Assembly (NCBI GenBank): GCA_018335035.1 | Contig: JAGXKT010000002.1 | Coordinates: forward strand, 1 to 64,000 | Direction of reading: 5' to 3' | DNA from: Phycisphaerae bacterium | Lineage (GTDB): Bacteria; Planctomycetota; Phycisphaerae; SM23-33 | DNA length: 64,000 nt | Part shown: positions 1 to 64,000 of the stretch, piece after piece | How positions within the stretch are numbered: position 1 is the stretch's first letter | How the letters are laid out: each line of letters starts with the position of its first letter | Notes under the pieces: model-generated | The model's input: the letters and a program-made list of their open reading frames with translations, nothing else | Database searches by the model: none | What the model was told of the DNA's origin: nothing | Translations under genes and position numbers: made by a program

Positions 1-55
1 GAGAAGACGCCGCCCGCGCGCTGCGAAAGGCCGTTGACAATCCGGCGCTACGGCG

Positions 56-115
56 CTAAATAGGGACAGTCACCATTTTCGCACTCATGCGAAAATGGTG
101 ACTGTCCCTATTTAG
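56..115. repeat. Perfect 28-bp palindrome (REP/RAYT-like)
   Basis: Arms 56-83 and 88-115 are exact reverse complements around a 4-nt loop (84-87). The arms carry the GTGACTGTCCCTATTT core that, from general knowledge, recurs in palindromes associated with IS200-like/REP-associated tyrosine transposases. No transposase lies in the window, so mobility is inferred. The right arm ends 2 nt before the ribosome binding site of the next gene, so a transcript through it would carry a strong hairpin in the 5' leader. Confidence 0.8.
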
Positions 116-128
116 CAAGGAGACGGAC

Positions 129-1061
129 ATGACGACGTGGAAGGCGTTGTGTGTGTTGGCGTTGGGGCTTTTCATCGCGGCCGGGACGGCCCACGGGCGG
201 TCCGAGGTGTCGCTCAAGGAGCTTCTGGGCGACGACGCCGGCCGGCAGTTGTTCTACCGCAAGTCCGACGGGGCGCTGTTCTATTTCGAGATGCGCTCCG
301 GCGAGATGGTTCGCGTCGGCGAGGCCGTGGTCAAAAAAGGCAAGTTCGACGCCTGGCGGGGGGGCATCAACGCAGACGGGCGGCGGTTTCTCTATCAAAA
401 GGGGGACACGATTCGCGTAGTCAACGACGACGGGGCGGGCGACAAGGCCGTGGTCGACGGCGCCAACCCGCACTGGTGGCGCGATCCGGAAACGGGCACC
501 GATTACGTCGTCTACAACCAGGACGCGGCCAAGATCGACTGGCGCGGCGACGGGACGGGCGGCAAGCCGACGATGCGGGTCGGCGTCGACGGCGGCGAGG
601 CCGAGCAGATCTGGGCCCACTGTTACGACGCGGGTCTTTCGGCCGACGGGACGCACATCGGCGACGCGTACAAGGGCGCGTTCATCGGCAATCGCACGAC
701 CGGCGAGATCGTCGGCAACCTGCCGCCGGACGAGCAGCATTGCGTCGGCAGCATGCTGCCGGACAACACGTATCGCATGCTGTACGAGAAGACGACGACG
801 CATCATTGCATCGTGATCGCGGACACCTCCGGCAAGATCGTCTGGAGCTTCGAGCGGATCGGCTCGGGCCAGATTTTCGGCGAGGCGTCGGCGAACCACC
901 CGGACTTCTGCGTGGTGAGCATGTCGGGCGACCAGAAGTACTACTTGGTGCGGATTTCGACGAAGCACTACGCGGACATGGGCGTCTCGATGGAGCAGTA
1001 TCAGCGTGTCGGGGGCCCGTGGGTGGGGACGCTGTCGGCGGCGGGGGACGGCGCGGAGTAG
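129..1061 (+). CDS. Secreted protein of unknown function, possibly beta-propeller
   Basis: Encodes 310 residues. ATG 129 is chosen because AAGGAG (117-122) lies 6 nt upstream. Residues 1-23 look like a signal peptide (hydrophobic core ALCVLALGLFIAAG, small residues before the likely cut). The mature part has repeated short blocks of the TolB/WD40-like kind, for example NADGRRFLYQKGD, GLSADGTHIG and VIADTSGKIVW, which suggests beta-propeller blades. No catalytic motif is recognised and I cannot assign a function. The gene stands alone between the palindrome and the 16S terminator, which is convergent with it. Confidence 0.8.
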   Translation: MTTWKALCVLALGLFIAAGTAHGRSEVSLKELLGDDAGRQLFYRKSDGALFYFEMRSGEMVRVGEAVVKKGKFDAWRGGINADGRRFLYQKGDTIRVVNDDGAGDKAVVDGANPHWWRDPETGTDYVVYNQDAAKIDWRGDGTGGKPTMRVGVDGGEAEQIWAHCYDAGLSADGTHIGDAYKGAFIGNRTTGEIVGNLPPDEQHCVGSMLPDNTYRMLYEKTTTHHCIVIADTSGKIVWSFERIGSGQIFGEASANHPDFCVVSMSGDQKYYLVRISTKHYADMGVSMEQYQRVGGPWVGTLSAAGDGAE

Positions 1062-1122
1062 CCGCCGTATGAGCGTATGGGTCGGTGGCCCGGGCGCATG
1101 AATCGCTGCGCGGGCGCATGAA

Positions 1123-1149
1123 AAGGCCCCGTCGTGGTGACGGGGCCTT
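1123..1149 (-). terminator. Rho-independent terminator of the 16S rRNA transcript
   Basis: An 11-bp perfect GC-rich stem (1123-1133 with 1139-1149, loop 1134-1138). Read on the minus strand it is followed by TTTTC. It lies just beyond the trailer arm of the 16S processing stem. On the plus strand it lacks a T run but could still slow transcription coming out of the upstream gene. Confidence 0.8.
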
Positions 1150-1157
1150 CTCTGTAT

Positions 1158-1177
1158 AAGTTAACAGTGATGCCGTC
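1158..1177 (-). other. 16S pre-rRNA processing stem, 3' trailer arm
   Basis: This segment is the reverse complement, with one mismatch in 20 positions, of 3389-3408 in the 16S leader. In the precursor RNA the two arms can pair and loop out the whole 16S, as in RNase III processing stalks. That the stalk encloses only the 16S fits a monocistronic rRNA unit. Confidence 0.75.
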
Positions 1178-1336
1178 TTTGTCGGCCGTTACCGGCCGGC
1201 TATCCGAGCTTGGCGACCCTTCGGCTCGCCCTTCGCTACGCTCCGGGTTTGCTGGGGGGTCTTGCTTCGTTCGGACGAGGTTGCGCTGACCTCATATTCC
1301 GTGAGGATCTGTCCTCACGGGTTTCCAGTTATCCAC

Positions 1337-2954
<1,618 letters not shown>

Positions 2955-3388
2955 ATTATCGTCCACTCCGACCGGCGACGAATCGCCAGCCGGATGCGGT
3001 CGAAAGGGTCAACCTGTCGGCCGGGGCTGTTAGGGGCGCCCCGGCCTTGGTCTGCCTGCGCCGTCCCGACATGCGGAACGCCACAGACCGGCCGAAAACT
3101 CAAAATCCTTGGGAGCAACTCGCTCTTGATCTGCGGCCTCATGCCGGCTGCGGCTTCGGCCAGCGGCGTCCGGCTGCATCACCAACCCATGCGGGTTGGC
3201 TGCTTCGCCGTCCTGACCGGCCTCGTCCTCGCCTGTGCCTGCGGCTCGCACCTCAATCGTTCGTTGCTCCATAGGGCTGTCACGAGGATTCTGAGCCGGA
3301 CCTTCGTCGCAAGATGAAGGTCCGTTTCTGGGATCGTGCCCACACGCCCCGGTTGTGACGACCGGTGCGCCGCAGGCCACATCCTCGT

Positions 3389-3408
3389 GACGGCATCACT
3401 GTTCACTT
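3389..3408 (-). other. 16S pre-rRNA processing stem, 5' leader arm
   Basis: The partner of 1158-1177 (19 of 20 positions pair). Just upstream in the transcript lies the boxA-like segment TATTTGAAAAGTGAA (complement of about 3402-3416), the type of sequence linked with antitermination in rRNA leaders. The leader also has a hairpin formed by CCCTTGT (3431-3437) and ACAAGGG. Confidence 0.7.
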
Positions 3409-3475
3409 TTCAAATAGCTGTCTGCCGCATCCCTTGTAGGGCCTCAGCGCCGCCGACAAGGGCACAGAACATCAA

Positions 3476-3504
3476 AGTCTAGCGTAGCGGTCGGACGCCT
3501 GCAA
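3476..3504 (-). promoter_or_regulatory. 16S promoter P2
   Basis: On the minus strand TTGCAG (complement of 3499-3504), a 17-bp spacer and TAGACT (complement of 3476-3481). It lies downstream of P1 in the same leader, giving the tandem arrangement common for rRNA genes. Confidence 0.6.
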
Positions 3505-3592
3505 GCGCCGCCTCGCCAATTTGACGAAATTTTTTCACCCCCGGCGAGACGCGTCTTCGCGGGACCGGCACCTCCGCTCACGCGCGACCCGC

Positions 3593-3622
3593 ATTATAGC
3601 AACAGGCGGGCGGAGAGGTCAA
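3593..3622 (-). promoter_or_regulatory. 16S promoter P1
   Basis: On the minus strand TTGACC (complement of 3617-3622), an 18-bp spacer and a perfect TATAAT (complement of 3593-3598). This is the best sigma-70-type promoter in the window and predicts a leader of about 630 nt before mature 16S. The stretch 2955-3590 otherwise holds only leader structure and P2; I see no protein gene in it. Confidence 0.8.
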
Positions 3623-3731
3623 CCGGCACCGGCGTCTTTTTTCCGCGCCGGGAGTGTGCTATCTTGCTGCGTGCCCCGGCGCCGCAGCGACGCCGGGCGA
3701 CGAGTTCCGCAGCAACACGCAAGGACACCCC

Positions 3732-5831
3732 ATGCCCCGGACCGCAGTACAGAAGATCCTCGCCGAGCACCTGACCGACGGCACGCTGACGCCCGGTGAG
3801 CAGATCGGCATTCGCATCGACCAGACGCTCACGCAGGACGCCACGGGCACCACGGCGTTTCTGCTGCTGGAGGCGATGGGCGTCCCCCGCGTGCGCACGG
3901 AGCTGTCGGTCAGCTACGTGGACCACAACATGGCCCAGTTCGGGCCGGAGAACCACAACGACCATCTCTATCTCCAGTCTATCGCGTCCAAGGTCGGCGC
4001 CGTCCACTCGCGGCCGGGAAACGGCATCTGCCACCAGGTGCACCTCGAGCGGTTCGCCGCGCCGGGCAAGACGCTGCTCGGCTCGGACAGCCACACCCCC
4101 ACGGCCGGGGGGATGGGCATGCTCGCGATGGGCGCCGGCGGGCTGGACGTGGCCGTGGCGATGGGCGGCGGGGCGTTCTACCTGACCTGCCCGCGCGTCA
4201 TCGGCGTGGAGCTGCGCGGGCGGCTGCCGGACTGGGTCGCGGCCAAGGACATCATCATCACGCTGCTGTCGATTCTGACCACGCGCGGCAACGTCGGCTG
4301 CGTGGTGGAGTATTTCGGCGAGGGCGTCGCCTCGCTGCCGGTGCCCGCACGGGCGACGTGCACGAACATGGGCGCCGAGTTGGGCGTCACGACGAGCGTC
4401 TTCCCGGCCGACGACGTCACGCGGCAGTTCCTCGAGGCCCAGGGGCGGGCGGGGGCCTTCGCGCCGCTGTCCGCGGACGACGGCGCCGCCTACGACCGCA
4501 TCACCAAACGCCTCCACGCCAAGCGCGACGCGCAGACCATCGCCGCCATCCGCCGGCATTGCACCGACGTGGCGGTTGGCGACCCGGACGCCGACGGGCG
4601 GGTCGCGGTGTCGTTCGGGCACGTCGTGCTCGATCTGGCCGCATTGGAGCCGATGGCGGCCGGCACGCCCAGCCCGGACAACGTCTGCCGCGTTGCCGAC
4701 GCCGCCGAGACGCCGATAGCCCAGGTGGCGATCGGCTCGTGCACGAACTCCAGCTACCAGGACCTGATGCTGGTGGCGCAGGTGCTGCGCGGGCGGACGG
4801 TCCATCCGAACGTGGAACTGGCGATCGCGCCGGGCAGCCGGCAGGTGCTGGGCATGCTGGCGTCGAACGGGGCGCTGGCCGATCTGGTCGCCGCCGGGGC
4901 GCGGATTCTCGAATCCGGCTGCGGGCCGTGCATCGGCCTGGGCTTCAGCCCGGCCGAGGGCGAGGTCAGCTTGCGGACGTTCAATCGAAACTTCGCCGGG
5001 CGCAGCGGCACGCGGGGCGATAAGGTGTACCTCGTCTCGCCGGAGACGGCGGCGCTGTCGGCGCTGTCCGGGCGGATCGTGGATCCGCGCGCCACGGCCG
5101 CGGAGTGGGGTATCGCCTGTCCGCGGATCAACGCGCCCGAGGCGTTCGCGGTCGACGACGGGATGATCCAGCCGCCGGCCCCGCCCGAGCAGGCCGAGCA
5201 GGTCGAGGTCTTCCGCGGCTCGACGATCGTCAAGCCGCCGGCGGGGGAGCCCCTGCCGGATCGCCTGACCGGCGAGGTGACGATCACGGTCGGCGACAAG
5301 GTCACCACGGACGACATCATGCCGGCCGGGTCGCTGCTGAAATATCGCTCCAACGTGCCCGAGTACGCCCGGTACGTGTTCAACGCGATGAATGAGCCCG
5401 GCGAGCCGACGTTTGCCGACAGGACACTGGCGGTCAAAGACGCCGGGCGTGCGGGCATCATCGTTGCCGGCGACAGCTACGGGCAGGGCAGCTCGCGCGA
5501 GCACGCGGCGCTGTGCCCGATGTTCCTCGGCGTCCGCGTCGTGCTGGCCAAGAGCATCGAGCGGATTCACCAGGCGAACCTCGTGAACTTCGCGATCTGG
5601 CCGCTGGTGTTCGCCGACCCGGGCGACTACGACGACATCGACCGAGGCGACGAGCTGGTCATCGACGGCGTCGCCGAGGCCGTTGCCGGCGGCGAGACCA
5701 TCGCCGTCCGAAACACCACGAAGGACAGCACCTACACCTGCCGCGTGGAACTCGCGCCGCGCCAGCGGCAAATCCTCGCGGCCGGGGGGTTGCTGAACGC
5801 CACGCGGGCCGAGGGCTCAAACCGCTCATGA
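3732..5831 (+). CDS. acn: Aconitate hydratase (Aquifex-type)
   Basis: Interconverts citrate and isocitrate in the TCA cycle in the cytoplasm; 699 residues. The family N-terminus is clear (GEQIGIRIDQTLTQDATGT, then ELSVSYVDHN). The three Fe-S cluster cysteines sit in GSCTNSS and in SGCGPCIGLG, and the swivel domain has the active-site loop GQGSSREH. The C-terminal swivel follows the first three domains, as in mitochondrial-type and Aquifex-type enzymes. ATG 3732 is preferred over an upstream frame extension because the conserved N-terminus begins there and AAGGA lies at 3721-3725. It is divergent from the 16S; a weak TATCTT (3660-3665) may be its -10. It stands alone without other TCA genes. 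Confidence 0.95.
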   Translation: MPRTAVQKILAEHLTDGTLTPGEQIGIRIDQTLTQDATGTTAFLLLEAMGVPRVRTELSVSYVDHNMAQFGPENHNDHLYLQSIASKVGAVHSRPGNGICHQVHLERFAAPGKTLLGSDSHTPTAGGMGMLAMGAGGLDVAVAMGGGAFYLTCPRVIGVELRGRLPDWVAAKDIIITLLSILTTRGNVGCVVEYFGEGVASLPVPARATCTNMGAELGVTTSVFPADDVTRQFLEAQGRAGAFAPLSADDGAAYDRITKRLHAKRDAQTIAAIRRHCTDVAVGDPDADGRVAVSFGHVVLDLAALEPMAAGTPSPDNVCRVADAAETPIAQVAIGSCTNSSYQDLMLVAQVLRGRTVHPNVELAIAPGSRQVLGMLASNGALADLVAAGARILESGCGPCIGLGFSPAEGEVSLRTFNRNFAGRSGTRGDKVYLVSPETAALSALSGRIVDPRATAAEWGIACPRINAPEAFAVDDGMIQPPAPPEQAEQVEVFRGSTIVKPPAGEPLPDRLTGEVTITVGDKVTTDDIMPAGSLLKYRSNVPEYARYVFNAMNEPGEPTFADRTLAVKDAGRAGIIVAGDSYGQGSSREHAALCPMFLGVRVVLAKSIERIHQANLVNFAIWPLVFADPGDYDDIDRGDELVIDGVAEAVAGGETIAVRNTTKDSTYTCRVELAPRQRQILAAGGLLNATRAEGSNRS

Positions 5832-5895
5832 CGGCAAGGGCGTGCGACATGCCGAAGGCACCCGTATGGACAGAGCCCCTGCGGCTGCTTCGTCT

Positions 5896-5978
5896 CGACG
5901 TTCGGAGCTCGACGTTCGACGCGTCCGCCCTGCACGTCGACCATCGCACGTCGAACCCCGAACGTCGAACGTCGAACG
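5896..5978. repeat. Degenerate dyad repeat of ACGTTCGA units
   Basis: Intergenic DNA in which GACGTTCGA-type units on the left (5896-5920) are answered by inverted TCGAACGTC units on the right (5949-5978). The right arm ends in GAACGTCGAACGCCT, found again at 10788-10802. I see no gene here. It may fold as an imperfect hairpin downstream of the aconitase gene. Confidence 0.6.
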
Positions 5979-6033
5979 CCTTTGTACTGATCGCGTGCTG
6001 GATTTCCGCGTGGTTCGATAGGAGCGCCGTACG

Positions 6034-6573
6034 CTGACCGGTTCGGACGACAACGTGGTCGCGGTGTTCGGTTCGAACGCGCCGGTCGCCGGCGACGCGG
6101 CGTACGCTCAGGCCCGAGCGGCCGGGCGGAAGCTCGCCGAGCTGGGCTACGCCGTCGCCAACGGCGGCTACGGCGGCACGATGGCGGCATCGGCTCGCGG
6201 GGCGAAGGACGCCGGCGGACGGACCATCGGCGTGACCTGCCGCATCTGGTCGCCGGAGCCGAACGCCTTTACCGACGAGTGCGTCGTGACCGATACGTTG
6301 GCCGAGCGCGTCGAGACGCTGCTGCGGCTCGGTGCGGCCGGTTACGTGGTGCTGCCCGGCGGGACGGGCACGCTGGTCGAGCTGGCGACGGCGTGGGAGT
6401 TGATGGGCAAGGGGCTGATGCGCCCGCGCCCGCTGGTCTGCCTCGGCGGGTTCTGGCGCCCGCTGGTGGACATGATGACCTCGGTACGTGCGAACGCCGG
6501 GGACATTGTCACCGTCGTCGAGCCCGTCGACGCGCTGGATGGCTGTTTTCCACGGCACGGCGGCGCGCGATAA
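6034..6573 (+). CDS. LOG-family (TIGR00725-like) nucleotide-binding protein
   Basis: A Rossmann-fold protein of the LOG/lysine-decarboxylase-like family. Some members are cytokinin-activating phosphoribohydrolases; the exact substrate is unknown here. The family signature LPGGTGTLVEL is present, as are an N-terminal VAVFGSNAP strand and a GGYGG loop. There is no ATG near the start. TAGGAG (6019-6024) lies 9 nt before an in-frame CTG at 6034, with a stop just upstream; the alternative GTG at 6055 has no ribosome binding site and would leave little sequence before the first strand. About 172-179 residues, usual for the family. It precedes the next gene by about 40 nt. Confidence 0.85.
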   Translation: MTGSDDNVVAVFGSNAPVAGDAAYAQARAAGRKLAELGYAVANGGYGGTMAASARGAKDAGGRTIGVTCRIWSPEPNAFTDECVVTDTLAERVETLLRLGAAGYVVLPGGTGTLVELATAWELMGKGLMRPRPLVCLGGFWRPLVDMMTSVRANAGDIVTVVEPVDALDGCFPRHGGAR

Positions 6574-6616
6574 TGCGGTACACTGATTGTGCTGCCTGGT
6601 TACACAATAGGTGACG

Positions 6617-7555
6617 ATGCGTAACGCGGTGACCATTCTGGCGATTGTGCTGGCGGCCGGGCCGGCTCGGGCGGCCGACGCGGTCGGCGACGTCGAGCAG
6701 GCCGAAGAGTTGCGCGACGTGTTGCTGCGCGGCGGGGCGGTGCCGGTCACCGCGCCGGATGATCCTCGCGAGCAGCCGCTCAAAGTGCCCCTGCCGCCGG
6801 AGGGCAGCAGGGTGATCGACCGCGCCTGCCGGCTGCGTCCGGACCTGCGCAGCGGGTGGGTCGTGCTGGAGTTTATCGATGAGCCGGGGCGGCGCGACGA
6901 GACGTCGCGCTGGGCGCTTCCATGCGAGCGGCTGGAGCGGATGGAGGCGGTCGCCGCCCGGCGCCCCGGCGTCGTGTTCCGCATCAGCGGCGAGACCCTC
7001 ATCCACGACAATCGTCCGTTCCTGCTGATCACCAAGGACCCGGTGGTCGTGTCGCTGGACGGAGAGGGGTCGGAAACCTCCGCGCCCACGACGCGGCCGG
7101 CGACGCGCCCGGGCGAGCGGAACACAGAAACGCCCGAGCCGGCGACGCAGCCGGGTGAGCGGATGCCGACGGCGGACGAGATTTTCGAGGCGATGATGCG
7201 CGACCGTCCCGGGCGTCCGATCGACCCGTCGGGGTACAGGCCGGCTGAGGCCGTGGCGGCGCCGTCGGTGGCGCCGGGCGGCGAGGCCGTGTTGGCGACG
7301 GACGACCGCGAGGTCGTCGCCGATCGCCTTGTGCGCATCCCGAGGGCGGGCCCCGCCGGATGGAAGGAGGTTCGTTTCCGCAGCGACAACACGCTTCGCA
7401 AGCCGCCGATGCGCCTCCTGCCGTGTCGCCAGCTTGCCAAGGCCGAACGGCTCGGCGGGACGCTGCGCGTCTCGGGCCTCGTGACCACCTACAAAGGCCG
7501 GCGCTACCTGCTGCTGCGCAAGTGCATTCGCAAGCGCGACATGGGGCGGCTGTAG
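6617..7555 (+). CDS. Exported protein with two copies of an unknown domain
   Basis: About 312 residues; ATG 6617 is preferred to GTG 6611. A signal peptide ends near ARAADA. Two related modules can be aligned by eye, one from about residue 65 to 140 and one from about 230 to 310. Each has a V-x-D-R-x-x-R start, a central LPC followed by L-x-x-x-E, and an end of the form RxSG...R-x-x-LLxxK (RISGETLIHDNRPFLLITK against RVSGLVTTYKGRRYLLLRK). The linker between them is rich in T/R/P/A (PTTRPATRPGER). The short beta-rich ends recall OB-fold-like modules, but I cannot name the family. A periplasmic or cell-surface location is inferred. Confidence 0.8.
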   Translation: MRNAVTILAIVLAAGPARAADAVGDVEQAEELRDVLLRGGAVPVTAPDDPREQPLKVPLPPEGSRVIDRACRLRPDLRSGWVVLEFIDEPGRRDETSRWALPCERLERMEAVAARRPGVVFRISGETLIHDNRPFLLITKDPVVVSLDGEGSETSAPTTRPATRPGERNTETPEPATQPGERMPTADEIFEAMMRDRPGRPIDPSGYRPAEAVAAPSVAPGGEAVLATDDREVVADRLVRIPRAGPAGWKEVRFRSDNTLRKPPMRLLPCRQLAKAERLGGTLRVSGLVTTYKGRRYLLLRKCIRKRDMGRL

Positions 7556-7556
7556 C

Positions 7557-7679
7557 GACGTTCGATTTTCGATTTACGATGTGCGATTGGCAGCAGTCGG
7601 CGGGTGTTGAGCGTCGCCCGGCGTTGTCGTATCAACCGGCAATCGAAAATCGGAAATTGGCAATCATCGATCGAACGTG
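7557..7679. repeat. Degenerate dyad repeat overlapping a start codon
   Basis: The left arm, with units of the type TTCGATTTTCGATTTACGAT (about 7560-7580), is answered by inverted units such as AATCGAAAATCGGAAATTGG (7641-7660). The right arm runs up to GTG 7677 of the next gene, so that gene has no recognisable ribosome binding site. It is AT-richer than its surroundings. Confidence 0.6.
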
Positions 7680-9389
7680 TCCTTTACGAATCCCTGGCTC
7701 TTGACGGCGTTTGTTCCCGTCGCCGCGGTCGCGGCGTGGGCGCTGCTGCGCCCGGCGCGCCAGATGCTCGCCGTGGCGAGCGTGACGCTCTGGACCGACG
7801 CGCTGGCTGCGCTGGATCGCTCGTCGCGGCGCCCGTCGCGGCGCGTGACGGCGGCGTGGGTGCTGCTTCTGGCCGGGGCGGTCGCCGCGGCGCTCGCGTC
7901 GGCGGGCCCCCGCTGGCACCGGGCGGCGCCGTCGCGCCGCGTGGCGGTGGCGTTGCACGCCTCGGCCGAGCTGGCCGGGGACGGCGGCGCGGCGATGCGG
8001 ACCGCTGCGGGCCGCCTGCTCGATCGGCTCGCGCCGCAGGATCGCGTACAGCTCATCCGCCCGGCCGCGTTGGGGGGGGGCAGCCGCTGGCTGTCGCCGG
8101 ACGAGGCCCGCGCGGCGCTTGAGGACGTCCCGCCGCTTCCCGTGCCCGCGGCCCGGTTGGACCTGCCCGCCGCCCCCGGCGAGGCCCGGTGGGTCTACCA
8201 CGTCGCCGGGCCCGGCGCGGATGAAACGCAAGGCCCGCGCGTCAGCGTCATTCGTCTGGCGGGGCAGCTTCCCCCGGTCGTGATCGAGGATGTCGGCGCC
8301 GAGCGTCTCCCGGACGGCTCGGCGCGTGCCTTCGTGGCCGTGCGGAACGTCTCGTCGGAGCCATGGGGTGGGCAGATTGATCTGCGATCGGTAGCTCCGA
8401 GAGGCAGCGGCGGCGTCGCCGCACTTTCGCGTCTGGCGCCGGGTGCGCGCGCCGAACGGACGTTCGATGTCCCGCCGGTCGAGGACGCCCCGGACGGCTG
8501 GGTCGTCGAACTGCGCGACGCGGGCGGGGCGGTCATACGCGGGCCCGGTGCGGCGGCGTTCCTGGCGCGCACGCCGCGCGAACCGCGACGCGTCCGGCTC
8601 GCCGGGCGCGACGAGCCGCTGCTGCGGCGTTTCGTCGCCGCCCACGACGGTCTGGAGCCCGTCGCCGACCCGGCCCGGGCGCACCTGGTGATCGCCAACG
8701 CGCCGACGGCGCCGCTGGCGCGAGACGTTCCGGCGTTGGTGATCGACCCGGCGCCGGCGGCCGGCCCCGCCGGCTACCGACGCGGCGAGCGGCTGGACAC
8801 CGTCGTGCTGGGCGACGCGCACGTCGCGCCGGGCCCGCTGACCGGCGGCGTCTCGCTGGACGGCGTCATCGTGCGGCGGCTGCGTCCGTGGGTCGCCGAC
8901 GGCGGCCGGGCGAGCGGGGCGTACGTACGCCTCGACGCCGGCGCGATCGTCGTCCAGCGCGAGGCGGACGCGCGGCGCGTGTACGTGGCGTTCGACCTGG
9001 GACAGGCCAATACCAACTTCGCGGCGTACCCGTCGTTCGTGGTGTTCCTGTCGCGCGCCGTCGACTGGCTCGTGCCGCCGGCGGCGTCGGGCTACACGGC
9101 CGTGCCGGCCCGAGCCGCCGCGGGGCGCGGCTGGCAGCCGCTCGCCCGTCCGCACTGGCAGCCGCCGGACGGGCCGTTGCCCTGGCCGGGGCTCTATCGT
9201 GACGGCGATGGCGGGCTTCATGCCGTCGCGCTCGGCGGGCTGTCCGACGCGGGCGCGGCGTCGCCGGCGATCGACGACTTGCCGCTTCCGCAGCCGGTTT
9301 CGTCGCGTCAGCCGCTGGCGTTGTGGCCGGTGTTTGCGATGTTGGCCGGGCTGCTGTGGCTGGGCGGATGGGCCCTCCGCGTTCGCTGA
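7677..9389 (+). CDS. BatA-domain membrane protein
   Basis: 570 residues. The N-terminus (TNPWLLTAFVPVAAVAAWAL, then a second membrane segment about residues 60-77) is the two-helix BatA/aerotolerance-type module (PF07584-like) common in planctomycetes beside MoxR/VWA genes. A long extracytoplasmic middle has beta-sandwich-like stretches but no visible VWA metal site, and a C-terminal helix (about 548-568) anchors the end. By analogy it may interact with VWA partners, but none is adjacent, so its role is open. Start GTG 7677 is the first in frame and lies inside a dyad repeat. The codon use matches the neighbours. Confidence 0.8.
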   Translation: MSFTNPWLLTAFVPVAAVAAWALLRPARQMLAVASVTLWTDALAALDRSSRRPSRRVTAAWVLLLAGAVAAALASAGPRWHRAAPSRRVAVALHASAELAGDGGAAMRTAAGRLLDRLAPQDRVQLIRPAALGGGSRWLSPDEARAALEDVPPLPVPAARLDLPAAPGEARWVYHVAGPGADETQGPRVSVIRLAGQLPPVVIEDVGAERLPDGSARAFVAVRNVSSEPWGGQIDLRSVAPRGSGGVAALSRLAPGARAERTFDVPPVEDAPDGWVVELRDAGGAVIRGPGAAAFLARTPREPRRVRLAGRDEPLLRRFVAAHDGLEPVADPARAHLVIANAPTAPLARDVPALVIDPAPAAGPAGYRRGERLDTVVLGDAHVAPGPLTGGVSLDGVIVRRLRPWVADGGRASGAYVRLDAGAIVVQREADARRVYVAFDLGQANTNFAAYPSFVVFLSRAVDWLVPPAASGYTAVPARAAAGRGWQPLARPHWQPPDGPLPWPGLYRDGDGGLHAVALGGLSDAGAASPAIDDLPLPQPVSSRQPLALWPVFAMLAGLLWLGGWALRVR

Positions 9390-9426
9390 TTGTCCCTGCA
9401 TACAATACCGATGGAGTAGCACCCTA

Positions 9427-10473
9427 ATGGCTGCAACAGAAGCACGCGACGCCATGCTGTACGAACCCGCTGACGAGGGCTCCGTTCACTGCAAGCTCTG
9501 CGGGCACCGCTGTACGATCGCCGCCGGCAAGTACGGGCGATGCAGCGTCCGCGAGAACGTTGCCGGGGCGCTGAAAACCCACAGCTACGGTCGGCTGATC
9601 GCGATGAACGCCGACCCCATTGAGAAGAAGCCCCTGTTTCACTTCCTGCCCGGCTCGATGAGCATGTCCGTCGCCGCGCCGGGCTGCAACTTTCAGTGCC
9701 CGTTCTGTCAGAACTGGCAAATCTCCCAGGCGCCGCGCGACGGGCGGGAACTGCGCGGCCGGGCCGTCAGCCCCGAGCGGATCGTCGACGCGGCCGAGAG
9801 CTACAACTGCGCCTCGATCAGCTACACGTACACCGAGCCGACGGTGTTCTTCGAGATGGCGTACGAGACGGCCCGAATCGCCCACCGGCGCGGCCTGGGC
9901 AACTGCTTTGTCTCCAACGGGTATCTGACGCCCGAGGCCGTCGAGACGATCGCGCCGTATCTCGACGCGATCAACGTGGACCTCAAGGCGTTCCGCGACG
10001 GGACGTATCGTGACATCATGAAGGCCCGGCTGGAGCCGGTACTGACGTGCCTTCGGGCGCTGGTCGCGGCCGGAATCTGGGTCGAGGTCACCACGCTGGT
10101 CGTGCCCGGGATGAACGATTCGGAAGCGGAACTGCGGGACATCGCGCAGTTCATTGCCGACGAGCTGGGGCCCGCCGTTCCGTGGCACGTTAGCCGGTTT
10201 CACGGCGATTACGACATGACGGCCGTGCCGCCGACGCCGCTGTCGGCGCTGGAGGCCGCCTGCCGCCTGGGCCGAAAAGCCGGACTCAAATACGTCTACT
10301 GCGGCAACGTGCACGGGCGGGCGGACGAGTCCACCCATTGCCCAAACTGTGCCGAGACGGTCCTCGACCGCCGGGGGTTCCTGATGCGCGACAACCGCCT
10401 CGCCGACGGGGCTTGCCCGGACTGCGGCGAGCCCATCGAGGGCGTCTGGTCGCTGGCGCACGCGTCACGCTGA
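9427..10473 (+). CDS. amrS: AmmeMemoRadiSam-system radical SAM enzyme
   Basis: A cytoplasmic radical SAM enzyme of the PflA-like AmrS family, 348 residues. N-terminal cysteines (HCKLCGHRC, residues 21-29) precede the [4Fe-4S] motif CNFQCPFCQNW (Cys87, Cys91, Cys94). NADPIEKKPLFHFLPG is a family hallmark, and a C-terminal CPNC...CPDCGE pair could bind zinc. ATG 9427 fits the conserved N-terminus. The family is named for frequent co-occurrence with Memo and AMMECR1 genes; neither is nearby. Substrate unknown. Confidence 0.92.
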   Translation: MAATEARDAMLYEPADEGSVHCKLCGHRCTIAAGKYGRCSVRENVAGALKTHSYGRLIAMNADPIEKKPLFHFLPGSMSMSVAAPGCNFQCPFCQNWQISQAPRDGRELRGRAVSPERIVDAAESYNCASISYTYTEPTVFFEMAYETARIAHRRGLGNCFVSNGYLTPEAVETIAPYLDAINVDLKAFRDGTYRDIMKARLEPVLTCLRALVAAGIWVEVTTLVVPGMNDSEAELRDIAQFIADELGPAVPWHVSRFHGDYDMTAVPPTPLSALEAACRLGRKAGLKYVYCGNVHGRADESTHCPNCAETVLDRRGFLMRDNRLADGACPDCGEPIEGVWSLAHASR

Positions 10474-10496
10474 CGCCCCGGGCCGCCGGCGCAATG

Positions 10497-10528
10497 AAAC
10501 GCGCCCGACCGTCGCGCGGTCCGGGCGC
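10497..10528 (-). terminator. Hairpin between convergent genes
   Basis: 10501-10511 pairs with 10517-10528 with one bulged base. On the minus strand it is followed by GTTTCATT. It sits just downstream of the 26-residue gene and just beyond the stop of amrS, so it may serve both. Confidence 0.55.
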
Positions 10529-10577
10529 TGGCGATTCACGCGTCGCGGCGCGGGCACCGGACGGCGCCCGCGGCGGG

Positions 10578-10658
10578 TCACTTCTTCTTGCGGCGGTTAC
10601 GGCGCTCGCGCCGCTTCTTCGAGCCGATCTTCCGCCGACGTCGTGGTTTCGTTGCCAT
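10578..10658 (-). CDS. 26-residue highly basic protein, ribosome-associated candidate
   Basis: ATG at 10658 to TGA at 10578 encodes 26 residues: MATKPRRRRKIGSKK, then seven residues of R/E/N, ending in RRKKK. Seventeen of 26 residues are Arg or Lys. It is supported by GAGG 6 nt upstream of the ATG, a strong promoter (10714-10743) about 50 nt upstream, and a hairpin terminator after the stop. Size and composition recall tiny ribosomal proteins (bTHX, or the bS22/AURKAIP1-COX24 type), but the sequence does not match either closely from memory. A role in the ribosome or with RNA is inferred. Confidence 0.75.
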   Translation of the reverse strand: MATKPRRRRKIGSKKRRERRNRRKKK

Positions 10659-10713
10659 CAGCTACCTCATGGGCTTGCACGCTCGGCCGCGTCGCCGCGG
10701 CCATGATGGGACG

Positions 10714-10743
10714 ATTATAGGAACCCCGCCCCCCGCGGGGCAA
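10714..10743 (-). promoter_or_regulatory. Promoter of the 26-residue gene
   Basis: On the minus strand TTGCCC (complement of 10738-10743), an 18-bp spacer and perfect TATAAT (complement of 10714-10719). The predicted start is near 10707, giving a leader of about 50 nt. Confidence 0.7.
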
Positions 10744-10771
10744 GGCCCGTCGTGGCGGCACGCCGCCGGCC

Positions 10772-10802
10772 GAGGCGTCGACCGCCGAACGTCGAACGCC
10801 TC
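10772..10802. repeat. Short hairpin sharing the GAACGTCGAACGCC unit
   Basis: GAGGCGT (10772-10778) pairs with ACGCCTC (10796-10802). The inside contains GAACGTCGAACGCC, identical to the end of the dyad repeat at 5896-5978. It lies between the divergent promoters of the 26-residue gene and dprA. Confidence 0.55.
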
Positions 10803-10829
10803 ATCGTGGTGAATCGACCCGGCTGCCGC

Positions 10830-10835
10830 TATAAT
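10830..10835 (+). promoter_or_regulatory. -10 element upstream of dprA
   Basis: A perfect TATAAT, 27 nt before the dprA ATG. The hexamer 17 bp upstream (TGGTGA) is a poor -35. Confidence 0.45.
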
Positions 10836-10861
10836 CCCGCCACGCGGAAAGGGGTCGCGTG

Positions 10862-11983
10862 ATGGATCACACGGAGCGGCGGGCGACGATCCGCCTGCAT
10901 CTGGCCGAGGGTGTCGCGGCGCGGACGCTGGGGCGTCTGCGAGAGGCGTTCGGCAGCGCCGCCGGCGCGGTCGCCGCCACGCCGGGGCAACTCCAGGCCG
11001 TCAAGGGCATCGGCGTCAAGACGGCCGAGGCGATCGCCGCGGTCACCGACGCGGACGTCGACGCTGAATTGGCCGCCGCCGAACGCGCCGGGGCGGTGCT
11101 GTGCGTCCGCGGCGAGCCGGGCTACCCGCGGGCGCTGGAGACCATCACCGATCCGCCCGAGGTGCTCTACGTCCGCGGCGAGCTGCGCGACACGGACGCC
11201 GTCGCCGTCGGCATTGTCGGCGCGCGGCGCTGCTCGCACTACGGGCTGGAGCAGGCCCAGCGCTTCGGCGAGCTGCTGGCCCGCGCGGGGTTGACGGTCG
11301 TCTCCGGCGGGGCGCGGGGGATCGACACGGCCGCTCATCGCGGCGCGCTGACCGCCGGCGGACGGACGCTGGCGGTGATGGGCTGCGGCCTGTCGCAGAC
11401 CTACCCGCGCGAGAACCGCAAACTGTTCGATCGCATCATCGCCGAGGGGCGCGGGGCGCTGGTTTCCGAATTGCCGATGGGCGTTGAAATCCGCGCGGGG
11501 AACTTCCACGCGCGGAACCGCATCATCAGCGGGCTGTCGCTGGGCGTGCTGCTCGTCGAGGCCGCGCGGCGCAGCGGCTCGCTGATCACCGCGCGCCGCG
11601 CCGACGAGCAGGGGCGGCTGGTCTTCGCCGTGCCCGGCCGCGTCGATTCGCCCACCAGCGCCGGGACGAACGAGCTGATCCGCGACGGGGCGATCCTCAC
11701 GCAGAATCTCGACGACCTGCTGGAGCAGCTGGGTCCGATCGGCGCCGCGCTGGCCGAGTCGCAGGACGCCCCGCCGCCGCTGCCGCCGGGGCTGACCGCC
11801 ACGGAGACGACGCTGCTGGAGGCCCTGGCCGGCGGCGAGCTGACGCTGGACGAGCTGACGCGCCACACGAAGCTCAGCAGCGCCGAGGCCGCCGCGTCGA
11901 TGACCATGCTCGTCATCAAGGGCGCCGTGGCGCAGAAGCCGGGCAACGTCTTCGCGCGAAAGGTTCGTGGGGGCAACGACTGA
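10862..11983 (+). CDS. dprA: DNA-processing protein DprA
   Basis: Binds single-stranded DNA entering during transformation and loads RecA; 373 residues, cytoplasmic. An N-terminal helix-hairpin-helix part (VKGIGVKTAEAI) is followed by the Rossmann-like DprA/Smf core with VGARRCSHYG, SGGARGIDTAAH, GCGLSQTYPREN, FHARNRIISGLS and the GSLITA motif, then a C-terminal winged-helix-like segment (about 310-370). ATG 10862 follows AAAGGGG; GTG 10859 just before it is an alternative. It is convergent with pheS. Confidence 0.95.
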   Translation: MDHTERRATIRLHLAEGVAARTLGRLREAFGSAAGAVAATPGQLQAVKGIGVKTAEAIAAVTDADVDAELAAAERAGAVLCVRGEPGYPRALETITDPPEVLYVRGELRDTDAVAVGIVGARRCSHYGLEQAQRFGELLARAGLTVVSGGARGIDTAAHRGALTAGGRTLAVMGCGLSQTYPRENRKLFDRIIAEGRGALVSELPMGVEIRAGNFHARNRIISGLSLGVLLVEAARRSGSLITARRADEQGRLVFAVPGRVDSPTSAGTNELIRDGAILTQNLDDLLEQLGPIGAALAESQDAPPPLPPGLTATETTLLEALAGGELTLDELTRHTKLSSAEAAASMTMLVIKGAVAQKPGNVFARKVRGGND

Positions 11984-11985
11984 TT

Positions 11986-12073
11986 CACCACAGAGACCGC
12001 GGAGCACACCGAGGGCGTGACGGCCGGCGTGCGCCACAAAACAAACGCCGTGTTCTCTGTGCGCTCCGTGGTG
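11986..12073. repeat. CACCACAGAG-type dyad repeat
   Basis: The segment starting CACCACAGAGACCGCGGAGC (11986-12005) is mirrored by 12050-12073, which ends CTCTGTGCGCTCCGTGGTG. It resembles the widespread CACCACAGAG...CTCTGTGGTG intergenic dyads known from planctomycete and verrucomicrobial genomes (general knowledge). It fills the gap between convergent dprA and pheS and may act as a terminator for both. Confidence 0.6.
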
Positions 12074-12081
12074 CGGGTCGT

Positions 12082-13101
12082 TCAAAACTGCCGCAGGAAG
12101 CGGACGTCGTTGGCGAACAGCAGGCGGATGTCGCTGATGCCGTGGCGGACCATCGCCATGCGTTCGACGCCGAGGCCGAAGGCGTAGCCCGTGTAGCGCT
12201 CGGCGTCGTAGTCGACGGCCGCGAGCACGTTCGGGTCGACCATGCCGCAGCCGCCGAGTTCCATCCAGTCCTCGTGCCCGTCGGGGTAGGTGAACCACAC
12301 GTCCACCTCGGCCGACGGCTCGGTGAAGGGGAAGAAGCTCGGGCGGAACCGCGTGGCGATGTCGCCGCCGAAGTACGCCTTGCAGAACTGATCGACGCAG
12401 GTCTTGAGGTCCGCCATCGTGACGCCTTCGTCGACGTAAAGCCCTTCGATCTGGTGGAACATGAAGCTGTGCGTGGCGTCGACGGTGTCCGGGCGGTAGA
12501 CGCGCCCGATCGCGATGATCCGCACCGGCGGGCGGCGCGTCTCCATCACGCGAATCTGGATCGTCGAGGTCTGCGAGCGGAGCATCGTCCTGCCCGGCCG
12601 GCCCGTGCCCTCGTCGATGTAGAAGTTGTCCAGCTCGTCCCGCGCCGGGTGCCAGGACGGAATGTTCAGCGCGTCGAAATTGTGCCGCTCGTCCTCGACC
12701 TCCGGCCCGTGGGCGACCTCGAAGCCCATGCGCGCGAAGATCTCGGAGATCTCGTCGATCGTCTGGCTGAGCACGTGGGCGTGCCCGATGGCGGGGCGCT
12801 GCCCGGGCAGCGTGACGTCCTCGACCGATGCGGCCGCGCGCGGCGTGCCGCCGGCGCCGAGTGCGTCGCGCCGCCGTTCGAACGCCTCGGTCAGCTTGCC
12901 CTTGAGCCGGTTCAGGGCTTTGCCCAGCTCCGGCTTCTCGGCGGGGGGGGCGTCCTTGAGTTGCTTCATCGCCGCCTTGACGGCGCCCTTCGAGCCGAGA
13001 TAGTCGATGCGCCATTGTTCGAGCGCGTCGGGCGTCTCGACCGTAGCCAACTCGGCCTCGGCCTGCGTGCGGAGGCGGTCGATGTCCTCGATCAGCGCCA
13101 T
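12082..13101 (-). CDS. pheS: Phenylalanine--tRNA ligase alpha subunit
   Basis: Catalytic subunit of the heterotetrameric PheRS; charges tRNA-Phe. 339 residues, normal length. An N-terminal coiled-coil (about 1-90) is followed by the class II core with FEVAHGPEVEDERHNFDALN, THSFMFHQIEGLYVD and motif 3 GLGVERMAM. It lies 11 nt after rplT in the same operon. The beta-subunit gene pheT, usually next, is absent: the next gene is convergent dprA. Confidence 0.96.
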   Translation of the reverse strand: MALIEDIDRLRTQAEAELATVETPDALEQWRIDYLGSKGAVKAAMKQLKDAPPAEKPELGKALNRLKGKLTEAFERRRDALGAGGTPRAAASVEDVTLPGQRPAIGHAHVLSQTIDEISEIFARMGFEVAHGPEVEDERHNFDALNIPSWHPARDELDNFYIDEGTGRPGRTMLRSQTSTIQIRVMETRRPPVRIIAIGRVYRPDTVDATHSFMFHQIEGLYVDEGVTMADLKTCVDQFCKAYFGGDIATRFRPSFFPFTEPSAEVDVWFTYPDGHEDWMELGGCGMVDPNVLAAVDYDAERYTGYAFGLGVERMAMVRHGISDIRLLFANDVRFLRQF

Positions 13102-13112
13102 GGCGGTGGGGC

Positions 13113-13496
13113 CTACTCGTCAGAGGCGTCGGGCGTGGCCTGTTCGACCGCACCGCGCGCGGCTTCGACGATGGCGTCGAACGCTCCCGGGTCGGCGACG
13201 GCGATTTCGCTCAGCATCTTGCGGTTCAGCGTGATGCCCGCCGCGCGCAGCCCGTGGACGAACCGGCTGTACTGCAGCCCGCGCTGCCGGCAGGCCGCCG
13301 TGATGCGCGTAATCCACAACCGCCGGAACTCGCGCTTGCGGCGGCGGCGGTCGCGCGTGGCGTTGACGCCGGCGCGGTAAGTGGCTTGCAGGGCGAGGCG
13401 GTAATGGCGACTGGCTCCGCCGTGGTATCCCCGCGCTTTGCGGAGAACTCTGGCGTGCTTGCGATGGCGTGCGGCGCCTTTGCGAACGCGCGGCAT
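13113..13496 (-). CDS. rplT: 50S ribosomal protein L20
   Basis: An early-assembly 23S-binding protein of 127 residues. The basic N-terminus (MPRVRKGAARHRKHARVLRK) and RLWITRITAACRQRGLQYSRF are diagnostic. It is the middle gene of rpmI-rplT-pheS. The gap to rpmI is about 120 nt and could hold L20-type autoregulatory structure; I did not identify a specific one. The C-terminal tail (EQATPDASDE) is acidic and slightly longer than in E. coli. Confidence 0.97.
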   Translation of the reverse strand: MPRVRKGAARHRKHARVLRKARGYHGGASRHYRLALQATYRAGVNATRDRRRRKREFRRLWITRITAACRQRGLQYSRFVHGLRAAGITLNRKMLSEIAVADPGAFDAIVEAARGAVEQATPDASDE

Positions 13497-13618
13497 GATG
13501 CGTCTCCTTGTGCGTCGGACGGACTCCCGGCCAACACGACCGGGACGTTCCGGACCCGTCAGGGCCGCCCCAGGGGGCTCCCGTCCGGACGGTTCTTCGT
13601 GCCTTGTCGAACGGTCTG

Positions 13619-13813
13619 CTACTGGCCCATCATGCGCCTGGCCTGCTTGGCGTACGGCTTGGCCAGTTCCCGCTTCTGCCGGAAGTTCCGCAGGCGCTTG
13701 GGCGATTTACGCGATTTCAGGTGGCCGGAGCCGGCGACGCGGCGCAGCACCCTGCCTCGGGCGGTGACCTTGACCCGCTTGGCGACGGCCTTGTTGGTCT
13801 TCATCTTCGGCAT
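13619..13813 (-). CDS. rpmI: 50S ribosomal protein L35
   Basis: 64 residues starting MPKMKTNKAVAKR and ending KPYAKQARRMMGQ. ATG at 13813 is chosen from the family N-terminus and an AAGGTG site upstream. It is the first gene of the operon; infC, its usual upstream partner, is missing here. Confidence 0.96.
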   Translation of the reverse strand: MPKMKTNKAVAKRVKVTARGRVLRRVAGSGHLKSRKSPKRLRNFRQKRELAKPYAKQARRMMGQ

Positions 13814-13855
13814 ACCAGCACCTTCTTCGATTCTCGCCCCCCGACAAAGAGCGGT

Positions 13856-13883
13856 ATTGTACCATCCGTCGCCGGGAGGTAAA
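13856..13883 (-). promoter_or_regulatory. Promoter of rpmI-rplT-pheS
   Basis: On the minus strand TTTACC (complement of 13878-13883), a 16-bp spacer and TACAAT (complement of 13856-13861). It predicts a short leader of about 36 nt, leaving no room for a classical infC-rpmI leader. Confidence 0.65.
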
Positions 13884-13945
13884 GACATTTTGCCCGGCGA
13901 ATCCTCCTCGCCGGCGGGTCGTCGCGCGGTCGAACGCCGCCGGTG

Positions 13946-13974
13946 TTGACGCCCGCGGCGGGCGCGGCTACCCT
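13946..13974 (+). promoter_or_regulatory. Promoter of ndk (leaderless)
   Basis: TTGACG (13946-13951), a 17-bp spacer and TACCCT (13969-13974). The expected start, 7-8 nt downstream, coincides with ATG 13982. Confidence 0.6.
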
Positions 13975-13981
13975 GCGGTGC

Positions 13982-14464
13982 ATGGATGCGAACATGGAAC
14001 GGACGCTAGTGGTCGTCAAGCCCGACGCCGTGCAGCGCGGGCTGATTGGGGAGATTCTCCGCCGCTTCGAACGCAAGGGGCTCAAGCTCGTCGCCCTGAA
14101 GCTGACGCGCGTCGATGACGCGCTAGCCCGGAAGATGTATGCCCCGCACGAGGGCAAGCCGTTCTACGAGCCGCTTGTGGCGTTCATCACGGCCGGACCC
14201 GTCGTGGCGGGCGTCATCGAGGGCCTCGACGCGATCGCCGTCGTCCGCGGCATGCTCGGCGCCACGTTCGGCCGGGAGGCGCAGGCGGGAACCATCCGCG
14301 GCGATTACGGCATGAGCCAGCGATACAATCTCGTCCACGGCAGCGACGCGCCCGACTCGGCCGAGCGGGAAATCGCCCTGCTGTTCGACGCCGACGAGTT
14401 GCTGGACTACGACGCCGCCCGAGACGCCTGGGTCTACGCCGAGCATCGCGGCACGATCATATAG
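13982..14464 (+). CDS. ndk: Nucleoside diphosphate kinase
   Basis: Transfers the gamma-phosphate between nucleoside triphosphates and diphosphates. 160 residues from ATG 13982; the conserved part begins at a second ATG (13994, MERTLVVVKPDAVQRGL). The phospho-accepting histidine lies in NLVHGSD (His119 from ATG 13982). The first ATG is preferred because a promoter places the transcript start on it; no ribosome binding site is visible for either ATG. The C-terminal extension (YDAARDAWVYAEH) is common in non-enteric members. Confidence 0.95.
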   Translation: MDANMERTLVVVKPDAVQRGLIGEILRRFERKGLKLVALKLTRVDDALARKMYAPHEGKPFYEPLVAFITAGPVVAGVIEGLDAIAVVRGMLGATFGREAQAGTIRGDYGMSQRYNLVHGSDAPDSAEREIALLFDADELLDYDAARDAWVYAEHRGTII

Positions 14465-14556
14465 AATACACGGCGGCAGCCGATGGGCTCGTGCGGCTCG
14501 TATGAGGACGCTCCGGGTGGGCGCGGGCCTGCCACGACCGCCCCGGGCGGCATACC

Positions 14557-16557
14557 ATGAGCGACACGCAGCGCATCGAGGAGCTTCGCGACGCAATCCG
14601 GCGGCACGACCGGTTGTATTACGTCGAGGCGTCGCCGGAGATTTCCGACCGTCAGTACGACGCGCTGATGGACGAGCTCAAGCGGCTCGAAGACAAGCAC
14701 CCCGAGCTTGTCACGGAGGATTCCCCCACACAGCGCGTCGGCGGCGAGCCGGTCGAGGGCTTCGAGACGGTCGACCACGCCGTGGCGATGCTCAGCATCG
14801 ACAACACCTACAACGTCGACGAGGTCCGCACGTTCGACCAGCGCGTCCGCAACGAACTCGGCAGCAATGGCTTTGACTATCTCGTGGACCCGAAGATCGA
14901 CGGCGTCGCCGTCTCGCTGCGGTACGAGAGCGGGCGGCTCGCGATCGGCGCGACGCGCGGCAACGGGCGCCAGGGTGACGACATCACCGCCAACGTGCGC
15001 GCGGTCGCGTCGGTGCCGCTACGGCTGACCGGCGACGACGTGCCGGACGTCGTCGAGGCCCGCGGTGAGATGTACTGGCCGCGGGGGAGCTTCGCGGCGT
15101 TCAACGCCAAACGGGCCGAGCAGGGCGAGCAGACCTTCGCCAATCCGCGGAACGGCACGGCCGGGACGCTCAAGCAGCTCGACCCGCGGATCGTGGCCCA
15201 GCGCGGTCTGGCGTTCATCGCCCACGGCTTCGGCGACATCAGCGAGCGGATCGCCGACCGCGCCAGTGCGATCATGGACACGTTCCGCCGCTGGGGGCTG
15301 CCGACCAGCGCCGACGCGAGCGTCTGCGAGGACGTCGACGCGGTGATGGACGCCATCGACGCCTGGGCGAGGCGACGCAGCGAGGCGGACTACGAGACCG
15401 ACGGCATGGTCGTCAAGGTCGACGAGCTGGACCTCCGCGACGAGCTCGGCGCGACCAGCAAGCACCCGCGCTGGTGCATCGCGTACAAGTACGAAGCCGA
15501 GCGGGCCGAGACGCACCTGCGCGAGGTCAGCTACCAGGTGGGGCGGCTGGGGACGATCACGCCGGTGGCGCACTTCGATGAGGTGCATCTGTCCGGCACG
15601 AAGGTCACCAACGCCTCGCTGCACAACTTCGACCAGGTCGAACGGCTCGACGTCCGCCTCGGCGATGCGATCGCGATCGAGAAGGCCGGGGAGATCATCC
15701 CCCAGGTCGTACAGGTCAACCACGCCAAACGCCCGAAGAACGCCAAGCGCATCACGCCGCCGGAGACCTGTCCGGCCTGCGGCGGGCCCGCGCGGCGCGA
15801 CCCCGGCGGCGTCTACCTCCGCTGCATCGACCCCGAATGCCCCGCCCAGCTCCGCGAGCGGCTGAAGTTCTTCGCCGGACGCAACCAGATGGACATCGAC
15901 CACCTCGGCGAGAAGATCGTCGATCAACTCGTTGACCGCGGACTGGTCGAGCACTTCGCCGACCTGTACCAGTTGACCGTGGAGGACGTGAAGCAGCTCG
16001 ATCGCATGGCCGATAAGTCCGCGCGGAATCTTGTCGACGCGATCCGGTCCAGCAAGGACCGCGGCCTGGCGCGCGTGTTGGCGGGGTTGGGCATTCGCTA
16101 CGTGGGCAATCGCGCGGCCGAGATCATCGCGGACCATTACGGCGACATGGACGCGCTGCTCGACGCCGGCCGGGAAGACCTCGAGCAGCTCGACGAGATC
16201 GGCCCGGTGATTGCCGAGTCGCTCCACCAGTTCCTGCACTCCAAGCGCGGGCGGGGAACCATCCGCCGGCTCAAGAATGTGGACGTGGACATGACCTCCC
16301 ACCGCGCCGCGTCGGACGGCGACGGTCCGCTGGCGGGCAAGACGGTGGTGGTGACGGGTTCGCTGGACGGTTACTCCCGCAAGGAAGCCGAGGACGCTAT
16401 CGAAGCGGTCGGGGGGCGGGTGACGTCCAGCGTCTCGAGCAACACGGACTTTGTCGTCGTCGGCGCCAAGCCCGGCTCGAAGGTCGACAAGGCCGAGCGC
16501 CTCGGCGTCGAGCGGATCGACGAGGACGAATTCCGCAAACGCCTTTCGACGGGATAG
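14557..16557 (+). CDS. ligA: NAD-dependent DNA ligase
   Basis: Seals nicks using NAD+; 666 residues, full length. Ia domain at the N-terminus (DRLYYVEASPEISDRQYDAL), adenylation domain with catalytic Lys113 in DPKIDG, OB fold, Cys4 zinc finger (CPAC...CIDPEC), helix-hairpin-helix repeats (GLGIRYVGNRAAEII) and a C-terminal BRCT domain (LAGKTVVVTGSLDGYSR). It starts about 90 nt after ndk in the same direction and ends before a strong hairpin. Confidence 0.97.
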   Translation: MSDTQRIEELRDAIRRHDRLYYVEASPEISDRQYDALMDELKRLEDKHPELVTEDSPTQRVGGEPVEGFETVDHAVAMLSIDNTYNVDEVRTFDQRVRNELGSNGFDYLVDPKIDGVAVSLRYESGRLAIGATRGNGRQGDDITANVRAVASVPLRLTGDDVPDVVEARGEMYWPRGSFAAFNAKRAEQGEQTFANPRNGTAGTLKQLDPRIVAQRGLAFIAHGFGDISERIADRASAIMDTFRRWGLPTSADASVCEDVDAVMDAIDAWARRRSEADYETDGMVVKVDELDLRDELGATSKHPRWCIAYKYEAERAETHLREVSYQVGRLGTITPVAHFDEVHLSGTKVTNASLHNFDQVERLDVRLGDAIAIEKAGEIIPQVVQVNHAKRPKNAKRITPPETCPACGGPARRDPGGVYLRCIDPECPAQLRERLKFFAGRNQMDIDHLGEKIVDQLVDRGLVEHFADLYQLTVEDVKQLDRMADKSARNLVDAIRSSKDRGLARVLAGLGIRYVGNRAAEIIADHYGDMDALLDAGREDLEQLDEIGPVIAESLHQFLHSKRGRGTIRRLKNVDVDMTSHRAASDGDGPLAGKTVVVTGSLDGYSRKEAEDAIEAVGGRVTSSVSSNTDFVVVGAKPGSKVDKAERLGVERIDEDEFRKRLSTG

Positions 16558-16589
16558 CGCGCCGGGGCCCGCGCGGGCGGCGCATGAAA

Positions 16590-16611
16590 ACGGCCCGCCG
16601 AAGCGGGCCGT
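16590..16611 (-). terminator. Terminator of the small minus-strand unit
   Basis: A 9-bp perfect stem (16590-16598 with 16603-16611) with loop CGAA, followed on the minus strand by TTTTC. On the plus strand it lies 33 nt after ligA but lacks a T run there. Confidence 0.75.
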
Positions 16612-16638
16612 ATACACCTCCGCCCTACGGGGTCTTCG

Positions 16639-16710
16639 TCAACACAGCGTCGCGAAGCTCAGGGCGATGAACAGCATCATTCGCGCTTTTCTCCGCAATT
16701 TCCGTAACAC
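16639..16710 (-). CDS. Possible 23-residue membrane micro-protein
   Basis: GTG 16710 to TGA 16639 would give 23 residues: MLRKLRRKARMM followed by LFIALSFATLC. Six basic residues then a short hydrophobic stretch look like a membrane peptide. AAGGACGGGAG lies just upstream of the GTG. Two internal ATGs (MM) are alternative starts. Supported only by this layout and by its place inside the small transcript. Confidence 0.35.
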   Translation of the reverse strand: MLRKLRRKARMMLFIALSFATLC

Positions 16711-16748
16711 AGCTCCCGTCCTTTCTCACCCCCGCCCAAGGCGCCCTC

Positions 16749-16776
16749 ATTATACCGCGCGGCCGTGTTCTGGCAA
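16749..16776 (-). promoter_or_regulatory. Promoter of the small minus-strand unit
   Basis: On the minus strand TTGCCA (complement of 16771-16776), a 16-bp spacer and perfect TATAAT (complement of 16749-16754). Confidence 0.65.
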
Positions 16777-16872
16777 GGCGTTGACCGGTGCGCCAAGGCA
16801 CTAATTGCGATTGTTTCTGGGGCTTTTCGGAGAATGGTGATTGTCGGGGCGGATTGCGCGCCTGTGCGCCGC

Positions 16873-17967
16873 CTATTGGGGCTGCGCGGCCTGATCCGCG
16901 CCGGCATCGACGGCGCGGCGGGCGCCGTCCAGCCACTGCTTGGCCTCGTCGACGTCGTCCATGCCGGCGGCGTTGAAGATGAACCGCGTTCCCGTCGGGG
17001 CGGTCCGCAGCAGCACGGGAATGTCCTCGACGGCCACCCAGCCGGGGACCAGCACGGGCCCGTCGGGTCCGCCGAGCAGTTGATGGGCGTTGTCGTTTTC
17101 CCAGCCCACACCGGTCGGTACGCGGTTGAAGGCGTAGAAGTTCGGGATGCGGCGGAACAGCTCGAACTGGTGCTGGGCGTCGGCGCAGCAGTGCATGCCC
17201 AGCCCGCCGAACGTCTCCGACAGGTCGATCAGCTCGGGCAGGCAGAACTGCTCGAACATCTCCGGGCTCATGACGCCGCATTCGTCGTTCGAGACCCACG
17301 GCCCGTAGCCCGGCGGCACCCACGTCGTCGGGCAATGCCCGAAGCACGCGTCGGGAAACTCGCGCCGGTAGGCCGCGATGAAGCTTTTCAGCAACCGCGA
17401 GCATTTGCCCGCCAGACGCTGGACCGCCTCGGGATTCTGGACCATGACGCAGAGCAGGTCGGTCTTGTCCCATAGGATGCAGGCGGTGTCGAAGCCCGTC
17501 TGCATATCCGGCGGGCCCAGCGGCACGTCGTCGCCCAATTCCTTCCGCAACGCTGCGGCCAGCTCGATGATGCGCATCAGCGGACGGCAGTTTTCGAGTT
17601 CGGGTTCGGGCAGGGCGTCGGCCTCGTCGGCGTTGGCGACACAGGGCGTGGCGTAGGGGTTGTTGTCTTCGTAGAAGTGCGGCGTGGCGCCCATGGCGAC
17701 GGCGTAGATGTGCGTGCCGGTGCCCGGTCGGACCAGCGGGACGGCGTCGTCGTCGATGGCGTCGGAGACCGTGACCCAGTTGTGGTACGTCTCGGCCGCC
17801 CAAGGCACGAAGTCTGCGACGGGCTTGTCGGAGGTGGTGAAATCGCCGACCTCCCACAGCGGGCTGCTGCCGGCCGGCTGGACGACGAAGGCGTGGCGCT
17901 CGAACGGCCGGCGGGCGAACAGGTTTTCGTGCAGCGCGCGGTTGCGCGCGATCCGTGCGGACGGCAT
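16873..17967 (-). CDS. Uroporphyrinogen decarboxylase (URO-D) superfamily protein
   Basis: 364 residues. The fold family is indicated by the FEQFCLPELIDLSETFGGLGMHCCAD stretch (written here as two parts: FEQFCLPELIDLSE and GGLGMHCCAD), by FNRVPTGVGW and by a barrel-like order of strands. Such HemE-like proteins are often methyltransferase partners of corrinoid systems rather than true heme enzymes. The classical N-terminal RQAGR motif of HemE is absent, so heme synthesis is unlikely. The start at 17967 has AAAGGA upstream. Transcribed divergently from rpoN; no corrinoid protein nearby. Substrate unknown. Confidence 0.8.
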   Translation of the reverse strand: MPSARIARNRALHENLFARRPFERHAFVVQPAGSSPLWEVGDFTTSDKPVADFVPWAAETYHNWVTVSDAIDDDAVPLVRPGTGTHIYAVAMGATPHFYEDNNPYATPCVANADEADALPEPELENCRPLMRIIELAAALRKELGDDVPLGPPDMQTGFDTACILWDKTDLLCVMVQNPEAVQRLAGKCSRLLKSFIAAYRREFPDACFGHCPTTWVPPGYGPWVSNDECGVMSPEMFEQFCLPELIDLSETFGGLGMHCCADAQHQFELFRRIPNFYAFNRVPTGVGWENDNAHQLLGGPDGPVLVPGWVAVEDIPVLLRTAPTGTRFIFNAAGMDDVDEAKQWLDGARRAVDAGADQAAQPQ

Positions 17968-18094
17968 TGTGGCGTTCCTTTCTCCGGTCCGACGTGTCTT
18001 CGCGTTTTCGGGCGTGATTCTACCGCCCGTCGACCGTGCGACAAAGCGCAATTGCGGTTTGGTGGGCGCCAATTCGGTCCCATGCGCGGCGTGT

Positions 18095-18125
18095 TTGTGA
18101 CGCGACCTGCGGTGCGTGGTATAAT
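18095..18125 (+). promoter_or_regulatory. Promoter of rpoN
   Basis: TTGTGA (18095-18100), a 19-bp spacer and a perfect TATAAT (18120-18125). The -10 ends only 10 nt before ATG 18136, so the mRNA would have a leader of at most a few bases. Confidence 0.55.
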
Positions 18126-18135
18126 GCGTGCGGCA

Positions 18136-19614
18136 ATGCGACTCGACGTCAGTCAACAACTTCAGATGGCCCAGCAGATGAAGCTGTCGCCGCGGATCAT
18201 CCAGGCGATGGAGATCCTGCAGCTTCCGATGATGGCGTTGCAGGAGCGCATCGACGCGGAGATGGAGGCCAATCCCGTTCTGGAGCTTCGCGAGCCGGGC
18301 GACGGCGAGCGGCCCGCCGAGCAAGAGGACTACCCCGAGGACCGCGGCGAGCACGCCATGGTCGTCGACGAAGACAACGGCAACAGTGACGATTTCGAAC
18401 GGCTGGCTGAATTCACTGACGAGTACGGCCCGGATTTCATTGCCGCCACGGCCGAGCTGCCCCGACGCCGCGCCGACCCGGAGGCCGGCGACCGGAAGAT
18501 CGAGGCGATGGCCAATACCGCCGCGCCGACCGAGACGCTCAACGAGTACCTGCTGAGCCAGTGGGCGTTCGTCGAGGCCGACCAGCGCACGCTGGCGGCG
18601 GGGCGGGTCATCATCACCAACCTGGACGACGACGGGTATCTGCGCGTTGCGTTGGCGGACCTCGCGGCCCGCGCGGGCGGACAGGTCGTGGAGGCGGATC
18701 TCGCCGCGGCGCTGCCGCTGGTTCAGGCGCTGGAGCCGACGGGCGTCGGCGCGCGCGACCTGGGGGAGTGCCTGCTGATTCAGCTTCGCGCCGAGCAGGC
18801 CGCGGGACGCGACGTGGAGCTGGAGACCGAGCTGGTCACGCATTTCCTCCGTGACATCGAGGCCAATCGCCTGCCGCAGATCGCCCGCCGCCTCGGGCGG
18901 GAGGTCGAGGAGATCAAGGGCGCCATCGAGAACCTCTCGCACCTGAACCCGCGTCCGGGGTTGCTGGTGGGGCAGCGGGCGGCGCCGGTCATCCGCCCGG
19001 AGGTCGTGGTGGATTTCGATGCCGAAGGCAACGTTGTGGTCGCGATGGACGACGGCAACACGCCGGAAATCCAGATCTCCCGCGCGTATCGTCGGATGAG
19101 CAAGGACCGCCACCTCGGACGCGACGCCCGCCAGTTCCTCCGCAAGAACATCCGCTCGGGTCAGTGGCTCATCGGCGCGATTCAGCAGCGGCGTGAGACG
19201 GTCCGGCGCGTCGCCGAGGCGGTCTTCGACGTGCAGCGCGAGTTTCTCGATCGCGGCCCGGAGGCGCTGAAGCCCCTGCCGATGTCCGACGTGGCGCGGC
19301 GCGTCGGCGTGCACGTGGCCACGGTCAGCCGCGCCGTCGCCGGCAAGTACGTCCAGACGCCCCGCGGGATCTTTCCGTTGCGGATGTTCTTCTCCGGCGG
19401 GACGAAGACCGAGCAGGGCCTTGACGTGGCCTGGGACGCGGTCAAGGCCAAGCTCAAGGACATCGTGGACAATGAGGACAAATCCGCTCCGCTCAACGAC
19501 GATCGGCTCGCCGAGGCGCTGAAGGCCCAGGGCGTCACGATCGCCCGCCGCACCGTTGCCAAGTATCGCAAGCTGCTGGACATCCCCTCCGCCCGCCAGC
19601 GCCGCCAGTACTGA
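18136..19614 (+). CDS. rpoN: RNA polymerase sigma-54 factor
   Basis: Directs RNA polymerase to -24/-12 promoters under control of AAA+ activators. 492 residues. Region I starts MRLDVSQQLQMAQQMKLSP and continues QAMEILQLP; an acidic linker (about 55-110) follows; the core-binding region contains ALEPTGVGARDLGECLLIQL; the HTH is VARRVGVHVATVSRAVAGKY; and the RpoN box is ARRTVAKYRKLL near the C-terminus. An upstream ATG (18124) lies in the -10 box, so 18136 is chosen. It is followed by an intergenic dyad repeat and the convergent rsgA. No activator gene is seen in the window. Confidence 0.97.
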   Translation: MRLDVSQQLQMAQQMKLSPRIIQAMEILQLPMMALQERIDAEMEANPVLELREPGDGERPAEQEDYPEDRGEHAMVVDEDNGNSDDFERLAEFTDEYGPDFIAATAELPRRRADPEAGDRKIEAMANTAAPTETLNEYLLSQWAFVEADQRTLAAGRVIITNLDDDGYLRVALADLAARAGGQVVEADLAAALPLVQALEPTGVGARDLGECLLIQLRAEQAAGRDVELETELVTHFLRDIEANRLPQIARRLGREVEEIKGAIENLSHLNPRPGLLVGQRAAPVIRPEVVVDFDAEGNVVVAMDDGNTPEIQISRAYRRMSKDRHLGRDARQFLRKNIRSGQWLIGAIQQRRETVRRVAEAVFDVQREFLDRGPEALKPLPMSDVARRVGVHVATVSRAVAGKYVQTPRGIFPLRMFFSGGTKTEQGLDVAWDAVKAKLKDIVDNEDKSAPLNDDRLAEALKAQGVTIARRTVAKYRKLLDIPSARQRRQY

Positions 19615-19619
19615 GGCCT

Positions 19620-19735
19620 CTCGACATAATGACGAATGATCAAGGACGAATGACGAAGCAAGCCCGAAGTCCGAATGACGCACGCCAAGCGGCGTCGTTG
19701 CGCCATTCGGATTTCGTCATTTCCCATTGGCGACC
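19620..19735. repeat. Degenerate GACGAATGACG dyad repeat
   Basis: Units such as AATGACGAATGATCAAGG and GACGAATGACGAAG (19626-19655) and CCGAATGACG are answered by inverted CATTCGGATTTCGTCATTTC (19704-19723). The region is AT-richer than its surroundings and lies between convergent rpoN and rsgA. Repeats of this composition are common between planctomycete genes (general knowledge). No gene seen. Confidence 0.6.
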
Positions 19736-19737
19736 TG

Positions 19738-20874
19738 CTAGCCCTCAATGCTTTCCAGAATCCGCAGGTAGCTGTCGTAGCGACGGGCGGGGATGCCGCC
19801 GGCTTCGACGGCCGCGCGGACGGCGCAATCCGGCTCGTGCGTGTGCGTGCAGTTGTTGAATTTGCACGAGCTGGCGACGCGCTCGATCTCCGGAAAGTAC
19901 CAGGGCAGATCGGCCGCGTCGAGGTTCACGCCCAGCTCGCGGACGCCGGGCGTGTCGACGAGGATGCCGCCGTCCGGCAGGTCGTAGACCGCCGCGGACG
20001 AGGTCGTGTGCCGCCCGCGGTCGTCCTTGCTTCGGACGGATCGCGTGCGTGCGGTGGTGCCGGGCACCAGGTGATTGACCAGCGCGGTCTTGCCCACGCC
20101 GGACGCCCCGGCCAGCACGTTCTTGTGCCCGGCCAGCACGCCCGCCAGGGCGCCGACGCCGTCGCCCGTCCTGGCCGAGGTGGGCAGGACCGCCACACCC
20201 AGGGCGCGGAACTCGCCCAGCAGCGTCTCGTCGGGCGGCTTCAGGTCTGTCTTGTTGACCACCAGCACCGGTTTCAGCCCGCCGTGCTCGGCCACAATCA
20301 GAAACCGGTCGATCAGCGCCCGGCGAAACGTCGGACGCTTGACGGCCGCGACGATCAGTAGCACGTCCATGTTCGCGGCGATGACCTTCGCCCGTGGCTC
20401 GGTGCCGTAGCGGTCGCGCCGCTTGGCCGACCACGGTCGTGGACGGGCCAGCGCCGTGGTTCGCTCCTCGCGCGTGAGAATCATGCCGTCGGCCCGATCC
20501 CTGTCGGCGTCGGCGGCGTCGGCGTGCCCCGCGGCCAGCAGGGCGACAGTGACGATGTCGCCGACAGCCAACGGCGTCGCGTCGCTCGGCGGGCGGAAGG
20601 TCTTGGCGATGCCGCAGAGCCACTCGGCGTCGTCGCCGCCGTGCGGCGCGAGCGGGCGGACCGTCGCGCCGCCGCGGAACAGTCCCGTGACCATCCCGTC
20701 GGCGCGCGGCAGCCCGTCGAGGTCGTCGCTCGCCGCGAAACGATCCTGGCGCAGCTTGACGCCGCGCTCGCTCATTCGACGACCGTGGGCGTCGACCTCG
20801 TCGAGCTCCTGCCCGGCCTGCCAGCGGGCGTGCCAGTCCTTGATTCGCCGTCGCGATTTGCCCTTGCGCGCCAC
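19738..20874 (-). CDS. rsgA: Ribosome small-subunit-dependent GTPase RsgA
   Basis: A late 30S maturation GTPase, about 378 residues. It has the circularly permuted GTPase order typical of the family: G4 NKTD, then G1 GASGVGKT, then G3 DTPG. The zinc site follows as CKFNNCTHTHEPDCAVRAAV, and the switch region has RHTTSSA. The N-terminus is extended and basic (ARKGKSRRRIKDWH). GTG 20874 is preferred; a start further upstream near 20964 would add an unconserved extension into the promoter region of the divergent gene. Confidence 0.93.
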   Translation of the reverse strand: MARKGKSRRRIKDWHARWQAGQELDEVDAHGRRMSERGVKLRQDRFAASDDLDGLPRADGMVTGLFRGGATVRPLAPHGGDDAEWLCGIAKTFRPPSDATPLAVGDIVTVALLAAGHADAADADRDRADGMILTREERTTALARPRPWSAKRRDRYGTEPRAKVIAANMDVLLIVAAVKRPTFRRALIDRFLIVAEHGGLKPVLVVNKTDLKPPDETLLGEFRALGVAVLPTSARTGDGVGALAGVLAGHKNVLAGASGVGKTALVNHLVPGTTARTRSVRSKDDRGRHTTSSAAVYDLPDGGILVDTPGVRELGVNLDAADLPWYFPEIERVASSCKFNNCTHTHEPDCAVRAAVEAGGIPARRYDSYLRILESIEG

Positions 20875-20996
20875 GGCAATATTGTCCCACCCGCGCCCTA
20901 CGAGCACAAGGCGCCCGCCGGAACAACGGGTGCCGCTTGCATCGGCGGCGGGCGAACGGGACAATCGCTACAGGAACGCAGCCAGGGAGCAAGAGC

Positions 20997-21275
20997 ATGG
21001 TAACGGCATTTGTGTTGATAACGGCTCAACGCGACCGCATCGCCGCGGCCGCTCAGGACATCCTCGAACTCGACGGCGTCGCGGAGGTCTACAGCGTCGC
21101 CGGGCCCTACGACCTGGTCGCCGTGGCGCGCGTGCGAACCAACGACGAGTTGGCCAAGCTCGTCACGGAGGATTTGATCGCCGTGGCGGGGCTGGTCAAG
21201 ACGCAAACGTTGATCGCCTTCCGCCAGTATTCCAAGCACGATCTGGAGCGGCTGTTCTCGCTGGGCATGGACTAG
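20997..21275 (+). CDS. Stand-alone Lrp/AsnC ligand-binding (RAM) domain protein
   Basis: 92 residues matching only the C-terminal effector domain of Lrp/AsnC regulators (VTAFVLITAQR, then VAEVYSVAGPYDLVAVARV and VKTQTLIAFRQYS). There is no DNA-binding HTH. Such proteins form alpha/beta oligomers that bind amino acids; the role here is unknown. ATG 20997 follows AGGGAG. It sits 23 nt before murI, so a link to amino-acid or wall metabolism is possible. Confidence 0.85.
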   Translation: MVTAFVLITAQRDRIAAAAQDILELDGVAEVYSVAGPYDLVAVARVRTNDELAKLVTEDLIAVAGLVKTQTLIAFRQYSKHDLERLFSLGMD

Positions 21276-21298
21276 CCCCGGCCGCGCGAGACCCTCCC

Positions 21299-22162
21299 AT
21301 GACGCACGACGGCGCGGACAATCGACCGATCGGCGTGTTCGACTCCGGGCTCGGAGGCCTGACCGTCGTGCGCGAATTGCGCCGTCGGGCGCCGGGCGAG
21401 ACCATTGTCTACCTCGGCGACAGCGCCCGCGTGCCCTACGGGACCAAGTCGCTGGCGACGGTGCGGCGGTTCGCGCGCGAGGATGCCGCCTTCCTGCTGC
21501 GGTTCGATCCCAAGCTGATCGTCGTGGCGTGCAACACCGCCTCGGCCGCGGCGGTCGACATGCTCGCCGAGACGCTCCCGGTGGACGTCGTGGACGTGAT
21601 CCGCCCCGGTGCCGCGGCCGCGCTTGCCGCCACGGACGGGCGCATCGGCGTGATCGCCACGGAATCGACCGTCGCCTCCGGGGCGTACCAACGGGCGCTG
21701 ACGGCCGCCGATGCCGCCCGCGAGGTGCTCGCGGCGGCGTGTCCGCTGCTGGTGCCCATCGTTGAGGAAGGCCGGGACGAGGACGACCCGATCGTTCTGC
21801 ACGTGCTGAGCGACTACCTTCGTGACATGCAGCGGTTCCGTCCTGAAGCGCTCGTGCTGGGCTGTACGCACTACCCGCTTCTGGCGCGGGCGATCGGCAA
21901 GTTGATGGGCCCGAAAGTATCGCTGATTTCCTCGGCGGCCGCGACGGCCGAGGCGGTCTGCCGGCGGCTGGTGGCGTCCGGGCAGATCGGCGACGGCAGC
22001 GGCGCGTTGCAGTGCTACACGACCGACGACGCCGCGCGCTTCGCCGCGCTGGGACGGCGCTTCGGGGGATGCGACGTGGGGACCGTTCGGACCGTCGGAA
22101 CGGACGAGCTGGAGCGCCCGGCCGCAGCGGCGGCCGGCGACACGTGGGAGAACGCCTCATGA
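21299..22162 (+). CDS. murI: Glutamate racemase
   Basis: Makes D-glutamate for peptidoglycan; 287 residues, normal length. The two catalytic cysteine motifs are present (VVACNTASAAA and LGCTHYPLL), with GVFDSGLGGLTVV and YLGDSARVPYG near the N-terminus. Its TGA overlaps the ATG of the next gene (ATGA), showing a shared transcript. It is evidence for peptidoglycan synthesis in this organism. Confidence 0.96.
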   Translation: MTHDGADNRPIGVFDSGLGGLTVVRELRRRAPGETIVYLGDSARVPYGTKSLATVRRFAREDAAFLLRFDPKLIVVACNTASAAAVDMLAETLPVDVVDVIRPGAAAALAATDGRIGVIATESTVASGAYQRALTAADAAREVLAAACPLLVPIVEEGRDEDDPIVLHVLSDYLRDMQRFRPEALVLGCTHYPLLARAIGKLMGPKVSLISSAAATAEAVCRRLVASGQIGDGSGALQCYTTDDAARFAALGRRFGGCDVGTVRTVGTDELERPAAAAAGDTWENAS

Positions 22163-23082
22163 AGGGCATCCAGGCGACACTGGCGGCGGGGATGCTGCTC
22201 CTGGCGGCGCTCGGCGCCGGCTGCGGCGACGAACCCGTCGAGCTGGGCACGGTCTCGCTGGGCGAGCTGTTTGCCCCCTCGCCCGAGGACAAGGTCTCGA
22301 TGCTTTACGATGATCGCCACCCGGATCGCGTGCGGCGCGGCCTCAACCTGGTCTCGGCCGAGCCGTGGGGGCTCGAGGAACCGTACCTGGCCAAGTACGC
22401 CGAAATCGCCCAGACGGATCCCGAGCCCGCCTGCCGCGGCGCGGCAGTCCGCGCGCTGGGCCGCGCCGGCGACACGACGTATCTCGACGTACTGATCGAC
22501 GCGATGGACGATGCCGCCGCCTCAGTGCGCTGGGACGCGGCGGTGGCGCTGGGCGAGACGACCGGTCCGGAGGCCGTCGCGCCGATGTCGCGTCACGCCA
22601 TCGACGACGATTCGACGGACGTGCGTGCCGCGTGCGCGAAGTCGTTGCGGCACTATGCGGGCGCGGCCGTTCGCGACACGCTTGTCGATTGCCTGATGGA
22701 TGAGGCCTTCGCCGTGCGCTACCAGGCGCGGCAGTCGCTCGTGGAACTGACCGGGCGGGATGCCGGCTACGACCCGCACGCGTGGCGCGACGTGGCGAGT
22801 CGATCGCCGCGTACCAGACCGGCCGCTCGCAGGCCGTGGTGGGACTGGGCCGGACTGACCGAGCGGGACGCCGACGCCGTCGGCGAAGGGCCCGAGCCGG
22901 CGACCCGCCCGGCGGAGGTGCGGGACCTGACGGACGTGCTGGACGCGGATCGCGACGCCGCCGACGCGCCTGCGCCCGACACAACGAGCGGCGGGGCCTC
23001 TGAGGGCGACCGCCCCTGGTGGGACTGGATGGGCGTCACCGGCGATGACACGCCGTCCGACGAGGCCGGGCAGGCGCCGTGA
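22159..23082 (+). CDS. HEAT-repeat lipoprotein with WW-rich C-terminal repeats
   Basis: 307 residues. A lipoprotein signal ends in LGAGC (Cys22). Residues about 75-200 are HEAT/PBS-lyase-like repeats (PACRGAAVRALGRAGD, ASVRWDAAVALGE, TDVRAACAKSLRH, FAVRYQARQSLVEL). The C-terminal third is acidic and disordered-looking and carries the motif RPWWDWxGxT twice (about residues 230-240 and 281-291). HEAT scaffolds bind proteins; the partner is unknown. Translationally coupled to murI, so an envelope role linked to wall synthesis is plausible but inferred. Confidence 0.85.
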   Translation: MKGIQATLAAGMLLLAALGAGCGDEPVELGTVSLGELFAPSPEDKVSMLYDDRHPDRVRRGLNLVSAEPWGLEEPYLAKYAEIAQTDPEPACRGAAVRALGRAGDTTYLDVLIDAMDDAAASVRWDAAVALGETTGPEAVAPMSRHAIDDDSTDVRAACAKSLRHYAGAAVRDTLVDCLMDEAFAVRYQARQSLVELTGRDAGYDPHAWRDVASRSPRTRPAARRPWWDWAGLTERDADAVGEGPEPATRPAEVRDLTDVLDADRDAADAPAPDTTSGGASEGDRPWWDWMGVTGDDTPSDEAGQAP

Positions 23083-23115
23083 CGGCGTGCGTACCGGCGG
23101 GAGGAAGCGCACGCC

Positions 23116-24078
23116 ATGCGCGCCATCATATTTGACGGAACCGAAGCGACCGTTCGGGACGACTGGCCGGAACCGCAGCCACGCGACGGCGAGGTGCTGC
23201 TGGCCGTGCGCGTCGCCGGCGTCTGCCGGACCGATCTGGAGGTTCTCGCCGGGTACATGGGCTTTTCCGGCGTGATGGGCCACGAATTCGTCGGCGAGGT
23301 GCTCAACGGGACTGGGGCGGACGCGGGACCGTCCGGGCGCGTGGTTGCCGAGATCAACTGCCCGTGTGGGGCCTGCGACATGTGCCGCCGCGGCGCGCCG
23401 AACCATTGCCGCACCCGTCCCGTGCTCGGTATCGATCGCCACGACGGCGTCTTCGCCGAGCGGGTCGTCGTGCCCGCCGGCAGCGTTCACGCCGTGCCCG
23501 AGACCGTCAGCGACGAAGCGGCCGTGTTCGTCGAACCGCTGGCCGCGGCGTTCCGGATTCTCGAGCAGGTTGCGGTGACCGGCGAGATGCGCGTCCTGGT
23601 TCTCGGCGACGGGCGGCTGGGGCAGCTCATCGCCCGCGTCCTGTCGAGGCGGGCCGGCGAGCTGATGCTGGTCGGGCGGCATGCGGGCAAGCTGGCGCTG
23701 GCCGGCGCCCACGGGATCACCACCGCGCGGGCCGACGCCTTCGAATCGGCCGCCGATGCGGACGTCGTCGTCGACGCGACCGGAACGCCGCAGGGGTTCA
23801 CCACGGCGTTGGCGGCCGTCCGCCCGCAGGGCACGCTCGTGCTCAAGAGCACCTTCGCCGCTGAGGGCGGGCTGAACCTCGCGCCGGTCGTCGTCGATGA
23901 AGTGACGGTCGTCGGCTCGCGGTGTGGCCCCTTCGACCGGGCGATCGAGGCCCTCGCGACCGGTCGGATCGACCCGACCGACCTGGTCTCCGCGCGGTTC
24001 GCGTTGTCCGAGGGCGTCGCGGCGCTGGAGGCGGCGGGCAACCGCGACAATCTCAAGGTGCTGATCGATGTGGCGTAG
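23116..24078 (+). CDS. Zinc-type alcohol dehydrogenase family (MDR) protein
   Basis: 320 residues. It shows GroES-like zinc-dehydrogenase features: VAGVCRTDLE (catalytic Cys), GHEFVGEV, the structural-zinc cysteine cluster CPCGACDMCRRGAPNHC and a Rossmann core VLVLGDGRLGQLIARVL. The NAD(P) loop reads GDGRLG rather than the common GxGxxG. Shorter than most MDRs (about 340-350). Substrate unknown. GGAGG lies upstream of ATG 23116. Neighbours give no pathway. Confidence 0.88.
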   Translation: MRAIIFDGTEATVRDDWPEPQPRDGEVLLAVRVAGVCRTDLEVLAGYMGFSGVMGHEFVGEVLNGTGADAGPSGRVVAEINCPCGACDMCRRGAPNHCRTRPVLGIDRHDGVFAERVVVPAGSVHAVPETVSDEAAVFVEPLAAAFRILEQVAVTGEMRVLVLGDGRLGQLIARVLSRRAGELMLVGRHAGKLALAGAHGITTARADAFESAADADVVVDATGTPQGFTTALAAVRPQGTLVLKSTFAAEGGLNLAPVVVDEVTVVGSRCGPFDRAIEALATGRIDPTDLVSARFALSEGVAALEAAGNRDNLKVLIDVA

Positions 24079-24161
24079 CGGGGATTCAGGGGTTACAAGA
24101 GATACGGCCGGGTTTGTCTGGAAACCCGGGGAGCGTTCGCTTCACAACCGGAATTGGCGCC

Positions 24162-24563
24162 ATGGACTCCTGCCGGATCGACATCCGCGTGCGGTACGCC
24201 GAGGTGGACCGGATGGGCGTGCTGCATCACAGCCGTTACTGGGTCTACTTCGAGATGGGCCGGACGGAACTGCTCCGTCGGCGCAACGTCGTCTACGCGG
24301 ATCTCGAGCGCGAGGGCGTGTTCTTCGTAGTCGCCAAGTGCGCCGCGAAGTTCCTTGCTCCGGCGCGCTACGATGAGGTCCTGATGTTGACGACGCGCGT
24401 GGTGCGCACCGGGCGGGCGCGGATCGACCACGCCTACGAGTTGAAACGCGCCGGCGACGGCGTGTTGCTCGCCACGGCCGAGACGACCCTCGCCTGCGTC
24501 GACGGCGACGGACGCGTCCGCGCGCTGCCGCCCGCCGTCGCCGACGCGCCGGAAAACACTTGA
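24162..24563 (+). CDS. 4-hydroxybenzoyl-CoA-type (YbgC-like) thioesterase
   Basis: A hotdog-fold acyl-CoA thioesterase of 133 residues. The family signature RYAEVDRMGVLHHSRYWVYF contains the catalytic Asp of the YbgC/4HBT class. ATG 24162 begins the conserved strand. It is not next to tolQR, its frequent neighbour in proteobacteria. Substrate range unknown. Confidence 0.9.
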   Translation: MDSCRIDIRVRYAEVDRMGVLHHSRYWVYFEMGRTELLRRRNVVYADLEREGVFFVVAKCAAKFLAPARYDEVLMLTTRVVRTGRARIDHAYELKRAGDGVLLATAETTLACVDGDGRVRALPPAVADAPENT

Positions 24564-24587
24564 ACAATTCCGGCAAATCCGTAGGAT
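24560..24587 (+). promoter_or_regulatory. Promoter of rpsU
   Basis: TTGAAC (24560-24565), a 16-bp spacer and TAGGAT (24582-24587), about 80 nt before rpsU. Confidence 0.5.
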
Positions 24588-24670
24588 AGCTCCACTCCGT
24601 TGCCGGCGGTGAAGGCGATGGATGTCTATCGACGTCCGGCGTACCGGAAGAAAGGAACTGTGAGCCGCGA

Positions 24671-24856
24671 ATGATTAAGGTCAAAGCCAGAGGCAACGAG
24701 TCCATCCGGCAGATGCTCAAGCGCTTCAAGAAGATCTGCGAGAAGGAAGGGCTGACGCGCGACATCAAGCGCAACAGCTACTACGAGAAACCCTCGGAGC
24801 GGCGTCGCCGCGAGATGCGCAAGCAGGCGCGGCGCGCGAGCACGGGAAAACGCTGA
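24671..24856 (+). CDS. rpsU: 30S ribosomal protein S21
   Basis: 61 residues: MIKVKARGNESIRQMLKRFK, then DIKRNSYYEKPSERRRREMR. It is close to the family consensus, with a basic C-terminus. S21 aids initiation by base-pairing of the Shine-Dalgarno region. It has its own promoter. The following 208 nt (24857-25064) contain two GC-rich hairpins but no gene. Confidence 0.95.
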   Translation: MIKVKARGNESIRQMLKRFKKICEKEGLTRDIKRNSYYEKPSERRRREMRKQARRASTGKR

Positions 24857-25064
24857 GGTCGTTGTCGATGGCGCCCCGCGCGGACAGGCCGGAGCCGTTG
24901 CACAGTGTGCCCGGTCATGCGGTTCGCGCGGGCGATGCAGCCACCGAGCGGCGGGAGAGACGCGTGCCCCTCGCCTGTTGTCATTCCCCCAGTCGCCCAC
25001 CCGTTCGGGCGGGCAAGTCCCCGGCCGGTGATGATCTCACGCCGGCCCCAACAGGAGCCCTGAC

Positions 25065-27701
25065 GTGACCGCCACGAAGGTACTGCCCCGTCATCGTACG
25101 AGCGTCATCCTGCTGGTCTGTCTGGCCGGCTTGGCGCTGCTTTCCGGTACCGCCTGGGCTCAGGAGGGCCCGACGACACGCCCGGCCGGTGCAACGCCCG
25201 AGAACGTCGTCGCGATTCCCAGCATCTGGTGGGTCGCCCCGGCGGGGGCGGTGCTGGCACTGGTCTTCGCGTGGGTCTTCTACGCGCAGGTCAAGCGCGC
25301 CAACGAAGGCGACGAGGCCATGCGCGAGATCGCCGGGCACGTCCGCGAGGGCGCCTACGCCTACCTGCGCCGCCAGTACAAGGTGGTGGCGCTGTTCTTT
25401 CTCGTCGTCTGCATCCTCCTGTACATCATGGGGCAGATCGGCGCCCAGCACGAGATTGTCTTCATCGCGTTCCTGACCGGCGGGTTCTTCTCCGGGCTGT
25501 GCGGCTTTCTGGGGATGAAAACGGCCACGCTGGCCTCGGCGCGGACGACCCAGGGCGCCAAGGAAGGGCTCAACCGCGGACTGACCGTCGCCTTCCGTGC
25601 CGGAGCCGTGATGGGCCTGGTCGTCGTCGGCTTCGGGTTGCTGGATATCACCATGTGGTTCCTGATCCTCACCCAGTTCGCCCCGCGACTGATAGACGGG
25701 TTCCACATGTCGCTGATCGAGGTGACCGTCGTGATGCTGACGTTCGGCATGGGTGCCAGCAGCCAGGCGCTATTCGCGCGGGTCGGCGGCGGCATCTACA
25801 CCAAAGCCGCCGACGTCGGCGCCGACCTGGTCGGCAAGGTCGAGGCCGGCATCCCGGAAGACGACCCCCGCAACCCGGCCACCATCGCCGACAACGTCGG
25901 CGATAACGTCGGCGACGTCGCCGGCATGGGTGCCGACCTCTACGAGAGTTACTGCGGGTCCATCCTGGCGACTGCGGCGCTGGGCGTCGCGGCGGCCGTG
26001 GTGCTCGCCGGGGGCCATCCCGACGGCGAGGCCATGAAGTGGATCTGGGCGATGAAAATGCTCGCGGCACCGATGGTGCTGGCCGGCGTGGGCATCGTCC
26101 TGTCGATCCTCGGCATCTACGCCGTCCGTACCAAAGAAGGCGCCAGCATGAAGCAGCTCATGGGCGCTTTGTCGCTGGGCGTCAACGGTTCGAGCGTGCT
26201 GATTCTCGCCGCGGCCGGCGGCATCTGTTACCTGCTGCTCGGCGATATTCCCGGCGTGATGTGGTACGGCGTGTGGGGCTCGATCATCGCCGGGCTCGTC
26301 GCCGGCGTGATCATCGGCAAGAGCACGGAGTACTACACGAGCTACGACTACAAGCCGACCAAGAACGTCGCCAAGAGCAGTGAAACGGGTCCGGCGACGG
26401 TTATCATCGAGGGTGTCGCCGAGGGCATGAAGAGCACCTGGGCACCCCTGGCGACGGTGGTGGTCGCGATCCTGTGTGCCTACGGCTTCGCCGGCGGGTT
26501 CGAGCACATGCCGCTGGGGCTCTACGGCGTGGGTATCGCCGCGGTCGGCATGCTCGCGACGCTGGGGATCACCCTGGCGACCGACGCCTACGGGCCCATC
26601 GCCGACAACGCCGGCGGTAATGCCGAGATGACCGGACAGCCCCCCGAGGTCCGCGAGCGGACCGACGCGCTGGACTCGCTGGGCAACACGACCGCGGCGG
26701 TGGGCAAGGGCTTTGCCATCGGCTCGGCCGCGCTGACCGCCCTGGCGCTGCTGGCCGCGTACGTCGAGGAGGTCCGCGTCGGACAGGTCCGCGAGGGCGA
26801 GACGGCGATGGTCGCTCACAGTGACCAGGACGCTCAGGCCGGCGACGCGATGTACATTCGTGCGGGTAAGTTTGTCATTGCTGAGCCCCACGGCGATACG
26901 GTCAAGCCGGTGACGTATTTGGCCTTGAACAAACAGAACGTGGCGCAACTGGAACCCAACAGCCAAGTCGCCTTGGACGGCCTCTCAGAAGCCGACAAGG
27001 AGGACGACTACGTCCGCAGCGGGACTGTCATGGTCAACGGTGAGTCCAAACGAGTGAACCTCGTGCCCGTCGATCGGGCCTCATTGACGCAGTACATGAG
27101 TTTCTATCAGGTCACGCTGATGAACCCGAAGGTCCTCGGCGGCATGTTCTGCGGCGTGTTGCTGGTGTTCCTGTTCAGCTCGATGACGATGAAGGCGGTC
27201 GGACGAGCCGCCCAGGACATGATCGAGGAGGTTCGCCGCCAGTTTCGCGCCAAACCGGGCATCATGGAAGGCAAGGACAAGCCGGACTACGCCCGCTGCG
27301 TGGCGATCTCGACGGCTGGGGCGCAGAAGGAGATGATTATCCCCTCGCTTCTGGCGCTGGCGGTGCCGGTCGGCGTCGGACTCGTGCTGGACGTGCCCGG
27401 CGTGCTCGGGCTGCTGGCCGGTGGGCTGACCTGCGGGTTCGCCATGGCGATTTTCATGGCCAATGCCGGCGGCGCGTGGGACAACGCCAAGAAATACGTC
27501 GAGACCGGTCAGTACGGCGGCAAGGGCAGCGAGAACCACAAGGCCACCGTCGTCGGCGATACCGTCGGCGATCCGTTCAAGGATACGTCCGGCCCGTCGC
27601 TGAACATCCTCATCAAGCTGATGAGCATGGTCTCGGTGGTCTTCGCGGGCATGACGGTCAAGTACGGCGCGCAGATCAGCGCCCTGCTCGGATTGGACTG
27701 A
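25065..27701 (+). CDS. hppA: Membrane-bound, probably K+-dependent, ion-pumping pyrophosphatase
   Basis: Couples pyrophosphate hydrolysis to H+ or Na+ pumping; 878 residues, longer than usual (about 650-800). The catalytic segment is clear (DVGADLVGKVEAGIPEDD, then NVGDNVGDVAGMGADLYES). GNTTAAVGKG has Ala where K+-independent enzymes have Lys, indicating K+ dependence (established for the family). H+ versus Na+ is not decided. Two oddities: an N-terminal signal-like segment ending AWAQE followed by a TTRPA linker, and an insertion of roughly 80 residues between membrane helices at about residues 567-680. GTG 25065 follows AGGAG by 7 nt. Confidence 0.95.
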   Translation: MTATKVLPRHRTSVILLVCLAGLALLSGTAWAQEGPTTRPAGATPENVVAIPSIWWVAPAGAVLALVFAWVFYAQVKRANEGDEAMREIAGHVREGAYAYLRRQYKVVALFFLVVCILLYIMGQIGAQHEIVFIAFLTGGFFSGLCGFLGMKTATLASARTTQGAKEGLNRGLTVAFRAGAVMGLVVVGFGLLDITMWFLILTQFAPRLIDGFHMSLIEVTVVMLTFGMGASSQALFARVGGGIYTKAADVGADLVGKVEAGIPEDDPRNPATIADNVGDNVGDVAGMGADLYESYCGSILATAALGVAAAVVLAGGHPDGEAMKWIWAMKMLAAPMVLAGVGIVLSILGIYAVRTKEGASMKQLMGALSLGVNGSSVLILAAAGGICYLLLGDIPGVMWYGVWGSIIAGLVAGVIIGKSTEYYTSYDYKPTKNVAKSSETGPATVIIEGVAEGMKSTWAPLATVVVAILCAYGFAGGFEHMPLGLYGVGIAAVGMLATLGITLATDAYGPIADNAGGNAEMTGQPPEVRERTDALDSLGNTTAAVGKGFAIGSAALTALALLAAYVEEVRVGQVREGETAMVAHSDQDAQAGDAMYIRAGKFVIAEPHGDTVKPVTYLALNKQNVAQLEPNSQVALDGLSEADKEDDYVRSGTVMVNGESKRVNLVPVDRASLTQYMSFYQVTLMNPKVLGGMFCGVLLVFLFSSMTMKAVGRAAQDMIEEVRRQFRAKPGIMEGKDKPDYARCVAISTAGAQKEMIIPSLLALAVPVGVGLVLDVPGVLGLLAGGLTCGFAMAIFMANAGGAWDNAKKYVETGQYGGKGSENHKATVVGDTVGDPFKDTSGPSLNILIKLMSMVSVVFAGMTVKYGAQISALLGLD

Positions 27702-27708
27702 GGCGCCC

Positions 27709-28107
27709 GTGGCCCGACAGGACAGCCAGCACGACGCGGCACGGCGCTTGGCGGTGACGGCCGCACGGGCCGCGGACCGCTACAACGCCGAGGACGTCGT
27801 CGTGCTGGACCTGCGGCAACTCAGCCCGGTGACGCGGTACTTCGTGATCGCCACGGGCACGTCGCGGCGGCAGCTTCGCGCCACGGCCGACGAGATCGCC
27901 CGCGCCGCCAAAGCCGGCGGCGAGGCGGTCTGGCGTACGGCCGGGCTGGAGGCCTGCACCTGGGTGCTGCTGGACTTCGTCGACGTGGTCGTGCACCTGT
28001 TCGACGAACAGCACCGATCGTACTACGATCTCGAGCTGATCTGGGGTGAGGCGCCGCGCGTGGACTGGTCCGACGACGCCGACGGCACACCGGGGGAGGC
28101 GCCATGA
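27709..28107 (+). CDS. rsfS: Ribosome silencing factor RsfS
   Basis: Binds L14 and blocks subunit joining under starvation; 132 residues. The family motifs DVVVLDLRQLSPVTRYFVIATG and VWRTAGLEACTWVLLDFVDV (shown in parts) end in VHLFDEQHRSYYDLE. GTG 27709 is 7 nt after hppA. Its stop overlaps the argS start (ATGA), so rsfS and argS are translationally coupled. Confidence 0.93.
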   Translation: MARQDSQHDAARRLAVTAARAADRYNAEDVVVLDLRQLSPVTRYFVIATGTSRRQLRATADEIARAAKAGGEAVWRTAGLEACTWVLLDFVDVVVHLFDEQHRSYYDLELIWGEAPRVDWSDDADGTPGEAP

Positions 28108-29849
28108 ACCTCCGCCGCACGCTGGAGACCCGCCTGAGCCGCGCCCTGTCCGACGCCGGCGCCGACGGGCCCGCCCTGGTCGCCCCGGCCGGCAAGCCCG
28201 AGTTCGGCGACTACCAGGCCAACGGCTGCATGGCGGCGGCGAAGCGTGCCGGCGGCAACCCGCGTCAGCTCGCCGAACGCGTCGTCGCCGCGGCGGACGT
28301 CGCCGACCTCGCCGAGCCGCTCGAGGTCGCCGGGCCGGGCTTCATCAACATTACCCTCCGACGCGACTTCCTCCAGCAGCACCTGGGCGAGGCCCTGTCC
28401 GACGAGCGCCTCGCCGTGCCGCCGGCCGAGGCGCCGCAGACCGTCGTGGTCGACTACTCCGGGCCGAACCTCGCCAAGGAGATGCACGTCGGGCACCTGC
28501 GCAGCACGATCATCGGCGACGCGCTGGTTCGCGTGAGCGAATTCCTCGGCCACAACGTCATCCGCCAGAACCACGTGGGCGACTGGGGCACGCAGTTCGG
28601 CATGCTGACGGCCTACATGGACGCCCGGGACGACGACGCGGGCGACGGTGGGCATCGCATCGCGGACATGGAGGCGTTTTACCAGGCGGCCAAGCGGCGG
28701 TTCGACACGGACGAGGCCTTTGCCGACGCCGCACGCCGCAGCGTGGTCAAGCTCCAAGGCGGCGACGAGCACGCGCTGAGCGTCTGGCGAGACGTGGTCG
28801 ACCAGTCGCTGCGCCACGCCCAGGAGGTCTACGATCGCCTCGGCGTGACGCTTCAGCGGGAGCACGTCCGCGGCGAAAGCGCCTATAATGACGACCTGCC
28901 TCGGGTCGTCGCCGATCTCGATGCAGCCGGGCTGTTGAGCGAGTCCCAGGGCGCCCAGTGCGTGTTCCTGGACGGGTTTACCAATGCCGACGGCGAACCG
29001 CTGCCGGTCATCGTGCGCAAGTCCGACGGTGGCTACCTGTACGCCACGACGGACCTGGGCGCGCTGCGCTATCGCGCGCGCCACCTCCACGCCGATCGCA
29101 TTCTTTACGTGACCGACTCGCGCCAGGCGCTGCACTTTCAGCAGGTCTTCGCCGTCGCGCGGGCGGCCGGGTTCGTTCCGGAGCACGTCTTGCTGGAGCA
29201 CGTGCCGTTCGGCATGATGCTCGGCGCCAACCGCCAGCCGTTCCGCACGCGTGACGGCGGCACGGTCAAGTTGACGGACTTGCTGGACGAGGCCGTCCGT
29301 CGCGCCCGCGCGCTGGTCGACGAGAAGAACCCCAACCTGGATGCGCCGGCACGCGACGCCGTGGCCGAGGCGGTCGGCATCGGCGCGGTCAAGTACGCCG
29401 ATCTGTGCCAGAACCGTACGAGCGATTACGTCTTCGCCTGGGACAAGCTGCTCTCGCTGGAGGGCAACACGGCGCCGTATCTGCAATACGCGTACGCGCG
29501 CGTGCGCAGCATCTTCCGCAAGGGCGGCGGACCGGAGCAGATCGCCGCCGACGACGAGCACCGCGCGGCGGAGATCGTGCTTTCCGAGCAGGCCGAGCGC
29601 ACGCTGGCGGTGACGCTCGTGCGCCTGCCCGAGACACTGGAAACCGTCGCGCGGGAATCGATGCCGAACCTGCTCTGCGCGTACCTCTACGGCCTGGCCG
29701 GGGCGTTCATGGCGTTCTACGAGACCTGTCCCGTGCTCAAGGCCGACGCGGCGGTGCGGGCCAGCCGCCTGGGGTTGTGCGACCTGACCGCGCGAACGCT
29801 GGCAACCGGGCTGGACCTGCTGGGCATCGAGACGCTGGAACGCATGTAA
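28104..29849 (+). CDS. argS: Arginine--tRNA ligase
   Basis: A class I synthetase of 581 residues. The ArgRS N-terminal domain is followed by the HIGH-type motif GPNLAKEMHVGHLRSTIIGD. NHVGDWGTQFGML is a strong ArgRS marker, and the DALR anticodon-binding domain ends the protein (CLYGLAGAFMAFYETCPVLK type). A canonical KMSKS is not seen, as in many ArgRS. A hairpin terminator follows. Confidence 0.96.
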   Translation: MNLRRTLETRLSRALSDAGADGPALVAPAGKPEFGDYQANGCMAAAKRAGGNPRQLAERVVAAADVADLAEPLEVAGPGFINITLRRDFLQQHLGEALSDERLAVPPAEAPQTVVVDYSGPNLAKEMHVGHLRSTIIGDALVRVSEFLGHNVIRQNHVGDWGTQFGMLTAYMDARDDDAGDGGHRIADMEAFYQAAKRRFDTDEAFADAARRSVVKLQGGDEHALSVWRDVVDQSLRHAQEVYDRLGVTLQREHVRGESAYNDDLPRVVADLDAAGLLSESQGAQCVFLDGFTNADGEPLPVIVRKSDGGYLYATTDLGALRYRARHLHADRILYVTDSRQALHFQQVFAVARAAGFVPEHVLLEHVPFGMMLGANRQPFRTRDGGTVKLTDLLDEAVRRARALVDEKNPNLDAPARDAVAEAVGIGAVKYADLCQNRTSDYVFAWDKLLSLEGNTAPYLQYAYARVRSIFRKGGGPEQIAADDEHRAAEIVLSEQAERTLAVTLVRLPETLETVARESMPNLLCAYLYGLAGAFMAFYETCPVLKADAAVRASRLGLCDLTARTLATGLDLLGIETLERM

Positions 29850-29929
29850 GCGCGAGGACGTTCCAAGTGAGATGAGTCGAACGTCGGTGGCGTATGAACC
29901 CTTCGCGGGATGGTGTTGTCGTACGGCAT

Positions 29930-29953
29930 GCCCACGGAAAGCATTCCGTGGGC
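29930..29953 (+). terminator. Terminator after argS
   Basis: A perfect 10-bp stem (29930-29939 with 29944-29953), loop AGCA, followed by GTTGTCTT. It lies 80 nt after argS and 30 nt before the end of the convergent kinase-like gene. Confidence 0.65.
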
Positions 29954-29982
29954 GTTGTCTTGCGTGGAACGCGGTGTGTGTT

Positions 29983-32631
29983 TCACTCCGCCTCCGGCGC
30001 GAGGGTTTCCCACGCCAGGGCGCCGAGTGTCGCGAAGATGGCGAACAGGAACGCCCGCCACGCGACCGCGCTGACGGCATGGCGGACGAGGGGCCAGCCG
30101 GTCGCCAGTTCGCCGTCGCTCACCAGCGGCCAGAGCACGTGCACGGCGCCGTAGACGGCGCCGGCGACGATGCCGGTCGCCACGGACCAGCGAATGCGGC
30201 GGGCGATTGTCGCCCCGCCCGCACCGGCCGCGACCAGCGCCCCGGCCAGAAGCGCCGGCAACGGAACGAGCCACCAGACGTCGCTCAGCGTCGGCGGCGC
30301 GCCGTACCAGCGGAGGCACAGCGCGTCGACGCCGACCCAGAAGCCCGCGGCCGCCACGGCCAGCAGGGGGGCGTGCCAGCGTCGTGCCGGGCGCGTCGCG
30401 CGCCGCTCGGCGCGGAGGCGCATCTGCCGGCGGAGCGTCAGCGGGCGGTTGTAAAACGCGTCGAACACGGCGTGCTCCAGCAGCGCGCCGCGCTCGCCGA
30501 AGACCGGCACGGCGTGGACCGCGCCGGTCGCCCAGTGGGCGGCCATGAACCGCGCCAGCGCGGGGTAGCGGTAGGCCATCTGGATCGGAAACGCCAGGTA
30601 CCCGATGTACTTGAAGAAGCTCAACCAGATGGCGATGTTGTAGTCGCGGACGTTCCGCTCGCGGATGACGAGATACACGACGTACAGGCCTCGCACGAAG
30701 GAGCCCGGCGAAATCGGGACGAGCTGGACGGCGACCAGCGCTCCGCCGGCTACGGCGATGGCTTCCTTGAATGTCAGCTCCGGGTGATAGTAGATGTACA
30801 CGCCCGCCACGGCCAGCGCGACCACCTGCGAGATCGGCAGCGTGCAGATGTGCACCGCGAGGGACTTGAGGTACTTCTGGATGAACGGCTCCTTGATCCG
30901 CGAGGCGATCTGCTCGGCGTCGTCGTCGCTGAGCATGCCGTGACGGCGCCCCTCGGCGAGCATGTCGCGCAGCCACTGCTCGCGAGCGTCGGCGTTGAAG
31001 TACAGTCGCAGCGGCCGGACGAAGACGTACGCCAGCTTGTCGCGCGCGTAGGCCGCGTCGGTCAGCATGCGGTGCAGCCCGGCGGGTAAGGGGCTGAGCA
31101 CCCCGTGGGCGAACGCCCGCACGGGGCGCGTCGCCAGCCGCTCGGCGCGGGCGGCGCTGATCCGCCCGTCGCGCTGGTAGGCGATGAGCTTCTCGATCAG
31201 GTGTCCGCGGACGGCGCGGGTGAAATACCCCGGGCGGCTCAGCACGCTGCGGTAATGCTTTCGTGCGTCGGCTCGCCCCCAGAGTTTGCGCACGGCCTTG
31301 CCGACGATCCGCCCGCCGACGATCAGCGCCAGCCCGCCCAGCAGCCACGGCGCCACGCTTTCGCTCGCGGTTGGCGCCATGCTTTCGCTTGCGAAGGCAT
31401 GCCACAGCCCCGCCGCGACCGTCGCCAGCCCGCCGGCCAGGGAGGCCAGCGGGATCAGCCCGACCAGGGCGAACAGCAGCGTCAGCGCCCGGTTGCGGCG
31501 CAAGCGCTGCGCGGTGGCGGCGTCGGCGGCGCCGGTGGTTTGCCAGCCGGTCACGGCGCCGTCCAGGATGCGGCCCCACAGTCGCGGTCGCGTCAGCAGG
31601 CGGACGTGATTGTGCGTCACGTCGATTTGCGAATCGCGGTAGGTCCGCTCGGCCTGTTTGAGTTCGTCCAGCGCGCCGGTCAGGTCGGCGAACGGCTCGC
31701 CGTGGGCGTGGACGTAGCGTTCGAGCTTCGCGATGCTGCCGCGGTCGAACTGCACGATCGTCCCGCGCGCCAGGCCGGTGAGGATCAGCTTCACGTCGCC
31801 CGGGCTCATCGGCAGGATCGGCAACAGCACCAGCCCGGCACGGAAGTCCATCGCCGTCAGCACGTCCTCGTCGCCCGTGTCGGTCCGCTTGAAGACGTTC
31901 GGCTGGCTCTTGCAGGTCCACCACTCGTACTGACGGGCGAACTCGCGGGCGCCCACCTCGTGCAGCAGGCGGACGAACTCGCGCATGAAGGCGCGCTTCG
32001 CGCGGTACTCGGGCGAGCCGAGCCGCTCCGGCGCGACGGGCTTGCCGCGGAGCCACCGCTTCCGCGCGTCGAGACGGTCGTCGACCTCGAACCGCCAGTT
32101 GCGCCCCTCGACCCATTCGCTCAACTCGCCGCACGAACCGATCGCGCCGTCGACGAACGTCGCCAGCACGTCCTTGACCGCCAACTCCGTGCCGAAGCGT
32201 ACCCCCGCGGCGCGGCGGATGAACGTCTGCCACAGCGCCCCGGCCCGCGCCGCGGCGGGGTTGACCTGGTGCTGGAACGGGGCCTGGAAGCCCACGGCGT
32301 ACAGCGCGTCGCGAAACCGTCGCGAAAAGCCGGACGGCGGCACGAGGATCTTCATGGCGTAGCGCCCGCCGACCGTCACGCCGGCCGGCGGCTCACCGGG
32401 CGCGTCGATGCCCGTGGCGCGAACGCGGTAGACCTGCCCGGCGAAGCCGCCGCCGATGAATTTCTCGATGATCACCCGCACGTCGGCCTCGACGGCCGGG
32501 GCGATGCCCCTCATGCGATAGGTCAATTCCTCGCCGGCGTCGTAGCGCGTGACGCGCCGCGCCCGGTGGAGGCCGAGTGCGTCAAACGCCGCGGCCAGGC
32601 GGCGACGGGTTGAGGCGTCGTCGGGGCTCAT
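29983..32631 (-). CDS. Multi-pass membrane protein with degenerate kinase-like N-terminus
   Basis: 882 residues; start ATG 32631. The N-terminal 300 residues show protein-kinase-like landmarks in order: glycine loop GGGFAGQVY (60-68), an invariant-type Lys94 in YAMKIL, a catalytic-loop-like TCKSQPNVF (Asn245) and MDFRAG (Asp262) in place of DFG. The catalytic-loop Asp is replaced by Cys240, so it is an atypical or pseudo-kinase if the fold is right. The rest has at least eight hydrophobic segments (for example about 385-415, 430-445, 600-680 and 795-880) with two soluble loops between. No close family recognised. Upstream is a 220-nt gap to a divergent membrane protein gene. Confidence 0.8.
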   Translation of the reverse strand: MSPDDASTRRRLAAAFDALGLHRARRVTRYDAGEELTYRMRGIAPAVEADVRVIIEKFIGGGFAGQVYRVRATGIDAPGEPPAGVTVGGRYAMKILVPPSGFSRRFRDALYAVGFQAPFQHQVNPAAARAGALWQTFIRRAAGVRFGTELAVKDVLATFVDGAIGSCGELSEWVEGRNWRFEVDDRLDARKRWLRGKPVAPERLGSPEYRAKRAFMREFVRLLHEVGAREFARQYEWWTCKSQPNVFKRTDTGDEDVLTAMDFRAGLVLLPILPMSPGDVKLILTGLARGTIVQFDRGSIAKLERYVHAHGEPFADLTGALDELKQAERTYRDSQIDVTHNHVRLLTRPRLWGRILDGAVTGWQTTGAADAATAQRLRRNRALTLLFALVGLIPLASLAGGLATVAAGLWHAFASESMAPTASESVAPWLLGGLALIVGGRIVGKAVRKLWGRADARKHYRSVLSRPGYFTRAVRGHLIEKLIAYQRDGRISAARAERLATRPVRAFAHGVLSPLPAGLHRMLTDAAYARDKLAYVFVRPLRLYFNADAREQWLRDMLAEGRRHGMLSDDDAEQIASRIKEPFIQKYLKSLAVHICTLPISQVVALAVAGVYIYYHPELTFKEAIAVAGGALVAVQLVPISPGSFVRGLYVVYLVIRERNVRDYNIAIWLSFFKYIGYLAFPIQMAYRYPALARFMAAHWATGAVHAVPVFGERGALLEHAVFDAFYNRPLTLRRQMRLRAERRATRPARRWHAPLLAVAAAGFWVGVDALCLRWYGAPPTLSDVWWLVPLPALLAGALVAAGAGGATIARRIRWSVATGIVAGAVYGAVHVLWPLVSDGELATGWPLVRHAVSAVAWRAFLFAIFATLGALAWETLAPEAE

Positions 32632-32851
32632 GGCAAAACCGAAGCGCCGCAAGCGGGCCCGCCGCGCGGCGCCTCGATTACCGTATCGGCTCAATTCGCG
32701 TGACGCTACGGTGAATTGGTGTCGTGACGTGATGACGCCGCGGCGCGGGCCTGCAAAACGCTTGCCTGCGGCCGGTGTGATGGTAGTGTCTACAATAATG
32801 GCAAAGGCCCCGTGGTGGGGCAATCTTGGAACTAGTGCAAGGAGACGCGAG

Positions 32852-33214
32852 ATGGTACCAGGCATGATGCCGTTGGTGTGCACCGCGTTGCTCGTGTTTC
32901 ATCTGTATCTGGCGGCCAACTGGTCGCGTGTGCAGCGTCCCTGGGCGTTCTGCCTGGGAGTCGCCGGGTTGCTGTTGATCTTCGTGGCGCAGTTGTTTGT
33001 GGTGGGCGGCGCTCGGGAGAATGACGAGCTGTGGATCGTTTACAACGTGTTCGTCGATCTCGGCGCCCTGGTCGCCTTTGCCGGCGGATTGCTGGCGGCC
33101 TACAAGGGCACGTACATGGCCAACATGATCCCCGGCGCGCAGCAGCAACAGCCGCCGCAACAGCCGGGTGCGCCGAGTCCGTCGCCGACCGAGCCGGCCG
33201 AGCCGCAGGGCTAA
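32852..33214 (+). CDS. Small three-helix membrane protein
   Basis: 120 residues with three hydrophobic segments (about 4-20, 28-50 and 62-85) and a soluble tail rich in Gln and Pro (PGAQQQQPPQQPG). ATG 32852 has AGGAG 7 nt upstream. I do not recognise the family. It is 50 nt before the nitroreductase gene and probably shares its transcript. Confidence 0.75.
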   Translation: MVPGMMPLVCTALLVFHLYLAANWSRVQRPWAFCLGVAGLLLIFVAQLFVVGGARENDELWIVYNVFVDLGALVAFAGGLLAAYKGTYMANMIPGAQQQQPPQQPGAPSPSPTEPAEPQG

Positions 33215-33266
33215 GCCCGCTCAACCGCGGGTACGTCGCAAGACAGAGAAGAACAGAGAGGAGCGT

Positions 33267-33779
33267 ATGGACGTTTACGAAGCGATTCGCAAGCGGTTTA
33301 GCGTGCGCGCGTACGCGGACCGTCCGGTAGACGATGATCAGTTGCAGCGGGTGCTGGAGGCGGCCCGGCAGGCGCCGTCGGCGCGCAACCGCCAGCCGTG
33401 GCACTTTGTCGTGGTGCGACAGGCCGAGACGCGCAAAAAGCTCGCCGACCTGTCCGGTCAGGGCTTCCTGGCTGAGGCGCCGGTCGTGCTGGCGGTCGTG
33501 GGCACCAGCCCGGAGAGCGTCATGCACTGCGGCGTGCCGGCCGATCCGGTGGACTGCGCCATTGCCATCGATCACCTGACGCTGGCGGCGACGGCCGAGG
33601 GGCTCGGTACGTGCTGGGTGGGGCACTTTCCCCAGGACCCATGCCGCGACCTGCTCGGCGTGCCGCAGGCGGCGAAGATCATCGAGCTGGTCGCGCTGGG
33701 GCACCCGGCCGGGCAGCGTCCGGCGAGCAAGACCCGCAAGCCGCTCGACGAGATCGTCCGCCACGAGCGGTATGCATGA
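33267..33779 (+). CDS. Nitroreductase-family flavoprotein
   Basis: An FMN-dependent NAD(P)H oxidoreductase fold; 170 residues. The N-terminal RKRFSVRAYADRPVD and APSARNRQPWHFVVV motifs bind FMN, and GLGTCWVGHF is the usual central motif. Substrate unknown; short, like the BluB-related and small NADH oxidase types, but BluB-specific features are not evident. GAGAGGAG precedes ATG 33267. Confidence 0.93.
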   Translation: MDVYEAIRKRFSVRAYADRPVDDDQLQRVLEAARQAPSARNRQPWHFVVVRQAETRKKLADLSGQGFLAEAPVVLAVVGTSPESVMHCGVPADPVDCAIAIDHLTLAATAEGLGTCWVGHFPQDPCRDLLGVPQAAKIIELVALGHPAGQRPASKTRKPLDEIVRHERYA

Positions 33780-33803
33780 CCGTCGCGCGCCGGCGCGTGC
33801 CCT

Positions 33804-34727
33804 ATGGGTGACGAGTTCGAGACCATCCGCATCGGGACCCGGCGCAGCGCCCTGGCGCGGGCGCAGACGGCGATCGTGGCCGCGGCGCTGCGCGCGGCGC
33901 GTCGCGATGTGCGCATCGACATCGTTCCCATGGCCAGCCGCGGGGACACCCTCCGCGGGCCACTCAGCGCCACCGGCGGTAAGGGGCTGTTCTGCGCGGC
34001 GCTGGAAGACGCCCTGCGCGCCGGGCACATCGATCTCGCCGTCCACTCCGCCAAGGACCTTCCCGTACCGCTGGCTGAGGGGATGACCCTTGCGGCCGTG
34101 CCGCGGCGCGGCGATCCGCGCGACGCGTTGGTCAGCCCCGCCGGCGGGCCGCCGCGAACGCTTCGGCACGGCGCGCGGGTGGGGACGTCCAGCGTGCGGC
34201 GGGCCGTTCAATTACGCGCCATGCGCCCGGACGTGGCGATCGTCGCGCTGCGCGGCAACGTGGAGACACGCATGGCGAAAGTGCTGGACGCCCGCGGCGA
34301 TGAGCGGCTCGATGCGGCCGTGCTGGCAATGGCGGGCCTCGAGCGGTTGGGCCTGACGCGGCAATGGGCGGATGTGATCTTCCCGCTGAGGCCCGAGACG
34401 TTCGTGCCGGCGGCCGGGCAGGGGACGCTGGCCGTCGAGACGCTCGCGACGCATGCGCTGGCCGACGAACTGGGCGCGTGCGACGATGGCGACGCGCGAC
34501 AGGCGCTGACGGCCGAGCGGGGCCTGCTCGAACGTCTCGGCGCCGACTGCCACAGTTGCGTCGGCGTGCACGTCGCACGGGGGGGCGGACTGTGGCACGG
34601 TCAGGCGATGGCGACCGACGCGGGTGGCGAGCCGGTGCGCGTCGACGCCGCCTGCGAGCGCCCGGACGAGTTGCCCGGCCTGCTGGCCGAGCGCCTCGCC
34701 CGCGCCGGCGCGAGCGCACGGTATTGA
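33804..34727 (+). CDS. hemC: Hydroxymethylbilane synthase (porphobilinogen deaminase)
   Basis: Polymerises four porphobilinogens in heme and tetrapyrrole synthesis; 307 residues. It has IRIGTRRSALARAQT, HSAKDLPV, LRGNVETRM and AAGQGTLAVE. The cofactor-attachment site reads ADCHSCVGV in place of the common GGCxxPxG, with the cysteine kept. No other hem gene is adjacent. The start of the downstream promoter overlaps its last codons. Confidence 0.95.
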   Translation: MGDEFETIRIGTRRSALARAQTAIVAAALRAARRDVRIDIVPMASRGDTLRGPLSATGGKGLFCAALEDALRAGHIDLAVHSAKDLPVPLAEGMTLAAVPRRGDPRDALVSPAGGPPRTLRHGARVGTSSVRRAVQLRAMRPDVAIVALRGNVETRMAKVLDARGDERLDAAVLAMAGLERLGLTRQWADVIFPLRPETFVPAAGQGTLAVETLATHALADELGACDDGDARQALTAERGLLERLGADCHSCVGVHVARGGGLWHGQAMATDAGGEPVRVDAACERPDELPGLLAERLARAGASARY

Positions 34728-34753
34728 CGGCTTTTGCCCGATGCTGGTATCCT
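34724..34753 (+). promoter_or_regulatory. Promoter of the PAS/GAF/receiver gene
   Basis: TTGACG (34724-34729), an 18-bp spacer and TATCCT (34748-34753). The -35 overlaps the hemC stop codon. The leader is about 30 nt. Confidence 0.55.
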
Positions 34754-34790
34754 GAAGGCAGCCACGGCGGGGCCGGCGGTGCAAGCGCCT

Positions 34791-36479
34791 ATGCCTATGG
34801 ATGCACATACGACCGATCAGAGACGCCTGCTTGTGCTGCGCGCGCCGGGTCTGGCGCAGTCCGGCGTGGTCGACCTGCTTCGGGAGTATTTCGACGTTGA
34901 GGAGGTCGCCGACGTCGAGGAGGCGACCGAGGGCATGCGCAAGGGCCGGTTCGACGCGGTCCTGGCCGAGGCGGCGGACTTCCTGCCGCTCGAGCGCGGG
35001 CTGGTGACGCAGCGCGTGCAGGTGGTGCTCGATGCGATCGGTGACGGGGTTTGCATCGTCGGACCGCGGGGCGAACTGGTGTGGACCAACCGCCAGCTGC
35101 GCGATGCGCCGGCGTCGCTTCTCGATCCGTTGCGAAACATCTGTCGCGAGGCGTACGAGCAGTTCGCCGCGGCGGCCGGTCGGCAGGAGACGGACAAGCG
35201 GTATTCGCTTCGACCTGATTCGAACAGCTACTACGAGGTCATCTGCTCGCCCGTGCGCGACGGGCAGGGGATTCTGCGGCAAGTCGCGGCGATCGTGGTC
35301 GACGCGACGAATCGCAGGCGCCAACAGCTCAAGCTCAACGCGATCGACAAGGCCGGACGCGAACTGGTCCGCCTGGATGCCGGGGAGGGGACCGGGCGCA
35401 ACGTGTCCGAGCGCCTCAAGGTGCTCGAGGAGCGGATCATCCGTTACAGCCGCGACGTGCTGGATTTCGAGCATTTCGCCGTTCTGCTTCTGGACGAGGC
35501 GACCGACCGTCTGGAGTTGATCGTCTCGGAAGGACTTGATGAAGACACCGACAAGTACGAGCTGTTTGCCGGGTGCGAGGACAACGGCATCTGCGGCTAT
35601 GTCGCCGCGACGGGGCGCAGCTACGTCTGCCCGGACGTCCGGAAGGACGCGCGATACGTCAAGGGTCTGGACGGGGCGCGGAGCAGTCTGACCGTCCCCT
35701 TGCGGATGCGGGACAAGGTCGTCGGCGTGCTGAACGTCGAATCGGCCCGGCCGGGCGCGTTTGGCGAGGAGGACCGGCAATTCGCCGAGATCTTCGCCAA
35801 TTACGTCGCGGTGGCGCTGCACGTGCTCAACCTGGTCGTCTTCGAGCGGCGCGAGGCCCAGAGCCAGATCAGCGGATCGATTTCGGCCGAGCTGGCCGGC
35901 CCGCTCGGCGACGTGATCTCCGAGGCGACCGAGTTGACCGAAGACTACATCGGGCACGACGATTTGCGCAAGCGGCTCAACCGTATCATCGACCGCGCCA
36001 GCGGGGCCAGGACGCGCTTGCAGGAGCTGGCCAGTTCGCCGCCGCCGGGAATTCTGGGCGGTCAGGAGCCGACGACGCCGTCCGATGAGCCGGAGCTGTC
36101 CGGCAAGCGTGTTCTGGTGGCCGACGACGAGGACGTGATCCGCAGCACGCTGTGCGACGTGCTGTGCTCGCGGGGTTGTCGCGTCGAGGCGGTCACCGAT
36201 GGCGCCGAGGCCAAGGCACGCCTGAGCGATGGGACCTACGACCTGGTGATCTCGGATATCAAGATGCCGGGCGCCAACGGCTACGAGGTGTTCGCTGCGG
36301 CGAAGGCGGCCAATCCCGCCACGCGCGTGATCCTGATGACGGCGTTCGGGTACGATCCGGAGCATTCGATCGTGCGGGCAAACAAGGAGGGGCTCGGCGC
36401 CGTGCTGTTCAAGCCGTTCAAGGTGGATCAGCTCCTCGACGAATGCCGGCTGGCGTTGCGCGGCGCGCCGGACGGCTGA
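34791..36479 (+). CDS. Signalling protein: pseudo-receiver, PAS, GAF, receiver
   Basis: About 562 residues, cytoplasmic. In order: a degenerate receiver (about 12-70) where FDAVLAE puts Glu60 at the phospho-Asp place; a PAS domain (about 76-190, beginning VVLDAIGDGVCIVG); a helical linker; a GAF domain (about 215-385, with GICGYVAATG and SLTVPL); a dimerisation-like helix pair; and a full C-terminal receiver with Asp489 in ISDIKMPG, MTAF and the Lys in FKPF. There is no ATPase or GGDEF output domain, so it probably relays phosphate or acts as a scaffold. It lies just upstream of the polysaccharide cluster and may control it (inference). Confidence 0.85.
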   Translation: MPMDAHTTDQRRLLVLRAPGLAQSGVVDLLREYFDVEEVADVEEATEGMRKGRFDAVLAEAADFLPLERGLVTQRVQVVLDAIGDGVCIVGPRGELVWTNRQLRDAPASLLDPLRNICREAYEQFAAAAGRQETDKRYSLRPDSNSYYEVICSPVRDGQGILRQVAAIVVDATNRRRQQLKLNAIDKAGRELVRLDAGEGTGRNVSERLKVLEERIIRYSRDVLDFEHFAVLLLDEATDRLELIVSEGLDEDTDKYELFAGCEDNGICGYVAATGRSYVCPDVRKDARYVKGLDGARSSLTVPLRMRDKVVGVLNVESARPGAFGEEDRQFAEIFANYVAVALHVLNLVVFERREAQSQISGSISAELAGPLGDVISEATELTEDYIGHDDLRKRLNRIIDRASGARTRLQELASSPPPGILGGQEPTTPSDEPELSGKRVLVADDEDVIRSTLCDVLCSRGCRVEAVTDGAEAKARLSDGTYDLVISDIKMPGANGYEVFAAAKAANPATRVILMTAFGYDPEHSIVRANKEGLGAVLFKPFKVDQLLDECRLALRGAPDG

Positions 36480-36570
36480 TCGTCCGACCGGCGCCTGGTC
36501 GGTGCAGGGCAGCCGAGACGCGATGCGGCGAATGGCTCAAGTTTGAAGCGCCGACGGCCGAATCTAGCTC

Positions 36571-36599
36571 TTGACATCAGCACGCGGTCAGCGTATGCG
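36571..36599 (+). promoter_or_regulatory. Promoter of the exopolysaccharide operon
   Basis: A perfect TTGACA (36571-36576), a 17-bp spacer and TATGCG (36594-36599). It is 26 nt before the ATG of the first gene. All 12 genes after it run in the same direction with short gaps or overlaps. Confidence 0.6.
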
Positions 36600-36624
36600 C
36601 TATGCCGTGTGGCAGAGGGCAACG

Positions 36625-37416
36625 ATGTACCGAAGCAACCCAGTGTGCCTATGGATCGTAGCGGTCTGTGTCGTCGGCGTCGTCGGCTGCACGCCGAAGC
36701 TGCCGCCGGAGGCCGTCGCAACGCTCCGCGCCGGTCGGACGGCCTACGAGGACGGCGACGACCGGGCGACCATTCAGCGAATGGACGCGTTTCTGGCGGC
36801 TCACGGCACGTCTGAGCGGGCCGGTGAGGCGCATTACTACCGCGGCCTGGCCCGGTATCGACTCAAGAAGTACGACGCGGCGCGAGCGGACCTGCAGGCC
36901 GCCCTGGACGAGACGGACGACGAGCGCACGCATCTGGCGGCGCAGGTCGCCCTGGCGGATCTGGCGTACGACCTCGGCCGGCTCGACGAGGCGCAGCGAC
37001 GTTACGCCGAGGCGCTCGAGGCGACCGAGCCGGGCCGCCCGCCCGACGGTCACGTGCGCTACCGGTTGGGCTGCGTGCTGCAGCGGCGGGGAAAATGGAA
37101 TGACGCGGCGCTTCAGTTTCGCCGTGTGATGCATTATGATCCGGACGGCGAGTTGGCCCGGCGGTCCGAGCGACGCGCCCCGTGTCGCGCGTGGACCGTG
37201 CAGGCGGGGGCCTTTCGCGAACAGGGCAACGCCGCCGAGGCCGCCGCGGCATTGAGCGCCCGCGGGCTGTCGGCGACGGTCCAGCCGGAACTGGACGAGG
37301 ACAGATTGCTATTCCTGGTGATCGTGGGGCGGCACGGGACGTACGAGGTCGCCCGCCGGACGCTGCCGACCGTGCGAAAGCACCGCGCCGACGCGTTCGT
37401 CACGACGACGAGGTGA
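36625..37416 (+). CDS. TPR lipoprotein with C-terminal SPOR domain
   Basis: 263 residues. Lipobox VVGVVGC (Cys22). TPR-like helical repeats span about 30-175 (HYYRGLARYRLKKYDAARAD, VRYRLGCVLQRRGKWNDAAL). The C-terminal 75 residues fit a SPOR domain (AWTVQAGAFREQGNA...FLVIVGRHGTYEVA), which binds denuded peptidoglycan. GAGGG precedes ATG 36625 by 5 nt. As first gene of the polysaccharide operon it could tie the export machine to the cell wall; this is inferred. Confidence 0.85.
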   Translation: MYRSNPVCLWIVAVCVVGVVGCTPKLPPEAVATLRAGRTAYEDGDDRATIQRMDAFLAAHGTSERAGEAHYYRGLARYRLKKYDAARADLQAALDETDDERTHLAAQVALADLAYDLGRLDEAQRRYAEALEATEPGRPPDGHVRYRLGCVLQRRGKWNDAALQFRRVMHYDPDGELARRSERRAPCRAWTVQAGAFREQGNAAEAAAALSARGLSATVQPELDEDRLLFLVIVGRHGTYEVARRTLPTVRKHRADAFVTTTR

Positions 37417-37420
37417 GAGT

Positions 37421-38581
37421 ATGAGCAATTCACGTGGACGACGCCTGCGAACGACGGTGCCGTCGCTGGTTCTGGCCGGCCTCCTGGCGGCGCTGGTGGG
37501 CGGGTGCCAACCGGCGCCGGAGGCCGAGTCGGAATCGGCGTCTTTGACCGAAACGTACCCGCGGGAGTTCCTCAAGACCGACTGGGAAACGCAGGAAGTG
37601 CCCGTCGCGCATCTCGTCCGGCGGGACTACCGCATCCGCGAGGGCGACTTCCTCGAGATCATCTATCACGTCAAGCACCGCACCAGCGAGGAGTATCGCA
37701 TCAAGGTCCAGGACGTCATCGACGTGCGATTCCCCTTCAACGCACAACTGAATCAGACCGAGACCGTCCAGTCCGACGGGAAACTCTACCTGGACCTCAT
37801 CGAGCCCCAGCGCGTGATCGGGCGGACGATTGAGGAGGTCCGCAGCGACCTGCAGATCGCCTACGCCAAGTACGTCAAGAACCCGAACATCACGCTGAGT
37901 TTCAAGCAGTCAAACGTCAAGACGGCCGAACTGAAAAAGGCGATCACCACCAGCCCGCGCGGTCAGAGCCGCTTGGTGCCCGTCACGCCGGACGGGACGA
38001 TCTCGCTGCCGTTCATCGTGGACATCCGTGCGGCCGGGCGGACGATCAGCGAGCTGCACAAGGCACTGAACGACGCCTACAAGGAGATCGACCTGCCGCA
38101 GTTGGAGGTGACGGTCAACCTCCAGCAGGTGGCGCCGCTGCGGGTGTACGTTCTGGGCGAGGTGCGCAGCCCCGGCGTGCTGCTGAACCGCTCGGGCACG
38201 TCCAGCGACATCGGCTCGATCACGCTGCTGCAGGCGCTGGCGCAGGCGGGCAGTTACCGTCCCAGGCGTGCCGAACTCAGCCAGGTGGTGCTCATCCGAC
38301 GGCGGCATCTGCCGCGCCCCCAGGCGGCGATTATCAACGTCCACCAGTTGCTGGAGAACCGTTCCCGACAGGCCGGCGAGCCGGTTGTGGCGGACATGAG
38401 CAAGTACCGCTACGACATCTGGCTGGAAGACGGCGACATCATCTACGTGCCGACGACGGAGATCGCCAAGCGGGCTGATTACATCGAGTACGTCTGGAGT
38501 CGCGGCATCCGCGCCGTGGGCGGCTTTACCAGCGACTATAGCGTGGGCGACAGCGTGGACTGGCTCGGCCCCAACCCCTAG
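37421..38581 (+). CDS. Polysaccharide export lipoprotein (Wza-like)
   Basis: 386 residues, outer-membrane export channel component. Lipobox LVGGC (Cys29). The Poly_export motif appears as YRIREGDFLEIIYHV and DGKLYLDLIEPQRVIGRT, followed by a second export-like domain (VTPDGTISLPFIVDIRAAGRT) and SLBB-type ligand-binding beta-grasp (YVLGEVRSPGV). A near-duplicate arrangement of two export motifs is visible. It starts 5 nt after the SPOR lipoprotein gene. Confidence 0.93.
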   Translation: MSNSRGRRLRTTVPSLVLAGLLAALVGGCQPAPEAESESASLTETYPREFLKTDWETQEVPVAHLVRRDYRIREGDFLEIIYHVKHRTSEEYRIKVQDVIDVRFPFNAQLNQTETVQSDGKLYLDLIEPQRVIGRTIEEVRSDLQIAYAKYVKNPNITLSFKQSNVKTAELKKAITTSPRGQSRLVPVTPDGTISLPFIVDIRAAGRTISELHKALNDAYKEIDLPQLEVTVNLQQVAPLRVYVLGEVRSPGVLLNRSGTSSDIGSITLLQALAQAGSYRPRRAELSQVVLIRRRHLPRPQAAIINVHQLLENRSRQAGEPVVADMSKYRYDIWLEDGDIIYVPTTEIAKRADYIEYVWSRGIRAVGGFTSDYSVGDSVDWLGPNP

Positions 38582-38607
38582 CCGACCGCGCCGCAACGAG
38601 GTAGACC

Positions 38608-40521
38608 ATGGCCGACTACACCACGAGCAGAACGCTTCGTGAGATTACGCGGATCCTCGCCAGCCGCTTCTGGATCATGCTGGTGATCTTCCTGATTCCG
38701 CCGGCGGCGGTTTGGGTGGCGACCAGCTATGCGCCCAAGGAATACCGCAGCGAAGTCCAGTTGATGACGCGTCCGGACGTGTCCGTCGAGACGCTCACCG
38801 AGCCGCAGGCGGCCTCGCTGCGCGAGCGCATCTCGCTGTTCGTCGCCACGCAGAGCGAGGTCATCACGTCTGATCACGTGCTGGCCTCGGCGATGTTGCG
38901 CCTCCAGGGCGCCGAGGGCCCCGAGCCGTTCTCGGGCGAGTCCTTGCGGGCCCGGCGGGATGAAGCGCTCAGCAGACTCGATGCCCGCGCCGAAGCGCTG
39001 TCCCCGGCGGAATACGAGGAGAAACGGATCGCCATCCTCGACCGGTACGCACAGGATCGCACCGACGCCCTCGCCGCCTGGCGCCGCGAGCAACGACGGT
39101 GGGATCAGCGCGTCGCCACCTACATCGAGACGCATCCGAAGCCGTTGCGCCGGCTTCGCCAGCGCGTCGAGGTCGTCACCCCCGGCGGGCCGGAAGCGTC
39201 CTTCACGCAGTTGTTCTCCATCCGCGTGGACTGGCCGGAGGAACCGGACCTCGCCGCCGAGCGCGACATGGACTCCCGCACGCTGGCCGCACGGCGGGCA
39301 CGAGAGATGGCCGAACATCTCGTCGTTGCCTACCGCGTGCGGTATTCGCAGATTCAGGCCGAGCAGACCGAAAACGCCGTTCGTCGCGTCGCCGAAATCG
39401 CGACCTATCGCGAGAACCTCGACGAAGCCAACCGGCAGATGCGTGAGTTCATCCAGCGTCCCGAGGTCCAGGGCAGCTTGCTGCACCTGATCAACATGTA
39501 CGGAAAGCAGGGCGGCGGGCTGGAGACGGGCATCGCCGCCAGCGCCCGCCAGGTTCAGGAGAAGGTCCGCGCCGTGGACGTCCAGAAGACCCAGTTGAAG
39601 GCCCGGCGGCGCGTGATCAACCGCGAGGTGGACCGGAAGGCCGAACTGGACGCGCTGCAACAGCGCTTCGACGTGCTTCGGAAGGTCCAGCAGGACGAGC
39701 CGCTCGGCACCGATGAGCGGCAACAGTGGCAAGCGCGGCGCACGACGTTGAGCGCGGCGATCCGCGCCGACGGCGCCGAGAATGTCACGCCCCAGCAAAT
39801 CCTGCGGCGCGGCTTCCGTGACCTGGTCGACGCGATCCGGGGCTTCGAGCCGGTCGTGCCCGACTGGGCCGCCATGCACAGCTCCGAAATCCGCGACACG
39901 CAGGCCAAGGCCGTCCGGCTCCAGCTTTCCCTCGACGAGCAGACCACCTCGCTGAGCTACCTGCACGAGGACGTGCTGCGTACGGCCGAGGAACTGCTGA
40001 TGACCTGGCAGCGGCTGCGAGCGAAGCTTGCCGTGACGATGGAACGGATCGACGGCGAGTTGGAGGTGCGCGAGGCTCAGTTGGAGACGCTGCAGGAGCA
40101 GTTGTTCGGGACGGACGCGGTCGATGAGGACGGCATGGCCAGGCGTCTGAAGACGTTGGAGCCGCTTGCGGTGGAATACGACCAGCTTCGCGACAAGGTC
40201 AGCCGCGCCCAGGACGTCTACAGCAAGGCCTGGACGAAGCGGCTGGAGGCGATGGAAGTCAGCCAGGCGGCGCCCCAGCCGATCCTTCCGAGCGTGGTCG
40301 ACGGTCCGAACATGCCGGACCCGTCAAATCCGCACTGGCCGATCCTGTGGCTCAACGTTCTGGTCGGCGCCGTGGCGGGTCTGGTTCTGTCGCTGGTCTA
40401 CGCGTTCCTGGCCGACCACTTTGACCACACGATCAAGAGCACCGACGACGCCGAGCGGTACATCGGCGCGCCGGTGCTCGCCTCCATCCCGCGTCTGGGC
40501 TGGAGGATCATCCGAAGATAA
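38608..40521 (+). CDS. Wzz/GumC-type chain-length and co-polymerase protein
   Basis: 637 residues. One N-terminal membrane helix (about 22-43, FWIMLVIFLIPPAAVWVAT), a long periplasmic coiled-coil middle and a C-terminal helix (about 574-598, LWLNVLVGAVAGLVLSLVYAF) ending in a short basic tail. This is the polysaccharide co-polymerase layout without a fused kinase. The separate ATPase follows 12 nt later. Controls chain length together with the ATPase and the Wza-like channel. Confidence 0.9.
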   Translation: MADYTTSRTLREITRILASRFWIMLVIFLIPPAAVWVATSYAPKEYRSEVQLMTRPDVSVETLTEPQAASLRERISLFVATQSEVITSDHVLASAMLRLQGAEGPEPFSGESLRARRDEALSRLDARAEALSPAEYEEKRIAILDRYAQDRTDALAAWRREQRRWDQRVATYIETHPKPLRRLRQRVEVVTPGGPEASFTQLFSIRVDWPEEPDLAAERDMDSRTLAARRAREMAEHLVVAYRVRYSQIQAEQTENAVRRVAEIATYRENLDEANRQMREFIQRPEVQGSLLHLINMYGKQGGGLETGIAASARQVQEKVRAVDVQKTQLKARRRVINREVDRKAELDALQQRFDVLRKVQQDEPLGTDERQQWQARRTTLSAAIRADGAENVTPQQILRRGFRDLVDAIRGFEPVVPDWAAMHSSEIRDTQAKAVRLQLSLDEQTTSLSYLHEDVLRTAEELLMTWQRLRAKLAVTMERIDGELEVREAQLETLQEQLFGTDAVDEDGMARRLKTLEPLAVEYDQLRDKVSRAQDVYSKAWTKRLEAMEVSQAAPQPILPSVVDGPNMPDPSNPHWPILWLNVLVGAVAGLVLSLVYAFLADHFDHTIKSTDDAERYIGAPVLASIPRLGWRIIRR

Positions 40522-40532
40522 GGACTGCGACG

Positions 40533-41222
40533 ATGGCCGAAACACGCGACACCGTCGTCCGGGATTCCCCCGCCGGCGGACGAGGCCCGAGACTGACCCG
40601 CAAGGCGGACGAGTTGTTCCGCGGCTTGTGGGCGTCCCTGTTCTACTCGCAGCGGACGATGGGCAAGGCCGTGCTGCTGTGTTCGTCGGACCGGCGCGAG
40701 GGCGCCTCGACCGTCGCCTGTTCGCTGGCGGCCGTCGGCAGCGAGCCGGCGGGCGTGGCGCGGATCGCCCTGGTCGACTGCAACTTCCGCACGCCGCGGC
40801 TCCACGAGATGCTCGGCGTACGCGAGGCGCCGGGCGTGGCCGATGCCGTTCTCAACGGTACGGCGCCGGAAGAGGCCATCCAGCGTCTCAGCGCGTCGCT
40901 CGACGTGTACGCCGCCGGCAAGGTCGCCGGACGCACGCTGGACGTGTTGCGGAGCGACAACCTCCGTCCGTTCCTGGAGAATCTGTGCTCGGCGTACGAT
41001 CACGTGCTGATCGACACGCCGGCGGTCAACCAGTTCCCCGATGCGCAGGTTCTCGCCGGCATCGTTACCGACGTGGTGCTGGTCGCCCACACGGAGCGGA
41101 CGCCGCGCGAGGCGGTCGCCCAGGCGCGGAAGCGCATCGAGGCGGCCGGGGCCAAGGTCCTCGGGCTCGTGCTCAATCACCGGCGGTATCCGATTCCACG
41201 ATTCCTCTACCGGCGCGTCTGA
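40533..41222 (+). CDS. BY-kinase/CpsD-like ATPase with altered P-loop
   Basis: 229 residues, cytoplasmic partner of the Wzz-like protein. Walker A reads SSDRREGASTVACSLA: Ala58 stands where the ATP-binding Lys should be. Walker A' is ALVDCNFRTP and Walker B is HVLIDTPAV. The C-terminus has only one Tyr (PRFLYRRV) instead of the usual tyrosine cluster. It is thus doubtful as a tyrosine kinase and may be a structural or nucleotide-sensing partner. The position in the operon (wza-wzz-wze order) is classical. Confidence 0.88.
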   Translation: MAETRDTVVRDSPAGGRGPRLTRKADELFRGLWASLFYSQRTMGKAVLLCSSDRREGASTVACSLAAVGSEPAGVARIALVDCNFRTPRLHEMLGVREAPGVADAVLNGTAPEEAIQRLSASLDVYAAGKVAGRTLDVLRSDNLRPFLENLCSAYDHVLIDTPAVNQFPDAQVLAGIVTDVVLVAHTERTPREAVAQARKRIEAAGAKVLGLVLNHRRYPIPRFLYRRV

Positions 41223-41247
41223 GACGCCCCGCCGACGCGGAGGTGCC

Positions 41248-42765
41248 ATGCTGACCGTCGGGCAACAACGCATTGACCCGCTGGCGCTCATTGCCGTCGG
41301 CGCGCTGACTGCCCTGGCAATCGCCCTGTCGCTTGTCGTCCCCCACGCGCTGCCCTGGGCGCTTGCGGCGCTGGCGGCGGCGGGGCTGCTGGTGTTCTGG
41401 GCCGGTCGGTGGGAGATCACCGTCTGGACCTGGTTGTGGGTGCTGAGCTACGGGCTGCTGAACTGGCCCGAGTGGGAAATCACACTGGCCGGCTTCTTCA
41501 ACCTGACGGTCCCGCGGCTGATCTTCGTCGTGGCGCTGGCGGCCTTTGCGCTGCATTTTCTGTTTCATCGCCGGCGACTGCACTTTGACCGCGGCCTGTT
41601 GTGGGTCATGCTTCTGCTGGCCGTCTGCGTCGGGCTCAGCGCCTGGGCGACGGGCTGGACCACGCGCATCCGGCAGCCGCAGGAGATCGTCAGCGCCCCA
41701 TATTACCGCTTCCTCGGCTCGATCGTGATGCCGTTTGTCATGTTCCTGCTGGTCTACAACGTCGTCCGCCGCGAACGCCAGATCACCTGGGCGCTGGTGC
41801 TTGTCAGCATCTACGGCTGGTTCGCGCTGTACACGGGCTATCTTCAGTACGCGGCGATTCGCGGACTGCCGGCGGCGCGGATGCTGATCTGGCCGGCGTA
41901 TATCAACAACCCCGAGTATGGGCATCACTTCGACCGGGCTCGCGGGGCGTTCAGCGCGGCCGGTCCGCAGGCGGTGTTTCTCGTGCTGCTGTTCTACGTG
42001 GACCTGTATCTGCTTCGGCGGGTGCGTGGGACCGGGAAGGCCGTCTTCGCCGTCCAGGCGCTTCTGGTGCCCCCGGCGATATTCTTCACGGGCCTGCGCA
42101 GTGCGTACCTGGCGTTCGCCCTGTGCGGCATCGTCTGGCTGCTGTGGGCGGATCGCCGTCGCCTCGGCGCGGCCAAGCTGGTCTTTCTCGGCCTGGCGGT
42201 GCTGATCGCCGTGGTGACCCTGTGGGAGACGCTCAGCGGCACCGACCGGATGCGCGGCGGCATGGGGCAGGTCCAGCCGGTCGTGGCGCGGAAGATCCTC
42301 GTCGCCCAGACGTGGGAGATGGTCAAACGCCGCCCGTTCTTCGGCGTGGGGTTCGGGCATTTCGTGGACGCCCAGCACGAGATGCGTCGCGATCCCACCT
42401 CGCTGGTGGGGCTCAGCGGGGGCGTGTTGGTCGAGCACAACCTGTTTCTGAACATGGCGGCCGAGATGGGGCTTGTCGGCGTGACGTTGACGGTCGCGGT
42501 GTTCGTGTTGCTGTTCCGCGAATCGTTGCGGCTGTACCGTAAGCTGCCGTCGGGCGCCAGCGGCATGCTCTCCCGCAGTTTCGTGATCCTGTTCTGGATC
42601 GCCATGGTCAATTACCTTACCGACGCCATGTTCCGCGATACGCTGTGGGACGTGTTCGCCAACGGGTTGTTCTGGTCTTTGGCCGGGCTCGTGGTCGCGT
42701 ACAACCGCCTGCTCGAACCGCAGCCGCTGGAATTACCTCCGGCGGCGAGCGCGGTGCGGCGATAG
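41248..42765 (+). CDS. O-antigen ligase/polymerase (Wzy-like)
   Basis: 505 residues with about 11-12 membrane segments. The Wzy_C region includes the periplasmic loop with RPFFGVGFGHFVDAQHE and VEHNLFLNMAAEMGLVG, matching the H-N-x-xL type motif of the family. ATG 41248 has GGAGG 4 nt upstream. Likely the polymerase of the cluster. Confidence 0.9.
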   Translation: MLTVGQQRIDPLALIAVGALTALAIALSLVVPHALPWALAALAAAGLLVFWAGRWEITVWTWLWVLSYGLLNWPEWEITLAGFFNLTVPRLIFVVALAAFALHFLFHRRRLHFDRGLLWVMLLLAVCVGLSAWATGWTTRIRQPQEIVSAPYYRFLGSIVMPFVMFLLVYNVVRRERQITWALVLVSIYGWFALYTGYLQYAAIRGLPAARMLIWPAYINNPEYGHHFDRARGAFSAAGPQAVFLVLLFYVDLYLLRRVRGTGKAVFAVQALLVPPAIFFTGLRSAYLAFALCGIVWLLWADRRRLGAAKLVFLGLAVLIAVVTLWETLSGTDRMRGGMGQVQPVVARKILVAQTWEMVKRRPFFGVGFGHFVDAQHEMRRDPTSLVGLSGGVLVEHNLFLNMAAEMGLVGVTLTVAVFVLLFRESLRLYRKLPSGASGMLSRSFVILFWIAMVNYLTDAMFRDTLWDVFANGLFWSLAGLVVAYNRLLEPQPLELPPAASAVRR

Positions 42766-42775
42766 GAGGTGCGGC

Positions 42776-44407
42776 GTGTCCGTCTGGCGCCGCTTGCTGA
42801 AGGTCGGTTCCGTCGCCGACTCCATGAGCATCTACGTGCCCGCCGTGGTCTTCCACAAGGGGCTGGGGCTTCTGCGCGTTCTCGTGTTCGTTCACTTCAT
42901 GCGGCACGCCGAGGCGGAGTACGGCCTGTGGCAACTGTCGGTGATGCTGTTCACCTTCGTGGCGCCGCTGCTGACACTCGGGAGCAATCACGGCCTGGTC
43001 CGGTACGTCAGTTTCTACGAGGCGCGCGGACGCCTGGACCACTTCTATCGCCGCGCCCGGCGCGGCGTGCTGATCTGTGCCGCCGGCGGCGTCGCCCTGG
43101 CGGTCTTGGCGGCTCCCGGTGCGGCGCGTTTGCTTGTCCTGTTCCGCGCCGCGGGGACCGCCGGCGCCTCGGTCGTCGAGCTGACCCGCCTGTGTGTCGC
43201 CGCGGCCGTCAACGCCTTCGCCCTGGCGCTGTATATGAACATGGTCGGCTTCCTGGTCGGCATGCGGGTCTATCGCCTGGTGGCCGCCGTGGAGATTCTC
43301 TTCTCGCTGGCGTTCGTGATTCTGGGCGTGGCGGCGCTGGCAGTACTGCCGACGAGCTTGAGCTTGCTGGCAGCCCACGCCGGCGCGCTGGTTGTCGCGC
43401 TGGGCGCGGGGCTCGCGGCGCTGCACGCGGCCGCCGGACGCGCCGGCGGCGAATGGACCCCGCGCGAGGCGAAGGAGGCCGTCGTTATCGAGCCGACGGG
43501 CGCGGGCGACGAGGTGACCGGTACGACGGCCTACGCCGGCGGCATGGGCGATCGCCCGGATCGCGGCGTGATGGCGCGCGTGCTTCGTTTCGGCGCCGTG
43601 GCGATGGTGGCGAACCTGTTGTGGGTGGCGGCGCAGTACGTCAGCTTCGTGGCGACATATCTTCGCGGCGGGGAGGCTCGCGCCGGCATCTACGGCATTT
43701 ACCTCCAGCTCAGTCAGGCGACGTTGTTTCTCGCAAACGCCGCCTGGGCTGTGGTCCTGACCCACGTGGCACGCCGGTGGGAGGGGCGCCAGCACACCAC
43801 GGCCATGCTCGTGCTGGAGACGTCCTACAAGGCCGTTGCCATGACGCTCATGGCGCTGACGCTGGCGATTTACGCCGCCGCGCCGCTGTGGGTTCGCATC
43901 CTTCCGTCGGCGTATCAGGCGGGCCTGCCGCTTCTGGGCGGGTTGTTGCTGTTCTTCCAGACGGTGACGCATCTAGCGCTGGTGACGATGCTGGCTAAGC
44001 TGCACGAACGTCCGGCCGCGATCGCGGCCGCTGCGCTGGCCGGCGGGGCGCTCAACGCGATACTCGCCTGGCGCTGGATGAGTGGCGGCTGGTTCGCCAT
44101 GCCCGCCGAAGGCGCCGCCTGGGCCGCGGGCGTCGGCATGTTCGTCGGGGCCCTTGTCGTCGCGGGCGGCTACGTGCTGTGGACCCGCACGCGCCTCCGC
44201 GCCAGCACGTGGTTCGTCCTGCTGAGCCCCGCAGTGCTGATCGGCGGGCTGTGGGGGCTTCGGTGGCGTCTTGTAGCCGTCTGGGGCGGCGTGTGCCTGT
44301 TGGCGCTGATCACGCCCCTGCTGTTCGACGCGCGGGAGAAGCGTATTCTTCTCGTGGCCGTCCGGCGCGTCTGGGGGACCGCCGGGAAGGTGATCGGGCG
44401 ATGCTGA
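42776..44407 (+). CDS. Polysaccharide flippase (Wzx/MATE-like)
   Basis: 543 residues with about 14 hydrophobic segments; the start of the family is seen in FHKGLGLLRVLVFVHFM and YGLWQLSVMLFTFVAPL. A soluble insert (about 220-265) links the two bundles. GTG 42776 has AGGAGGTG just upstream. Expected to move lipid-linked repeat units across the inner membrane. Its end overlaps the next gene by 7 nt. Confidence 0.9.
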   Translation: MSVWRRLLKVGSVADSMSIYVPAVVFHKGLGLLRVLVFVHFMRHAEAEYGLWQLSVMLFTFVAPLLTLGSNHGLVRYVSFYEARGRLDHFYRRARRGVLICAAGGVALAVLAAPGAARLLVLFRAAGTAGASVVELTRLCVAAAVNAFALALYMNMVGFLVGMRVYRLVAAVEILFSLAFVILGVAALAVLPTSLSLLAAHAGALVVALGAGLAALHAAAGRAGGEWTPREAKEAVVIEPTGAGDEVTGTTAYAGGMGDRPDRGVMARVLRFGAVAMVANLLWVAAQYVSFVATYLRGGEARAGIYGIYLQLSQATLFLANAAWAVVLTHVARRWEGRQHTTAMLVLETSYKAVAMTLMALTLAIYAAAPLWVRILPSAYQAGLPLLGGLLLFFQTVTHLALVTMLAKLHERPAAIAAAALAGGALNAILAWRWMSGGWFAMPAEGAAWAAGVGMFVGALVVAGGYVLWTRTRLRASTWFVLLSPAVLIGGLWGLRWRLVAVWGGVCLLALITPLLFDAREKRILLVAVRRVWGTAGKVIGRC

Positions 44408-45348
44408 CGCTCTCCGTCATTCTCCCGACGCACGCCCCGGACGAACGGGCCGAAGGGCTCGCCGCGGCCGTCGATTCGCTGCTGAACCAGACGCGCCGCC
44501 CCGATCAGTTGGTTATCGTTCACGACGGGCCCGGCAGGGCGCCGGACGAACTGGCAGGACGCGTCCGGAGCGCTGGCGTGGGCTGCCGGTCCGTGCGCAG
44601 CGCCGTCGCGTCGCTTCCGCGGTCGCGCAACGTTGGCATCGACGCGGCCGTCGGCCACATTGTCGTCTTCGGCGAGGACGACCTGACATTTCCGCCGGAC
44701 TATCTGCAGCGCGTCGCCTCGCTGTACGCGGCGGATACGGAGCATCGCGTGGCGGGCATCGGTTCGGTGGTGCGCGAGCCCGGAGCTGTCCGCCGGCGAC
44801 GGCGTGCGTGGGACCGTCTGAGTCGCTGGCTGGGCGAAGGGCGGTGGGGCCCGCGTCGCCAGGCGGCGCGGCGCGTTGCACTGCCGCCGTCATTGCGCCG
44901 GCGGCTGCGCCCGTGCGCTCGGCTGCCCGGCGGCGGGCTGACGTTGCGGCGCGAAATCGCCGCCGCAGAACGCTTCGACGAGACGATGCGCGGATACGCC
45001 CTCGGCGAGGACATGGAGTTCTGCTACCGCGTGGCGCCGCGTCACGCGCTGTACCGGGCGCCGGAGCTGGCGGCGGTGCACGCACCGGCGTCCACGGGAC
45101 GCCCGAAGCCGTACCGCCGCGGGCGGATGTACGCGGCCGGAATGCTGCGCATCGCGGCGCGCACGGCGGACGGCGGCGCGGGAACGTGGTTGCTGGCGGG
45201 CTATCAACTGGCGGGCATGGCGCTGTTGTACGCGGCGTGGTCGCTGCCGGCTCGTTGCGCTGACAACGCGCGATTCGCCGCCGGTGTCGTTGTTGAAGTC
45301 GCGTGTGCCGCGGCGCGCGGTGCGCGGAGGACGCTATGCGGGTACTGA
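44401..45348 (+). CDS. Glycosyltransferase family 2
   Basis: 315 residues. A GT-A fold is indicated by LSVILPTHAPDERAEGL, LPRSRNVGIDAAVGHIVVFG and the DxD-like EDD (about residue 87). A later GEDMEFCYR matches the catalytic-base ED motif of inverting GT2s. The C-terminus is hydrophobic (about 262-285), suggesting membrane attachment. It overlaps both neighbours, showing tight coupling. Donor and acceptor sugars unknown. Confidence 0.9.
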   Translation: MLTLSVILPTHAPDERAEGLAAAVDSLLNQTRRPDQLVIVHDGPGRAPDELAGRVRSAGVGCRSVRSAVASLPRSRNVGIDAAVGHIVVFGEDDLTFPPDYLQRVASLYAADTEHRVAGIGSVVREPGAVRRRRRAWDRLSRWLGEGRWGPRRQAARRVALPPSLRRRLRPCARLPGGGLTLRREIAAAERFDETMRGYALGEDMEFCYRVAPRHALYRAPELAAVHAPASTGRPKPYRRGRMYAAGMLRIAARTADGGAGTWLLAGYQLAGMALLYAAWSLPARCADNARFAAGVVVEVACAAARGARRTLCGY

Positions 45349-46445
45349 TGGTTCCCTGCGATCTGCGAACCGGCGGGGCGGAGATGGCCGCCCTGGACTT
45401 GATCCGCGCGCTACGGGGCCGGTGCGAGTTCTTCATCGCGCCGGTACGCGGCGGCGGGGAGTTGGGCGAGGCCTTCGTCGCCGCCGGTGCGACGGTGTGC
45501 GCGCCGCTGGCGCGGTGGCGGTACGACCCGGGGGGGCCGTTTCGCCTGGCCGGCCATCTGACCCGACACGCGATCGACGCGCTGCTGGTGGTGGACGTGG
45601 CGCGCAACGCGATGTTTCACGCACGGGCCGGCGCGACGCTGTGTCGCCGGCGTATTGCGCGGGTCTGTTGGTGTCATTCCGTGCCCAGTCCGCAGGCGGG
45701 GCGATTCGTCCCGCGCCTGCGACGGGCCCAGCAGAGCGGTCGGTTGGAGGCGATCGTGCTGTTGAGCCGCTCGCAGCGCGACGTGCTCATCGCCGGCGGC
45801 GTGCGGCGGCGCGGCACGGTCGTGATCCCCAACGGCGTGGACTTGTCCGCCGCCCGGACGCCACGCGGTATCACGTTGCGGCTGCCGCCGGACAAGACCA
45901 TCGTGGTCCAGGTCGCCAACGTGATGCGCGACAAGGATTTCCCGACGCTTCTCGATGCGGTGGGGCGGTTGGCGCGCACCCGCGACGACTTCCACCTGGT
46001 GCTGGTCGGTCGGGGGACGGATTCGCCGGCCATGGCGCGCGAGGTCCGCCGTGCCGGGCTGGAGCCCATCGCGACACTCGCCGGATGCCGCGACGACGTG
46101 CCGGGCATTCTCGCCGCCGCCGACGTGTTCGTGCTGGCGACGCGCAGCGAGGTGTTCAACCGCTCGGCGCTGGAGGCGATGGCGGCCGGGCTGCCGCTCG
46201 TCGTCAGCGACGTGCCGGGCTTCTCCGAGGTGTTCACCGACGAGCGCGAAGGCCTGAAGGTCGCGCCGCAACGTCCGGCCGCGCTGTTCGAGGCCCTCGA
46301 TACGCTCCTGGGTGACGCGGCGCTGCGCGATCGCATGAGCCGGGCCGCACGGCTGCGCGCCCGGAACTTCAGCCGCGAGCGCATGGCCGAAGCGTTCGAG
46401 CGCCTCCTGACGGCCGCCGTGGCGCAGGTGCGCGGGCGCCGCTGA
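45336..46445 (+). CDS. Glycosyltransferase family 4 (GT-B)
   Basis: 369 residues. The N-terminal Rossmann domain (VLMVPCDLRTGGAEMAALDL) is followed by a nucleotide-sugar domain with IPNGVDLS, NVMRDKDFPTLLDAV and the E-x7-E motif in SEVFNRSALEAMAAGLPLV. ATG 45336 follows GGAGGAC and overlaps the GT2 end by 13 nt. Retaining transferase; sugars unknown. Confidence 0.92.
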   Translation: MRVLMVPCDLRTGGAEMAALDLIRALRGRCEFFIAPVRGGGELGEAFVAAGATVCAPLARWRYDPGGPFRLAGHLTRHAIDALLVVDVARNAMFHARAGATLCRRRIARVCWCHSVPSPQAGRFVPRLRRAQQSGRLEAIVLLSRSQRDVLIAGGVRRRGTVVIPNGVDLSAARTPRGITLRLPPDKTIVVQVANVMRDKDFPTLLDAVGRLARTRDDFHLVLVGRGTDSPAMAREVRRAGLEPIATLAGCRDDVPGILAAADVFVLATRSEVFNRSALEAMAAGLPLVVSDVPGFSEVFTDEREGLKVAPQRPAALFEALDTLLGDAALRDRMSRAARLRARNFSRERMAEAFERLLTAAVAQVRGRR

Positions 46446-46511
46446 GCCGACGAGGCGATTCGACCGATATGCCAATAGGATCGAGTTTTCTGATGCCGTG
46501 GGCGCCCGAAC

Positions 46512-47555
46512 ATGCACGACCCCGTTGACGCCGTCATTGCGGTGACGTTTCGCTGCAACGCGCACTGCGCGATGTGCAACATCTGGCGCAGCCGTCGTGA
46601 AGACGCCTTGCGCCCCGAGCATCTGGACAAGTTGCCCGCCTCGCTGCGGACGATCAACCTCTCCGGCGGCGAGCCGTTCTGCCGCGACGACCTCGACGCG
46701 TTTGTCCGCCACGCCCGCCGCCGCTGCCCGCGGGCGACCATCACGATTTCCACCAACGCCTACACGCCCGACCGGATCGTGTCGATGATGGCGGACATCC
46801 GCCGCATAGACCCGGCCGTGCGACTGGCGGTGAGCTTGGACGGCATCGGTCCCGCCCATGACCGCATCCGCGGCGACGCCGGTGCGTTTGACGCGGCCGT
46901 GCAACTGATCGATCGCCTGACGGCCGACGGATATCGCCGGCTGCGCCTGGGCATGACCGTTTCGCGCGACAACGTCGAGCAGTTGGCCGGTGTAGCCGAA
47001 CTGGCCGCACGGCGCGGGCTGGAGCTTGGCGTCGTGGCCGCACACGCCGCCGAGACGCACCTCGGCGTCAGCGGGCTGCCTGCACCGGCGATGCCGCCGC
47101 ACGCGCGGCGCGGCTTCGAGCGGCTGTGCGCGCGGTGGTTGCGCACCTGGCGACCGAAGCTGTGGCTGCGGGCGCACTTCGCCGCGGGAACGTACCGCCG
47201 CCTCGCGCGCCGGCCGTGGCGCGTCCGTTGCCGGGCGGGCGAGGATTTCGTCTTTCTCCAGGCCGACGGAACCGTCTACTCCTGCTCCGTGCGCGGGCGG
47301 GCGCTGGGCAACCTGATCGAGCAGGACTGGACGGAGATCGCCCGCGCCCCGGCCGTCGCCGGAGCCCGGCAGGCCGCACGGCATTGCCCCGAGCGCTGCT
47401 GGATGATCTGCACGGCGCGGAGTGCGTATCGGCGCCGCCCGTGGGCAGCAGGCGGGTGGATCGCTTTGAACAAGCTTCGGGCGCATCTTCGCCTGTTGCG
47501 TCTGCGGCGGCCGTACGCCCCGGAGGATTCGCCCGGTGCGGATTGTTCACATTGA
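46512..47555 (+). CDS. Radical SAM protein with SPASM-like C-terminus
   Basis: 347 residues. The [4Fe-4S]/SAM motif is CNAHCAMCNIW (Cys15, Cys19, Cys22); INLSGGEPF is the GGE motif; SLDGIGPAHDRIRG follows. The C-terminal part has further cysteines (VRCRAGEDFVFLQADG, VYSCSV, then HCPERCWMICTARSA) in SPASM-like spacing, so at least one auxiliary cluster is likely. It lies between glycosyltransferase genes with a 20-nt overlap to the next, so a role in modifying a sugar, lipid carrier or peptide for the exopolysaccharide is inferred. Substrate unknown. Confidence 0.88.
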   Translation: MHDPVDAVIAVTFRCNAHCAMCNIWRSRREDALRPEHLDKLPASLRTINLSGGEPFCRDDLDAFVRHARRRCPRATITISTNAYTPDRIVSMMADIRRIDPAVRLAVSLDGIGPAHDRIRGDAGAFDAAVQLIDRLTADGYRRLRLGMTVSRDNVEQLAGVAELAARRGLELGVVAAHAAETHLGVSGLPAPAMPPHARRGFERLCARWLRTWRPKLWLRAHFAAGTYRRLARRPWRVRCRAGEDFVFLQADGTVYSCSVRGRALGNLIEQDWTEIARAPAVAGARQAARHCPERCWMICTARSAYRRRPWAAGGWIALNKLRAHLRLLRLRRPYAPEDSPGADCSH

Positions 47556-48735
47556 CAAGTTCTATCCGCCGACCGGCGGTGTGGGCGGCTACGTCGAGGC
47601 CCTCGCCGCTGCCCAGCGCGCCGCGGGGCATGCGGTGGCAGAATTCGGCTGCGTCGACGCCGACGCGCCGGCGGGCATGCCGCACCGGCACGACTTCACG
47701 CGGCGTCGCCTGCGCGACCTGCCGCGGATGATCCACAATGCCGACGCGGCCGCGGCGCTGGCGCGCTTTCTGCGCCGCAATCCCGCGGACGTGGCGCACC
47801 TGCACAATATCTACCATCACCTGACGCCGGCGATCCTTCCGGTTCTGGCGCGGCGGGGCGTGGCGGCAATCATGACAGTGCACGACTATCGCCTGGCGTG
47901 CCCGACCCGGCATTTCCGCCGTCCGGACGGGCTGTGCACGCGCTGCTGGCCGAACCGCTTCCTGCATGCGGCCTCGCCGCGGTGCGCCGGATGGGCCGGG
48001 GCGGCGCTGGGTATCGAGAGCTACGTCCAACGCCTGGCGCGGCGCTATTTTCGCTGGATCGACGGGTTCGTGTGCCCGACGAGGTACATGGCCGGCGTGC
48101 TGCGCCGCTTGGGCGCCCCGGAGAGCAAGCTTGCGGTGGTCGGTTCGCCGATCCGGACTGCGGCACCCGCGGCCGAGACGGACGAAACCCCCAATCGCCT
48201 GCTGTTTGCCGGCCGTCTGAGCATGGAGAAAGGCCCCGAGCAAATGCTCGCCCTGGCCGAGCGGTTGCCGCAGGCCGACGTCGTCCTGCTGGGCGACGGG
48301 CCGTTGCGGGCGGAGCTGGAGCGGCGCGTGAGGCGGCGCGAACTGCCGAACGTCTGCGTGCGGGGCGGCGTCGGCGCCGCGACCGTCGCCGGCGAGATGG
48401 CGCGGGCGGCTGCGGTCGTCCTGCCCAGCCGGTGCATGGAGAACGCGCCGCTGACGATGCTGGAGGCGATGGCGGTCGGGCGGACCGTAATCGTCCCGGA
48501 CCAGCCGCCGCTGCGCGAGCACGTTCGCGACGGCGTGACCGGGCGGACGTTCGCCACCGGAGACGATGCGGCCTTGGCGCGGGTCGCGGGCGAGGTGCTG
48601 GCTGACGCGACCGCCCGACGCCGCATGGGCGCCGCGGCGCGTCGTGCCGTGCGCGATCGACATGACGCGGCGACCGTCGCGCGCCGCGTCGACACGCTCT
48701 ACGAGGAGGCGATCCGCCGATGCGCATCGCGATGA
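47536..48735 (+). CDS. Glycosyltransferase family 4 (GT-B)
   Basis: 399 residues. Starts MRIVHIDKFYPPTGGVGGYV, a typical GT4 opening. It has a central HDYRLACPT motif followed by a cysteine-rich segment (CTRCWPNRFLHAASPRC) often seen in this subgroup, then FAGRLSMEKGPEQML and ENAPLTMLEAMAVGRTV. GTG 47536 lies within the end of the radical SAM gene. Sugars unknown. Confidence 0.92.
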   Translation: MRIVHIDKFYPPTGGVGGYVEALAAAQRAAGHAVAEFGCVDADAPAGMPHRHDFTRRRLRDLPRMIHNADAAAALARFLRRNPADVAHLHNIYHHLTPAILPVLARRGVAAIMTVHDYRLACPTRHFRRPDGLCTRCWPNRFLHAASPRCAGWAGAALGIESYVQRLARRYFRWIDGFVCPTRYMAGVLRRLGAPESKLAVVGSPIRTAAPAAETDETPNRLLFAGRLSMEKGPEQMLALAERLPQADVVLLGDGPLRAELERRVRRRELPNVCVRGGVGAATVAGEMARAAAVVLPSRCMENAPLTMLEAMAVGRTVIVPDQPPLREHVRDGVTGRTFATGDDAALARVAGEVLADATARRRMGAAARRAVRDRHDAATVARRVDTLYEEAIRRCASR

Positions 48736-49805
48736 TCGGCACCCGCGGCATTCCCGCCCGCGCGGGCGGCGCCGAGCGCGTCGTCGAGGAGCTGACGCGC
48801 GAGTTGACCGCGCGCGGCCATGAAATCATCGTCTACGGACGGCGACACTATCTCGCCCCGCGCCCGGCGCCTGCGGCGGGGCGCGTGATTCTGACCCCGG
48901 GCCTGCCGGGCAAACACCTGGACGCGGCGACGCACACGGCGACGGCGATGTGTGACGTGCTGCGGCGAGGCGTTGACGTGGTGCACGTGCATTCGCCGGG
49001 CCCGGCGCTGTGGAGCTGGCTGCCGCGGCTGGCGGGGCGCCCGGTCGTATTGACGGTCCACGCGCCGGACTGGCGGCGGACCAAGTGGTCCCGCCTCGCG
49101 CGGGCGTCGATCACGTTGGGCCTGCGATGCGGCATGCATTCGGCGTCGGCCGTCACGGCCGTGTCCGAGCCGCTGGCGCGCGAGCTGGCGCAACGATTCG
49201 GGCGGGAGGTCGCGTACGTACCCAACGGCGTGCGCCCGGCGCCGCATGCGCCGCCGCGCCGCATTGTCGGCTGGGGCCTTGATCCGACACGCTACGTTTT
49301 GTTCGTCGGACGGATCGAGCCGGAGAAACGCCTGCACGTGCTCCTGGAGGCGTGGGGCGCGTTAGGGGCCGACCGCTGGGAGCTTGTCGTCGTCGGCGAC
49401 GCGGATGCCGGGCGGTACGGCCGCCGCTGCCGACGGATGGCGCCGCCGGGCGTGCGGTTCGTTGGCGCCCAGTACGGGCCCGCCCTGGCCGAGCTGTACG
49501 CCAACGCCGCGCTGGTGGTCCACCCCAGCGGGTTGGAGGGCATGTCGCTCGTGCTGTTGGAGGCGGCCGCTTACGAGCGGTGCATCCTCGCGGGGGACAT
49601 TCCGGCTAACCGTGCCGTCTTGGCCGACGCGGCGGTATACTGGAGCGGCTCGGCTACTGAATTGACGCAGCAGTTACGCCGATGTCTGGATAGTGAGGCG
49701 TTGCGTCAATCAACAGGAAGGCGGGCACGCCAGCGCGTGGCGCGACAGTGCGACTGGGCCCCGGTGGCCGAGGCGATGGAGGCAGTCTACGCCCGCGTCC
49801 GCTGA
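48720..49805 (+). CDS. Glycosyltransferase family 4 (GT-B)
   Basis: 361 residues. MIGTRGIPARAGGAERVVEEL and YVPNGVRP, VGRIEPEKRLHVLLEAW and PSGLEGMSLVLLEAAAY are family hallmarks. The opening GTRGIPARxGGxE resembles the rhamnosyl- and EpsF-like subgroup, though the sugar cannot be read from sequence. It overlaps the previous gene by 16 nt. Confidence 0.92.
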   Translation: MRIAMIGTRGIPARAGGAERVVEELTRELTARGHEIIVYGRRHYLAPRPAPAAGRVILTPGLPGKHLDAATHTATAMCDVLRRGVDVVHVHSPGPALWSWLPRLAGRPVVLTVHAPDWRRTKWSRLARASITLGLRCGMHSASAVTAVSEPLARELAQRFGREVAYVPNGVRPAPHAPPRRIVGWGLDPTRYVLFVGRIEPEKRLHVLLEAWGALGADRWELVVVGDADAGRYGRRCRRMAPPGVRFVGAQYGPALAELYANAALVVHPSGLEGMSLVLLEAAAYERCILAGDIPANRAVLADAAVYWSGSATELTQQLRRCLDSEALRQSTGRRARQRVARQCDWAPVAEAMEAVYARVR

Positions 49806-49818
49806 GACAGGAGGCGAC

Positions 49819-50505
49819 ATGGCAACGGCAGCTCAACTCGCGGGCAACGCTGCGCCCTCGGAGGCGGCGCAATGCGACGATCGTGTCGTGCCGGCGGGGG
49901 CGCCGGGCTACGAATCGCTCAAGCGCGCGCTCGACGTGGTCGGGGCCTGCATCCTGTTGGTGGTGCTCTCGCCGGTCATGCTGCTGACGGCGGCGGCGAT
50001 CAAGCTGACGTCCCGCGGGCCGGCGCTGTTTCGCCAGGTTCGCGCCGGACGCGGCGGAAAGCCGTTTACGATGTACAAGTTCCGCTCCATGCGCAACGGG
50101 GCTCAGGAGCAGCGTCCGCTCGTCCAGCCGATGAATGTCCAGGCCGGGCCCGTGTTCAAGATCCCCGACGACCCGCGCGTGACGCGCGTCGGGCGGTTCC
50201 TGCGCCGAAGCAGCATCGACGAGTTGCCTCAACTGATCAACGTGCTGCGGGGGGAGATGTCGCTCGTCGGGCCGCGCCCCTTGTGGCTGCCCGAGGCGCA
50301 GGCGGCGACGGGCGCGGCCCGCTACCGCACGGCCGTCAAGCCGGGCCTGACGTGCCTGTGGCAAATCTCCGGCCGAAGTGAACTCGGCTACGACGAGTGG
50401 GTCCGGCTCGATCTGTACTACATCACGCACCGCAGCACGTGGCTCGACCTGCTCGTGCTCGTCCAGACCCTCCCCGTGGTGCTCTCGGCGCGGGGGGCCT
50501 ATTGA
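49819..50505 (+). CDS. Undecaprenyl-phosphate sugar-1-phosphate transferase (priming)
   Basis: 228 residues, small PglC/WcaJ-C-terminal type. One membrane segment (about 38-60), then the family core GPALFRQVRAGRGGKPFTMY, KFRSMRNGA, RRSSIDELPQLINVL and GEMSLVGPRP. It transfers the first sugar-phosphate to the lipid carrier to start the repeat unit. CAGGAGG precedes ATG 49819. It is the last gene of the cluster; a convergent tRNA gene follows. Confidence 0.94.
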   Translation: MATAAQLAGNAAPSEAAQCDDRVVPAGAPGYESLKRALDVVGACILLVVLSPVMLLTAAAIKLTSRGPALFRQVRAGRGGKPFTMYKFRSMRNGAQEQRPLVQPMNVQAGPVFKIPDDPRVTRVGRFLRRSSIDELPQLINVLRGEMSLVGPRPLWLPEAQAATGAARYRTAVKPGLTCLWQISGRSELGYDEWVRLDLYYITHRSTWLDLLVLVQTLPVVLSARGAY

Positions 50506-50515
50506 CCGACGCCAC

Positions 50516-50597
50516 TGCGAGGGACAGGACTCGAACCTGCACCCCTTTCGGGACCAGGACCTAAACCTGGCGCGTCTGCCAGTTCCGCCACCCTCGC
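50516..50597 (-). tRNA. tRNA-Leu (anticodon UAG)
   Basis: An 82-nt class II tRNA. Acceptor GCGAGGG pairs with CCCTCGC, with discriminator A. Anticodon stem CCAGG/CCTGG encloses the 7-nt loop TTTAGGT, giving UAG. There is a short variable arm, and the T arm is GCAGG-TTCGAGT-CCTGT. The 3' CCA is not encoded. It lies convergent to the sugar transferase gene. Confidence 0.95.
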
Positions 50598-50607
50598 GAC
50601 CGCGCGT

Positions 50608-50636
50608 ATTGTATCGCGCCGCATTCTTTGCGGGAA
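50608..50636 (-). promoter_or_regulatory. Promoter of tRNA-Leu
   Basis: On the minus strand TTCCCG (complement of 50631-50636), a 17-bp spacer and TACAAT (complement of 50608-50613), which ends 10 nt before the tRNA 5' end. Confidence 0.55.
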
Positions 50637-50662
50637 CCATCTGGCCGAAGCAGCGTCTAACG

Positions 50663-50670
50663 TATAGAAT
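50663..50670 (+). promoter_or_regulatory. Candidate -10 upstream of leader copy A
   Basis: TATAGAAT (50663-50670) contains TAGAAT. No good -35 is seen 16-18 bp upstream. It would start a transcript just before the first hairpin of the structured leader. Confidence 0.35.
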
Positions 50671-50685
50671 ACAAGTGGTTCGCGA

Positions 50686-50824
50686 CGCCGGAATCACTTC
50701 GGCGCCCGCGTCCAACATGCCGATGACGTACTCCGGGCGAATCGCCATTCGCCTTAGCGGGCCCACATGGGCGTAGCGGCCCGTCACGCCAGGACATCCC
50801 GGGGGCGGGTAACACACGCCCCCG
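50686..50824 (+). ncRNA. Structured leader, copy A (candidate cis-regulatory RNA)
   Basis: About 139 nt upstream of the first VWA gene, matching copy B (52154-52306). In order: a 5' hairpin (50686-50689 with 50701-50704, extended by GAA/TTC); a CATGCC block; CTCCG; stem 1 (50736-50742 with 50747-50753); TTAGCGGGC followed by CCAC; stem 2 (50758-50762 with 50779-50783); TCACGCCA; and stem 3 (50800-50807 with 50817-50824). Stems 1 and 3 differ in sequence from copy B but stay paired. No Rfam family is recognised by me. About 150 nt of unassigned DNA separates it from the gene. Confidence 0.65.
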
Positions 50825-50974
50825 CGCAACGCGATGCCGCGCCGCCGTTGGTCGCTTTCCGTCGCAAGAGCGCCGCGACGAACGCGGCATACAACCCAGC
50901 CGCCCGCGACGCGCCGCGTGAGTCGGTGCGCTCGCCCCAGGCGGCGCAGAACACGGCTGCATCAAGGAGACGCC

Positions 50975-52057
50975 ATGACTGACCCCGCTGAAGACACGAT
51001 GCCTTGCCGTCCGAACGTTTCGGCGCACGCCCGCCCGGTCACGCACCGCGCAGGCGACGCATCGTCCGGCCGGATCGAGGACGCTTGCGCCTGCACGCTG
51101 CCGTGGGTCATCAGCGCGTGTTTCCACCTCGGCGTGGCGCTGGTGATGCTTCTCGTCGCCGCGATGGTCTACGACGTGAGGCAGTCCGACCCGCTCGCCG
51201 AGCAGGTCTACGCTGACGTGACCCGCCCGGAGACGACGAGCCGCACGGTTTTCGAAGACGTTCGGCAAAGCACGATTCGGCAAGAGGCCCGTCAGGACAG
51301 GCGTCCCGTGGACCGCCCCGAAGGCGACACGGAGGTGGAGGGCGACATGACGGGAAGAGACCGTCCCGACGTGCCGTCCGTGATCGGCGATGAGGGAGGC
51401 GCAGGTCAGCCCGATGGCGGTCTGCCCGATTACGGGCCGCCTCGGCCCGGCGGCGTGGGTTTCATGGACGTGACCCTCCGGGCAGACCACGTCGTCTACG
51501 TGATCGATCGTTCGGGCTCGATGGCCGGCGGCGGGGCGTTCGACACGCTGCGCCGTAAGCTCGTTGACTCGATCGCCGATTTGCACGTCGGCACGCGGGT
51601 CGCGCAGGACCAGTACTTCCACCTGATCTTCTTCGGTCCTGACGAGCCGGTGGAGCATGCGCCGCGCCGACTGGTCGCCGCGACCAATGCCGCCAAGATC
51701 GAGGCGGGGCGGTTCCTGTACGGTCTGACCCCACAGGGCCGGACGCAGGTCCTGCCGGCGCTGAAGCGTGCGTTCGAGGTTTTCGACGCCGCACCGTCGG
51801 ACGGCAGGAAACTCATCTGCCTGCTTTCGGACGGCGACTTCGAGGGGCTCGGGCAGACGCACAACGCCTACAAGGGCAAAACGGGAAACGAAGCCGTCCT
51901 GGCGTGGCTGTCCGACCACAACGTCGACCGCGACGGCGACGGGCGGCGGGACGTGACGATCCAGGCGTATCTCTACCGCGGCGATGACCCGGACGCCGTC
52001 AGTGTCATGCAAACCATTGGTGACGAGCACGGCGGTTTCGCGCACGTGCGGCCGTAG
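50975..52057 (+). CDS. Membrane-anchored VWA-domain protein 1
   Basis: 360 residues. A short cytoplasmic N-terminus, one membrane helix (about 43-66, WVISACFHLGVALVMLLVAA), a charged periplasmic linker, then a VWA domain with the metal site DRSGSM (Asp178, Ser180, Ser182), FFGPDEPVE, and SDGDFEGLGQT. The C-terminal half is close to the second VWA protein (for example TQVLPALKRAFEVF and NEAVLAWLSDHN), but it lacks that protein's Zn ribbon. ATG 50975 has AAGGAG upstream. VWA domains bind protein ligands through Mg2+; the ligand is unknown. First gene of the ExbB/ExbD module. Confidence 0.88.
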   Translation: MTDPAEDTMPCRPNVSAHARPVTHRAGDASSGRIEDACACTLPWVISACFHLGVALVMLLVAAMVYDVRQSDPLAEQVYADVTRPETTSRTVFEDVRQSTIRQEARQDRRPVDRPEGDTEVEGDMTGRDRPDVPSVIGDEGGAGQPDGGLPDYGPPRPGGVGFMDVTLRADHVVYVIDRSGSMAGGGAFDTLRRKLVDSIADLHVGTRVAQDQYFHLIFFGPDEPVEHAPRRLVAATNAAKIEAGRFLYGLTPQGRTQVLPALKRAFEVFDAAPSDGRKLICLLSDGDFEGLGQTHNAYKGKTGNEAVLAWLSDHNVDRDGDGRRDVTIQAYLYRGDDPDAVSVMQTIGDEHGGFAHVRP

Positions 52058-52097
52058 ACGCACCCGCCGGCGCGGTCGTGTCAGGCCGGTATGGAGC

Positions 52098-52117
52098 GTG
52101 CAAAAAAACCTTTGCAC
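52098..52117 (+). terminator. Hairpin between the two VWA genes
   Basis: GTGCAAA (52098-52104) pairs with TTTGCAC (52111-52117). No T run follows, so termination is uncertain. The right arm overlaps the -35 of the next promoter. Confidence 0.4.
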
Positions 52118-52140
52118 GATGCTTACGAACGATGTACCAT
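52112..52140 (+). promoter_or_regulatory. Promoter of leader copy B and VWA gene 2
   Basis: TTGCAC (52112-52117), a 17-bp spacer and TACCAT (52135-52140). The expected start (about 52147) lies just before the first stem of leader copy B. Confidence 0.5.
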
Positions 52141-52153
52141 GAAATGCGTTATG

Positions 52154-52306
52154 GCCGGGCTGTCTACAAACGGGACCGGCTTCATGCCAGCAGTTAGTTC
52201 CCTCCGGGCGGGCGCCTCGCCTGCCTTAGCGGGCTCACGTCGGCCCAGTAGGTGGCCTCGGCCCGTCACGCCAAGCAACCGATCGAGGGCCCGATAGCCG
52301 CCCTCG
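52154..52306 (+). ncRNA. Structured leader, copy B (candidate cis-regulatory RNA)
   Basis: About 153 nt. A 5' hairpin (52154-52158 with 52176-52180), a CATGCC block, CTCCG, stem 1 (52207-52214 with 52218-52225, one G-U), TTAGCGGGC followed by TCAC, stem 2 (52230-52234 with 52261-52265) with an inner GGCC/GGCC pair, TCACGCCA, and stem 3 (52284-52290 with 52300-52306). The order and unpaired blocks match copy A. The remaining 127 nt up to the gene show no clear structure. Confidence 0.65.
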
Positions 52307-52433
52307 TGCCAAGCAGTACGTACGGTTCGCAAGCGACGCCGCCGGAGCATGCCTGCACCGGCAGACGGTTCCAGCCGCAGGCGGCCCCGGACGGGTCCTG
52401 CCTGCAAACCCCCAACGGGGAAGGAGAGCCGCG

Positions 52434-53645
52434 ATGGGCGTTAAGTTTCGCTGTGAGAATTGCGGGAAGCTTCTGGACGTTGACGCCAACACCGGGCAGA
52501 ACGTCAAGTGTCCACACTGTCACAAGAAGGTCGCCGTGCCCGCGGGACTGGCCTCGCTGCCGCATCCGCAGGCGGGGGGCAGCCCGCCGCCACCGCCGCC
52601 CCGTGCGGCTCAGGGCGATGCGTCGCAGGACCCCGAGCAGCTCGAGCCGGAAGAGGACGGCGCGGCGATGACGATCATGGCCGAGGTGATGCCGTGGATC
52701 TTCAGCGTGTTCTTCCACCTCGGTCTGGCGCTGGTGGTCTTTCTTGTGACGAAGATGCTGTACGAGCAGCCGCCCCTGCCCGACAAGCTCGCCGAGCAGG
52801 AGCGCGTCGCCGTTCCGGAGCGTCAGAAGACCAGAAGCAAGGTCGTGGACAATCAGGAACGCAGCAACTCCCGGCGCCAGGCGCGCCAGAGCGAAAAGAT
52901 CGTCGAGCGGGCTCGCGGCATCGCGGACGTGGACCTGGACACCACCGGCACCAACCGCCCCGACGCGCCGACTGTGATCGCGCCCAGCGGCGGCGGCGGG
53001 ACGCCGGGCGGCAGATACGCTGCATACGGACCGGATCAGCGCGGCGGGGGGCTGGGCCTGAAATTCCTGGACACCACGATGCGCGGCGACCACATCGTCT
53101 ACGTCATCGACCGATCCGGCTCAATGGCCAGCGGTGGCGCGTTTGACATCCTCGCGAAGAAGCTGGGCGAGTCGCTCGCCGACCTTCGCGCCAGCCAGCA
53201 GTTCCACCTGATCTTCTTCGGCCCCGACGAGCCGGTGGAGAAATCGCCGCGGCGCCTGGTCCCCGCGACGGATGCCAACAAGCGAGCGGCCGCCCCCTTC
53301 CTGGGCCGCTTGGTTCCCGAAGGTCAGACGCAGGTCCTGCCGGCATTGAAGCGGGCCTTCGAGGTCTTCGAGGCCGAGCCGAACGAAGGCAAGAAGCTCA
53401 TTTGCCTGCTGTCCGACGGCGACTTCGAAGGACTCGGGCAGACGAGCAACCGCTACAAGGGCAAGACGGGCAACGAGGCGGTGGTCGCCTGGCTGGCCGA
53501 TCACAACAGCGACGACGACAGTGACGGGCGCCGCGACGTGGAGATCCAGACGTTCCTCTATCGCGGGGACGATCCCGACGCCGTCGAGGTCATGAAGAAA
53601 ATCGCCGCCGAGCACGGCGGGAATTTCACGCACGTAACACAATGA
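52434..53645 (+). CDS. Zn-ribbon membrane VWA-domain protein 2
   Basis: 403 residues. A cytoplasmic N-terminal zinc ribbon (CENC...CPHC; Cys7, Cys10, Cys26, Cys29), a proline-rich stretch (about 51-56), one membrane helix (about 86-109), a basic coiled linker (about 120-165), a Gly-rich hinge, then a VWA domain with DRSGSM (Asp226, Ser228, Ser230) and SDGDFEGLGQT. Paralogue of VWA protein 1, from a gene-plus-leader duplication. The topology puts the ribbon inside and the VWA domain in the periplasm, so the protein could carry a signal across the membrane. Ends in an ATGA overlap with the next gene. Confidence 0.9.
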   Translation: MGVKFRCENCGKLLDVDANTGQNVKCPHCHKKVAVPAGLASLPHPQAGGSPPPPPPRAAQGDASQDPEQLEPEEDGAAMTIMAEVMPWIFSVFFHLGLALVVFLVTKMLYEQPPLPDKLAEQERVAVPERQKTRSKVVDNQERSNSRRQARQSEKIVERARGIADVDLDTTGTNRPDAPTVIAPSGGGGTPGGRYAAYGPDQRGGGLGLKFLDTTMRGDHIVYVIDRSGSMASGGAFDILAKKLGESLADLRASQQFHLIFFGPDEPVEKSPRRLVPATDANKRAAAPFLGRLVPEGQTQVLPALKRAFEVFEAEPNEGKKLICLLSDGDFEGLGQTSNRYKGKTGNEAVVAWLADHNSDDDSDGRRDVEIQTFLYRGDDPDAVEVMKKIAAEHGGNFTHVTQ

Positions 53646-54763
53646 TCCGACAACGCACCATAAATCTGGCGGCCGTGGCGATGGCGGTGGTGACCGTCTG
53701 CGCCGTCGCACCCGCCGACACGGTCGACGATAACGGTACGGTGTGGCACAACGTACGCGTCAGTGATTGCGCGGACGGCGCGCTGTCGTTCGAGTGGCGT
53801 ACGCAGTCGCTGTCGCGGCCGCTGGAGCGCATCCGCCGGATCACGCTCTACGATCAGCCGGCGTTCAACAAGGCCGAAAGCCAACTGCAGGAGGCGCCGG
53901 CGCGCGCCGTGGCCTTGTACGACCGGGCCGAGAAGAACGCCCGCCGCGACTGGTTGAAACGGTTGATCGCCTACCGGCGGCTGACGGCGCTGGGCAAAGC
54001 GGGGCGGATCGGCCAGTGGGTGCGACACTGGGGGCAACTGCTCAAGGAGGGCGACGAACCGCTCGTGGCGGCCGAGTTCCGACCGGCATCGCTCGGGACG
54101 CCCGAGCAGAACGGCCAGGCCTTACAGCACCTGCAATCGCTCCTGGAGGGCGTGGACGACGAGCGAGTCGCGCCGGCGATTCGCGCGGTGATGGCGACGT
54201 TGCGTCGGGCGGGAGCCGATGACGCCGCCGAGGGCAGCGAGGCCGCACCGAGCGAGCGTCCCGCGGCCGACACGCGTGACATGGACGTGTCGGTTCGCGC
54301 CGCTGCCGAGCAGCGCAGCCGGCGCCTGCGAGACATGGAGAGTCTGCTGGCCTCGGGGGATGCCCGGGCAGCGGTTCGTGCCATCGACGCGCAGTTGCCG
54401 GAGTTGACCGACGACGAGCTGCCGCGCGCGCTGTACCTGGCGGGCATGGCTCGGATGAAGGCGTCGCCGGAGGCGTCAAACGCCGCTGAGTTGCTCGCCG
54501 AGGCGGGCGTGATGTTCATGAAGGTGGCCGTGTTCTATCCGTTCGCGGACGACGCGCCTGAGGCGTTGTTGCGGGCGGGGACGGTCAGCGAGCGATTGGG
54601 CAACGACGGCGGTGCCGCCAGCGCCTACGAGGTGGTTGTGGCGCGGTACGCCGACAGTGCGTCAGCGAAGGCCGCCCGCCGGCGGCTGGCGGCGCTGGCC
54701 CGTTCGGGGGCTGAATCGAGCGAAACGCCGGATGCCGTATCCGGCGAAGGCAATACGGACTGA
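53642..54763 (+). CDS. Exported TPR-like protein of the ExbB/ExbD module
   Basis: 373 residues. A signal peptide (about 1-25, ending VAPAD) precedes a short beta region resembling an SH3-like or DUF-type start (TVWHNVRVSDCADGALSFEW) and then helical repeats of the TPR/YbgF kind, clearest at the C-terminus (FYPFADDAPEALLRAGTVSE, ASAYEVVVARYADSASAKAA). The C-terminal part recalls CpoB/YbgF, a TolQR partner. Overlaps VWA gene 2 by 4 nt. A periplasmic adaptor role is inferred. Confidence 0.82.
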   Translation: MIRQRTINLAAVAMAVVTVCAVAPADTVDDNGTVWHNVRVSDCADGALSFEWRTQSLSRPLERIRRITLYDQPAFNKAESQLQEAPARAVALYDRAEKNARRDWLKRLIAYRRLTALGKAGRIGQWVRHWGQLLKEGDEPLVAAEFRPASLGTPEQNGQALQHLQSLLEGVDDERVAPAIRAVMATLRRAGADDAAEGSEAAPSERPAADTRDMDVSVRAAAEQRSRRLRDMESLLASGDARAAVRAIDAQLPELTDDELPRALYLAGMARMKASPEASNAAELLAEAGVMFMKVAVFYPFADDAPEALLRAGTVSERLGNDGGAASAYEVVVARYADSASAKAARRRLAALARSGAESSETPDAVSGEGNTD

Positions 54764-54819
54764 GACGTAGCGACCCGACCGGGTCCGGTGAACTGTCAGG
54801 ACACCAAGGAGACATCAGC

Positions 54820-55452
54820 ATGGGAATTGAATGGTTCAAGGTATTCTTCGTGCATTGTGGCGGCATCGGCTGGCTGCTCTGGTTGGTCAGCGTCGCCACG
54901 CTTGCGATCATCGTGGAGCACTTCATCTCGATCCGGCGGGCGAACATTCTGCCCGACGAGGTCCATCAGCAGATTCAGAACTACTTCGAGGAGCGGAACT
55001 ACCGTGAGGCGATCGAGGTGACCGCCGAAGAGCCCAGCCAGTTGAGCTACATGATTCACGCGGCCCTGTCCGAGGCGTCGCACGGGTACGCCGCCATGGA
55101 ACGCGCGATGGAAGAGGCCTCGGAAGAACGCACGACGAAGCTTCTGCGCCACATCGAGTGGCTCAATCTCATCGGAAACGTCGCGCCGATGCTCGGGCTG
55201 TTTGGGACGGTCTGGGGCATGATCAAGGCGTTCTTCCAGATCGTGGACGTGGACGGACAGGCCGATCCGTCCAAGCTGGCCGGCGGCATCGGGACCGCGT
55301 TGATGACGACGCTGCTGGGCCTGGCCGTTGCGATTCCGTCGCTGGCGGTGTACGCCCTCATGCGCAACCGGATCGACGCGCTGTCCAGCGAAGCGATGCT
55401 CGCGTCGCAGGATTTGATCTCGAACTTCCGCCCGGGCGCCAAGCAGCAGTGA
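54820..55452 (+). CDS. exbB: ExbB/TolQ/MotA-type proton channel protein
   Basis: 210 residues, three membrane segments (about 13-32, 112-135 and 153-178). Family motifs: a GLFGTVWGMIKAF stretch and GGIGTALMTTLLGLAVAIPSL, the channel helices. With the two ExbD-like proteins that follow it should form a proton-driven stator. AAGGAG precedes ATG 54820. Not a TonB-system operon: no tonB is adjacent. Confidence 0.93.
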   Translation: MGIEWFKVFFVHCGGIGWLLWLVSVATLAIIVEHFISIRRANILPDEVHQQIQNYFEERNYREAIEVTAEEPSQLSYMIHAALSEASHGYAAMERAMEEASEERTTKLLRHIEWLNLIGNVAPMLGLFGTVWGMIKAFFQIVDVDGQADPSKLAGGIGTALMTTLLGLAVAIPSLAVYALMRNRIDALSSEAMLASQDLISNFRPGAKQQ

Positions 55453-55499
55453 CCCTCACGCGTCCACGCCGCCCCGTGCATGCGGCGAGGAGATGATTC

Positions 55500-56033
55500 A
55501 TGGCCAAGAGCGTGGTTTACAAAAAGAGCGACCAGGCCGGCGAGGTCTCGGTCAACATGACCCCGCTGATCGACATCGTGTTTCAGTTGATCATCTTCTT
55601 CATCCTCGCCAGCCAGTTCGCCTCGGCCGAGGTCGCGCGGCTGTCGTTGCCGTTCCCGCACAACCCGGACCCGGACCGCAGCCCCGTGGTCACGGAGGAG
55701 ATCGAAGAAGCGCGCTTGATCATCAACGTCGTCTCGGCGAGCGACCCGCGCTGCCGCAAGGAGTTCATCAATCTCGCGGGCCGCGATCCCGAGCCGGGCG
55801 AACTCGCCTGGTACGTCGTGAACGGAAAGCGGCACTTCGAGGCCCAGGCGTTTGAGAAGATCAAGCAGGCCGTCGCCAGAGCCCGCGACGACGCCAAGGA
55901 AGCCGGTCGCGGCTTCCACGTGGAGATCCGCGCGTCGGCCTCGTTGCAGAACCAGTACGCCCTGTTGCCGCTTCAGGCGGCGATGGCGGCGGACGTGTAC
56001 GATGCGCACCTGGTGGTCAAGCCGTCGAACTAA
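55500..56033 (+). CDS. exbD: ExbD/TolR-type protein 1
   Basis: 177 residues. A short cytoplasmic start, one membrane helix with the proton-carrying Asp25 (MTPLIDIVFQLIIFFILAS), then a periplasmic domain. It differs strongly from the second ExbD of the operon (Asp38), suggesting a heteromeric channel. Typical domain size, with an added central insert (about 70-115). Confidence 0.92.
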   Translation: MAKSVVYKKSDQAGEVSVNMTPLIDIVFQLIIFFILASQFASAEVARLSLPFPHNPDPDRSPVVTEEIEEARLIINVVSASDPRCRKEFINLAGRDPEPGELAWYVVNGKRHFEAQAFEKIKQAVARARDDAKEAGRGFHVEIRASASLQNQYALLPLQAAMAADVYDAHLVVKPSN

Positions 56034-56045
56034 GGGATTGGGCAG

Positions 56046-56582
56046 ATGGAAGCACAGCAGCCAAAGAAAAACGAAAGCAGTGGCCACTACAGATCGCTCC
56101 GGCAGCGGCGCGGGCGCGGCAAGGCCAAGCTCCAGCCCCCCCTGGCGCCGATGATTGACGTGACGTTCCAGTTGCTGATCTTCTTCCTGTTGACGGCAAC
56201 GTTCAGCCACGAGGGCAATATCTCCTACAAGTTCCCGCCGCTTGGGGAAGCCGCCGCCGACAAATCCAACGTCATGGCGACCAACGTGGACGTGGATGAG
56301 CACGGCGAGGGCGACAACGCCAGGCCCACGTACACGGTCTTGGCCGATACGTTGGGCAAGGCCAAGATCGAGCCCCCCTCATACGAGTGGGGCCGACGCG
56401 CGTTCAACGCGATGTCGGACGATTTGGCGCGGGCGCTGTCCGAACAACGCCAGAAGGGCGGCGAGGAAGCGCATGCCATCATTCGCCCGGCGAGCGTGGC
56501 CGTTCAGTGGCGCTACGTCGTCGAGGCGTATAACCAGGCGCGGCGGGCGGGTTTCGTGAAGGTCGGAATTGGTTACGAATAG
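56046..56582 (+). CDS. exbD: ExbD/TolR-type protein 2
   Basis: 178 residues. A longer basic cytoplasmic N-terminus (about 1-32), then LAPMIDVTFQLLIFFLLTAT with Asp38 and a periplasmic domain ending in VEAYNQARRAGFVKVGIGYE. The pairing of one ExbB with two unlike ExbD proteins is the arrangement of the Myxococcus AglRQS motor (family knowledge); homology to it is not claimed. Confidence 0.92.
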   Translation: MEAQQPKKNESSGHYRSLRQRRGRGKAKLQPPLAPMIDVTFQLLIFFLLTATFSHEGNISYKFPPLGEAAADKSNVMATNVDVDEHGEGDNARPTYTVLADTLGKAKIEPPSYEWGRRAFNAMSDDLARALSEQRQKGGEEAHAIIRPASVAVQWRYVVEAYNQARRAGFVKVGIGYE

Positions 56583-56604
56583 GGTCTGATACGAGGGATG
56601 CCGC

Positions 56605-59600
56605 ATGCGGCGACGCACGACAACGCCCGTTCTGGCTTGCTTGACGGCCGTATTGATGACGGTGCTCACGTTGGTCGGGCCCGCCGGCGGGCGCGACGAC
56701 GCGTCCGGCGCTTACCGGCAACTGGACGAAGTGCGTCTGGCGGCCGCGCTGGGCCGAATGGGCATGGCGGAGCTTCTCAAAACGCTTCGCGACGAGCGGG
56801 CGGGCGTGGGCGACAGGACGGGCCGCCTGGTCGCCGAGGCCCAACTGCAACTGATCCAAGCGGACCGCGCCACAGAGCGTGACCAACACGTCGCCGCGGT
56901 GCAGCGCGCTGTGGACACGCTGCGCACCGCCGCCGAGAACGTGCCTGAAGACGACGCGTCGGCCGCGGCGTGGGTCAAGCATCTGCGCGTCCGATTCATG
57001 CTGGCCGAAACACTGGCTCTGCGTCAGGCCAGGACCTACGCCAAGGCCGTGCTGTACCTCGAGGCCGGCCCGGACGATCACCGTCACTTCGAGCGCATCA
57101 CCGCCGAGGCGATGAGCGTGTTGCGGCAGATGAACGACCGCGCCGAACGTCTGCTGGACGATTGGCGGCGGGCGCCCGGCAGCGAAGGCCTTGAGAACCT
57201 GATGGTCAAGGTTCCGTACGTCAAGCGGTTCCGGCGCGAGATCGTGTTTGACGCGGCATGGATCCGGTTCTATCGCGGTTTGGCGCTGCCGTCGGCGGAG
57301 ACGGTCGCGGCGGCGCAAGATGCCGTCAAGGCGGCCGAGACGGCTCAGGACGCGGCCGGCGAGCCCCTGCGAGAGGCCCTGGAGATTCTCCACGTTCCGG
57401 TCGAGGCGCCGGAGGGGCGTGCCGTCGGCGCCTTCCAGCAGACCTGCGATGCGTTGCGAGCGTTGATCGACAAGAGCAGGGCGGGCGAGCTCGGCGAGGA
57501 CGCGTCGTGGCAGTTTCGTGCGGCGGGCAACGGGTTGCAGAACGTTCTGCGCCTGCGCGGGGTCCGCCTGCGTGAGGCCAGCGAAGACGTCCAGCAGTTC
57601 GTCGATGATCCCCAGCAGGGCTTGAAGTACTGGTCCTTGCTGCTCCAGGGCACGGCGCAGCGAGAATTGGACGAGCACGACAAGGCGCAGCGGACGCTGG
57701 GACAGATTCGCAGCGCCGTACAGGCCCCCGGGGGCCTGGGGACGGTTGGTCCCGAGGTCGCCGTCGATGCCATGTTCCAGCTCGCCCGTAACGAGATCGA
57801 GCGCGACACGCCCGACCTCGAGCGTGCCGACGAGGCGATCGATCTGTTCGTGAAGGTCGCCGGCAGCGCCGCCGGCGGCAACGTCAGCCGCCGCCAGGGC
57901 CTGGAAATTCGCGGCGCGCTGCTGCGCGTCAAGCTGTACGAGACCCTGGCCGCGCGAGCCGAAGAGCCGGAGGTCGTTCGACGTCACCAACGCCAGGCCG
58001 CCTGGGCCATGTTCGCCTTCGCCAACGAGCAGCAGCGGCTCGCCGAACTGGAGAGTCCGACGGACGAACAGTCCCGCCGGCTCGCCTGGCTGCGCGAGCA
58101 TGGCGAAGATCTTCAGTCGTGGCTGTTTGTGGCTCTGGTCGAGGGTATCCAGGAGCGGCCCGCGGGCGAGGGGGCGGATCCGCTCTACGTTCAGGCCCGT
58201 CGTCTGGCGCAGGTCTACGATGCCTTGCCGGACGCCAAGACGGACGAAGGTCGTCGCGAGGTGCTGGCGTCGCTGCGCGACATGCTCGAACAGGAGCCGC
58301 CCGCCGATGCGGAATACGCCAGCGACCGGGAACGCCGCCTGGCGCAGCGCATCTACGTGGCCGCGCGCTGGCAGGCCGGGCTCGTGCTGCACCAGTTGCT
58401 TCAAGGCGAACGCCAGACGCTGTTGCAGGAGGTTACCGAGTTGCGGCGCAAGCTTGCCGGGGGCGACCTGCCGGCGAGCGAGGCCCGAGCGGCCGAGCAG
58501 CGCCTCGACGCCCTGTATGAGCGGCTCACCGCCCCGGCCCGGTTATGGTATGAACTCGCCCAGCGCTACACGGACCATCCGCTGGCATTCAAGGCCGCCC
58601 GCAATGCGGCGATCACGCTCAATCGGCTCATCAACGCCGGCGGCGATCAGGGAGACGACCTGCCGATCGACGGGGCGCTGGCGAGCATGTGTCGTGACGC
58701 GCTGGAGTTTCTGACGGGGCAGTGGCCGCAGCGCGCGGATATGCGCCAGTGGCGCGGCATGCTGGCGTGGCTTCTGGATCAACTCACGGAGGGCGACGAG
58801 ATGACGGTGGCGCGTCTGCGCCATATGCTGCGCGCGATTCCGATCTTCGAGAAGACGCCGCCGGATGAGCCCACCTACATGCAGGACTGGTACGCCGCGA
58901 TCGACAAGCGGCAGGATCTCTGGCGGAAGCAGCAGCAGTGGGTGGACGTTGTGGCGCAGGTCGAAGACAGCGACGAGCGGACCGAGTTGCGCGAGCGGCT
59001 CACGGAGTATACGGACGCCGAGGCCGAGGCGGAGCTGATTCGCATGTTGGGCGCCTTCGCCGCCGAGACGCTGCGGCGAATGGACGACGCGAACGAAGCG
59101 ATGCGCGAGCAGTTGGTCAACTGGGGCAGCAGCGCGGCCTATGCGCGGGCCGCGATGCTGTACGACCGCGCCGAGCGGGAGAGCAATCCCGAGGACATCG
59201 ATGCCGCTCTGGCCCAGCTCAGCAAGGTCAACGAGAATTGGCCCGGGACGAAGGAGGCCGACAAGGCCGAACTGCTGGAGATGCAGATTCGCTTTGAGCA
59301 GGTCGACGAGGAAGACATGGAGGAACTCCTGGGGCGCCTGGAGAAGCTCCTGCAGGATCGTTCGGCGAGCGAGGTCGGCCGGCTCATCGCCGCCCTGTAC
59401 AGTCTGCGCGACCGCATGGAGGCGCAGGTCAATCGATTGCGGCGACAGAACATGAGCCCGCGGGTGCGGCGGGAACTGGCGAGGTACGGTCGGCGGTATG
59501 CGCTGTTTTCCAGGGTGATCTACGAGTACCAGAAGGAAACCAACGGGACCGCCGTGGACAAACCCGTGACGTACGAGGCCTTGACCACGTACGCCGACGC

Positions 59601-60264
59601 GCTTTTGGCGGCCGGGCGCACCGATGCGTCGAAGCTCGAGACGGCGATGGCGATGTGGCAGCATGCTCGCGAGGTCGACGAGACCAAGCGCGAGCGTGCG
59701 AAGCAGGAAGTCGAGGAACAGGTTTCCCAGTGGCTGGCGACGCTGGAAGCCGCACGCGGCGACTTGCTGGCGTTGCGAGACCTGGCCGGTGACTGCGTTG
59801 CGGCATTCAAGGATAATCCCAACGTGCAGCCGTTGCGCGGCGAACCGCGCCGCCTGGTCAAGCTGCACGAGGAGGGGGATGAGCCGGACGTCCTGGCGGC
59901 GCGTATCGAGCGCGCCTGCAAGCAGTACAGGAAGCACGCCACGCAGGCCGTTGCCGCGGACGCCGTCGTGCTGTACGGGTTGGCGCGGACGTACGCGCAG
60001 CAAGGCGACTACGCCGAGGCGCTGGAGCTGTTCCGCCGTGTTGTGCGCGGTCTGGCGCCGGATCAACCGCGGCCGCCCAAGGCGCCGGAGCTGGGTTCCT
60101 TCTGGGACGTGCAGTTGCGCTACTGCCAGACGTGGCTTGAGGCCAAGGCAAACGATCCGGAACAGATGTCGCAACTGGCCACGTACCTCCGTCAACTTGA
60201 AGTGACGGATGCCGACGGTTTCCGCATCGTGTACGACGCGGCCATGCGGCGCCGCGGCGGCTGA
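56605..60264 (+). CDS. Very large exported helical-repeat protein
   Basis: 1219 residues. A signal peptide (about 1-29, LACLTAVLMTVLTLVGPAGG) precedes an almost wholly helical, charged sequence with TPR-like repeats; the clearest are near the C-terminus (YGLARTYAQQGDYAEALELF) and around 860-920 (AMLYDRAERESNPEDIDAAL). No enzyme motif, no beta-barrel or adhesin signature. It closes the ExbB/ExbD module 23 nt after the second exbD and could be the periplasmic scaffold that the motor works on. Unknown family. Confidence 0.85.
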   Translation: MRRRTTTPVLACLTAVLMTVLTLVGPAGGRDDASGAYRQLDEVRLAAALGRMGMAELLKTLRDERAGVGDRTGRLVAEAQLQLIQADRATERDQHVAAVQRAVDTLRTAAENVPEDDASAAAWVKHLRVRFMLAETLALRQARTYAKAVLYLEAGPDDHRHFERITAEAMSVLRQMNDRAERLLDDWRRAPGSEGLENLMVKVPYVKRFRREIVFDAAWIRFYRGLALPSAETVAAAQDAVKAAETAQDAAGEPLREALEILHVPVEAPEGRAVGAFQQTCDALRALIDKSRAGELGEDASWQFRAAGNGLQNVLRLRGVRLREASEDVQQFVDDPQQGLKYWSLLLQGTAQRELDEHDKAQRTLGQIRSAVQAPGGLGTVGPEVAVDAMFQLARNEIERDTPDLERADEAIDLFVKVAGSAAGGNVSRRQGLEIRGALLRVKLYETLAARAEEPEVVRRHQRQAAWAMFAFANEQQRLAELESPTDEQSRRLAWLREHGEDLQSWLFVALVEGIQERPAGEGADPLYVQARRLAQVYDALPDAKTDEGRREVLASLRDMLEQEPPADAEYASDRERRLAQRIYVAARWQAGLVLHQLLQGERQTLLQEVTELRRKLAGGDLPASEARAAEQRLDALYERLTAPARLWYELAQRYTDHPLAFKAARNAAITLNRLINAGGDQGDDLPIDGALASMCRDALEFLTGQWPQRADMRQWRGMLAWLLDQLTEGDEMTVARLRHMLRAIPIFEKTPPDEPTYMQDWYAAIDKRQDLWRKQQQWVDVVAQVEDSDERTELRERLTEYTDAEAEAELIRMLGAFAAETLRRMDDANEAMREQLVNWGSSAAYARAAMLYDRAERESNPEDIDAALAQLSKVNENWPGTKEADKAELLEMQIRFEQVDEEDMEELLGRLEKLLQDRSASEVGRLIAALYSLRDRMEAQVNRLRRQNMSPRVRRELARYGRRYALFSRVIYEYQKETNGTAVDKPVTYEALTTYADALLAAGRTDASKLETAMAMWQHAREVDETKRERAKQEVEEQVSQWLATLEAARGDLLALRDLAGDCVAAFKDNPNVQPLRGEPRRLVKLHEEGDEPDVLAARIERACKQYRKHATQAVAADAVVLYGLARTYAQQGDYAEALELFRRVVRGLAPDQPRPPKAPELGSFWDVQLRYCQTWLEAKANDPEQMSQLATYLRQLEVTDADGFRIVYDAAMRRRGG

Positions 60265-60322
60265 GCCGGCCCCGGAGACGCCTAGCCGAGGGCTTCCGGT
60301 GCGGTGGAAACGCCGGCGCGAC

Positions 60323-60352
60323 TTGAAGCCCCACGCGTCGGCGGGCTAGAAT
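60323..60352 (+). promoter_or_regulatory. Promoter of def (leaderless)
   Basis: TTGAAG (60323-60328), an 18-bp spacer and TAGAAT (60347-60352). The -10 ends 8 nt before ATG 60360, so the transcript start falls on or beside the start codon. Confidence 0.6.
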
Positions 60353-60359
60353 CACGTGT

Positions 60360-60908
60360 ATGAGTGATGACGGACAAGTCGTCGGCGTCGACGGGGACCG
60401 GTTGACGCTCGTCAAGTACCCGGACCCCCGCCTGCGGAGCCCGTGCCGACCCGTCGGGAAGGTGGACGACGACATCCGCACACTGATCGATCGCATGTTC
60501 GAGTTGATGTTCGCCTTTCGCGGCGTCGGGCTGGCCGGTCCGCAGGTGGGCGTTTCGTTGCGGCTGTTCGTCGCGTCGCCGACGTTCCATACGGATGACC
60601 GGCAAGTCTACATCAACCCCGATATCGTCGCGCTGGACGGTAGCCAGGACGGCGAGGAGGGGTGCCTGAGCTTTCCCGACATCGCCTGCAGGGTCCGTCG
60701 CTACCAGACCGCCACGCTCCGCGCCCTGGACCGCGACGGCGAGCCGTTCGAGCGGGCGGCCGACGGCCTGCTCGCCCGAATCATCCAGCACGAGACCGAT
60801 CACCTCGACGGCCGGCTACTCGTCGATCGCATGGGCTCGCTGGCCAAACTGTCGCATCGCGCGGCGTTGAAGGAACTCGAGGCCGCCTACGAGACCGCCC
60901 GGCACTAG
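60360..60908 (+). CDS. def: Peptide deformylase
   Basis: Removes the formyl group from nascent proteins; 182 residues. The three motifs are present: GVGLAGPQVG (with Gly for the second Ala of the usual form), EEGCLSFP and QHETDHLDG (zinc HExxH). ATG 60360 lies only 8 nt after a -10 element, so leaderless translation is likely. No fmt gene is adjacent. Confidence 0.95.
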   Translation: MSDDGQVVGVDGDRLTLVKYPDPRLRSPCRPVGKVDDDIRTLIDRMFELMFAFRGVGLAGPQVGVSLRLFVASPTFHTDDRQVYINPDIVALDGSQDGEEGCLSFPDIACRVRRYQTATLRALDRDGEPFERAADGLLARIIQHETDHLDGRLLVDRMGSLAKLSHRAALKELEAAYETARH

Positions 60909-60920
60909 GATCATCCCCCC

Positions 60921-62129
60921 ATGGCCGCACGCGCAGGACGCCTTGGGCTGCTGGTCGTGACCGCTGCGTGCTTCGCGGTATCCGTTGCCGATGAGCCGCG
61001 CCCGGCACCGGGCGACGCCGAGACCCGCCCCGCGACGCCGTCACGGTATCCGCGCGTCGCCATGCTCTGGTCACCGGCCGACGTCGAGACCGACACGAAA
61101 TGGGCGAACATCGCACGTCATGACGTCATCGTACTCGGTCCGGAGGCGCTGGGCCTTCAGTGGCGCTTCGAGCGCTATCGCGGCCTGGCCGAGGCGTTCG
61201 AGCCCGAAAGCGTCAAGGGCGCCCGAAAGAACCTGCGGACGATTCACGAGCACAACGACCGGGCCGTGGTGCTCGTCGAGCAGTACTACTTCGAGGATGA
61301 CAAAAAGGCCTATCCGCCCGAGCACGACTGGTGGCTCCGCGATGAGGACGGCGAGAAGGAGTCGTTCTGGCCGGGCACGTGGAAGATGGACGTTACCGAC
61401 GCCGGCTACATCGCCCACGTGGCCCGACGCGTGGAGGCGATCCACAAGGCCGCCGACGGCGCCGCCGGCGTCTTCCTGGACAACGTGCGCTACGATGTCG
61501 ACAGCCGCGTCGCCTGGTTGACGCTGCTCAAACACATCCGCCGGCGGTGCGGGGGCGAGATGCCCATTCTCGTCAACGCCGGGTACATGACCGAGCAGCA
61601 GGGCTGGCTGGCGCCGCACGTCAACGGCATCCTGTACGAGGATTCGATTCACTACCGTCACGGGCGGATGGGCGAGGAGGCCTTCTACGAGCGCCTGGCC
61701 GCGACGGACGCCAAACTCCGCCCGCTGGCCGACGGACGCCGCATCAGCATCAACGAGGTCTTCGGCAAGCGAGCCGACGTCGCCCACATGCGGCGGGAAC
61801 TGATGCGTACGCTCGTCTATACCAACATGGCCTTCCTGTACGCCGATTCGACGCACGGGCACCATCACGGCTGGCCCGCACTGTGGGACTGCCCGCTCGG
61901 CCCGCCCGTCGACCAGCCGGCGACGCCGCGAGACGCACGGCTTGCCAGGAGGCGATTCCAGGGCGGCGAGGTGCTCTGGCTTCCCCCATCGGCCGACGAA
62001 CCGGCGACCGTGACGCTGGAAGCGCCCATGCGCGACGCCGTCGGCAAGCGGCGGGTTCGGACGATTACCCTTGCGCCCGGCTCAGGCGCGGTGCTGATCC
62101 GACCGGACCGGGACGAGGCGGGCCCATAG
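60921..62129 (+). CDS. Secreted glycoside-hydrolase-like protein (GHL15-like)
   Basis: 402 residues. A signal peptide (about 1-24) is followed by a short TRPAT linker, then a TIM-barrel-like protein: YPRVAMLWSP, DVIVLGPEALGLQWR, FWPGTWKMDVTDAGYIAHVA, GVFLDNVRYDVDSR, LVNAGYMTEQQGWL and GILYEDSIHYRHGRMGEEAF. These fit the putative glycoside hydrolase group GHL15 (PF14885-like); Asp in GVFLDN and Glu in GILYEDS are candidate catalytic residues. Activity is unproven. The C-terminus is a small beta domain (about 350-398). Confidence 0.75.
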   Translation: MAARAGRLGLLVVTAACFAVSVADEPRPAPGDAETRPATPSRYPRVAMLWSPADVETDTKWANIARHDVIVLGPEALGLQWRFERYRGLAEAFEPESVKGARKNLRTIHEHNDRAVVLVEQYYFEDDKKAYPPEHDWWLRDEDGEKESFWPGTWKMDVTDAGYIAHVARRVEAIHKAADGAAGVFLDNVRYDVDSRVAWLTLLKHIRRRCGGEMPILVNAGYMTEQQGWLAPHVNGILYEDSIHYRHGRMGEEAFYERLAATDAKLRPLADGRRISINEVFGKRADVAHMRRELMRTLVYTNMAFLYADSTHGHHHGWPALWDCPLGPPVDQPATPRDARLARRRFQGGEVLWLPPSADEPATVTLEAPMRDAVGKRRVRTITLAPGSGAVLIRPDRDEAGP

Positions 62130-62140
62130 GCCCCCGGCGC

Positions 62141-62323
62141 TCAGGCGACCGCGTGGACGTGGAACAGGGCCCCGCATCGCCCGGGCGCGTCGTCATGATC
62201 GGCCAGACGCTGACGCAGATGGCGGACGGAATCGAGTTGCGCGTCACGCTGCCGAGCCAACGTTTGGTCGCTGGGCCTGTCCAGTTGGACTGCCATGCCG
62301 CTGGATGTGTGGTAGGTTGTCAT
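62141..62323 (-). CDS. Possible 60-residue protein
   Basis: ATG 62323 to TGA 62141 encodes 60 residues beginning MTTYHTSSGM and containing a charged helix-like part (LARQRDAQLDSVRHLRQRL). Third-codon GC is moderately high, as in neighbours. No clear ribosome binding site and no known family. It fills a gap otherwise without a gene. Confidence 0.4.
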   Translation of the reverse strand: MTTYHTSSGMAVQLDRPSDQTLARQRDAQLDSVRHLRQRLADHDDAPGRCGALFHVHAVA

Positions 62324-62400
62324 CGTGTTCACTCGCTTGATGTGGGACCTTGTCAGTGGTGGGGTCCGGTAAGCCGCATCGCCGCGTCTATAGTGTGTAT

Positions 62401-62570
62401 CGTTCTTCCCGCCGTTCGGCCTTGAGCCCGTTTGCCCCGGCTCGCTGAGGGCCGCTGAGGGCTCGCCCGGCTCGGTCGCGGCATGTTGGCGCCGGGGCGC
62501 TGTCGGGGGCATCGCCGCGGGGCTCTGCCCGCCGCGAAAGGTCGTGCTTGCGACCGCGAGCGGTGTTTTC
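62401..62570 (+). ncRNA. ssrS: Rod-shaped RNA candidate (possibly 6S RNA)
   Basis: A long imperfect hairpin: 62417-62423 with 62538-62544, 62424-62429 with 62520-62525, and 62434-62441 with 62491-62498, separated by asymmetric internal loops (about 4 nt against 21 nt) like the open bubble of 6S RNA. A TATAGT box (62389-62394) lies upstream and ACCG/CGGT with GTTTT at its end. It sits directly upstream of 5-formyltetrahydrofolate cyclo-ligase, as ssrS does of ygfA in many bacteria. There is no diagnostic sequence motif, so the 6S name is tentative. Confidence 0.4.
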
Positions 62571-62616
62571 CGCCGGCGTGCTTGCTCCGGCTGGGGCGAC
62601 ATGGTTGAATATCCCC

Positions 62617-63237
62617 GTGAAGGCACGCCTTCGGAAGGACATGCAGCGGATGCTGGCCGGGATGCCGGCTGACGTGGCCGCCGCCAAGAGCCGCACCGCC
62701 TGCCGCAACCTGATCGAGCTTGACGCGTTTGACCGCGCCGAGGTCATCATGGTGTACCTGCACATCCCGGACGAGGTCGATACGACGGACGTGGTTCTGG
62801 CGGCCTGGCAACACGACAAACGCGTGGTGGTTCCCGCCGTCGATTGGCAGCGCCGCCGGATGCAGCCGGTGGCGTTGCATTCTCTGGCCGAGGAACACCT
62901 GCACGAGGATGCCTACGGGCTTCGGACCCCGGCCGGTGCGACGCCGGTCGCACCCGCCAGCGTCGACCTGATCGTCGTGCCGGCGCTGGCGTACGACAGG
63001 CGGGGCAACCGCCTCGGGCGCGGAGCCGGGTTTTACGATCGCTTCCTCGCCTGCACGGACGTGCGCGCCGTCGCCTGCGGGCTGGCCTTCGCCGAGCAGG
63101 TCGTCGCGAGCGTGCCGATTCGCGCGAACGACTGGCCGGTGGACATACTCGTGACGGATACGGACGTGTGGACGGTTCCGTCACCCGGACGCCGCGCCGT
63201 TGCGGGCGCACCCCACCCCGTGGAGAAGGACGCATGA
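62617..63237 (+). CDS. 5-formyltetrahydrofolate cyclo-ligase
   Basis: Converts 5-formyl-THF to 5,10-methenyl-THF using ATP; 206 residues. It has the C-terminal family signature LIVVPALAYDRRGNRLGRGA followed by GFYDRFLA. The N-terminus is a helical ARLRKDMQRML segment. GTG 62617 fits the usual start; TTG 62605 is an alternative. ATGA overlap with the next gene. Confidence 0.92.
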   Translation: MKARLRKDMQRMLAGMPADVAAAKSRTACRNLIELDAFDRAEVIMVYLHIPDEVDTTDVVLAAWQHDKRVVVPAVDWQRRRMQPVALHSLAEEHLHEDAYGLRTPAGATPVAPASVDLIVVPALAYDRRGNRLGRGAGFYDRFLACTDVRAVACGLAFAEQVVASVPIRANDWPVDILVTDTDVWTVPSPGRRAVAGAPHPVEKDA

Positions 63238-64000
63238 GACGCAGACAGCGAAGACGGTTGCTCTGGCTGACCGGCTTGGGCCTCGTAGCGGTGGCCGTGG
63301 TGTTGATCGTGACCGTCGTCGACGGTGACGACCCTCCGACCGAGGCCGATGACAACACCACCGAGAATACGGAGCCCAAGGAGCTGGCGCACGTCGACAG
63401 CGGTGGCAGACCGAACGGCCGGGATGATGGCGGCACGACGGAACCGGCGCCGACGCCGTCGCCGACGGTTCCGCCCGCTGATCCGCCGCTGGACGCCGCC
63501 AAGGCGCGCCGGTCCTTCGAGCAGGGCTTGGCGCTGGTCGAGCGTGAGCAGCTCGTCGCGGCGCGGACGCTGCTCTCGGCCGCCGTCTTCTCCGAGCACC
63601 TGTCCGACGATCAGGCCGACGAAGCACGCCGCGTGTTGTGGCGGCTGGCCCAGCAGACGATCTTTTCGCCCCGCGCGTATCGGGATGACCCCTACACGCT
63701 GATGCATCGGTTCGAGCGGGGCGATCGCCTCGCGGACAAGCGCGTCAACGGCAAGACCGTCCCGGGCATCGTCAATGGACAGGACCTGCGCGTCCCGTCG
63801 ACGGCGATTCTGATGGCCAACGGTGTCTCGGCCAAGGAGCTCCAGGCAGGCAAGAGCTACAAGCTCATCCGCGGTCCGTTCCACGTGACGGTTCACAAGG
63901 ACGCGTTCGTCATGGACGTGTTCCTGCAGCGTGCGGGCGAGGATTGGCCGCGGACGTTCATCCGGCGGCTGCCGGTCGGGCTGGGCAAGAACGGCTCGAC
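63234..64000 (+). CDS. L,D-transpeptidase-like protein (cut by window end)
   Basis: Only the first 255 residues are present. A membrane anchor (about 9-29, LLWLTGLGLVAVAVVLIVTVV) is followed by an acidic Pro/Thr-rich linker, a TPR-like helical part (about 88-130), a LysM-like stretch (VPGIVNGQDLRVPSTAILMA) and the beginning of a YkuD domain (FHVTVHKDAFVMDVFL, then RRLPVGLGKNGST). The catalytic Cys would lie beyond the window. It is coupled to the preceding gene by ATGA. A role in peptidoglycan cross-linking is implied. Confidence 0.8.
   Translation, partial: MRRRQRRRLLWLTGLGLVAVAVVLIVTVVDGDDPPTEADDNTTENTEPKELAHVDSGGRPNGRDDGGTTEPAPTPSPTVPPADPPLDAAKARRSFEQGLALVEREQLVAARTLLSAAVFSEHLSDDQADEARRVLWRLAQQTIFSPRAYRDDPYTLMHRFERGDRLADKRVNGKTVPGIVNGQDLRVPSTAILMANGVSAKELQAGKSYKLIRGPFHVTVHKDAFVMDVFLQRAGEDWPRTFIRRLPVGLGKNGS

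Follow-up and report, generated by a model that had tools for sequence, protein, structure and literature searches.

A structured RNA stands ahead of each of two vWA genes in the window (the whole 64,000-nucleotide stretch analysed here, from a Phycisphaerae bacterium), and it is likely to be a cis-acting element in the 5′ leader of a vWA force-transducer operon. Its fold is conserved, it lies on the sense strand and it is linked one to one with vWA genes, at both duplicated loci too. From the sequence comparisons we infer that it is co-transcribed with the gene, regulates that gene and has a protein as its partner; it is probably a control element of the vWA operon. The element is lineage-restricted, being confined to one operon in one planctomycete family.

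Two copies of the RNA in the window

The copies, A and B, are both of the subtype called type I below (Table 1). An alignment of both shows a homologous stretch from a CTCC box to CACGCCA, and direct reading and this alignment bore out the shared blocks and block order described in an earlier, sequence-only reading of the window. Both copies precede VWA genes, as also stated there, with ATG at 50975 and 52434. Stem 1 of that reading is our helix P1 (arms 50735-50742 with 50747-50754 in A; 52206-52213 with 52219-52226 in B). Its pairing is kept between the copies by three two-sided compensatory changes (A-U to G-C twice, U-A to C-G once), with one additional G-C to G-U change. That reading did not spell out helix P2, which both copies also have, with the arms GCGGGC(C/U)/(G)GCCCGU (50757-50763 with 50778-50784 in A; 52229-52235 with 52260-52266 in B). 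CATGCC is found directly upstream of the core in A and B.

When folded as single sequences, neither copy is unusually stable (z of -1.36 for A and +0.17 for B). The case for a structured RNA therefore rests on comparison.

Table 1. Features of the two RNA copies and of the surrounding locus (positions in the window).
Feature	Position	Strand	Evidence or remark
tRNA-Leu gene, marker of the syntenic locus	50516..50597	-	
-10-like TAGAAT of the putative copy A promoter, within TATAGAAT	50665..50670	+	best promoter-like site upstream of A; motif 59 nt on
5′ hairpin preceding core A	50680..50720 (limits approximate)	+	5′ flanks of 13 copies, mean z -1.06
Conserved RNA core, copy A, type I	50729..50791	+	R2 54.4 bits; R3 E 3.7e-8
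P1 hairpin of A, GGGCGAAT/ATTCGCCT	50735..50754	+	compensatory versus B and relatives
P2 helix of A, GCGGGCC/GGCCCGU, around the CACAUG bulge and a vestigial P3	50757..50784	+	
Stem 3 of the sequence-only reading in A, local hairpin beyond the conserved core	50800..50824	+	not conserved in relatives
vWA protein A, 360 aa, TM helix with conserved His, without zinc ribbon	50975..52057	+	Pfam VWA_2 E 4.9e-7; TM helix alignment
Promoter-like site of copy B, TTGCAC-17-TACCAT	52112..52140	+	
Conserved RNA core, copy B, type I	52200..52273	+	R2 68.3 bits; R3 E 1.5e-11
P1 hairpin of B, GGGCGGGC/GCCTGCCT	52206..52226	+	compensatory versus A and relatives
P2 helix of B, GCGGGCU/GGCCCGU, with the CACGUC bulge and P3 GGCC/GGCC	52229..52266	+	
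Stem 3 of the sequence-only reading in B, beyond the core	52284..52306	+	not conserved in relatives
vWA protein B, 403 aa: zinc ribbon, TM helix with His, linker, VWA	52434..53645	+	Pfam VWA_2 E 5.8e-10
TPR1-type gene	53642..54763	+	family by synteny, with homologues at this place in most of the complete loci; no Pfam match
ExbB/TolQ-like motor gene	54820..55452	+	Pfam MotA_ExbB 4.5e-31
Two ExbD/TolR-like genes	55500..56582	+	Pfam ExbD 5e-12 each

Homologues in one planctomycete family

Three covariance models were used, R1 built from A and B only, R2 from ten sequences and R3 from all thirteen. Among 100 related genomes, R1 matched G041 (E 1e-10), two places in G001 (3e-8 and 7e-8) and G018 (4e-7), so that a model of both copies, the check proposed in the sequence-only reading, recovered relatives in other genera. 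In stored loci it gave four further weak matches, upstream of vWA genes. With R2 and R3 the set was clean: 13 copies, spread over 11 of 35 genomes of the same family, with pairing preserved in these homologues. The R3 E-values of the 13 copies range from 1.6e-14 to 3.7e-8 and the next-best match has 0.025; R3 matches its members by construction, and the informative part is this gap.

Beyond the family, covariance-model searches of about 790 sampled genomes (397 of the class, 392 of the phylum) gave no convincing additional copy, and no match occurred in the rest of the order, represented by three genomes. Nor did the model searches of the family, class and phylum samples reveal strong copies ahead of other genes. 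Two matches outside the family, L072 (E 5e-5) and L191 (E 6e-4), were rejected as chance matches, being without the conserved boxes and, as far as read, not before vWA genes. The matches listed by a contig pattern scan were mostly chance. The only strong model matches among them were Planctomycetales records, which were discarded as extra copies since their scores and positions equal those of four copies already found.

Within the family, 24 of the 35 genomes carry no leader, including the congeners G048 and G047, in which the operon is present. The leader is thus dispensable. Its presence and absence on an ExbB tree, itself poorly resolved, is patchy, with 6 changes (at least 2 of them forced).

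Searching the whole window and eight relatives against Rfam 15, only rRNA and tRNA reached the gathering cut-off, with no match for A or B even at E up to 5 or for the relatives at E up to 1. Literature searches returned no description of such a leader RNA. The proposed leader RNA, structured and with compensatory changes, therefore stands as one outside the Rfam classes, pairing being kept in relatives and Rfam giving no match. Cis-regulatory RNA leaders are a familiar kind of element; this family of them appears to be new.

Helices kept by compensatory change, and two subtypes

In the model-fitted alignment A7, which leans towards the structure, 96.9% of the P1 and P2 cells form standard pairs, compared to 30-53% in slid controls (maximum 52.8%). 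Six pairs in this alignment changed on both sides, and its covariation score was reached by none of 500 shuffles. We also ran a tree-aware test with an R-scape-like script (not R-scape), in which the helices, including P3, were placed by hand and the null scattered each column's inferred substitutions randomly on the tree. Five of 19 pairs, three in P1 and two in P3, reached E<0.05, in an alignment made with the structure in mind and in which several unpaired column pairs score equally high. The pairs of P2 are individually non-significant, the inner four being invariant. As judged by the aligned homologues, this is a structured RNA whose helices are kept by compensatory change across diverged genomes.

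The non-Watson-Crick cells, 22 G-U versus 1 A-C, point to the sense strand as the RNA. On the same count, and since copy B has no such tRNA, a leader of the tRNA-Leu on the other strand was rejected.

The mean fold z over the 13 copies was -1.54 for the core, -1.06 for the 5′ flank and -0.22 for the 60 nt of 3′ flank. A hairpin of variable sequence lies ahead of the core in most copies. The stem 3 hairpins of the sequence-only reading are present in A and B, yet they lie outside the alignable core, in differing registers, and in a region that folds no better than shuffled sequence; they were not retained as comparative evidence.

Type I comprises A, B and the copies of G041, G001 (two), G018 and G009, which have CUCUCC or a similar box, a 7-bp P2 and a UCAUGCC tail. 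Type II (G016, G014, G023, G044, G008 and G050) has CUCACC, the bulge CCAUYUCC and a P3 of CCRGGC/GCCUGG, without the UCAUGCC tail. By eye, a GCGG(U/C) box is found 13-25 nt 3′ of the core in 11 of the 13 copies, preceded by a GCAUC box in most type I copies. The long P1 loop of G023, G044, G008 and G050 contains GUCAUACC, which resembles the type I tail GUCAUGCC, as if a module had moved within the RNA.

Some further pairings were tried and rejected. An outer helix CACCG/CGGUG, joining the 5′ box to the GCGGUG box downstream, suits type II and leaves an uncompensated U-U or U-C mismatch in type I (by eye), and only in G041 does GCGGUG suit the bulge as a pairing partner. Mimicry of the 16S decoding site by GCCCGUCACGCCA was also rejected, as the 16S of the same genome has GCCCGUCAAGTCA, with 2 mismatches, and type II has no tail.

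Could the similarity of A and B be unselected, the result of a recent tandem duplication in the window or of a dispersed repeat? Genes A and B do share 69% DNA identity and form a tandem duplication, in which RNA B belongs to the duplicate and A is the syntenic copy. We consider this explanation scarcely credible. Eleven more copies occur in ten other genomes, with encoded proteins only about 35% identical. Core identity between genomes is 66% in type I and 72% in type II, while the 75-nt flanks, at 45-48%, are at the shuffled level. Moreover, the source genome (a 2.74-Mb draft of 82 contigs) contains only two copies, both before vWA genes, and does not show the dispersed repeat that the sequence-only reading had named as a way to fail. 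The relatives' copies, the kept pairing and the shuffled-level flanks refute unselected similarity.

Placement between promoter-like sites and vWA genes

All 13 copies are sense-oriented and point at a vWA gene or at a zinc-ribbon gene at the head of a vWA locus. The distance from core to start codon varies about fourfold (116-445 nt): the next start codon is at 116-219 nt in 10 of the 13 copies and at 280-445 nt in G001a, G001b and G041. The usual locus order is tRNA-Leu (opposite strand), RNA, vWA, TPR, ExbB, ExbD, ExbD, TPR and often tRNA-Cys. Duplicated loci keep the RNA, as seen with A and B in the window and in G001, where a second RNA precedes the second vWA gene on another contig. The copies before duplicated vWA genes (B and G001b) indicate that the RNA accompanies the duplicated gene and does not track the tRNA. 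In many family genomes the operon lies beside a divergent tRNA-Leu(UAG) and often has a tRNA-Cys(GCA) on its downstream side as well (L192, L193, L195-L197, L199-L202 and window 50516-50597), a deeply conserved arrangement.

Promoter-like sites scoring above shuffles were present upstream of all 13 copies, with single-copy P of 0.003 to 0.55 and a combined P, calculated by hand, of about 1e-6. No promoter-like site was found in the 105 nt 3′ of the core; possible promoters lie between core and gene in G041 and G008/G050. As a test of a leader, the placement on the sense strand between a promoter-like site and one gene class is consistent in 13 of 13 copies. A GTCTAA(n)-TATA-like element occurs near the vWA promoter in the window (50658-50670) and in the leaders of G010, G045, G042, G020 and G021. 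It is also present in genomes without the RNA, and may be a conserved promoter or a regulator site.

The downstream vWA operon

The operon has the order vWA-TPR-TolQ/ExbB-ExbD-ExbD-TPR. In its vWA proteins, a linker joins a TM helix that bears an invariant His (PWVISxFFHxG) to a VWA domain. The TM-helix His, the VWA domain and the adjacent TPR, TolQ and two TolR genes are all features of the vWA force transducers, an arrangement for which section 8 of PMC12204202 recently proposed a new class of proton-driven force transducers, as yet uncharacterised, in PVC bacteria. The likeness extends to the linker. In contrast to that section's description, an N-terminal zinc ribbon and a leader RNA are seen here, and the vWA gene is the first of the operon.

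The Zn_ribbon_8 match of vWA protein B (6e-4) is below the family's curated cut-off in Pfam. An N-terminal zinc ribbon is lacking in the first vWA genes of A, G018 and G044a (L195 and L200 among the loci) and present in the other vWA copies; it cannot therefore be the sole reason for the RNA. In G016, G014 and G009 (L197, 175 nt past the core; L196, L198) a short zinc-ribbon gene separates the RNA from the vWA gene, of which it may be a remnant or a partner.

A candidate mechanism and its alternatives

In the cis-acting leader that we favour, a sigma-70-like promoter 49-91 nt upstream of the core would start transcription. From 5′ to 3′, the folded leader would then present a hairpin, the CUCWCC box in single-stranded form, P1, a linker of AA and P2. 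Helix P2 would carry hairpin P3 and a conserved bulge on one side only (YYCAYNU), and the gene starts 116-445 nt 3′ of the core. The unpaired conserved boxes and the P2/P3 bulge most likely form a protein-binding site, and the protein, encoded by the operon itself or acting as a dedicated regulator, would adjust operon expression. In general, protein-binding leaders are confined to a single operon and lineage more often than riboswitches are. Given the confinement of the element to one operon in one family, a protein-binding leader is favoured over a small-molecule riboswitch, at close odds: among cis-acting leaders, we give protein binding somewhat less than an even chance, a small-molecule riboswitch a smaller share and any other mode a slightly smaller one still.

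The sequence-only reading had left the choice between a riboswitch and a protein-binding leader. The structured leader has held; of the two modes, the riboswitch is slightly the less likely. A core that binds a small molecule or ion and so controls the vWA operon would suit the compact two-domain fold, the conserved unpaired nucleotides, the one-sided bulge, the leader position and the two subtypes differing in their boxes. However, the RNA precedes one operon only, in one family, and the operon, itself uncharacterised, suggests no ligand. Intrinsic terminators are absent from most copies (T-runs in 3 of 12 leaders examined), and neither a common terminator nor a shared anti-SD platform was found among the leaders examined. 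A riboswitch is thus rather unlikely, and a little more so the specific version in which a new class with two structural subtypes senses a small signal tied to the envelope or proton-motive state and controls the vWA envelope force transducer. Doubts of another kind attach to a translational switch, in which the ribosome-binding GGAGA of the gene would pair with CAUCUCC in the type II bulge or, in type I, with the CUCUCC box. Type II offers a 9-bp complement, CCCAUCUCC/GGAGAUGGG, in G044 and G023 (one G-U in G023), and its bulge pairing exceeds that of 169 control start regions (Fisher 0.003). This test was post hoc, type I shows no excess, all 13 copies together give Fisher 0.067, and G048 and G011, both without the RNA, have the same GGAGAUGG context at the start. 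Pairing partners at the start site differ from copy to copy, so that ribosome-site sequestering was rejected as a general mechanism, and we hold such a switch to be improbable.

The RNA could also be a stand-alone, trans-acting small RNA gene that lies between tRNA-Leu and the vWA gene by chance. Its own promoter-like sites, the distant gene starts of G001a, G001b and G041 and the possible core-to-gene promoters of G041 and G008/G050 agree with this. Nevertheless, most copies have no terminator 3′ of the core, the start codon follows within 116-219 nt in 10 of 13, and the copies at duplicated vWA genes (B and G001b) follow the gene, not the tRNA. We therefore regard a separate small RNA as unlikely, less so than the translational switch and more so than the riboswitch.

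Comparison with known leaders and significance

Ribosomal-protein leaders are the type case of protein-binding autoregulatory leaders. The vWA leader resembles such leaders in serving a single operon, in being lineage-restricted and in following its gene when duplicated, and by analogy its bulged helix is a plausible protein site. It differs from the ribosomal-protein leaders in that the genes it precedes are those of an envelope motor and not of ribosomal proteins, and in that rRNA mimicry fails, the GCCCGUCAYGCCA tail resembling the 16S decoding strand in type I only.

With the orphan riboswitch and leader-RNA candidates (e.g. the 104 motifs of PMC2864571), the vWA leader shares discovery by covariation, a position 5′ of one gene class and a small multi-helix core with conserved unpaired boxes and no assigned ligand. 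In contrast to them, it matches no Rfam 15 family and is limited to one planctomycete family and one operon.

Few planctomycete structured leaders turned up in the library searched. Here, a covariation-supported leader absent from Rfam 15 is tied one to one to the operon of a proposed new class of proton-driven envelope force transducer without known phenotype. Related genomes with and without the leader are natural controls, and the binding partner of the RNA, once found, would give a handle on the purpose of the force transducer.
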